Shown piece after piece: positions 1-30,323 of a stretch of 30,323 bases of DNA (its first letter is position 1; each line of letters begins with the position of its first letter). The translations under genes and the position numbers were made by a program. The notes under the pieces were generated by a model. The model ran no database searches. It had not been told where the DNA came from and was given only the letters and a program-made list of their open reading frames with translations. The stretch comes from a virus. Where the stretch lies: IMG/VR virus record IMGVR_UViG_3300002144_000284, positions 1 through 30,323 of that record; one strand, written 5' to 3'.

Positions 1-89
1 CTGGAGTTGATGTTCAATTAGTTTTGACTCCAAATCCAGCAATTAGGCCAGTTACCGTTCGATTTGCACGAATGGGACTTAGGGCATAG
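1..89 (+). CDS. C-terminal end of an upstream gene (partial)
   Basis: The frame beginning at base 3 is open to a TAG at 87-89 and encodes the last 28 residues of a protein, ending RFARMGLRA. The other two forward frames have stops within the first 25 bases. The piece is too short to assign a function. It lies directly before a run of fibre genes on the same strand, so a tail or baseplate protein is a reasonable guess, but only a guess. Confidence 0.6.
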   Translation, partial: GVDVQLVLTPNPAIRPVTVRFARMGLRA

Positions 90-91
90 TT

Positions 92-97
92 AAGGAG
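92..97 (+). promoter_or_regulatory. Shine-Dalgarno site of the first fibre gene
   Basis: AAGGAG lies eight bases before the ATG at 106 and fixes that start. There is no -10-like hexamer at the 5-7 nt spacing seen before many later genes, so this gene is probably translated from a longer upstream transcript. Confidence 0.7.
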
Positions 98-105
98 AAA
101 ATAGA

Positions 106-1215
106 ATGGCAACTGTAGACAAAGACTTTAGGGTCAAGAATGGGCTAGTTGTGGAAGGCACAACAGCTACTGTAAATGGTAATAGCGTTATTACACAGGG
201 CGACGATACTGACGTTTTAAACGAAGGTGCCACAAATCTTTATTACACGGATGGACGTGTAAAAGATGTTCTTACTGGTTCAACACAAACAAATATTTCA
301 ATTACTGAAGTAGAGGGTGCTCTTGTCATTACCGCTGAAAATGGCGTTGCTGACTCAACAACAGATGACCTGTCTGAAGGTTCAACTAACCTTTACTTTA
401 CAGATCAGCGTGCACTAGATGCAACCTCTGCAGCCTACGATGCCGCTGGCTCAGCAGCTACCGCAGAGTCAAACGCAAACGCAAACACGGATAGCCTAAT
501 TGGTGATGGAACGGTAGATGGAACTTCAGGGAATACTGTTACGGATCGAATCAGTACAGCCGTTTCTGATCTTGTAGGCGGTGCTCCAGCACTTCTTGAT
601 ACACTGAATGAACTTGCAGCAGCAATTGCTGACGATGAAGCATTCTCAACTACAGTAACAACGGCTATTGGTGAAAAGGTTGCCAAGGCTGGCGACACCA
701 TGACAGGAGATCTAACTCTTGCTGGTGCTCCAACTTCAGACCTACATGCATCAACAAAGAAGTACGTTGATGACTCTATCAATGCATTAGATACAGATGC
801 TATTGAAGAAGGATCTACAAATCTTTACTTTACCGATGTAAGAGCTGTAGATGCTTTAGAAGCCGTTGTTCCTAACTTTACTGCGGTAGAAATCAATACT
901 GTTTCAAAACAAGTTGCAGCAACAATTAATCTATCAGATACCAGTCAGACAGCCGTATACACCTTTGCCAAGGCAAGCTACAGATCAGCAAAGTTTATCG
1001 TAAAGTCTGCTTACAGCACGCACACAGAAATGTCAGAGGTTCTAGTAACGCTAGACACTTCAGACAACGTAGCTATTACCGAGTATGCAATTGTTTCTAC
1101 TAATGGAAATCTTTGTACAATTACTGCGGGCATTAGTGGTTCAAACGTTGAACTGCTAGCTACCGCTGGAACTGCCGATACAGACGTCACTGTATTTGGT
1201 ACACTTATAGCATAG
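106..1215 (+). CDS. Modular tail-fibre protein with NLYFTD repeats
   Basis: A 369-residue modular structural protein. The first ~35 residues (KDFRVKNGLVVEG..ATVNG) match the N-terminus of the next gene and look like a shared attachment module. Three copies of EGSTNLYFTD.R..DA follow, near residues 40, 90 and 237; this repeat is common in fibre proteins of aquatic phages. Residues ~155-225 hold a DTLNELAAAIADD segment and then GDTMTGDLTLAGAPTSDLHA..KKYVD, a fibre-shaft motif. The C-terminal ~120 residues are beta-rich and unrecognised. No enzymatic motif is visible. The role is inferred as a fibre shaft or connector. The ATG at 106 has a good SD. Confidence 0.8.
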   Translation: MATVDKDFRVKNGLVVEGTTATVNGNSVITQGDDTDVLNEGATNLYYTDGRVKDVLTGSTQTNISITEVEGALVITAENGVADSTTDDLSEGSTNLYFTDQRALDATSAAYDAAGSAATAESNANANTDSLIGDGTVDGTSGNTVTDRISTAVSDLVGGAPALLDTLNELAAAIADDEAFSTTVTTAIGEKVAKAGDTMTGDLTLAGAPTSDLHASTKKYVDDSINALDTDAIEEGSTNLYFTDVRAVDALEAVVPNFTAVEINTVSKQVAATINLSDTSQTAVYTFAKASYRSAKFIVKSAYSTHTEMSEVLVTLDTSDNVAITEYAIVSTNGNLCTITAGISGSNVELLATAGTADTDVTVFGTLIA

Positions 1216-1222
1216 ATATTAT

Positions 1223-1227
1223 GGAGG
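1223..1227 (+). promoter_or_regulatory. Shine-Dalgarno site supporting a TTG start
   Basis: GGAGG at 1223-1227, nine bases before TTG at 1237, supports the unusual TTG as the true start. The protein then begins MATNSKDFKIKNGL, aligning with the start of the preceding fibre gene. Confidence 0.65.
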
Positions 1228-1236
1228 TGGTAGCAC

Positions 1237-1953
1237 TTGGCTACAAATAGCAAAGACTTTAAGATCAAAAATGGTCTTATTGTTGAAGGTGCTACCGCCA
1301 CCGTAAATGGTGACAATGTAATCACTGAAGCTTCTAGTATTTCTAATCTTTCAGATGTAGACACTTCTGGTGTTGCAGATTCTCAAGCTTTAGTCTATGA
1401 CTTTGCTACTGGAAAGTGGATTCCTGGATCAGCAGTTGGAGGAGGGGGTGGTGGAAGTTATACCATTTCTGCTACCGCTCCAGGAACACCATCAGATGGA
1501 GATGTCTGGTTTGACTCAACAGATGGACTATCATACATTTATTACGTTGATGTGGATACCGCACAGTGGGTAGAGATTTCTGGAGCACAGGGTGCTCCAG
1601 GACCAGGTATTGCAGATGGCGGTACCACTGGACAAATCTTAACAAAATCTTCTAACAACAACTACGACACTGCCTGGCAAAATCTTGTATTAGACAAGTC
1701 TGTATCAGAATTAACAGATACAAATATTTCAGAACCAGCAGATGGCGAATCTTTGGTTTATGACGGTTCTCAGTGGATAAATGAAGATGTAAGCATTCCC
1801 TATGTCTCTGCAGCACCAACACCAGTTGCTGGCAAGCTATGGATTGATTCATCAAACCCAGCAGAGCCAGTCTTAAAGGTGTATAATGGTGTAGACTGGA
1901 TACCAGTTTCTGGTTCTGGCGGATTAGTAGACTTTTTCTTAATGGGGGCATAA
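1237..1953 (+). CDS. Modular fibre protein, TTG start
   Basis: 238 residues. The N-terminal ~30 residues (KDFKIKNGLIVEG.TATVNG) repeat the attachment module of the gene at 106. Then come small tiles found throughout the window: LSDVD...ALVYD..TGKWI (~38-63), a GDVWFDS...YIYYVD.D..QW tile (~85-112), a short collagen-like GAQGAPGPG, a GGTTGQILTKSS..NYDTAW tile, LTDTNISEPADGESLVYDG and a final LWIDSS..KVYNG.DW tile. It ends in a hydrophobic tail, FFLMGA. The next gene starts directly after the stop, with GGGGG in this gene's last codons serving as its SD. With 1954 and 2736 it forms a three-gene set that recurs at 14632 and 16132. Confidence 0.8.
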   Translation: MATNSKDFKIKNGLIVEGATATVNGDNVITEASSISNLSDVDTSGVADSQALVYDFATGKWIPGSAVGGGGGGSYTISATAPGTPSDGDVWFDSTDGLSYIYYVDVDTAQWVEISGAQGAPGPGIADGGTTGQILTKSSNNNYDTAWQNLVLDKSVSELTDTNISEPADGESLVYDGSQWINEDVSIPYVSAAPTPVAGKLWIDSSNPAEPVLKVYNGVDWIPVSGSGGLVDFFLMGA

Positions 1954-2736
1954 GTGGCACAAACATACAAGGTTGCAGGACAATCGTATACTCAGCAAAC
2001 AACTAGAAACGTAACAGATAAAGCTGTTTCTAATAATGTTGTAACGCTTACAACAGATGTGAATCACAACATTGTTGTTGGCCAGTCTGTTACCCTCGCA
2101 GAAACCAGTCAGTCTACAGCCGTAAGCAACAAAGAACTTACTAGCAATGTTGCCACATTAACTATTGGCGCTCACAGAATTACTGCTGGACAATCAGTAA
2201 CCGTAAGCATTTCTGACGCTACATTTGACGGAAGTCACATAGTTACAGCAACAACACCAACCACAATCACTTACAATTTAATTGCAAGCGACGTTGCATC
2301 CGCCTCAGCATCTGGAACGGTAGTATACTTAGACCTAGCATTTAATGGAACATTCGTTGTTGATAGTAATCCAACCACCACAACATTCACTTACACCAGG
2401 GTTGCAGAAGATATAGCTTCTACCGCTGCTTCTGGCCTTACCGCAACTCATATTCCCTGGAATGTTGTAACCACCTGCCCTGCAGGGGTATCTATGGTAA
2501 TCAGCAGCCTTATGATCTGCAATCAATCTTACGGACCAGGTAGATACCAAGTAGCTGTATCTGACAGTCTAGATTTTGAAAACAAAAATATTATTTTCTA
2601 TAATGACGCACTTGACACTTCAGACACCGTCACAATCACTGGAGGAATTGTACTAGACCCCACAAATAAATACCTACTTGTTGCTGCAGATATCGAGGGT
2701 ATCTCTTGTTCAGCATTTGCTGTGGAGGTATCGTAA
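1954..2736 (+). CDS. Beta-rich fibre-associated protein, YKV.GQ family
   Basis: 260 residues from a GTG directly after the preceding TAA. The start MAQTYKVAGQ matches MATSYKVLGQ at 16598, and the C-terminal ~95 residues (TTCPAGVSMVISSLMICN ... VEVS) follow the same plan as the short proteins at 14891 and 16598: a CPAG/VPAA segment, a beta sandwich and an E(I/V)S end. Compared with those ~109-residue paralogues it has an extra insert at ~25-160 containing two VGQSVT/AGQSVT repeats, probably two small beta domains. No enzymatic motif is seen. It sits between a modular fibre gene and a glycine-rich gene, so a connector or tip-assembly role is inferred. Confidence 0.7.
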   Translation: MAQTYKVAGQSYTQQTTRNVTDKAVSNNVVTLTTDVNHNIVVGQSVTLAETSQSTAVSNKELTSNVATLTIGAHRITAGQSVTVSISDATFDGSHIVTATTPTTITYNLIASDVASASASGTVVYLDLAFNGTFVVDSNPTTTTFTYTRVAEDIASTAASGLTATHIPWNVVTTCPAGVSMVISSLMICNQSYGPGRYQVAVSDSLDFENKNIIFYNDALDTSDTVTITGGIVLDPTNKYLLVAADIEGISCSAFAVEVS

Positions 2737-3668
2737 TGGCTGTAACAAGAAATGATTCAAATTCACCACTACCATACTTTGGACCACTTTCTGGTATTTC
2801 AGGATATGCTAATCGTGGTGGTGAAATATTTCACTATGTTTCAAATCAAACAAACCCATACGATGTTTTGAATGCAACGTACAGAGTTCACGTTTTTGAT
2901 AGGCCAGGAGAACAGGCAATTTATTTTGATAGGGCTGGATCAGTAGACGTTTTGGCCATTGGTGGTGGTGGATCCGGCGGAACAGCGTACGAGGGATACC
3001 AATGTGGAGGCGGAGGTGGCGCTGGTGGATTGCTAGAAAGTTATAATGTGGCTGTCGGACAAGGAGAAACAAGGATTAGTGTTGGGGTGGGTGGAGTAGG
3101 ACAGACTACTCACAGCGGTGAGCTATACGATAGATATTTTGGAGAAGATTCCAGGTTTGGGTCATTAATAGCTTTTGGCGGCGGTTTTGGCGGCTCTAGG
3201 GGCAACAATTATTACCCGACAGCAACCGGAGGTTCTGGTGGTGGCGCAAGCGATACAGTTGCTAGCGGAGGCTCAGGTGTTCCAGGACAGGGAAACCCCG
3301 GAGGAGATACGACATATAGTTGGGATCAGGCAGCTGGTGGCGGCGGTGCCGGAGAGCCGGGCGCATCTATTACAGGTCAAAATCAATTAGGCCACGGAGG
3401 CGACGGAAGGTCTGTTGCTTTTTATAGCAATACTGCATATTATTATGCTGGGGGTGGCGCTGGAGCAACTAGTAAAACAGGAAATGGAGACCCACAAGGC
3501 GGTTTGGGTGGTGGAGCAAGTGTTATGGCTGGTTACGCAAAAGTTGGTAGTGATGCTAACTTTTATGGTGGTGGCGGTGCAGGAGGAAACGCCAACACTT
3601 CAAACGGTTGGTATTACGGTGGCGGGGGCTATCAAGGTTTAGTTATGGTTAGGTATAGGATTGGATAA
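2736..3668 (+). CDS. Glycine-rich adhesin-like protein 1
   Basis: 310 residues. I chose ATG 2736, which overlaps the upstream stop (TAATG) and has GGAGG at 2723-2727, rather than an upstream in-frame TTG at 2706. Residues ~1-60 include ATYRVHVF, the Y(K/R)VH.F lead-in seen in most glycine-rich paralogues here. From ~70 (VDVLAIGGGGSGG) to the end is a glycine-rich domain with runs of GGGG and Tyr/Asn loops, ending GLVMVRYRIG. The domain resembles the Pfam Gly_rich_2 type and the polyglycine-helix adhesins of phage fibres such as S16 gp38. Inferred role: receptor-binding tip. No signal peptide or membrane segment is seen. Confidence 0.8.
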   Translation: MAVTRNDSNSPLPYFGPLSGISGYANRGGEIFHYVSNQTNPYDVLNATYRVHVFDRPGEQAIYFDRAGSVDVLAIGGGGSGGTAYEGYQCGGGGGAGGLLESYNVAVGQGETRISVGVGGVGQTTHSGELYDRYFGEDSRFGSLIAFGGGFGGSRGNNYYPTATGGSGGGASDTVASGGSGVPGQGNPGGDTTYSWDQAAGGGGAGEPGASITGQNQLGHGGDGRSVAFYSNTAYYYAGGGAGATSKTGNGDPQGGLGGGASVMAGYAKVGSDANFYGGGGAGGNANTSNGWYYGGGGYQGLVMVRYRIG

Positions 3669-4600
3669 TGGCAGTAAATAAAATTAAGCAGTACTCTGGA
3701 ACTTTTGAATACATTTATACCCCCTCGCGCCCTGGTGCATACGCAGCTAATGGTGGAGACATTACCCTGTTTACTTCAGAAATTGGTGGGGGTGGAAGAA
3801 ACGTAAAAGGTGCAACATATAGAGTTCATAAATTTACTAGCTCCTCATCTATTACTTTTGATCAGGCTGGTTATATCGACCTCCTTGTTGTTGGTGGGGG
3901 CGGAGCAGGTGGAGCTTCCTATAACCACGACATGGGCGGTGGAGGCGGTGGTGGAGGCCTCATTGAGCGCTACAATCACTATGTAGACGCTACGACATAT
4001 TCTATTAGTGTTGGTGCTGGCGGAACACCATCTAACGGAGCAGTATTAAATGCCAGGGGCGGAGACTCTTCTTTTGGAAATGTTGTTGCTTTTGGTGGTG
4101 GCAGAGGTAATAATAGATATGCAACATATGACAGAACATATATGGCAGGTGGATCCGGAGGTGGTGGCGCAGACAATAGCGACCTCGGTGGATCCAGCAT
4201 AGAAGGCCAAGGATTTGATGGTGGTGGAGGCTGGTCAGATGTTTCTGGTGGCGGTGGTGGAGCCGGTGGCTCTGGCGGATCTCCTCTAGGTGGATACATA
4301 ACTCCTTTTGGTGGCGCTGGAAAGCCAACATATTTCGACAACGATACTGGCGATTGGATGGCTGGAGGCGGTGCAGGCTCTTATAGAAACAGCAGGCGTG
4401 CCGAAAGAGGTATTGCCCTAGGTGGTCGCGGTGGAGGAGGCGATGGTGGCACAGACGGAGACGGAGAAAACAATCGACTAGGAAATGTTGCCACATATTA
4501 CGGCAGTGGAGGTGCTGCAGGGTATTCTTCATCGGCTAACTGGTATTATGGCGGAGCTGGATACAAAGGTATCGTAATTGTCAGGTATCTAATAACTTAG
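3668..4600 (+). CDS. Glycine-rich adhesin-like protein 2
   Basis: 310 residues, the same length as its upstream neighbour and started by a TAATG overlap with it, so the pair looks like a tandem duplication that has diverged. The lead-in ATYRVHKF is at ~50, followed by YIDLLVVGGGGAGG and a glycine-rich body with GGGGGGGG, GSGGGG and GGGGDGG stretches, ending KGIVIVRYLIT. Tyr, Asn, Arg and Trp between the glycine runs are plausible exposed loop-tip residues. Inferred to be a receptor-binding adhesin. It lacks the C-terminal FTAGT.TVTF extension found in the paralogues at 6270, 7278, 8665 and 16939. Confidence 0.8.
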   Translation: MAVNKIKQYSGTFEYIYTPSRPGAYAANGGDITLFTSEIGGGGRNVKGATYRVHKFTSSSSITFDQAGYIDLLVVGGGGAGGASYNHDMGGGGGGGGLIERYNHYVDATTYSISVGAGGTPSNGAVLNARGGDSSFGNVVAFGGGRGNNRYATYDRTYMAGGSGGGGADNSDLGGSSIEGQGFDGGGGWSDVSGGGGGAGGSGGSPLGGYITPFGGAGKPTYFDNDTGDWMAGGGAGSYRNSRRAERGIALGGRGGGGDGGTDGDGENNRLGNVATYYGSGGAAGYSSSANWYYGGAGYKGIVIVRYLIT

Positions 4601-4609
4601 GGGTAATAT

Positions 4610-6007
4610 ATGGCATTAAACTTTCCTTCAAACCCAGTAGATGGACAAGCATTTGGAAATTATACCTATAATTCCACAAAGGGTGTTTGGTCAGCTTCTG
4701 CTACCCCTCCAAGATATACAGTTTCTCCAAATATTCCAGCCTCAGCTGGTAATGGTGATGTTTGGTTTAATTCTGAAACCGCAAGATCATATATTTACTA
4801 TGTAGATGCTGATACTGCCCAGTGGGTTGAAATTGGAGGAACAGAGGGAACTCAGGGAGTCTTGCCTTCTCTTGGAGATGCCCCCGACGTTGACGTAACA
4901 GGTCTTGCAGACGGAGACACTCTTGTTTATGATTCTGCCACTAGCAAATGGGTCCCAGGAGAAGCTGGTGGAAAATTTACTGTTTCTGGTACCGCTCCAG
5001 CAGGGGCAGAGAATGGAGATACTTGGTTTAAGTCAGATGATGGAAAAACATATATCTACTACGTCGATGCAGACGGTGGTCAATGGGTAGAGATCGCATC
5101 GAATACCACGGGGTATTTAGACATTGGTCAACTTAATGATGTAACAATTGTTTCTCCTACTACTGGACAAGCATTAACATATAATGGTAGTGGATGGGTT
5201 AATGCTACCCCTGCAAGCACGGTAGGTTCTTTAACCGATACAACAATCTCTACACCAGCAGACGGGCAAGCTCTTGTTTATGATTCTGCTTCTGGTAATT
5301 GGATTAACGCAGCCGCTGCTGGCGGGGTAGAAATTTCAGCTACCGCTCCAGTAGCACCATCACCTGGAGACTTATGGTTTAACTCTACTCAAGCTAAAGT
5401 TTATGTTTATTATGATGATGGAACCTCTTCTCAATGGGTTTCAGCTATTGGTGGACTAGCAGCACAGAGCGGTACCGATGGACAGTTTTTAATTCATGAT
5501 GGCACTGAGTGGGTGGCTTCTGCTTTGGCATCATCTAATATGCCTACTGGAAGTATTTTGCAGGTTGTGTCCACCACTAAGACAGACACCTTTTCAATGG
5601 CATCCGCAACTTTCGCGGATGTAACAGGCTTGTCCGTTTCAATCACGCCTCAAAGCACAAGTTCAAAAATCTTAGTTTCTTATGATGTTCAGACTGGTGG
5701 CCCTGGTTATTCGACTGGTCAGTCAATGCTCAGACTTCTACGCGATTCGACACCTATAGCTATTGGTGATTCTGCGGGTATCAGGATTTTGGCAACCACC
5801 GGAGCTACAAATGGACAAAATGGTTCTAGCGATACAAACAGCGCACACTATCTAGACTCTCCCGCTACCGTCTCTACCCTGACATACAAGATTCAGATAA
5901 GGCAAAGTGTTGGAACAGGATATGTCAACAAAAGCTCGCTAGACGCGGACAACACTTATTATGGGCGAACAGTATCAACCATCACGGTTATGGAGGTGGC
6001 AGGCTAA
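4610..6007 (+). CDS. Modular fibre protein with LNFP N-module and QVVSTTKTDTF C-domain
   Basis: 465 residues; AGGGG at 4599-4603 is a likely SD. Residues 1-30 (MALNFPSNPVDG..F.NYTY..T.GVW) are the first of nine copies in the window of a putative N-terminal anchoring module. Tiles follow: three GD.WF...(Y)YIYYVD.D..QW units (~47-75, ~135-162, ~252-278) alternate with LxDxxI..P.DGQALVYD..W units (~90-116, ~175-198, ~207-232). Residues ~310-465 (MPTGSILQVVSTTKTDTF ... STITVMEVAG) form a distinct C-terminal beta domain that I recognise as common at the ends of aquatic phage fibre proteins. Inferred to be a fibre subunit. The small gene at 6007 overlaps its stop and may encode its chaperone. Confidence 0.8.
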   Translation: MALNFPSNPVDGQAFGNYTYNSTKGVWSASATPPRYTVSPNIPASAGNGDVWFNSETARSYIYYVDADTAQWVEIGGTEGTQGVLPSLGDAPDVDVTGLADGDTLVYDSATSKWVPGEAGGKFTVSGTAPAGAENGDTWFKSDDGKTYIYYVDADGGQWVEIASNTTGYLDIGQLNDVTIVSPTTGQALTYNGSGWVNATPASTVGSLTDTTISTPADGQALVYDSASGNWINAAAAGGVEISATAPVAPSPGDLWFNSTQAKVYVYYDDGTSSQWVSAIGGLAAQSGTDGQFLIHDGTEWVASALASSNMPTGSILQVVSTTKTDTFSMASATFADVTGLSVSITPQSTSSKILVSYDVQTGGPGYSTGQSMLRLLRDSTPIAIGDSAGIRILATTGATNGQNGSSDTNSAHYLDSPATVSTLTYKIQIRQSVGTGYVNKSSLDADNTYYGRTVSTITVMEVAG

Positions 6008-6270
6008 TGGATATTGCAACGATTCTTACCAAGCGTTACCCAGGGTCCGAGTGGACTCTCAACGGTGACAACTACTCAGGGCTGACCTGGCTATCCGACA
6101 CCCCCAAACCAACCCTTGCTGAAATCGAAGGGCATTGGGAAGACGTACAACTAGAAATTGCTACAGAAGCACAATCAAAGATAGATGCTAAAGCTAGTGC
6201 AATTAGTAAACTACAAGCTCTTGGATTAACTGTTGAAGAAGTACAGGTTGCTTTCGGTTTGGAGGCATAA
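6007..6270 (+). CDS. Small XkdW-like or fibre-chaperone-like protein
   Basis: 87 residues, started by a TAATG overlap with the fibre gene and preceded by GGAGG. The pattern YPG..W.L.GD.Y..L.W......PT..E (~10-42) followed by a charged helix (~45-70) and a small KLQALGLT.EEV..AFGL C-terminal helix pair resembles XkdW-like and other short proteins placed after phage fibre genes, often regarded as assembly chaperones. The family assignment comes from sequence feel and position and is moderate. It is the only copy in the window and sits between a fibre with a C-terminal beta domain and a fused N-module/glycine-rich protein. Confidence 0.6.
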   Translation: MDIATILTKRYPGSEWTLNGDNYSGLTWLSDTPKPTLAEIEGHWEDVQLEIATEAQSKIDAKASAISKLQALGLTVEEVQVAFGLEA

Positions 6271-7262
6271 TGACTAACATAAACTTTCCTAATAGTCCTG
6301 TAGATCAAGAAGTGTTTGGTGATCATATTTGGAACGATACCGTTGGTATTTGGGAATGGTATGTTTTGCCTGGAAACACTACCGCTGAGGATTTGCTATT
6401 AGCTGGAGAGGTTATTTCCTACGAGTTAGATTTTTTTGTTGTGTCTGGTGGTGGAGCCGGAGGCGGCTATGTCGGAGGGGGTGGTGGAGCTGGAGGGATC
6501 CTACAGTCATCTGCTCCAGCGGGTGGGGCATTGCCCAGTTCTTTTAGTTTGTCTATTGGTGCAGGGGCACCAAGCGCCGCAGCGAGCGGTTCTTCTTCAA
6601 CATTTGTCGTTTCTCCAGTCGGAGGCGGAAGAGGTGGAACAGGTGGAAATGCATACCAGTATGCACCAACAACAGGAGGTTCTGGCGGTGGTGGCGGTTC
6701 TACAGATGCTCATTTAACGGGACAAAATGGAACAACTGGACAGGGAAACAGGGGGGGTAATTCACCGGGAAACTCTGGTTGGTTTACTAGTGGCGGTGGT
6801 GGTGGAGCTGGAGAAGTAGGACAAACCCCAGCAACAACTTCTTCCGTTGGGGGCAACGGTGGGGCAGGAATTTCAAACAACTGGACTGGTGAAACTTTTT
6901 ATTATGGAGGCGGCGGTGGTGGTAGTTATGCAGCCGCAAACTCTTCATCGCTCAAAGGGCAAGGAGGTCTTGGTGGAGGAGGAGACGGAGGGTTGCACGA
7001 ATATGGAAGTGGTGCAACACTAGTTTCCCCAGGCAATGGGTCTACTAATACCGGTGGGGGCGGTGGTGGTGCTCATATAGTAGGAGTTTCGGCGTCAACA
7101 TCTTCTGGAGGATCTGGAGTAGTAATTTTTAGAGCTTCCACAAGTGCTGTAGTTTCTTTCTCAGTAGGCCTTACCGAAGCCAACGGCGGTGTTGGCCAAA
7201 CCGTAGGTGCCTATAAAGTATACACCGTAACAGCAGGAACAGGAACAGTAACTATTTCTTAA
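6270..7262 (+). CDS. Fused N-module and glycine-rich adhesin 3
   Basis: 330 residues, TAATG overlap with the upstream gene, with TTGGAGG as SD. Residues 1-30 (MTNINFPNSPVDQEVFG...W.DT.GIW) are a diverged copy of the LNFP N-module. It passes almost directly into the glycine-rich body from ~50 (LDFFVVSGGGAGGG) without intervening YIYY tiles, the shortest fused architecture in the set. After SGVVIFRAS comes a C-terminal extension of ~35 residues ending KVYTVTAGTGTVTIS, shared in form with 7278, 8665 and 16939. Inferred role: receptor-binding adhesin joined to its own anchor. Confidence 0.8.
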   Translation: MTNINFPNSPVDQEVFGDHIWNDTVGIWEWYVLPGNTTAEDLLLAGEVISYELDFFVVSGGGAGGGYVGGGGGAGGILQSSAPAGGALPSSFSLSIGAGAPSAAASGSSSTFVVSPVGGGRGGTGGNAYQYAPTTGGSGGGGGSTDAHLTGQNGTTGQGNRGGNSPGNSGWFTSGGGGGAGEVGQTPATTSSVGGNGGAGISNNWTGETFYYGGGGGGSYAAANSSSLKGQGGLGGGGDGGLHEYGSGATLVSPGNGSTNTGGGGGGAHIVGVSASTSSGGSGVVIFRASTSAVVSFSVGLTEANGGVGQTVGAYKVYTVTAGTGTVTIS

Positions 7263-7271
7263 TGGTATAAT
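7263..7271 (+). promoter_or_regulatory. Extended -10 promoter, leaderless arrangement
   Basis: TGGTATAAT, a full extended -10 box (TGnTATAAT), begins just after the upstream stop. Six bases separate it from ATG 7278, so transcription starting ~7 nt downstream would begin at or next to the start codon. There is no SD and no convincing -35 at 16-18 nt. Confidence 0.7.
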
Positions 7272-7277
7272 TAACTC

Positions 7278-8660
7278 ATGGCTCTTAACTTTCCCATTAC
7301 CCCAGCAGATGGCGATACATATCAAGGGTATGTGTATGACGCCACTGCAGGAGTCTGGAATTCAGACCCACATCAGATTGCCTCTAGGTTCGTTACGTCC
7401 GCCACAGCTCCTTCTAGCCCCTCTGAGGGGGATGGCTGGTTTGACACTAACACTGCAAAGAGTTATGTGTACTACGACGGGGTATGGGTACAATTAGGAG
7501 CATTGGGTACTGTTGATCTTAATCAGATTGCTGATGTTTCTGTGTCTTCCCCCGCAAATGGAGAGTCGCTAGTTTACGACGGTACTGATTGGACAAACCA
7601 AAACGTATCAGTAGATGTCTATGATGTTAGTTCTGATTCAACAGGAAAATTTGCACTTCCTAAAGGCACTACTGCCCAAAGACCAGTAACTCCAAATAAT
7701 GGTGATATAAGATTTAATACAGAGTCAGAAGAGCCCGAGTGGTATTCTGAAACAGCTGGCCAGTGGATTAAGTTTAGACTCTCCCCATCACAAGATTTTG
7801 AATACTTGGTTATTGCTGGTGGTGGAGGTGCAGGTGGACACTATTCCGGTGGAGGCGGCGGAGCCGGAGGATATCGCTCTTCGGTAGAGGGTCAGCTAAG
7901 CGGAGGCTTGTCTTCAGCCGAATCAAAATTGTCTTTTTCCGCCGGAGATGTGTTTTCCGTAATCGTGGGAGCGGGTGGAGCCGGTTCAACATCTTCTTCT
8001 GGTAGTCAACTAGACGGATCAAAAGGATCAGAATCAATTTTAACAAGCATTGTTTCCGTAGGGGGAGGAGCTGGACCAGGTGGTGGTAGGACTCTGTTAA
8101 GCTCACTTAAAGACGGCGGCTCTGGCGGAGGGGCTTCTGGAAATGTCGCAAACAATATCGGTGGTTTACCAACAACAAATCAGGGCTTTGCTGGTGGAAA
8201 CGCCAGCACTAACGGAGCAAATTATGGAGCTGCCGGTGGTGGTGGCGCGGGGCAGGCTGGTCAAGGAGGAACCCTAAGCTCAAACGGGGCTGGAGGAGAT
8301 GGTATTTTTTCTAATATAACTGGAACTTCTATTCAAAGAGGCGGAGGTGGAGGAGCTGGTGCACACACACCACTAATAGGTGCGCTTGGGGGCGCTGGTG
8401 GCGGCGGCAATGGTGGACAAGGTGGAAATATTTCTGGAGATTCTGGTCTCATAAGCACCGGTGGTGGTGGTGGTGGTGCTTCATATAGTGCTGGCGCGGG
8501 CGCTGCAGGCGGATCGGGTGGAAGCGGAATAGTTGTTGTAAGATATCCAGCAACAATGAATCTAACTATCGGCGGAGGGCTAACATTTACAACAACTGTT
8601 GTTGGAGATAAAAAAGTTACCCAATTTACTGCGGGTACCGATCAGGTTACGGTAGGATAG
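7278..8660 (+). CDS. Fused modular fibre and glycine-rich adhesin 4
   Basis: 460 residues. N-module at 1-30 (MALNFPITPADGDTYQG). One short GDGWFDTN..SYVYYDGVW tile (~50-72) and one ADVSVSSPANGESLVYDG tile (~82-105). A segment ALPKGTTAQRP..PNNGDIRFN..(~118-165), seen in many phage fibre proteins and shared here only with the next gene. The glycine-rich domain runs from ~175 (YLVIAGGGGAGG) to ~425 (SGIVVVRYPA), then the C-terminal extension LTIGGGLTF...FTAGTDQVTVG. It lacks an SD; ATG is placed by the N-module alignment and by the -10 box six bases upstream. Inferred adhesin. Confidence 0.82.
   Translation: MALNFPITPADGDTYQGYVYDATAGVWNSDPHQIASRFVTSATAPSSPSEGDGWFDTNTAKSYVYYDGVWVQLGALGTVDLNQIADVSVSSPANGESLVYDGTDWTNQNVSVDVYDVSSDSTGKFALPKGTTAQRPVTPNNGDIRFNTESEEPEWYSETAGQWIKFRLSPSQDFEYLVIAGGGGAGGHYSGGGGGAGGYRSSVEGQLSGGLSSAESKLSFSAGDVFSVIVGAGGAGSTSSSGSQLDGSKGSESILTSIVSVGGGAGPGGGRTLLSSLKDGGSGGGASGNVANNIGGLPTTNQGFAGGNASTNGANYGAAGGGGAGQAGQGGTLSSNGAGGDGIFSNITGTSIQRGGGGGAGAHTPLIGALGGAGGGGNGGQGGNISGDSGLISTGGGGGGASYSAGAGAAGGSGGSGIVVVRYPATMNLTIGGGLTFTTTVVGDKKVTQFTAGTDQVTVG
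8653..8658 (+). promoter_or_regulatory. Weak -10-like box before a gene without SD
   Basis: TAGGAT overlaps the end of the upstream gene and is six bases from ATG 8665, the same geometry as the stronger boxes. Only four of six bases match TATAAT, and it is preceded by CGG rather than TGn. It may be a decayed or weak promoter. The following 20 bases are identical to those after the box at 9905. Confidence 0.4.
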
Positions 8661-8678
8661 ATATATGGTAGCTTTAAA
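8659..8678 (+). repeat. 20-bp direct repeat at cassette joint, copy 1
   Basis: AGATATATGGTAGCTTTAAA spans the spacer after the -10-like box, the ATG and the first codons of the gene at 8665. An identical copy occurs at 9911-9930 at the same place in the next gene. The downstream coding sequence diverges soon after. Confidence 0.8.
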
Positions 8679-9900
8679 CTTTCCAGATAATCCAACAGAT
8701 AACCAAGAGTTTAATGGTTATATTTATGACGCTACCCGCGGGGTATGGGATGTTAAATTAGCATCAGATCCATTAGGTACTATTAATATCGTTACCCCCA
8801 CAACAGGAGATGCCTTAATCTTTGACGGAACAAACTGGATAAATCAAGAAATAGTTACAAATCCTTATAGTACTTCTACAAGTGCTACAGACTTCTTTGC
8901 TTTGCCTAAAGGAACTACTGCCCAAAGACCAGCTACCCCAAATAATGGTGATATTAGGTTTAATACAGACTTGGGATATCCTGAGTGGTACTCAGAGGGA
9001 ATCCAGGAGTGGATAAAATTTAAAGATGTTGCAGATGCAGATTTTACAGCAACATACTTAGTTGCTGCTGGTGGCTCAGGCGGCGGCATTGGTCAATTTG
9101 CTGGCGGTGGCGGTGCCGGTGGATTAATCCAAGGCTCTAATACCTTGTCTACGAGCGTGGGCTATGAGGTAACAGTGGGTTCCGGTGGAGCAGGAGACTT
9201 AAACGTTGATGGACATGGAGCCTCTGGAAACAATTCCGTTTTTTTTAATCAGCTTAGCATTGGCGGTGGTGGTGGGGCCTCTTATTTATCAAGTTTGTCA
9301 ACACCAAATAACGGACTGTCTGGTGGCTCAGGTGGAGGCGGTTGTGCCTGGACAAGTGGATCTGCTAGTGGCGGATCGGGAACCCCCGGTCAAGGCAACT
9401 CTGGCGGAGGAGTAAGCAGTCCAGACCACATAGGCGGTGGCGGAGGAGGGGCCGGAGCCGTTGGACAAAGCGCTACGGGAAGAGTCGCGGGAAATGGTGG
9501 GGTTGGAATTTTATCTGCAATTTCTGGGGGGGCCTTGTATTATTGTGGAGGTGGCGGTGGTGCTTGCTATTACCAAAAAGCCGGAGACGGTGGCCTCGGT
9601 GGTGGCGGAGGGGGTGGCTCCCAAACATCAACAGACGGCAGTAGCGACACATCTAGGGGAGCAAGCCCTGTATCTGGAAACAACGGTGGATCTGGTGGAC
9701 CGAATACTGGTGGCGGTGGTGGCGCAAATAGTCAAAGCGCCACCAGCGGTGGAAACGGTGGTTCCGGAGTTGTTATTATTAGGTATCCATCACAAAGAAC
9801 TCTCACTGCAGGTGTTGGCCATATTTTTTCAACTGTGGTTTCTGGCCTAGACAAAATTACAACTTTTACAGCAGGAACCGGAACCGTAACATTCTCTTAG
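8665..9900 (+). CDS. Fused modular fibre and glycine-rich adhesin 5
   Basis: 411 residues. N-module 1-31 (MVALNFPDNPTDNQEF.GY.YDATRGVW), one reduced tile (VTPTTGDALIFDGTNWINQ, ~40-60), then ALPKGTTAQRP.TPNNGDIRFN ... PEWYSE (~73-120), closely matching the preceding gene. The glycine-rich domain runs from ~130 (YLVAAGGSGGG) to ~375 (SGVVIIRYPS), with the C-terminal extension LTAGVGHIF...FTAGTGTVTFS. It has lost the YIYY tile present in its neighbour. It contains Cys-bearing loops (GGCAW, YYCGGGGGACYY) that are unusual among the paralogues. Inferred receptor-binding adhesin. Confidence 0.82.
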   Translation: MVALNFPDNPTDNQEFNGYIYDATRGVWDVKLASDPLGTINIVTPTTGDALIFDGTNWINQEIVTNPYSTSTSATDFFALPKGTTAQRPATPNNGDIRFNTDLGYPEWYSEGIQEWIKFKDVADADFTATYLVAAGGSGGGIGQFAGGGGAGGLIQGSNTLSTSVGYEVTVGSGGAGDLNVDGHGASGNNSVFFNQLSIGGGGGASYLSSLSTPNNGLSGGSGGGGCAWTSGSASGGSGTPGQGNSGGGVSSPDHIGGGGGGAGAVGQSATGRVAGNGGVGILSAISGGALYYCGGGGGACYYQKAGDGGLGGGGGGGSQTSTDGSSDTSRGASPVSGNNGGSGGPNTGGGGGANSQSATSGGNGGSGVVIIRYPSQRTLTAGVGHIFSTVVSGLDKITTFTAGTGTVTFS

Positions 9901-9901
9901 G

Positions 9902-9910
9902 TGATAGAAT
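9902..9910 (+). promoter_or_regulatory. Extended -10 promoter, leaderless arrangement
   Basis: TGATAGAAT is an extended -10 box with one mismatch to TATAAT. Six bases separate it from ATG 9917. There is no SD between box and start. Confidence 0.6.
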
Positions 9911-9930
9911 AGATATATGGTAGCTTTAAA
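9911..9930 (+). repeat. 20-bp direct repeat at cassette joint, copy 2
   Basis: Identical to 8659-8678. It covers the last six bases before the ATG and the first codons (M V A L N), marking the boundary at which the two adhesin cassettes are alike before they diverge. Confidence 0.8.
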
Positions 9931-11566
9931 TTTCCCAGCCTCTCCCTCTAATGGTGACGAATTTCAAGGGTATGTATATGACTCTACTCTTCAAGTATGG
10001 AATCGTAAACCAAATACAATAGCATATACTGTTTCTCCAACGGTACCCGCAAATCCTAATGATGGTGATGTTTGGTTCAATGAACAAGATGGTTCATCAT
10101 ACATTTATTACATTGATGAAGATAGTGAACAGTGGGTTGAAATTGGTGGAAAGGTTGGAGCTACTGGTTCTTCTGGTGTAGATGGAATTGACGGTATTGA
10201 TGGAGTTGGCATTCCAGCTGGGGGAACTACTGGACAAGCCTTGTCTAAAACATCGGGTACTGATTATGATACCCAATGGGTAGACATTTCTACTTCTCTT
10301 GAGGGACTTACTGATACTAATATAACTACCCCAGCAGATGGTCAGGCATTGGTTTATGACGATGCTACTTCTAAGTGGTTAGCAGGTGATGTTGCATCTG
10401 GTCCTTTACCCGCAAAAACCATTGCGTCTGATAGCATCAACATTGACTTTTCTGACGGTATAGATTTAGAAACAAGAGCTGTAGCTGGAGACGTAACCTT
10501 TACAGCATCTAACTATACTTCTGGTGTAAAGAAAACTATTTACCTTGAAGGAGATACTGTTAAAAGATCTTTAACTTTTCCAGCAACTTGGAACTTCATT
10601 ACAGATACCCCCACAGATATTGGTGCAAACAAAAAGAATCTATTAGATCTTAATTCTTTCGGAACTTCTGAATCTACAACTGTTGCTTTATGGCTAGGTG
10701 TTAGCGCATTTGAGCCAATTGTTGCTACTGGAGGAGTGGTTAGTACTATTAGTGTTGGTGGTGTAACATATAAAGTTCATACTTTTGCATCCACTGGCTC
10801 TTCGGCATTTGCTGTTTCTTCTATTGGATCAGATAATACTGTAGAGTATCTTGCCGTAGCAGGCGGCGGAGGTGGGGGCGGCGGGGGAAACTCTAACACT
10901 AGGGGTGGTGGAGGTGGTGCGGGTGGATTTATTTCATCTACATTTGCCGCTATTTCCCAAAGCTACTCCTTTGTTGTTGGCGGAGGCGGCGCAGCTAGTG
11001 CGGTTGGCCTAGGAAATGTTGGCGGGACTGGGTCAACTACTTCTATTTTTGGTATAACTCTTCTTGGTGGCGGTGGCGGCGGAAGCTATGCCGTAAATAA
11101 TGGTGTTGGTGTCTCGGGAGGTTCTGGTGGCGGTGGTGGTACGCAATCTGCAGCTGCTGGTGGAACATCGATAAATGGACGGGGAAATTCCGGAGGAACC
11201 TCTGCTGCTTATAATAATGATACATCTACCGGTGCCGGAGGTGGCGGTGGCTTTGGATCTGTTGGAGAGAATGGAAATGCAGATGGTTCTGGTAATGGTG
11301 GAGACGGTGGCCTTGGAATTGCGTCTGCTATTTCTGGAAGTAGCTTCATATATGCGGCTGGAGGCGGCGGAGGTGGTGGCCTAGTTGGAGGTTCTGCAGA
11401 GTCGGGGGGTGGTGCCGGAGGCTCTGGCTCACAGAGTGGTTTTGCTGCTTCCGCTAACACTGGTTCTGGTGGCGGTGGAGCATCAGCACAAGCTAATAAT
11501 TTTCCTGGTGGTCCTGGCGGTAGTGGTGTTATAATTGTTCGTTACCCCATAACAGATCCCAATTAA
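9917..11566 (+). CDS. Fused modular fibre and glycine-rich adhesin 6, longest of the set
   Basis: 549 residues. In order: N-module 1-31 (MVALNFPASPSNGDEFQG), a GDVWFNEQDGSSYIYYID tile (~48-75), a short collagen-like GATGSSGVDGIDGIDG stretch, a GGTTGQALSKTSGTDYDTQW tile, LTDTNITTPADGQALVYDD (~123-145), a beta domain with TSGVKKTIYLEGDTVKRSLT (~160-262) that I recognise from other phage fibre proteins, the lead-in VTYKVHTF (~278), and a glycine-rich domain from ~310 (YLAVAGGGGGGGGG) ending SGVIIVRYPITDPN. It carries nearly every module that occurs separately elsewhere in the window, so it reads like a full-length template of the family. No SD; the start is set by the N-module and the -10 box. 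Confidence 0.82.
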   Translation: MVALNFPASPSNGDEFQGYVYDSTLQVWNRKPNTIAYTVSPTVPANPNDGDVWFNEQDGSSYIYYIDEDSEQWVEIGGKVGATGSSGVDGIDGIDGVGIPAGGTTGQALSKTSGTDYDTQWVDISTSLEGLTDTNITTPADGQALVYDDATSKWLAGDVASGPLPAKTIASDSINIDFSDGIDLETRAVAGDVTFTASNYTSGVKKTIYLEGDTVKRSLTFPATWNFITDTPTDIGANKKNLLDLNSFGTSESTTVALWLGVSAFEPIVATGGVVSTISVGGVTYKVHTFASTGSSAFAVSSIGSDNTVEYLAVAGGGGGGGGGNSNTRGGGGGAGGFISSTFAAISQSYSFVVGGGGAASAVGLGNVGGTGSTTSIFGITLLGGGGGGSYAVNNGVGVSGGSGGGGGTQSAAAGGTSINGRGNSGGTSAAYNNDTSTGAGGGGGFGSVGENGNADGSGNGGDGGLGIASAISGSSFIYAAGGGGGGGLVGGSAESGGGAGGSGSQSGFAASANTGSGGGGASAQANNFPGGPGGSGVIIVRYPITDPN

Positions 11567-11569
11567 TAA

Positions 11570-11577
11570 TGTATAAT
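11570..11577 (+). promoter_or_regulatory. -10 promoter, leaderless arrangement
   Basis: A perfect TATAAT (11572-11577) with TG directly adjacent rather than one base further out. Six bases separate it from ATG 11584, with no SD. ATAACA at 11549-11554 could be a weak -35 with a 17-bp spacer. Confidence 0.65.
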
Positions 11578-11583
11578 TAGTTT

Positions 11584-12174
11584 ATGCCTTCTTTAAATTT
11601 CCCCGTAAGCCCAGCCGATGGTGATTACTATCAGGGTTTTGAGTATGATGAAACTTTCGGGGTATGGAAAAGGGTAGGTGGCTCTGGAGCAGCAAGTATG
11701 ACTGTATCAGAAACACCACCAGTACAAGGTCTAACTAGTGGAGCAATGTGGCTTGACTCGGGTACCGGAAACACATATATTTACTATGAAGACGGAGATA
11801 CCAATCAGTGGATTCAGTCTTCTGGTATAGATTATATCGCTGGTAGAGGTTCTAACTTTATTGTTCAAAGCACTGCCCCAGGAAATCCGGTAGATGGTGA
11901 TGTTTGGTATGACCCAACAAGTGGTTTTACTTATATTTATTATGTTGACGCTGATTCTAGTCAATGGATTCAGTTTGGTTTAAATCGTAATGGGGCAGTG
12001 GGGCAAACTGGGTCTACTGGTGTAGGAATTCCTACTGGAGGAACTTTGGGGCAAGTTCTTTCAAAAGCTTCTACAAGTAATTATGACACCATGTGGAGCA
12101 CCCCAGCTTCCGGAGGTGGTGGAGGAGCAGCAGATGATGTTTCTACAATTATTGCAGGAAGGATGTTTGCATAA
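11584..12174 (+). CDS. Modular fibre protein without glycine-rich domain
   Basis: 196 residues. N-module 1-31 (MPSLNFPVSPADGDYYQGFEYDET.GVW), then two YIYY tiles (AMWLDS..GNTYIYYEDGD..QW at ~57-82; GDVWYDPTSGFTYIYYVDAD at ~105-130), a short collagen-like GAVGQTGSTGVG, a GGTLGQVLSKASTSNYDTMW tile, a glycine linker and the tail VSTIIAGRMFA. The next gene starts on its stop codon and encodes the glycine-rich partner, so the two together equal one fused protein such as that at 9917. Inferred fibre or anchor subunit for the adhesin at 12174. Leaderless start. Confidence 0.8.
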   Translation: MPSLNFPVSPADGDYYQGFEYDETFGVWKRVGGSGAASMTVSETPPVQGLTSGAMWLDSGTGNTYIYYEDGDTNQWIQSSGIDYIAGRGSNFIVQSTAPGNPVDGDVWYDPTSGFTYIYYVDADSSQWIQFGLNRNGAVGQTGSTGVGIPTGGTLGQVLSKASTSNYDTMWSTPASGGGGGAADDVSTIIAGRMFA

Positions 12175-13025
12175 TGAGTGGTATTCAAAGGTTTTTTGCT
12201 AGTAGGAGAGTTAGTGATCCAGGAAGTGCCTTAAGTCTTTCTATTTTAGCAACTGGTGGCGCAGAGTCTTTAAGCAATGGGTATAAGGTTCATAAATTCT
12301 TATCATCTGGACCACTAACTGTTTCTTATGTCCCCAATGGAGCATTTCTTGAATATTTAATTGTTGCTGGCGGCGGCGGCGCTGGGGGCAATAGCAATAT
12401 TAATAGTGGCGGAGGCGCCGGTGGCCTTCTATACTCTTCTTCCATTATTGGTCTTGGATTTTCTCCCGTTCTTGTTGGTTCCGGGGGCACACCGCTAGTT
12501 AATGGCTCGGACTCCTCTTTTCTTTCACAGTTAGCTTTGGGTGGCGGCTCTGGGAATAGGGCGGAAGGTAGCGGAACTTCTTTTGGCTATCCTGGTGGCT
12601 CTGGAGGCGGCGGTGGTTACCTTCAGTCTGGTGGATCTGGGACACCTGGGCAAGGAAACAACGGTGGTAACGGTGGCCCCTCTGGAGGTAAACATCCTGG
12701 CGGCGGCGGCGGTGGAGCTGGCGCAGCAGGAGCATCTCCAACAGTAAACACGCAGAATGGTGGTGATGGTGGGACTGGAATACAGGTATCTATCGATGGA
12801 GGCACTTCTTTTTATGCTGGCGGTGGGGGCAGCGGTTCTTGGACTGGTGGCGGGGTCTCTTTTGGCGGTAATGGTGGAGGCGGAAATGGAACAGGACATG
12901 TGAGCCCTTCATCTGCAACAAATGGAGGGGCAAACACTGGCGGTGGCGGTGGTGGTGGGCAATCTCAGGCTTATTCTAAAAATGGCGGAAGCGGCATTGT
13001 TATTGTAAGATACTTATATGCCTAG
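12174..13025 (+). CDS. Glycine-rich adhesin-like protein 7
   Basis: 283 residues, TAATG overlap with 11584; AGGAAGG upstream is a possible SD. After a short N-terminus (MSGIQRFFASRRVSDPG) the lead-in NGYKVHKF sits at ~40, then LEYLIVAGGGGAGG and a glycine-rich body ending SGIVIVRYLYA, without the FTAGT extension. The N-terminus starting MSG(I/F) is similar in style to 15217. Inferred adhesin; the upstream gene likely supplies its anchor. Its last eight bases overlap the next gene. Confidence 0.8.
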   Translation: MSGIQRFFASRRVSDPGSALSLSILATGGAESLSNGYKVHKFLSSGPLTVSYVPNGAFLEYLIVAGGGGAGGNSNINSGGGAGGLLYSSSIIGLGFSPVLVGSGGTPLVNGSDSSFLSQLALGGGSGNRAEGSGTSFGYPGGSGGGGGYLQSGGSGTPGQGNNGGNGGPSGGKHPGGGGGGAGAAGASPTVNTQNGGDGGTGIQVSIDGGTSFYAGGGGSGSWTGGGVSFGGNGGGGNGTGHVSPSSATNGGANTGGGGGGGQSQAYSKNGGSGIVIVRYLYA

Positions 13026-13344
13026 GTTTAAATCAACACAAAATATTTTTAAAGATAATAGAGAAGAGTTTGATCCTAATTGGTCAGACAAGCCTTTTCT
13101 ACAGCTTCCGCCATCTATTCCTTGGGATGATTCTAGGGAGCTACAAATAGAGGATATTGATCTTTGGGAGGTTGTTACTGAAATGTCTGGTCCAACCGGA
13201 ATATATGCTGCATGGCTTCCTTATGCAGAATTTTATATGATTGTTAATAGTGGCAATATTGACTCTACATATTATGGCGAGGGTAGTGATAATTATGCTG
13301 CTAAACGGTGTGAAGAATTAAAAATTCCATACCCGAAAAAGTGA
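13018..13344 (+). CDS. Conserved hypothetical phage protein
   Basis: 108 residues, beginning inside the last codons of the glycine-rich gene (8-base overlap), so probably translated by coupling; no clear SD. The protein is acidic and aromatic: FLQLPPSIPWDDSRE (~27-41), IEDIDLWEVV (~44-53), GIYAAWLPYAEFYMIV (~61-76), and a lysine-rich end PYPKK. The W.V....G..GIYAAW.PYAEFY pattern recalls small conserved proteins of cyanophages and other aquatic phages, but I cannot name a function. No membrane segment or enzymatic motif. Confidence 0.65.
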   Translation: MPRFKSTQNIFKDNREEFDPNWSDKPFLQLPPSIPWDDSRELQIEDIDLWEVVTEMSGPTGIYAAWLPYAEFYMIVNSGNIDSTYYGEGSDNYAAKRCEELKIPYPKK

Positions 13345-13350
13345 TACAAT
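13342..13350 (+). promoter_or_regulatory. Extended -10 promoter with short SD leader
   Basis: TGATACAAT; its TGA is also the stop codon of the upstream gene. Here the box is 15 bases from ATG 13366, with a weak SD (GAGG, 13357-13360) in between, so a very short leader is expected rather than none. Confidence 0.55.
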
Positions 13351-13365
13351 AGATCTGAGGTTATT

Positions 13366-13716
13366 ATGGCTATTTATTCTAAAGTTTTGTTATCAGAGTC
13401 GGTTAACGGCAAGGGTATTACTGTCGCGGCCACTGCAACTGCGGGCACCCTAATTCATACCGCACAATCGGGGACCACTGGGATGGATGAGGTTTGGCTA
13501 TACGCAACAAACTCAGAGGCGACAACTGTTAAGCTAACCGTAGAATTTGGGGGGACAACGGCTGCAGAAAACATTGAATTAGATATTCCAGGAGAGTCTG
13601 GTTTAATCTTGGTATGTCCAGGACTTGTTTTGAATAATAGTCTAGAGGTCAGGGCTTTTGCTGGTACAACAAATGTTTTGCATATTTCTGGCTATGTCAA
13701 TAGGATTACGGCTTAG
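13366..13716 (+). CDS. Small beta-rich virion-type protein
   Basis: 116 residues: MAIYSKVLLSESVNGKGI at the start, then alternating beta strands (TLIHTAQSG..MDEVWLYATNS, VKLTVEFGG, SGLILVCPGLVLNNSLEVRAF) and a final GYVNRITA. I recognise the general pattern (KVLLS....G.GI.V.ATAT.GT.IHTA ... VWLYA.N) from hypothetical proteins of other tailed phages, where it sits near fibre genes. It is likely a small structural or decoration protein; the function is not known. A weak SD (GAGG) lies five bases upstream. Confidence 0.65.
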   Translation: MAIYSKVLLSESVNGKGITVAATATAGTLIHTAQSGTTGMDEVWLYATNSEATTVKLTVEFGGTTAAENIELDIPGESGLILVCPGLVLNNSLEVRAFAGTTNVLHISGYVNRITA

Positions 13717-13724
13717 GTTTAATC

Positions 13725-14600
13725 ATGGCACTAACAAGAATGCAGCAACGCAGGGGCACCGCGACTCAATGGACTACTGCCGATACCGTTCTGGCTTCTG
13801 GGGAAATTGGTGTTGAGACTAATACTAATAAGTTTAAAATTGGTAATGGTATTTCTGCTTGGAGTACTCTGTCTTATTTTGAAAATGAAACAGATGTTGC
13901 GGCTGCAATTCAAGCTGCCGTAGATGGTATTTTAGACTTACCGCCAGCAACTTTAGATACTCTTAATGAGCTAGCTGCCGCTTTGGGGGATGACCCAGAC
14001 TTTTTTAACACTGTAGTTTATAAGACTGGTTCTACGATGACCGGAGATCTTACTTTGGCAGGGGATCCAACAACCGATCTTCATGCAGCTACAAAACAAT
14101 ATGTAGATAGCCTAGAAACAATGGAACCAGGTGGAACTACTGGTCAAGCTTTAACAAAGACTTCAGGCGATAACTTTGACGTTCAGTGGACAACAATAGC
14201 CTTTGATCTAAATGGTCTGTCCGATGTAGATACTACTGGTGCTGTAGATAAAAATACTTTGGTTTATGAAGACAGTCTTGGTCAGTGGATCGCTGGTCCT
14301 GGTGGGGGTAGATTTACAGTCTCAGAAACTTCTCCATTAGATGTTCTTAATGGTGATACCTGGCTAGATTCAGTAACAGGAAATAGCTATTTATATTATG
14401 AAGACTATGACAACTCACAGTGGATTCAGATTGCTGGTCCAGGTACTGTTGGAGTTCGTGGTTCAAGTGTTTTCGTTCAGACTACCGCACCAACAAATCC
14501 TGTATCTGGAGACATCTGGTACGATCATTCTGACGGTGCAACATATACTTATTATGTAGACCCAGATTCTTCACAATGGGTTCAGTTCGGGTATCGGTAA
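13725..14600 (+). CDS. Fibre protein with Mtd-like N-terminal domain
   Basis: 291 residues. Residues ~4-52 (MQQRRGTATQWTTADTVL.SGEIGVET.T.KFKIGNG...W) match the N-terminal domain of major-tropism-determinant type proteins (Mtd_N), which attaches such proteins to fibres. Next come LPPATLDTLNELAAALGDD (~75-93), GSTMTGDLTLAGDPTTDLHA (~103-122), a GGTTGQALTKTSGDNFDVQW tile, LSDVDTTG..DKNTLVYED, and two YIYY-type tiles (SYLYYEDYDNSQWIQ; TYTYYVDPDSSQWVQFG). It ends there, with no C-lectin variable domain or glycine-rich domain. It shares shaft motifs with the gene at 106. Start ATG 13725 has only a weak TAGG upstream. Confidence 0.78.
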   Translation: MALTRMQQRRGTATQWTTADTVLASGEIGVETNTNKFKIGNGISAWSTLSYFENETDVAAAIQAAVDGILDLPPATLDTLNELAAALGDDPDFFNTVVYKTGSTMTGDLTLAGDPTTDLHAATKQYVDSLETMEPGGTTGQALTKTSGDNFDVQWTTIAFDLNGLSDVDTTGAVDKNTLVYEDSLGQWIAGPGGGRFTVSETSPLDVLNGDTWLDSVTGNSYLYYEDYDNSQWIQIAGPGTVGVRGSSVFVQTTAPTNPVSGDIWYDHSDGATYTYYVDPDSSQWVQFGYR

Positions 14601-14616
14601 ATAGTTTAAAGGTTTA

Positions 14617-14625
14617 TGGTAAAAT
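14617..14625 (+). promoter_or_regulatory. Extended -10 promoter, leaderless arrangement
   Basis: TGGTAAAAT, an extended -10 with one mismatch, six bases before ATG 14632. No SD lies between. It sits in a 31-base AT-rich gap after the Mtd-like fibre gene. Confidence 0.65.
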
Positions 14626-14631
14626 AATATT

Positions 14632-14886
14632 ATGGCAGTTTTAAATTTCCCCGCATCACCTTCTAATGGTGACACATATGATAACTTTGTGTATGATGCA
14701 ACAAAAGGAGCTTGGAAGCTTCAAACTTTGCTGGGTAATGACTTAGACAATCTTAATGACGTAGACGCTACTACTCCAACAGATGGTAATTATTTAGCGT
14801 ATAATAATAGTACGGGTAATTGGGAACCTCTAACACCACCAGAGATTCCTTCACCTATTGGATTAATTTTGGCTTTGGGAGGCTAA
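14632..14886 (+). CDS. Minimal N-module protein
   Basis: 84 residues. N-module 1-32 (MAVLNFPASPSNGDTYDNFVYDAT.GAW), one tile (LNDVDATTPTDGNYLAYNN..GNW, ~44-66) and a short hydrophobic tail SPIGLILALGG. This is the smallest carrier of the module and shows that module plus one tile plus a hydrophobic tail can stand alone. The tail matches in character the FFLMGA and FLLMGA ends of 1237 and 16132. It heads a three-gene set with 14891 (YKV-type beta protein) and 15217 (glycine-rich). Inferred anchor subunit. Confidence 0.75.
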   Translation: MAVLNFPASPSNGDTYDNFVYDATKGAWKLQTLLGNDLDNLNDVDATTPTDGNYLAYNNSTGNWEPLTPPEIPSPIGLILALGG

Positions 14887-14890
14887 CAAC

Positions 14891-15217
14891 ATGGCAGAAA
14901 ATTTTACTAACGCAAAAGCAGTTCTTGCAAATACTGCAACAACAATATACACCTGCCCAGCAGCAACAAAGGCTATTGTGATCGGTTGTCAAGTAGCAAA
15001 TATTTCTGCTGCTTCAAAGAATTTAAGCATTTGGTGGACAGATTCTTCAGATACAAATGCCATTACTAGGCTTGGAGAACTTATTGCTGTTCCAACTCAG
15101 GCAGTTTATGAGCCAGTTTCTGGCAAACTAGTTTTAGAAGCAGGAGATACAATTGTGGGTACTTCATCAGTCGCTAGCGACCTTGAAGCTACCATTTCAA
15201 TTTTGGAGATTTCTTAG
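14891..15217 (+). CDS. Small beta-rich protein, paralogue of 16598
   Basis: 108 residues from ATG 14891 with GGGAGG at 14877-14882 as SD. The order of elements (ATTIYTCPAATKAIVIGCQVANIS ..., split here by spacing into short beta strands, then SGKLVLEAGDTIVGTS and the end ISILEIS) parallels 16598 (VYAVPAATEAVISTIIIANR ... EIS) and the C-terminal part of 1954. Inferred small beta-sandwich connector or tip protein. It always sits between a module protein and a glycine-rich protein in this window. No enzymatic motif. Confidence 0.7.
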   Translation: MAENFTNAKAVLANTATTIYTCPAATKAIVIGCQVANISAASKNLSIWWTDSSDTNAITRLGELIAVPTQAVYEPVSGKLVLEAGDTIVGTSSVASDLEATISILEIS

Positions 15218-16113
15218 TGTCTGGATTTTTAGGACAAGAAAAATCTGGTGGATTTCTTGGTATTCAGCCAGGAAGTTCTTCTGGTAGATGGTCTATTCAA
15301 GACGTAAAAGAGCGTAGGTATGGCTTTCTTCCTTTGGTGATTGAAAGCTTGTCTGGAACAGAAATTACTAACCCGTATGTTAGTTCTGGCAGAACGTACA
15401 GATATCACCAGTTTAATGCAACAGATACAATCAATCTTGGGTACGTAAATTATGATGCAGAAATCTCTTATTTGATTATTGGAGGCGGAGGTAGTGGTGC
15501 TGGCGGGGCAGGCGGATATGTTGAGGGAACTACGTCTGGTTTGGGGTCAGACCCGTATGATGTGGTTGTTGGCGCAGGGGGTGGCGGTACTGGTGGCTAT
15601 TCGGAAATTTTTTCAATAAGAGGCTTGGGCGGCGGCGGTGGTGGCCAGACTGGTGGTTCTGGTGGAGGAGCTGGGGGTAACGATATTGTTGGAGCTTTTC
15701 CCTATGGAAAAGACGCGACTCAGCCAACCAGTGAGTGGGGCGGCTATGGAAATCGTGGTGGTAACGGTGCACAGTCAAACGGTAACAACATATCTTTGAG
15801 ACCAGGTGGTGGAGGTGGTGGTGCTGGAGGTGCTGGAGGAAATGCTCTCGGTCAATATAATGGTAGACAAGATGTTCCAGGGCCTGGAGGATCAGGAAGA
15901 GCATCTTCAATTACTGGATCTTCTGTAACTCGTGCTGGTGGAGGTGGTGGTACGTCTCCATATGGACCAAATGCATCTGGCGGCTCCGGTGGTGGCGGCG
16001 GCGGAGGTGGCGGTAACGGCTCAACAAATACTGGATCTGGTGGTGGTAGCAATGGTGGACAAGGTGGATCTGGAGTTGTTATAATTGCATATCCACTAAC
16101 CGCTCCAGCATAA
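15217..16113 (+). CDS. Glycine-rich adhesin-like protein 8
   Basis: 298 residues from a GTG overlapping the upstream TAG (TAGTG), with TTTGGAG upstream. The first ~35 residues (MSGFLGQEKSGGFLGIQPGSSSG) are Gly/Ser-rich and unlike the other paralogues. The lead-in RTYRYHQF is at ~60, then ISYLIIGGGGSGAGG and a glycine-rich body with GGGGGGQTGGSGGG, ending SGVVIIAYPLTAPA. Inferred adhesin of the 14632-14891-15217 set. Confidence 0.8.
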   Translation: MSGFLGQEKSGGFLGIQPGSSSGRWSIQDVKERRYGFLPLVIESLSGTEITNPYVSSGRTYRYHQFNATDTINLGYVNYDAEISYLIIGGGGSGAGGAGGYVEGTTSGLGSDPYDVVVGAGGGGTGGYSEIFSIRGLGGGGGGQTGGSGGGAGGNDIVGAFPYGKDATQPTSEWGGYGNRGGNGAQSNGNNISLRPGGGGGGAGGAGGNALGQYNGRQDVPGPGGSGRASSITGSSVTRAGGGGGTSPYGPNASGGSGGGGGGGGGNGSTNTGSGGGSNGGQGGSGVVIIAYPLTAPA

Positions 16114-16117
16114 ATAG

Positions 16118-16125
16118 TGTATAAT
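16118..16125 (+). promoter_or_regulatory. -10 promoter, leaderless arrangement
   Basis: TATAAT (16120-16125) preceded directly by TG; six bases to ATG 16132 and no SD. The layout is the same as at 11570. Confidence 0.65.
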
Positions 16126-16131
16126 TAAAAC

Positions 16132-16596
16132 ATGACAGCTTTAGACTTCCCCACAGCCCCATCAGATGGACAAATTTACGGTAGCTACATTTATGATGCT
16201 ACTAGGTCTGTTTGGAATATTAATGCTCAGGGTGTAGCCGCTAGGTTTATTGTTTCTGATGCTAAGCCATCCCCCGTAACTAGTGGCGATGCTTGGTTTG
16301 ATACAAACGAGGGTGTCACATACGTTTATTATGACGATGGAAGTTCTGCACAGTGGATTGAAACTGGTAGCCAAGTACTTAGCTACAATACCGTTGCAAA
16401 CCTCACGGACACCACACTGACGTCCCCTGCAAATGGCCAGGTATTGCAGTACAATGGAACTGCCTGGGTAGATGGCATTACCCTTAATCCAACTTCTCCA
16501 GTTATTGGTCAAGCATTAGTGTATAATGGATCAGAGTGGACGAACGGAGAATCCGCTGGAGGATTCGAAACAAACTTTTTATTAATGGGAGCATAA
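16132..16596 (+). CDS. Modular fibre protein with N-module
   Basis: 154 residues. N-module 1-31 (MTALDFPTAPSDGQIYGSYIYDAT.SVW), a YIYY-type tile (GDAWFDTNEGVTYVYYDDG, ~48-70), LTDTTLTSPANGQVLQYNG (~87-105), a second SPVIGQALVYNGSEW tile, and the tail FETNFLLMGA, nearly the same as the tail of 1237. As there, it is followed at once by a YKV.GQ protein and then a glycine-rich protein. Leaderless start by position of the -10 box. Inferred anchor or fibre subunit. Confidence 0.8.
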   Translation: MTALDFPTAPSDGQIYGSYIYDATRSVWNINAQGVAARFIVSDAKPSPVTSGDAWFDTNEGVTYVYYDDGSSAQWIETGSQVLSYNTVANLTDTTLTSPANGQVLQYNGTAWVDGITLNPTSPVIGQALVYNGSEWTNGESAGGFETNFLLMGA

Positions 16597-16597
16597 T

Positions 16598-16927
16598 ATG
16601 GCAACAAGTTATAAAGTACTGGGACAAGAAGCACCATTAGCTACTACACCTACTGATGTTTATGCAGTACCAGCCGCAACTGAGGCGGTAATTAGTACAA
16701 TTATTATTGCAAATAGAGCAGCAACAGCTGGCACATTTAGATTATCTATACGCCCAGCTGATGCTGTACAGACAGACGCTATGTATACTGCATATGATGT
16801 TCCTGTTTCGGCAAACGATTCAACTACGCTTACTTTGGGAATTACCCTTGGGGCAACAGATGTTATCACTGTGTATTGCTCTTCTGCAGATATGTCTATA
16901 AACGTTTTTGGATCCGAGATTAGCTAA
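16598..16927 (+). CDS. Small beta-rich protein, YKV.GQ family
   Basis: 109 residues starting MATSYKVLGQEAPLATT, one base after the upstream stop; the GGGAG of the preceding last codons can serve as SD. VYAVPAATEAVISTIIIAN (~27-45) and FRLSIRPADA, then LTLGITLGATDVITVYCSS and the end INVFGSEIS. It is a compact version of the 260-residue protein at 1954 and a paralogue of 14891. Inferred connector or tip protein; unknown function. Confidence 0.72.
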   Translation: MATSYKVLGQEAPLATTPTDVYAVPAATEAVISTIIIANRAATAGTFRLSIRPADAVQTDAMYTAYDVPVSANDSTTLTLGITLGATDVITVYCSSADMSINVFGSEIS

Positions 16928-16938
16928 GGGGGTAACTG

Positions 16939-17808
16939 ATGGCTGTTACTTCTATGGCGAACAGTTCCATAAGGGACTTTCGCAAATTCAACACGATGAA
17001 CGCTTTTGTCAATTTTGGCTTCGATGCGGACTATCTTGTTATTGCCGGTGGCGGTCCTGGTGGTTACGGTGGGCAAGCTGCGGGCGGAGGAGGTGGAGCT
17101 GGCGGTTATATCGAGGGAACACAGAGTGCGCTAAATCTAGGCGATTCTTTCACGGTCACGATTGGCGCGGGTGGCACCTCGCCTAAAGCAGGACCATACG
17201 CAAATGGAGTCAACTCCGTTTACGGTAGTTTTACGGCTCAAGGTGGGGGTTACGGTGGCGGTAGAGCTATTGAGGGCGCGACCGTAAGCCCTAGCACAGG
17301 AGGCTCGGGTGGCGGTGGCCGCACCGACAACGTAGGGGGTGCCGCCTCTAACGCCATATCCCCAGAACTAGGAAACGCTGGGGCAACGGCTAGCACAACC
17401 CAGGGCGGTGGTGGCGGTGGAGCAGGTGCCGCCGGAACTCGACCCAACGGCGGTGCCGGTCAGTCCTCCACGATTACGGGCTTGCCTGTGGGTCGTGCCG
17501 GTGGCGGTGGCGGTGGAGCAGAATCTGGAGCTACGGGCTCCTCGGCGGACGGAGGCGGGGCGGGTGGCACTTCAGGGAACGGTTCCGGAACGGCTGGAAC
17601 AATCAATACCGGCGGTGGCGGTGGCGGTGGGTCATCGAACATTGTCGCAGACCGTGGCGGCGGGGCTGGAGGCTCAGGTGTTGTCATATTGCGGTATCCC
17701 GTTGGTCTAACCTTGACCGTAGGTGCCGGTCTTACATCTTCAACGGCAACAGATGGCGCTTTCAAGGTGACTACTTTCACCGCCGGAACGGATACGGTGA
17801 CTTTCTAA
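16939..17808 (+). CDS. Glycine-rich adhesin-like protein 9, probably imported
   Basis: 289 residues from ATG 16939 with AAGGGGG upstream. The N-terminus is MAVTSMANSSIRDFRKFN, then YLVIAGGGPGGYGG at ~32 without the Y.VH.F lead-in. The glycine-rich body ends SGVVILRYPVG, followed by the C-terminal extension LTVGAGLTSS...FTAGTDTVTF shared with 7278 and 8665. The coding sequence is visibly richer in G and C, with GCG, ACG, CCC and TCC codons far commoner than in neighbours. Directly after it lies a broken start of another gene (17808). Both facts suggest this piece came from a different phage lineage. Inferred adhesin. Confidence 0.8.
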   Translation: MAVTSMANSSIRDFRKFNTMNAFVNFGFDADYLVIAGGGPGGYGGQAAGGGGGAGGYIEGTQSALNLGDSFTVTIGAGGTSPKAGPYANGVNSVYGSFTAQGGGYGGGRAIEGATVSPSTGGSGGGGRTDNVGGAASNAISPELGNAGATASTTQGGGGGGAGAAGTRPNGGAGQSSTITGLPVGRAGGGGGGAESGATGSSADGGGAGGTSGNGSGTAGTINTGGGGGGGSSNIVADRGGGAGGSGVVILRYPVGLTLTVGAGLTSSTATDGAFKVTTFTAGTDTVTF

Positions 17809-17855
17809 TGGCATACTACGCTTTCATCGATGAGCAGAATACGGTGACTGGGTAG
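17808..17855 (+). pseudogene. 15-codon remnant of a MAHYAF-type gene
   Basis: ATG 17808 overlaps the upstream stop (TAATG), exactly how genes are joined elsewhere in this window, and encodes MAYYAFIDEQNTVTG before TAG. The intact gene that follows starts MAHYAFLDSNNIVTQ: nine of fifteen positions are identical. The remnant keeps the base composition of the upstream adhesin gene. I read it as the start of a second, foreign copy cut off when the resident copy was restored or when the block recombined in. Confidence 0.65.
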
Positions 17856-17872
17856 AATTCACAAACAACGTG

Positions 17873-17881
17873 TGATATAAT
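17873..17881 (+). promoter_or_regulatory. Extended -10 promoter followed by SD
   Basis: TGATATAAT, a perfect extended -10, 18 bases before ATG 17900. Between them lies AAAGGAGG (17886-17893), six bases from the ATG. If transcription starts ~7 nt after the box, the 5' end would cut close to or into the SD, so the true start may lie a few bases earlier. Confidence 0.6.
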
Positions 17882-17899
17882 TCTTAAAGGAGGAATGAC

Positions 17900-18289
17900 A
17901 TGGCACATTATGCATTTTTAGATTCAAATAACATTGTTACCCAGGTGATCGTGGGTAAGGATGAAGAAGACCTTGCAGAAGGCGTAACCGATTGGGAAAC
18001 CTACTATGGTGAACTAGTGGGGCAGGTTTGCAAGCGCACTTCTTACAACACTCAGGCTGGAGTTCACACTGAGGGTGGAGCCGCATACCGTGGTAATTAC
18101 GCAGGTATTGGATACTCATTCAATGAAGATCTTGATGCCTTTATCCCACCACAAGCATACGCATCTTGGGTACTTAATGAAGAAACTTTTAGCTGGGAAG
18201 CACCAGTAGCATATCCAGAAGATGGAGAAATGTACACCTGGGATGAGCCCACTCAGCAGTGGGAAGCTGTACCACCACAAGAGGTTTAA
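17900..18289 (+). CDS. Conserved phage protein of MAHYAF type
   Basis: 129 residues starting MAHYAFLDSNNIVTQVIVG, then a middle with GQVCKRTSYNTQ.GVH (~50-66), NYAGIGYSFNEDLDAFIPP (~73-91), SWVLNEETFSWEAPV (~96-110), and DEPTQQWEAV near the end. I recognise this as a widespread hypothetical protein of aquatic phages (typical pattern: TSYN...R.NYAGIG...D...DAFI.P.P..SW.L....C.WE.P). It is usually found next to fibre genes; the function is unknown, perhaps a fibre-tip or chaperone role. A strong SD is present. A broken copy lies just upstream. Confidence 0.75.
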   Translation: MAHYAFLDSNNIVTQVIVGKDEEDLAEGVTDWETYYGELVGQVCKRTSYNTQAGVHTEGGAAYRGNYAGIGYSFNEDLDAFIPPQAYASWVLNEETFSWEAPVAYPEDGEMYTWDEPTQQWEAVPPQEV

Positions 18290-18293
18290 TTAA

Positions 18294-18710
18294 ATGGTTG
18301 CTTTAGATTTTCCATCAACACCGTCTAATGGTCAAGTATTTGGTCAGTATGTTTACGACGGTACAAAGGCAGTTTGGCGTTTAAACCCTGAAACACCAAA
18401 TGCTAATTTGGATAATCTTAATGATGTAACTATTACTACACCAACTGATGGACAGGCTTTAGTTTTTGACTCTGCTTCGGGAGATTGGATCAATGAGACC
18501 CCAGCATCAACTGTTGATAGTTTAACTGATACAACTATTAGCGGACCAGCCTCGGGAGAATCTTTGATCTATAACGGTTCTGCATGGGTTAATGATGCAA
18601 CCATTATCAATACAGACGGCGATCCTGGAACTAAAATTTATGTGGGAGCAACAGACCCATCTATTGCATATACTTTGCAAGCAGGGGATTTGTGGATTGA
18701 GACACCATAA
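18294..18710 (+). CDS. Modular fibre protein with N-module
   Basis: 138 residues. N-module 1-32 (MVALDFPSTPSNGQVFGQYVYDGT.AVW), two tiles (LNDVTITTPTDGQALVFDS, ~42-60; LTDTTISGPASGESLIYNG, ~78-96) and a C-terminal segment PGTKIYVGATDPS..YTLQAGDLWIETP (~107-138) that is a partial form of the GD.W tile and is not seen elsewhere here. The next gene overlaps its stop and encodes the glycine-rich partner. A weak SD (AGAGG) lies ~10 bases upstream; no -10 box at the usual place, so likely cotranscribed with 17900. Confidence 0.78.
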   Translation: MVALDFPSTPSNGQVFGQYVYDGTKAVWRLNPETPNANLDNLNDVTITTPTDGQALVFDSASGDWINETPASTVDSLTDTTISGPASGESLIYNGSAWVNDATIINTDGDPGTKIYVGATDPSIAYTLQAGDLWIETP

Positions 18711-19546
18711 TGGTAACTAACGCAAAAATTTGGAGTGGTTCTGCCTGGATTACAACTGAAGATGTAGATGCCACCATAAGCTCTAACGGAACAGCTGTTA
18801 CCTCTGGTGGATATGAGTACCACACATTTACAAGCTCAGGAAGCTTGACTGTCCAAAGATCTGGAAAAGTAGAGGTGCTTCTCATTGGCGGTGGCGGGGG
18901 TGGCGGCTCCGGTGGTGGTGGTGGTGGTGGTGCGGGGCAGGTATTTAATGATTTTGTAGTTTTAGAGGCTGGAACATATTCAGTAAACGTAGGTGCTGGA
19001 AGTCCTGGGACTTGCTCTACTAGAGGCTCTGACACCTTTATTGGCACAGGAGTAAATCCAGGACAAAATTTTGCCATTTCTTTTGGTAGCGGTTCTGGAT
19101 GCGCGGGCTATCAGCAACAAGTTGATAAGGGTGGGGCTAGTGGCTCAGGTGGAAGTATTTATGAGGCTGGAGGCTTCCCACTTTTGAATAATACATTCTA
19201 TGGAAATGCTGGAGGCAACGGTCAGTACGTAGAAGGTGGCGGTGGCGGTGGTGGAGCAGGGGGTGCTGGTGGAAACTCTACATCAAGCGTTAGCGGTGTA
19301 GGAGGGGTTGGCACGTCTGCTTATTCAGCCTGGGGGCTTGCCACAACAACTGGACAAAATGTTTCTGGAACCGTATATTATGGAGGCGGCGGATCGGGAA
19401 GCGCATACAACGGACAAGTTAGCATTAGCGCTGGTGGGCTAGGTGGCGGTGGGGCAAACTCTGCTGGTCTTGTCAATACTGGCGGTGGTGGCTCCAACGG
19501 TAATGGCGGTGGCTCAGGTTTGGCCATTATTAGAGTTCCTGTATAA
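18710..19546 (+). CDS. Glycine-rich adhesin-like protein 10
   Basis: 278 residues, TAATG overlap with 18294. The short N-terminus MVTNAKIWSGSAWITTEDVD reads like a continuation of the tile proteins. The lead-in GYEYHTF is at ~36, then VEVLLIGGGGGGGSGGGGGGG and a glycine-rich body with loops such as CAGYQQQVDKG, ending SGLAIIRVPV. No FTAGT extension. The last codons carry the first of two overlapping TATAAT boxes that precede the sulfur cassette. Inferred adhesin. Confidence 0.8.
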   Translation: MVTNAKIWSGSAWITTEDVDATISSNGTAVTSGGYEYHTFTSSGSLTVQRSGKVEVLLIGGGGGGGSGGGGGGGAGQVFNDFVVLEAGTYSVNVGAGSPGTCSTRGSDTFIGTGVNPGQNFAISFGSGSGCAGYQQQVDKGGASGSGGSIYEAGGFPLLNNTFYGNAGGNGQYVEGGGGGGGAGGAGGNSTSSVSGVGGVGTSAYSAWGLATTTGQNVSGTVYYGGGGSGSAYNGQVSISAGGLGGGGANSAGLVNTGGGGSNGNGGGSGLAIIRVPV

Positions 19547-19555
19547 TGCTATAAT
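19547..19555 (+). promoter_or_regulatory. Extended -10 promoter of the sulfur cassette, leaderless
   Basis: TGCTATAAT, a perfect extended -10, five bases before GTG 19561. A second TATAAT lies eight bases upstream (19542-19547) overlapping the upstream stop. No SD is present before the GTG, so a leaderless transcript starting at GTG is expected. Confidence 0.68.
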
Positions 19556-19560
19556 TTATA

Positions 19561-20304
19561 GTGTCAAATAAAAAATACTTTTTTCTATCTGGAATTCCAA
19601 GGTCCGGCAGTACTCTGCTTGCCTCTATACTAAATCAAAATCCAGAAATATATGTCTCGGCAGAATCTCCACTGCCAGAAATTATGCAATCTGTTTGCAA
19701 TCAATATGTAAGCAATCAAAATCTAGATCACGATAGGTCTAAAGATATACATAATGTTCTTGATAACCTTATGCCATTTTTTTATGCAGGGCATCAGGAA
19801 AAGTATATTATAGATAAAAGCTTTTTATGGATTGAGCCAGAGCCCTATGCACTATTAGAAAAACATCTTCAAAACAAAGTTAAGATTATTTGTACAGTTA
19901 GGAATCCCCTAGAAACATTTGCTTCTTGGCATAGAGTCTCTAATAGTAATCAAACTCCTGACGAGATTGCGTCTTTTTTTCAACAAGATTTTTTTAACGG
20001 AATATCTAACATGAAAAGAATAATTAGTGACGGAAAATCAGACAGCATCCTGATTATTGAATACAACGACATTGTTGAAAACACAGAAAAGACAATTAAC
20101 GACGTTTATAATTTTTTAGAAATAACAAAGTTTTCACATGACTTTTTAAATATTTTAAATCCTCATAAATATAATGACGCTTCAGGAATAAAGGGGCAGC
20201 ACTTTGTAAGACCACAAATTCACAAAGAGACCTATGATTTGGAAAAGATGTTCTCATCTGATACAATAAAAAAATACTCTGGTTTAGAGTTTTGGAAAGA
20301 GTAA
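19561..20304 (+). CDS. PAPS-dependent sulfotransferase
   Basis: 247 residues, GTG start. It transfers sulfuryl groups from PAPS to an unknown acceptor. The 5'-phosphosulfate-binding loop is at ~10-20 (SGIPRSGSTLL) and the 3'-phosphate-binding motif at ~111-124 (CTVRNPLETFASWH, with Arg114 and Ser122). EYNDIVENTEKTINDVYNFL (~167-186) matches the usual conserved E/RY.D.......T...V..FL element, and GQHFVRP (~212-218) lies where PAPS-dependent enzymes have a base-contacting loop. The length fits the Sulfotransfer_3 type. No signal peptide or membrane segment, so cytoplasmic. The coding region is markedly AT-rich beside the glycine-rich genes. The next gene starts one base after its stop and probably supplies PAPS. 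Acceptor unknown. Confidence 0.85.
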   Translation: MSNKKYFFLSGIPRSGSTLLASILNQNPEIYVSAESPLPEIMQSVCNQYVSNQNLDHDRSKDIHNVLDNLMPFFYAGHQEKYIIDKSFLWIEPEPYALLEKHLQNKVKIICTVRNPLETFASWHRVSNSNQTPDEIASFFQQDFFNGISNMKRIISDGKSDSILIIEYNDIVENTEKTINDVYNFLEITKFSHDFLNILNPHKYNDASGIKGQHFVRPQIHKETYDLEKMFSSDTIKKYSGLEFWKE

Positions 20305-20305
20305 A

Positions 20306-21061
20306 ATGATCATTGTAATTTCTGGTTTGCCCGGAGCTGGTAAAACTTCGCTAGCAAAAGAAATATCTCGGAGAACAAACTCCATACATTTAAATGCTGA
20401 CGACATTAGATCAGACCTAAGTTCCGATCTTGGGTTCTCTGTTGAAGATCGTAAAGAGCAGGCAAGAAGGCTCGGGGCTGTGGCGAGGCTTTTGTCTAAC
20501 CAGAATCAAGTCGTTGTTGTTGACTTTGTAAATCCAACAGAAGATACCAGGAAGGCCTTTGGCAAGCTGGACTACTTTGTCTGGGTAGATAGAATAAAGC
20601 ATAGTAGATTTGAAGACACTAATTCTATCTGGAAAGATCCATCAGTTTTTGATTTAAAAATTTCTAATGGGCAGACTGTTGAAGAAGAAGCAATGCTAGT
20701 TCTTTCTGGGTGTAATTTATATGACTGGACAGAGCCCACCACCCTGATGCTAGGCAGATATCAGCCTTGGCATGAAGGGCATGAGGCCCTTAAGCAAGAA
20801 GCCTTAAATAGAACAGGCCAGGTTCTGATTGGAATTAGGAATACACATGCTACATCCGAAAAAGATCCACTTCCATATGAAGAAGTAGTTAAATATATAA
20901 ACCGGTTTAATAGTCAGGGTAGCCATCTAGTAATGAAGCTCCCCAACATTACTAATATTATTTATGGCAGAGACGTGGGGTATAAGATTGAGCAAGTTAA
21001 TCTGTCCCCAGAAATTCAAGCTATATCAGCAACACAAAAACGTAAAGAGATGGGCATATGA
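20306..21061 (+). CDS. APS kinase fused to an HxGH nucleotidyltransferase domain
   Basis: 251 residues. N-terminal P-loop kinase domain: Walker A GLPGAGKT (7-14), LNADDIRSDLSSDLGFS (29-45) in the position of the CysC L(D)GD..R..L..DLGFS region, EDRKEQARRLGAVA (47-60), DFVNPTEDTR (73-82) and RFEDTN (101-106). This is the APS-kinase (CysC) pattern in the form carried by aquatic phages. C-terminal domain (~140-251): GRYQPWHEGH (150-159) is the HxGH signature and ISATQKR (240-246) the second signature of the nucleotidyltransferase superfamily, close in style to NMN adenylyltransferase. Kinase product: PAPS. The second domain may make an adenylylated precursor, possibly APS, but its substrate is inferred only. 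Confidence 0.82.
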   Translation: MIIVISGLPGAGKTSLAKEISRRTNSIHLNADDIRSDLSSDLGFSVEDRKEQARRLGAVARLLSNQNQVVVVDFVNPTEDTRKAFGKLDYFVWVDRIKHSRFEDTNSIWKDPSVFDLKISNGQTVEEEAMLVLSGCNLYDWTEPTTLMLGRYQPWHEGHEALKQEALNRTGQVLIGIRNTHATSEKDPLPYEEVVKYINRFNSQGSHLVMKLPNITNIIYGRDVGYKIEQVNLSPEIQAISATQKRKEMGI

Positions 21062-21261
21062 CAAGGGTAGAATCACTAATTAAATCAATTGTATACAGAC
21101 TGTTTGGAACAATAGCAACATTCTTGATCGCACTATTCTTTACTGGTGAATTTTTTATTGCAACTGGAATAGCTATGGTAGAACTTATAATAAAAACAGC
21201 TTTGTATTATTTTTATGAAAGATTTTGGAATTTGGTTTCCTGGGAAAGACATAAAAAGTAA
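21058..21261 (+). CDS. Small DUF2061-like membrane protein
   Basis: 67 residues, ATGA overlap with the kinase gene, so translationally coupled. The pattern ES..K...YR..GT..T.....FTG....A..I...E...K...YY.YER.W is that of DUF2061 (COG3205): two adjacent hydrophobic segments at ~13-29 and ~31-50, then a basic tail (WERHKK). DUF2061 has no established function. Its coupling to an APS kinase suggests a role in sulfate supply, APS/PAPS handling or placing the sulfation at the membrane; this is inference. Short but complete for the family. Confidence 0.75.
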   Translation: MTRVESLIKSIVYRLFGTIATFLIALFFTGEFFIATGIAMVELIIKTALYYFYERFWNLVSWERHKK

Positions 21262-21267
21262 ACGTAG

Positions 21268-21276
21268 TGCTATAAT
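21268..21276 (+). promoter_or_regulatory. Extended -10 promoter, leaderless arrangement
   Basis: TGCTATAAT, a perfect extended -10 identical to that of the sulfur cassette, six bases before ATG 21283. No SD. Confidence 0.7.
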
Positions 21277-21282
21277 TAATAC

Positions 21283-22239
21283 ATGCCTTTTTTCCCTTCT
21301 TTTGCCAGGTTCCGTGGAATTACTGCGGGTAAGATTATTACTATGGAAGCAACTGGTGGTAATCAAACTTTTGATGTTGTAGTTGATGGTAAAACATATA
21401 GAACACATGTGTTTAGTTCAACTGGTTTACAAAAACTTAATGTAACAAGAAAAGCAAATTCTCAAGAATATAGCACACTTGAATGTCTTGTTATTGCTGG
21501 TGGTGGGGGTGGTGGCTATGCAGAAAACTATAATATTAATCCATCTGGTGGAGGTGGTGGAGGTGGTGGAGGTATTGTAAATTCACAATACTTCGTTACC
21601 TCTAATTCTGTAAATATTTTTGTTGGAGCTGGTGGCGCAACTTCTGGTCACGGCGTAAGCGGAGCAAGCTCTTATGTTGGAGAGTCTGGAGTCTTTAATC
21701 TAACTGCTTTAGGCGGAGGAGGTGGTGGAGCTGGTGACGGTGTAAACGGAACAGCTGCTGGTGGAGCCAATTTTCCAGAAAATGGCTATGTAAGAGGTGC
21801 AGACGGAGGCTCTGGTGGTGGTGGTGGTAGGGCTGGCAATAGAGGTTTTGGATTACAGCCGTCATATATTTATCCAGGCTTTGGAAATGATGGGTATGCT
21901 GGTCAGGGTACTGGTGCAGGAACTGTCTCACCAGCTGGTGTTGGCAAGAATGGTGGTGGTGGTGGTGGTGCTGGGGCCGCTGGCAGCGGTCGCTCTGGCG
22001 GGGTTGGACTAGTTTATAATTGGCACAACGCTTCGCAAACTTCTTCTCTTTTTGCAACTGGTGGAACGGGCGGCAGCATGAGTGGCCGAGCAGTTGGACC
22101 AAGTGCCCCCAACAATACTGGAAGTGGTGGAAGTGGTGGTAGTGGCCCCCATCCCCGAAATCAATATGGACCAAGCATTCCCGGTGGCTCTGGCGGTAGT
22201 GGAATCGTAGTAGTTCGTTATCGTATTGATACTGATTAA
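21283..22239 (+). CDS. Glycine-rich adhesin-like protein 11
   Basis: 318 residues. The N-terminus MPFFPSFARFRGITAGKI has no N-module. The lead-in KTYRTHVF is at ~38, then LECLVIAGGGGGGYAEN, a glycine-rich body with long GGGGGGGGG runs and Tyr/Asn/His-bearing loops, ending SGIVVVRYRIDTD. It stands alone between the sulfur cassette and the very large structural gene. The start is placed by the -10 box and the absence of earlier in-frame ATGs after the upstream stop. Inferred adhesin; its anchor partner is not obvious. Confidence 0.78.
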   Translation: MPFFPSFARFRGITAGKIITMEATGGNQTFDVVVDGKTYRTHVFSSTGLQKLNVTRKANSQEYSTLECLVIAGGGGGGYAENYNINPSGGGGGGGGGIVNSQYFVTSNSVNIFVGAGGATSGHGVSGASSYVGESGVFNLTALGGGGGGAGDGVNGTAAGGANFPENGYVRGADGGSGGGGGRAGNRGFGLQPSYIYPGFGNDGYAGQGTGAGTVSPAGVGKNGGGGGGAGAAGSGRSGGVGLVYNWHNASQTSSLFATGGTGGSMSGRAVGPSAPNNTGSGGSGGSGPHPRNQYGPSIPGGSGGSGIVVVRYRIDTD

Positions 22240-22258
22240 TATTTTACTGGTCTCTTTG

Positions 22259-22267
22259 TGTTAAAAT
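22259..22267 (+). promoter_or_regulatory. Extended -10 promoter with short SD leader
   Basis: TGTTAAAAT, an extended -10 with one mismatch, 15 bases before ATG 22283. AGGAG (22273-22277) follows, five bases from the ATG. It probably drives the large structural gene with a very short leader. Confidence 0.6.
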
Positions 22268-22282
22268 AGACTAGGAGATCCA

Positions 22283-25200
22283 ATGACTAATTCCCTAAAT
22301 CTATACGCCACAAAAGTTTTTTCAGAGCAACCAATTGCTCTATGGGCGTTAGATGACACTACTGACTATGTAGCTCTAGTTGATTCTGCTAACCAAGATT
22401 TATCTAATTGGACAGTGACTGGTGCAACTGTTGTTGACGCTACCGACGAATTAGAGTTTACAGAAACCCCACCATTAGCCCCGTTTAGCGCCGTAGCTGT
22501 TAATGGTCTTATTGAAGAGAACGCTAACTCTGGGGTAATTAATCTAACTAGCCCACAAGCCCTACAGCCATCCGACCTTAATGCTAATCTTGGATCTGTA
22601 GCCTTGGGTTCATACTTTTTTACATATGACAAAAGTGTTACAATTACCTTTGGTTTTGATTATCTTGATCCAACAAGTGAAACTCCGTTAGAAGTCTTAT
22701 CTGTGGAGAAGTCTCAATTCCTACAGGCTACCCCTGAAAGAGCGTGGGCATTCATATCACAGACTTTTAGTTTGCCAGATAATTTTGCTGATCTAACTTT
22801 TAAAATTAAAATAAGCTATACCGTTGGCGTAGACCCATACGAGGTCGTTGTTCATGGAATCAACGCTGGGCAGTGGGCGGAAGAGTTCTACGTAGAGTCA
22901 ATGGGTACTACTCCAGAACCTTTGCCAGCAAGTATTCCTATTTCATCAAATGGAATACCAGCCTTAGCTTATGGACTAGAGGGGGCTAATGGCTATTACT
23001 TATCAAGTGACAATGTTCTTTATGCTAAAAACTCTGGACTACCCTTGGTTTATGGAGCATTCAATAGTACTGTTATTTTTCCCAATACAAATGCTCCATC
23101 CCTAATCCTTCCAGGTTACGGGGTAATGAATGAGTCTGGACAATATAAAAACTATACAGTAGAGTTCTGGGCAAAGATACAGTGCAACACTTTTGAGCAG
23201 AGAAGAATCTTTGGTCCAATAACATCAACAGATGGTCTCTATGTAGAGGGAGCCTTTCTAAAGCTAAAGATTGGAAATCAGACTGGATCTCACTACGTTG
23301 GTGAATGGGACAGGCCAATGCTAATAAACATTAGGCTGACAGATTCATTTGCAAGACTTGTTGTTAATGGAGAACAAGTAGTTTCTTTTGAAATAGACCC
23401 CGATCAGATATCCTTTCCAGCTAAAACAAGTGCTCTTGGAAAAGACCAGGACTGGCTAGGCTTCTACGCCTACAGCGATGTCCCGCTAATTCAGCTTGAC
23501 TGTGTCGGAATCTACCCATACGAAGTTCCGTCTGTTGTTTCTAAAAGACGTTTTGTCTATGGTCAGGGTGTAGAGCAGCCAGATAACATTAAAGGCCTTA
23601 ACTCAACAAACAATGTTTTTATTGATTTTCCATTTTCTAAAACAACAAAAAGCTACTCTTATCCAAAGATTGGACAGTGGAGTGGTGGCGTTGTAGAAAA
23701 CGTTCTGCCAAATGCTCAATCTCTTTCTTTGCCAGAATATACCTTACCAAAAATTAACTTTAATAATAAAACATTAGATGATTGGTATTCCGATCTTGCT
23801 TCAGAGCAGGGAGATTTTGTTGTAGAAAACACAGCCGAGTATGTCAGCACAGCGGTTGCAACTGATAGCACAAACGGGACCGTATTTGACAGAAGCCTTA
23901 CGGTTCACGGTCTAAAAATTGTGGTGGCAGGTGCAGTCGGAGGACAGCTAGCGGTCCCAACGGTGTGGGCAGAAAAGGCGGGCAAGGTTGTTCAGCTTCT
24001 TACTAACCCAACTGATCCACAAATCAACCTAACTTACCAAAAAAGATTAATAGCAACCCTTAAGGGGGAGGCTGGAACCTATCACGCAGGGCTTCCATCG
24101 GCACAAAGAGTTGCCTATGGAGGCGGGGATTCGTATGACCCAAATTTTCTGTCAGATACTGGTGCACCACAATACGCAGGGTATGTTGACTTTCTAGATA
24201 CCCATGCTGTCAATGACATGGTGTGGTACAAAAACACTAGTGGTCCAGACCCAAGCACAAGCGACAGAGATATTGAAGAAATTATAGAACACTTATTCCA
24301 CACAATACATAATTTTGGAGTTCAGGGGGCGGTTCCAGGCAGCGAAAATCAAGTTGTGATGGACTCAGACCGAAGGTTTGACCTAGACAACTCTTTTGAC
24401 TGGACGCAAACAGAACTTCATCTAGCAATGAAAGAAGCCATCACTGCTGGAAAATTTGACCCAAGCGGCTACTCAACAACATACGACACTGACCCAGGAG
24501 CAGCAGCTGTTGCATATAAAGAGTACACGTACCTCCTCAACTGGGGGATGTGGAGCATGAGTCAGTTCTGGGACGGAGGCTCTCTCGCCCCAGAGTGGGC
24601 AGACGACATGCGCACGCCAGAAGGAATTGCAACCAACAACCCGCTGGGGCATGCACTATTTGTTAAATACTTTCAGCCAGTACTATCTAAGCCTAATTTT
24701 ACAACACTTCAAAGCATCTTTCAGGACAACGATGCGGGTGCCTCGCAGTACACGCCAAGCTCTCTGGGGTTTGGTGGGTCAAATCAAGGCGTTTCTGACT
24801 ATTTTATAAAGCTTAAGCCAAACGCTTCTTGGGATTCTACAGGCGGGTACATGCTCTTTGATAACTTTAATCTATTAACATCTGAAACAAAGGGCTTTTA
24901 TGGAATTTTTACACTAGAAGAGCTTAGCGCAGAAGAAGAAATTCTTTTTGAATTACTTAATGAGACTGTTGGCAGCAAGTTATCGATTGTTCTTGTAAAT
25001 TCCAACATTGAGTATCGATTAACATATAAAAATCCAAACGGTACATCTTCACAAGAAGTAATATATAGTTCTACTGGGCATGTCGTAAATGGAAAATTTT
25101 TAGTAGGATTGCATATACCAAAATTTACAGAATACTATGGTCAAAAGGTTGCTTCATTTTTTGGGTCTAAGCAAAAAATTAAAATGTTTGTGGGGGGTAA

Positions 25201-26866
25201 TGCTTCATTCACCAAGACTTATAGTGGAAGTTTTTCTAAAATAGCTTTTTGTACAAGCAGAAATTTAAGTAAGATTGATTCCTACTTCACGGTTAGAGGA
25301 ATTCCTACAGACTTTGAAAACGTTTTTGATTTCTTTGGTCAGGGTGTAGATTACGACGGTGGTAATTTATATTTTGGTGATGATGTTGATGCAAATGGAG
25401 ATGCCCAGTTTCCAATTCCCTCATACTGGTCTGCAATATTGGACGGGGGAGATCCTTTTGATTTCCCCGCAACAAATAAAGAGACCCATAATGCAAGCTA
25501 TACACTTATTCCAAAAGTAAGTATCGGTGAATACATGCTTGATATTGGAGTAGATTCTTATTGGGAAGACTACCTTCCTCTCAGTTATTTTGGAGGGTAC
25601 GTTCCAAACAATAAAAATGAAAAAGAGTTTGTTCTAGATTTCTTACAGCTAAATATTGATTACCCAAAGTTTAATATTTTTTCTGGGGATAACTTTGACA
25701 CTACAAATTCCCCAATCAAAACGTATGTTTCTTTTCAATATATTGCGTCAGGAGCCAACACTTCTTATGCTTCTTTTAGTAGTCCAGAGCCATTGTCTAA
25801 AACTGGGGTCGTGGCTCCAGGAACAGATTGGTTAAGTAAAAAATATGAGGTCTTGGATGATACCATTATCTACCCGCCAAAGGGAGTAGACTTTAAAAAA
25901 GTTTCAATAAACATCCACATAGAACTAAACGTCGAGGGCATCAGGTCTAACCCCTTTAGGATTAAATCTCTAAGGCTCTCTTCTCAGGCACTGGGGCCGT
26001 CTCCAAAAAAGATTGGGACACGGTTTGGTTCAGATATCATTCCCTACAGGAAAGTAAGCACCGCATTTGATTACAAGAATGTAAGCCCTTTTAGCATTTA
26101 TAAGGGGAGTACTCCATACTTATACAACACTTCCAGTAGTGGCATCAGAATTAGAGATAGCTATACGTCTTACGGAAACCGTGGGCTCTCAATGCCAATT
26201 AATCAAAATGCTGCGTCTTTCTTTAAGGTTAGTGCCCTGCAGATAGCCATGAGGTATGACGAACCAACATTCTCTTATTCACCAGTACAAATTTTTGAAT
26301 TACAGCATGCAGATGATTTGATTAGTTTTTATTTGGTGGCAGATAGTGATAGTCAAAATCGTGGAAGAATCTATGCCATAAATCAAACTACGGGATCCTT
26401 ACAGCCTGGAATTTCTTATTATCTAAATGGACGTGTTGTAAAGAATCCGGTTCTATATCCAAACTCCTGGTCAATGCTTGGTATGTCATTTGATACTCCG
26501 ATTAGTTTTGCTAATTTTTCTGGGGCCTTTAGAGTAACCAATCCTATCCTATTCAACAGCTTCTCCTACTACCAAACTACAGAGGCGGACGAAGCCGCTC
26601 AGTATTCTTTCCGTAAGTGGTTTGCGGTAAGGTCAGAGCCAGACAACCCCCTAGAGTGGGATAACTGGGACGAGTCTCTCTGGAGCGAGGTATTGTTCTT
26701 GGCACAAACAGACCCAGTCGTATTAGACCCAGCAAAAATTTATAAACAATATACAGGAACTGACCGTATAGTTGTAGAAAGCGGATCTGTCTTTAGACTT
26801 AATAACTATCAGTACAGCTCATTTAACCAGCTAAAGTGGAACAGGCAAATCCTAGATTCAGCATAG
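22283..26866 (+). CDS. Very large LamG-containing structural protein with inserted domain
   Basis: 1527 residues. The N-terminus (YATKVFSEQPIALWALDD, ~8-25) is the kind of opening seen in phage LamG-like minor structural proteins. Residues ~285-415 (YTVEFWAKIQ ... LVVNGEQVVSFE) look like a concanavalin/LamG beta sandwich; more beta-rich segments follow from ~840, with a second LamG-like stretch possible near 1370-1450. Residues ~535-820 differ: helical, richer in G+C at the DNA level, with EEIIEHLFHTIHNFG (H670, H673, H676), H601, H641, and WDGGSLAPEWADDMRTPEG (763-781). I recognise similar domains in marine bacterial secreted proteins but cannot name the family; metal binding is plausible. 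Inferred tail-surface protein that may bind or cleave host polymers. Confidence 0.7.
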   Translation: MTNSLNLYATKVFSEQPIALWALDDTTDYVALVDSANQDLSNWTVTGATVVDATDELEFTETPPLAPFSAVAVNGLIEENANSGVINLTSPQALQPSDLNANLGSVALGSYFFTYDKSVTITFGFDYLDPTSETPLEVLSVEKSQFLQATPERAWAFISQTFSLPDNFADLTFKIKISYTVGVDPYEVVVHGINAGQWAEEFYVESMGTTPEPLPASIPISSNGIPALAYGLEGANGYYLSSDNVLYAKNSGLPLVYGAFNSTVIFPNTNAPSLILPGYGVMNESGQYKNYTVEFWAKIQCNTFEQRRIFGPITSTDGLYVEGAFLKLKIGNQTGSHYVGEWDRPMLINIRLTDSFARLVVNGEQVVSFEIDPDQISFPAKTSALGKDQDWLGFYAYSDVPLIQLDCVGIYPYEVPSVVSKRRFVYGQGVEQPDNIKGLNSTNNVFIDFPFSKTTKSYSYPKIGQWSGGVVENVLPNAQSLSLPEYTLPKINFNNKTLDDWYSDLASEQGDFVVENTAEYVSTAVATDSTNGTVFDRSLTVHGLKIVVAGAVGGQLAVPTVWAEKAGKVVQLLTNPTDPQINLTYQKRLIATLKGEAGTYHAGLPSAQRVAYGGGDSYDPNFLSDTGAPQYAGYVDFLDTHAVNDMVWYKNTSGPDPSTSDRDIEEIIEHLFHTIHNFGVQGAVPGSENQVVMDSDRRFDLDNSFDWTQTELHLAMKEAITAGKFDPSGYSTTYDTDPGAAAVAYKEYTYLLNWGMWSMSQFWDGGSLAPEWADDMRTPEGIATNNPLGHALFVKYFQPVLSKPNFTTLQSIFQDNDAGASQYTPSSLGFGGSNQGVSDYFIKLKPNASWDSTGGYMLFDNFNLLTSETKGFYGIFTLEELSAEEEILFELLNETVGSKLSIVLVNSNIEYRLTYKNPNGTSSQEVIYSSTGHVVNGKFLVGLHIPKFTEYYGQKVASFFGSKQKIKMFVGGNASFTKTYSGSFSKIAFCTSRNLSKIDSYFTVRGIPTDFENVFDFFGQGVDYDGGNLYFGDDVDANGDAQFPIPSYWSAILDGGDPFDFPATNKETHNASYTLIPKVSIGEYMLDIGVDSYWEDYLPLSYFGGYVPNNKNEKEFVLDFLQLNIDYPKFNIFSGDNFDTTNSPIKTYVSFQYIASGANTSYASFSSPEPLSKTGVVAPGTDWLSKKYEVLDDTIIYPPKGVDFKKVSINIHIELNVEGIRSNPFRIKSLRLSSQALGPSPKKIGTRFGSDIIPYRKVSTAFDYKNVSPFSIYKGSTPYLYNTSSSGIRIRDSYTSYGNRGLSMPINQNAASFFKVSALQIAMRYDEPTFSYSPVQIFELQHADDLISFYLVADSDSQNRGRIYAINQTTGSLQPGISYYLNGRVVKNPVLYPNSWSMLGMSFDTPISFANFSGAFRVTNPILFNSFSYYQTTEADEAAQYSFRKWFAVRSEPDNPLEWDNWDESLWSEVLFLAQTDPVVLDPAKIYKQYTGTDRIVVESGSVFRLNNYQYSSFNQLKWNRQILDSA

Positions 26867-26868
26867 TA

Positions 26869-26877
26869 TGGTATAAT
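26869..26877 (+). promoter_or_regulatory. Extended -10 promoter, leaderless, deciding the start
   Basis: TGGTATAAT, a perfect extended -10. ATG 26885 is seven bases downstream. An in-frame GTG at 26879 is only one base after the box and would not be inside the transcript, which argues for the ATG. Confidence 0.7.
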
Positions 26878-26884
26878 TGTGGTT

Positions 26885-27265
26885 ATGAAACAACCAAAAC
26901 CACGTTTTCCTGGTCAAGTCGGTGACACAAAGGTAAAGGTTATCGAAGAGAAATTTTCTAACTACGGAACCTATGTTTGGCATAAGCCAAATGGGAAAGC
27001 CTTTACTGATGGCGAAGGCAATGCTTTATCTATTGAGGCTATGAATGGTGATGTGTCCCGTGTTCAGGAATTACAGGCTGCCGCCAAATACTGGGGACAG
27101 CCAAACGGTACAGCAAAGTTTTATCCTAACATGAAAAAGATTTCTGAAGAAGAGCACAGTGAGCAGCTAGATAGAATGAAGCAGGGATTGCTTCCAAACA
27201 TGAATGACTTGGGGGCTGTTATTGCCGCTAAGAATACACTTAACCAGTGGGGTGATGAGGGATAA
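26885..27265 (+). CDS. Small conserved protein upstream of the portal
   Basis: 126 residues from ATG 26885 (chosen over GTG 26879 because of the -10 box). Basic start MKQPKPRFPGQVGDTKVKV, then YVWHKPNGKAFTDGEGN (~29-45), a helical QELQAAAKYWGQPNGTAKF region and SEEEHSEQLDRMKQGLLPN.NDLGAV (~86-110). I recognise the SEEEHSEQ..RMK.G..P...DLGA pattern as typical of small genes just before phage portals, function unknown. The portal gene overlaps its stop (TAATG). It may act in head assembly or packaging, but nothing in the sequence shows this. Confidence 0.7.
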   Translation: MKQPKPRFPGQVGDTKVKVIEEKFSNYGTYVWHKPNGKAFTDGEGNALSIEAMNGDVSRVQELQAAAKYWGQPNGTAKFYPNMKKISEEEHSEQLDRMKQGLLPNMNDLGAVIAAKNTLNQWGDEG

Positions 27266-28866
27266 TGTCAGAATATATTGTTCACGCAAATGTTCCAGAA
27301 TTTGAAAAAGAAGAAGATATTTTTAAGAAGCAAGACCCATTCATTAAAAGCTGGGATGATCTTAAAAACTTTTCAAGTCTAGATCTTAATTTTAAACGTC
27401 GTTCTACAAGGATGGCTAAGGCCTTGCAGATGCCACCAACAGACCAGTACCTTTCAAATGCTAGGACATTCCAGTCTGGACAAGATGGAGCACGCTCTAA
27501 AGAAATTAATCCAGGAGACGTGTTTCGTAATGGATACGGAATGTTTGATGTCATCACACCACCTTGGAACTTATACGAACTTGCAAACTACTATGACACA
27601 TCCTTTGCTAACCACGCTGCCATTGATGCCAAGGTAGAAAATATTGTTGGTCTTGGATATGACTTCCACGTCTCACAAAGCACAATGCTACGTCTTGAAA
27701 CAAATGAAAATCCAGAAGCAGTAAAGCGTGCTCGTAATCGTATTGAGCGTGCCAAGATTGAATTGCGTGAATGGATTGAAAGCCTAAACGATGATGAATC
27801 ATTTACAGAAACCTTAAATAAATTTTATACAGATGTGCAAGCCACAGGAAATGGATACTTAGAAATTGGAAGAACGACTAAGGGAGAGATCGGTTACATT
27901 GGACATATCCCATCTACTACAATGCGGGTGCGCAGATTGCGTGACGGGTACGTACAGATAATTGGAAACAAGGTTGTCTACTTTAGAAACTTCGGGGCAA
28001 AGAACCAAAACCCTATCACAACCGATACACGACCAAATGAGATTATTCATTATAAAGAATACTCTCCACTAAACACGTTCTATGGTGTTCCTGATATTAT
28101 GTCTGCCGTGGCTTCTTTGCACGGAGATCAGCTAGCTTCGCAGTACAACATTGATTACTTTGGAAACAAAGGTGTGCCACGCTACATCGTAACTCTTAAG
28201 GGTGCTAAGCTGTCGTCTGATGCAGAGGATAAGATGTTCCGATTCTTGCAAACAAGTCTTAAAGGACAATCCCACCGAACACTTTACATTCCTCTTCCTG
28301 GTGATACGGAAAACAATAAAGTAGAGTTTAAGATGGAGCCCATTGAGAATGGGGTACAGGAAGCATCGTTCAAGGAGTATCGTAAGCAGAACCGTGATGA
28401 GATTCTCATTGCCCACCAGGTACCGTTGTCTAAGATTGGTGGTGGAGACTCCTCCGCGATCGCCTCAGCTTTGGCACAAGACAGAACCTTTAAAGAACAG
28501 GTTGCACGTCCAGCACAGAAGAACATTGAAAAAATTCTTAACCGTGTTGTTAAAGAACGTACAGACATTCTTGAATTAAAGTTTAATGAACTAACCCTGA
28601 CAGATGAGATTGCACAATCTCAAATTCTGGAACGGTATGTAAAGACTCAGGTCATGACGCCTAACGAGGCACGCCAACAGCTTGGCTTGCCACAGAGACC
28701 AGATGGGGATGACCCATTTGAAATGTCCACTCGTCAGGCTACCGACATGAGGGCAAACACCGCTCAGAATAGAGCACGCGATGCAGAGAGAACAAACAAT
28801 CAGTCCGATGGACCCGCCGCTATTACTGGGCGGAATCCTCAAGGTGAAGGCTCTGCTTCAGAATAA
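27265..28866 (+). CDS. Portal protein, PBSX/XkdE type
   Basis: 533 residues. It forms the dodecameric head vertex through which DNA is packaged. Conserved elements of the PBSX-type portal family are visible: PPWNLYELANYYDTSFANHAAIDAKVENIVGLGYDF (97-132; cited here by position), NKFYTDVQATGNGYLEIGR (~184-202), EIIHYKEYSPLNTFYGVP (~258-275), SQYNIDYFGNKGVPRYIV (~291-308), and HQVPLSKIGG followed by SSAIASALAQDR.FKE (~385-410). The C-terminal ~50 residues are low-complexity and polar, usual for the family. TAATG overlap with the small upstream gene; the protease gene follows after its own promoter. Confidence 0.9.
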   Translation: MSEYIVHANVPEFEKEEDIFKKQDPFIKSWDDLKNFSSLDLNFKRRSTRMAKALQMPPTDQYLSNARTFQSGQDGARSKEINPGDVFRNGYGMFDVITPPWNLYELANYYDTSFANHAAIDAKVENIVGLGYDFHVSQSTMLRLETNENPEAVKRARNRIERAKIELREWIESLNDDESFTETLNKFYTDVQATGNGYLEIGRTTKGEIGYIGHIPSTTMRVRRLRDGYVQIIGNKVVYFRNFGAKNQNPITTDTRPNEIIHYKEYSPLNTFYGVPDIMSAVASLHGDQLASQYNIDYFGNKGVPRYIVTLKGAKLSSDAEDKMFRFLQTSLKGQSHRTLYIPLPGDTENNKVEFKMEPIENGVQEASFKEYRKQNRDEILIAHQVPLSKIGGGDSSAIASALAQDRTFKEQVARPAQKNIEKILNRVVKERTDILELKFNELTLTDEIAQSQILERYVKTQVMTPNEARQQLGLPQRPDGDDPFEMSTRQATDMRANTAQNRARDAERTNNQSDGPAAITGRNPQGEGSASE

Positions 28867-28877
28867 TGTTGTTTTTT

Positions 28878-28906
28878 TAAACAATGTTATAAAAAGGTTA
28901 TATAAT
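28878..28906 (+). promoter_or_regulatory. Promoter of the protease-scaffold gene
   Basis: TAAACA (28878-28883) and a perfect TATAAT (28901-28906) are 17 bp apart, the clearest -35/-10 pair in the window. GGAG (28907-28910) follows at once and ATG 28916 is nine bases from the box. An AT-only inverted repeat, TTGTTT/AAACAA (28869-28874 and 28879-28884), overlaps the -35. Confidence 0.6.
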
Positions 28907-28915
28907 GGAGTTAGT

Positions 28916-30268
28916 ATGACTATTATCAAAGCCCATTGGGATACCGAAGGCGACTCAGTTCGCCTATCTATGCCGTTCGCAAAAGTCGATAAAGACAGGC
29001 GAATGGTTTCTGGTTTTGCTACGCTAGATAACGTAGACAAGCAAAATGATATTGTTACTACCGAAGCATCTCTAGATGCTTTTTCAAGATTTCGAGGGAA
29101 CATCCGTGAGATGCACCAACCCTCTGCCGTAGGGAAAATGGTCTCATTCAAACAGGACAAGCACTTTGATCCAGATACCAAGAAGTTCTATAGTGGCGTT
29201 TATGTTTCTGCATATGTTTCTAAGGGTGCTCAGGATACTTGGGAAAAGGTTCTGGATGGTACTTACACAGGTTTTTCAATTGGCGGTAAGATGTTAAAGT
29301 GGGATGATGCATACGACGAGAAGGTTGATACACAGATTCGTATTATTAAACAATATGATTTGGTAGAGCTTTCTCTTGTCGACTCCCCCGCAAATCAGTT
29401 TGCTAGCATTATTTCAATTGAGAAGTTGGCTGACAGCGATGTCCTTAGGGGCGACGGTGTTGCTGATTTAGAAAATGTGTTCTGGGATTCAGACTCTGGG
29501 CTGGTCATACTGTCTGATGATGAATCCGAGAATCACCCAGTGTCAGGTTCATCGATGCAGAACATTGGTTTTGTAGAAAAAACAGATGATAAAAAAACTG
29601 ACATGATTAAGTTCTTAGTTGATAGTGCTAAAGGCATGAATCTTTCTAAGATGACAGAGGAGGTAAATCCTATGACTGAAACAACAGAAGAAATCACAGA
29701 GAAATCTGATGAGATCGTTGAAGAGGTAGAGGTCGCTCCAGAGGCAGATGCCGAAACTGAAGAAGTTGTGGAAGAGGAAGTTGCTGAAGAAGCAGCTCCC
29801 GTTGACCCCGCTGAGGCTGAGGTTGAAGAGACTGAGGCTGAAGACGTTGACGCTGAAAAAGCTGACGTCATCGACGCTGAAGTTGAAAAGGCTGACGCTA
29901 TCGAGGCAGAAGAAGGGGTCGCCAAGTCCGACGATGTAGCTGTTGCTAGCGCAGTAGCTGACATTAAGGATGTCCTCTCATCAGCCTTTAGCGATCTTGC
30001 AGAAACCGTTAAGTCTCTTCACGAGCAGGTTAATGCATTAAACAAATCAATTACTGGTGTATCCGAAGAGTTGGCAGCTACTAAAAATGAAGTTGCTGAA
30101 GCTAAGGGCCATTTTGATGAATTTGGTAAGCGTGTCGATGCTGTTGAGCATGACACAGCTTTCCGCAAGTCTGGCGATCTAGGCGAGATCGTGCAGGAAC
30201 AGCCAGAAATGGTTGAAAAATCCCTATGGGGCGGTCGTTTCCTCAAAACTGCCGACTTATTTAAATAA
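28916..30268 (+). CDS. XkdF-type prohead protease fused to acidic scaffold
   Basis: 450 residues from ATG 28916; an upstream in-frame ATG at 28781 lies within the portal gene and before the promoter, so I reject it. The N-terminal ~170 residues are the serine protease (Peptidase_S78_2/XkdF type): FATLDNVDKQNDIV (34-47), REMHQPSAVGK (64-74, His67), TYTGFSIGGK (116-125, Ser121) and LVELSLVDSPANQ (149-161). It matures the prohead by cleaving scaffold and itself. Residues ~250-330 are strongly acidic (runs of Glu/Ala/Val), and ~335-420 a long coiled-coil-like helix, as expected for internal scaffold. The end, SLWGGRFL, is compact. A strong internal SD before Met253 may give a separate scaffold. 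Confidence 0.88.
   Translation: MTIIKAHWDTEGDSVRLSMPFAKVDKDRRMVSGFATLDNVDKQNDIVTTEASLDAFSRFRGNIREMHQPSAVGKMVSFKQDKHFDPDTKKFYSGVYVSAYVSKGAQDTWEKVLDGTYTGFSIGGKMLKWDDAYDEKVDTQIRIIKQYDLVELSLVDSPANQFASIISIEKLADSDVLRGDGVADLENVFWDSDSGLVILSDDESENHPVSGSSMQNIGFVEKTDDKKTDMIKFLVDSAKGMNLSKMTEEVNPMTETTEEITEKSDEIVEEVEVAPEADAETEEVVEEEVAEEAAPVDPAEAEVEETEAEDVDAEKADVIDAEVEKADAIEAEEGVAKSDDVAVASAVADIKDVLSSAFSDLAETVKSLHEQVNALNKSITGVSEELAATKNEVAEAKGHFDEFGKRVDAVEHDTAFRKSGDLGEIVQEQPEMVEKSLWGGRFLKTADLFK
29656..29674 (+). promoter_or_regulatory. Internal SD and start codon for a nested scaffold
   Basis: AGAGGAGGT (29656-29664) lies before ATG 29672 with eight bases between GGAGG and the ATG. The ATG is in the same frame as the protease and falls where the protease domain and linker end and the acidic scaffold begins. 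Confidence 0.6.
29672..30268 (+). CDS. Nested scaffold protein (internal start)
   Basis: 198 residues, identical to the C-terminal part of the protease-scaffold gene, starting MTETTEEITEKSDE. It would consist only of the acidic region, the coiled coil and the SLWGGRFL end, i.e. a stand-alone scaffold. The arrangement parallels the nested scaffold of lambda (C/Nu3), where scaffold is made in excess over the protease. Support is the strong SD and the position at the domain border; expression is not shown by sequence alone. Confidence 0.55.
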   Translation: MTETTEEITEKSDEIVEEVEVAPEADAETEEVVEEEVAEEAAPVDPAEAEVEETEAEDVDAEKADVIDAEVEKADAIEAEEGVAKSDDVAVASAVADIKDVLSSAFSDLAETVKSLHEQVNALNKSITGVSEELAATKNEVAEAKGHFDEFGKRVDAVEHDTAFRKSGDLGEIVQEQPEMVEKSLWGGRFLKTADLFK

Positions 30269-30284
30269 GACTAATAAATCACTT

Positions 30285-30293
30285 AGGAGGTGA
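30285..30293 (+). promoter_or_regulatory. Very strong Shine-Dalgarno before the next gene
   Basis: AGGAGGTGA is nine bases complementary to the 16S rRNA 3' end, with four bases to ATG 30298. It is the strongest SD in the window, as expected for a highly made protein such as the major capsid protein. Confidence 0.75.
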
Positions 30294-30297
30294 CAAT

Positions 30298-30323
30298 ATG
30301 TCGGAAGAGATTAAAAAGAATAA
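30298..30323 (+). CDS. Start of next gene, probably major capsid protein (partial)
   Basis: Only MSEEIKKN is inside the window. Its place directly after portal and protease-scaffold and its very strong SD suggest the major capsid protein. The residues themselves do not identify it. Confidence 0.5.

Follow-up and report, generated by a model that had tools for sequence, protein, structure and literature searches.

A phage-borne gene cassette that may make and use PAPS, and a putative very small PAPS synthetase with relatives in SAR11 bacteria

What might a phage do with genes for sulfate activation and transfer lying among its tail-fibre and glycine-rich genes? The record analysed here, a viral stretch of 30,323 bases (the window), contains tail-fibre and glycine-rich genes followed by portal and protease genes. 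Situated between two Gly_rich_2 genes are three co-directional ORFs on the + strand, encoding a sulfotransferase, a kinase/nucleotidyltransferase fusion and a DUF2061 protein (Table 1), all of which score above the Pfam cut-offs. A preliminary description had called these tightly coupled genes flanked by glycine-rich ones, and the ORFs, their 4-nt overlap and the Gly_rich_2 flanks agree with that view. It had also proposed that the three could together make PAPS and use it. This proposal is supported by linkage, motifs, fold and fusions, although the function is still a predicted one, and we consider it probable that the locus is a portable sulfation cassette in which the 251-residue fusion would make PAPS from sulfate and the sulfotransferase would use it. 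A search of a phage collection with the window DNA gave no near match. Elsewhere in the window, a 1527-residue ORF (22283-26866) has no PHROG match and is present in relatives in copies of 32-85% identity. The protease ORF (28781-30268) and the portal ORF share 86 nt, and the alignments of many relatives to the former begin only around residue 30, so that the true protease start probably lies downstream.

Table 1. Positions of the cassette genes, their motifs and flanking elements in the window.
Feature	Position	Strand	Remarks
Upstream flank, glycine-rich (Gly_rich_2) gene	18710..19546	+	Pfam; L242 has a copy (86% identical) that is not followed by a cassette
Extended -10-like motif TGCTATAATT	19547..19556	+	Before sulfotransferase; one of seven TGNTATAATT copies
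PAPS-type sulfotransferase	19561..20304	+	GTG start, 247 aa; Pfam and PHROG
5'-phosphosulfate-binding loop GIPRSGSTLL (residues 11-20)	19591..19620	+	G11, R14, G16 and T18 invariant in 14 aligned sequences
3'-phosphate-binding motif RNPLETFAS (R114..S122)	19900..19926	+	R114 and S122 shared by all 14 sequences of the alignment
APS-kinase-like/nucleotidyltransferase fusion	20306..21061	+	251 aa; proposed mini PAPS synthetase
Kinase domain, residues 1-139	20306..20722	+	APS kinase fold, shortened lid
P-loop GLPGAGKT	20324..20347	+	G10, G12 and K13 invariant in 32 aligned sequences
Nucleotidyltransferase domain, residues 140-251	20723..21058	+	Proposed minimal sulfate adenylyltransferase, ~110 aa
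Nucleotide-binding motif GRYQPWHEGH (HxGH)	20753..20782	+	R151, Q153, H156 and H159 invariant in 32 sequences
GRD loop (YGRDVGY; G221-R222-D223)	20966..20974	+	Invariant in 32 aligned phage and bacterial sequences
SATxxR motif	21026..21043	+	S241, A242 and R246 invariant; T243 in 30/32
DUF2061 small membrane protein	21058..21261	+	67 aa; 4-nt overlap with fusion ORF
Second TGCTATAATT copy	21268..21277	+	Precedes next glycine-rich gene; closes cassette
Downstream flank, glycine-rich (Gly_rich_2) gene	21283..22239	+	Pfam; 78% identical copy after L081 cassette too

The first protein of the cassette matches both Sulfotransfer_1 (PF00685, E=4e-16) and Sulfotransfer_3 (PF13469, E=7e-15) in Pfam and, among PHROGs, phrog_27463 (E=4e-54). 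The two PAPS-binding motifs attributed to it beforehand are both present and conserved. Searching IMG/VR for its relatives yielded matches with an alignment as query and none with the single sequence. Around residues 130-150 the window protein, like that of L067, lacks a stretch of some 25-30 residues found in most relatives.

The fusion, too, was correctly recognised in the preliminary description: a single 251-residue ORF matches the Pfam APS_kinase family (PF01583) over residues 2-84 (E=1e-18; 67.9 bits against a cut-off of 21.1) and CTP_transf_like over residues 148-201, while its full length matches phrog_10255, annotated 'kinase'. An AF2 model of the whole chain has a pLDDT of 91.7 and a pTM of 0.84, with residues 1-139 modelled at high confidence. 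Superposition of this kinase model using VIA-align placed it nearest to Mycobacterium tuberculosis CysC (PDB code 4rfv; Z 19.7, rmsd 1.5 over 127 residues), compared to Z scores of 16.4 for gluconate kinase and 13.4 for shikimate kinase. Residues R35, F44 and R49, invariant in 32 aligned phage and bacterial sequences, align with the APS-binding residues of Penicillium chrysogenum APS kinase. The lid segment DPKGLY..FTGIDxPYE is short by around 20 residues, leaving only a weak FTGIDSPYQ-like remnant, RFEDTNSIWKDP, and Gln or His mostly takes the place of the conserved Asn. The shortened lid, and a score of 61.7 bits that falls under the 138.7 cut-off of the APS kinase equivalog TIGR00455, are the reasons for the name 'APS-kinase-like' used here. 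Nevertheless, family, fold and residues all lend good support to the prediction that this half phosphorylates APS to PAPS.

The C-terminal half is less readily assigned. By sequence its nearest relatives are NMN adenylyltransferases (PDB code 2qjt, E=9e-11), although the score against the corresponding profile, TIGR01527, is just 20.4 bits, under a cut-off of 181.2. By fold, VIA-align gave Z scores of 10.6 for PPAT and around 9 for NMNAT, and ATP sulfurylase was not among the best 50 matches listed for the isolated domain; Foldseek, given the same domain, returned ATP sulfurylases among weak matches with E values of 0.01-0.02. The modelled fold is thus that of a minimal adenylyltransferase in the neighbourhood of PPAT and NMNAT, from which ATP sulfurylase is not separated. 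The ATP sulfurylase motifs, including the QxRN loop, have been defined previously (PMC3779200). That loop is absent from the domain, where GRYQ stands in its place, and the SGTxxR motif reads SATxxR, with Ala for Gly throughout the family alignment. PF01747 (ATP sulfurylase Sat) is not among the 25 Pfam matches listed, and when the domain was aligned with hhalign to four canonical ATP sulfurylases, just three short motifs matched, without significance. The assignment of a substrate is therefore carried by genomic context rather than by sequence and fold. In a rival reading, the kinase would make PAPS from APS of the host for the sulfotransferase, with the nucleotidyltransferase serving another purpose, for example NMN- or pantetheine-type adenylyl transfer, or acting as a regulatory domain. 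The affinity to NMNAT and PPAT in both sequence and fold, as well as the missing QxRN, favour such a role, as does the presence of a canonical Sat or CysD in 5 of the 10 bacterial genomes that hold the family. We nonetheless regard it as unlikely in view of the bacterial relatives.

In two OCS116 genomes (G008 and G170) a complete, canonical APS kinase carries the nucleotidyltransferase domain at its N-terminus. Loci with this type of fusion are L099 (positions 5977-6909), L311 and L101, which comprise OCS116 bacteria and a MAG labelled Gammaproteobacteria. Neither Sat nor CysD was found in any of 18 genomes of the OCS116 family. An APS kinase would be useless without a source of APS, and the fused domain is the obvious candidate for that source. 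A second line of evidence comes from SAR11, members of which are among the most abundant heterotrophs of the ocean. Among 99 Pelagibacteraceae genomes, 37 have both the domain and aprA, 10 have the domain alone, 6 aprA alone and 46 neither (Fisher p=5e-12, a value spanning related genomes and loci rather than independent events, many of the genomes being incomplete), and 19 copies of the domain lie within 6 kb of aprA. Both known ATP sulfurylases, Sat and CysD, are missing from 40 of the 43 aprA-bearing genomes, and 34 of these 40 have the domain. In SAR11 (L102 and G010-G108) the domain co-occurs with and often adjoins aprBA, while known ATP sulfurylases are mostly absent. In 11 of 12 SAR11 loci examined the kinase and transferase halves are encoded by two neighbouring ORFs, and in 11 of 12 SAR11 copies GRG replaces GRD. 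Candidatus Pelagibacter ubique has been described as possessing AprBA and lacking sat and cysDNC (PMC5069961), and a 2025 study terms the pathways incomplete (PMC12636525).

Two observations, that the domain is joined to a canonical APS kinase where the genome has no detected ATP sulfurylase and that in SAR11 it co-occurs with aprA, are hard to explain except through an activity that forms or uses APS, and they speak against an NMN- or pantetheine-type or regulatory role. We therefore lean, somewhat cautiously, towards the domain being a third kind of ATP sulfurylase of around 110 residues, outside Sat and CysDN and common to aquatic phages, SAR11 and other bacteria. Together with its APS-kinase-like partner it would constitute a very small PAPS synthetase feeding phage sulfotransferases, and in SAR11 it would be the partner that AprBA lacks, converting sulfite-derived APS to sulfate. 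Bacterial copies also lie beside sulfotransferases at three loci (L092, L096 and L098), with one upstream in a fourth (L090). On a phage-like contig binned as Flavobacteriaceae (L104, positions 5616-7112) the kinase, nucleotidyltransferase and sulfotransferase are consecutive genes.

Among viruses, relatives of the fusion number at least 599 in IMG/VR, and 82 viral loci were studied, namely the window and 81 others taken from IMG/VR. Two types of sulfotransferase recur beside the kinase, that of the window and one with the motif HIPKTAG. Of 80 kinase loci (0.97 Mb), 25 have one or the other, compared to 1 among 79 controls (1.02 Mb) from related phages, anchored on the protease of the window phage; since viral loci share ancestry, these linkage counts measure association and not independent events. 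The sole exception among the controls, L244, itself carries all three cassette genes. Of 26 such sulfotransferase genes, 24 are no further than 1.5 kb from the kinase, a figure reached by 0 of 20,000 random placements. Conversely, 18 of 80 loci found through the sulfotransferase alone hold the kinase, mostly no more than 20 nt past the sulfotransferase stop codon. The same three genes, followed by a glycine-rich gene, appear in the order of the window at both L081 and L244, so that the trio is indeed linked in related phages.

These neighbourhoods bear on two further explanations. Phage cysC genes from freshwater and marine phages have been read as assisting assimilatory sulfate reduction (PMC10914622, PMC8190135), and the freshwater cases (PMC10914622) lend some plausibility to the present kinase being an auxiliary metabolic cysC that boosts that pathway in the host. 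However, the recurring neighbours are sulfotransferases and DUF2061, none of the annotated genes next to the kinase was recognisable as a PAPS reductase, and the nucleotidyltransferase half would have no explanation; this makes the assimilatory reading very improbable. Only a little less improbable, in our judgement, is that the fusion first phosphorylates a metabolite that contains no sulfur and next activates it by nucleotidyl transfer, as NadR or CDP-choline enzymes do, its sulfotransferase being a chance or separate neighbour. The logic of a kinase followed by a nucleotidyltransferase suits this idea, GRYQPWHEGH resembles the NMNAT signature, and some phages have the fusion with no sulfotransferase: neither of the two types is present in 55 of the 80 kinase loci, and Stenotrophomonas phages Suzuki and DLP_6, which carry distant relatives of the kinase, have neither DUF2061 nor a sulfotransferase of either type nearby. 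Against it stand the APS kinase fold with its invariant APS-site residues and the tight linkage to sulfotransferases in both directions of searching.

Returning to the sulfation cassette, its third member was confirmed as the DUF2061-like membrane protein of the preliminary description by a match to PF09834 (E=9e-19; 68.2 bits against a cut-off of 23.1). DUF2061 adjoins the kinase in 75 of the 82 viral loci, mostly within 110 nt, and the genes around such kinase/DUF2061 pairs differ greatly among many loci. Of three Pseudomonadota genomes (L145, L148 and L146), two have DUF2061 joined to the C-terminal end of CysN and one has it near cysH-cysC; the link to sulfate in Pseudomonadota is a partial one, as at around 18 of 21 places DUF2061 is apart from recognisable sulfate-activation genes. 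A role as membrane partner in sulfate activation may be inferred. A larger block recurs around the kinase/DUF2061 pair in L008, L010, L015, L016, L025, L026, L031, L036, L037 and L061; read from sequence, it contains a luciferase-like monooxygenase, a HIPKTAG-type sulfotransferase and oxygenase-like and tryptophan-halogenase-like genes, and is perhaps a modification pathway.

Two arguments for a separate origin and control of the cassette fared less well. An extended -10 promoter of its own had been proposed, and the motif at 19547 is real. However, TGNTATAATT occurs in seven exact copies on the + strand (positions 7263, 11527, 16077, 17873, 19547, 21268 and 26869) and in none on the - strand, against 0.3 copies predicted by dinucleotide shuffles, and each copy is 10-57 nt ahead of a gene start. 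It is consequently a recurring element of the phage, which looks like its promoter element, and the proposal of a promoter private to the cassette is not upheld; the copies at 19547 and 21268 bracket the cassette. The former ends just 4 nt before the sulfotransferase GTG, so the mRNA of that gene may be leaderless. The cassette had also been taken for an acquired unit because it is AT-rich. GC contents of the sulfotransferase, fusion and DUF2061 ORFs are 0.32, 0.41 and 0.29, but their third-position values of 0.27, 0.35 and 0.22 lie within the range of the other window genes (0.21-0.49). The low GC relative to neighbours stems from the glycine codons of the latter, and base composition is thereby rejected as a sign of acquisition. 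Acquisition as such is backed by other evidence: in L242, a close relative, another glycine-rich gene sits at that site and there is no cassette. Alongside the presence of the cassette in L081 and L244, this speaks for its being gained or lost as a whole.

The mechanism that we propose runs as follows. The C-terminal nucleotidyltransferase domain would transfer the AMP of ATP to sulfate, giving APS; the N-terminal APS-kinase-like domain would phosphorylate APS to PAPS; and the sulfotransferase would pass the sulfuryl group of PAPS to an acceptor, most probably a surface or fibre glycan. The DUF2061 protein perhaps anchors the enzyme at the membrane or aids sulfate supply. As regards the acceptor, the phage's own fibres had been suggested from the position of the cassette, but the varied surroundings of kinase/DUF2061 pairs elsewhere give this idea little backing. 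A glycosyltransferase-like gene, read from its sequence, is directly upstream of the sulfotransferase in L081 and L244 and is at least as suggestive of a glycan as of the fibres. How much tyrosine the glycine-rich proteins contain did not point clearly to an acceptor, and a glycan seems the better guess.

If the proposal is true, phages own a self-sufficient route to sulfated molecules, and phage genes named 'cysC' would need re-reading in terms of sulfation and not of sulfate reduction. The same domain would also explain how SAR11 can have an APS reductase and no recognised ATP sulfurylase. In the open-access literature searched, we found no report linking phage cysC to sulfotransferases or describing the fused domain.

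Comparison with known systems helps to define what is new. The phage cysC auxiliary genes reported earlier (PMC10914622, PMC8190135) are APS-kinase genes too, whereas those described here are linked to sulfotransferases and DUF2061 and include a fused nucleotidyltransferase domain. Phage sulfotransferases are themselves already known, with unclear function (PMC10580990). Those of cyanophages S-SKS1 and S-SRM01 are 30% and 28% identical to the window protein over nearly its full length but, unlike in the window, no annotated kinase gene adjoins that of S-SKS1. The best PDB sequence match of the sulfotransferase is protein-tyrosine sulfotransferase (TPST), a weak and partial one (E=0.005) that includes the 5'-phosphosulfate-binding loop. 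With APS kinase CysC (4rfv, PF01583) the kinase half shares the P-loop, DxxR, DLGFS..DR and FxxP; it differs in lacking the lid segment DPKGLYKKA... and in bearing the nucleotidyltransferase. In the latter, HxxH, the GRD loop and an S[GA]TxxR-type motif, here SATxxR, follow one another as they do in Sat (PF01747), although QxRN and a clear GxxKxxD loop are missing, it is only around 110 residues long and the Sat profile is unmatched. It has the same fold as archaeal-type NMN adenylyltransferase (NadM, 2qjt/1f9a), to which its first half is closest in sequence, and is set apart from it by the GRD...SATxxR end and by linkage to APS genes. The nearest parallel for the whole is human PAPS synthetase PAPSS1 (1x6v), in which an N-terminal APS kinase and a C-terminal nucleotidyltransferase are likewise joined in one chain. 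Fusion residues 1-250 align in order to PAPSS1 53-596, a loose whole-chain match with a global rmsd of 15.6. PAPSS1 has 586 resolved residues compared to the 251 of the phage protein, which has no canonical ATP sulfurylase domain; the fusion would thus be a PAPS synthetase of 251 residues in the human domain order, its ATP-sulfurylase-like half only about 110 residues long.
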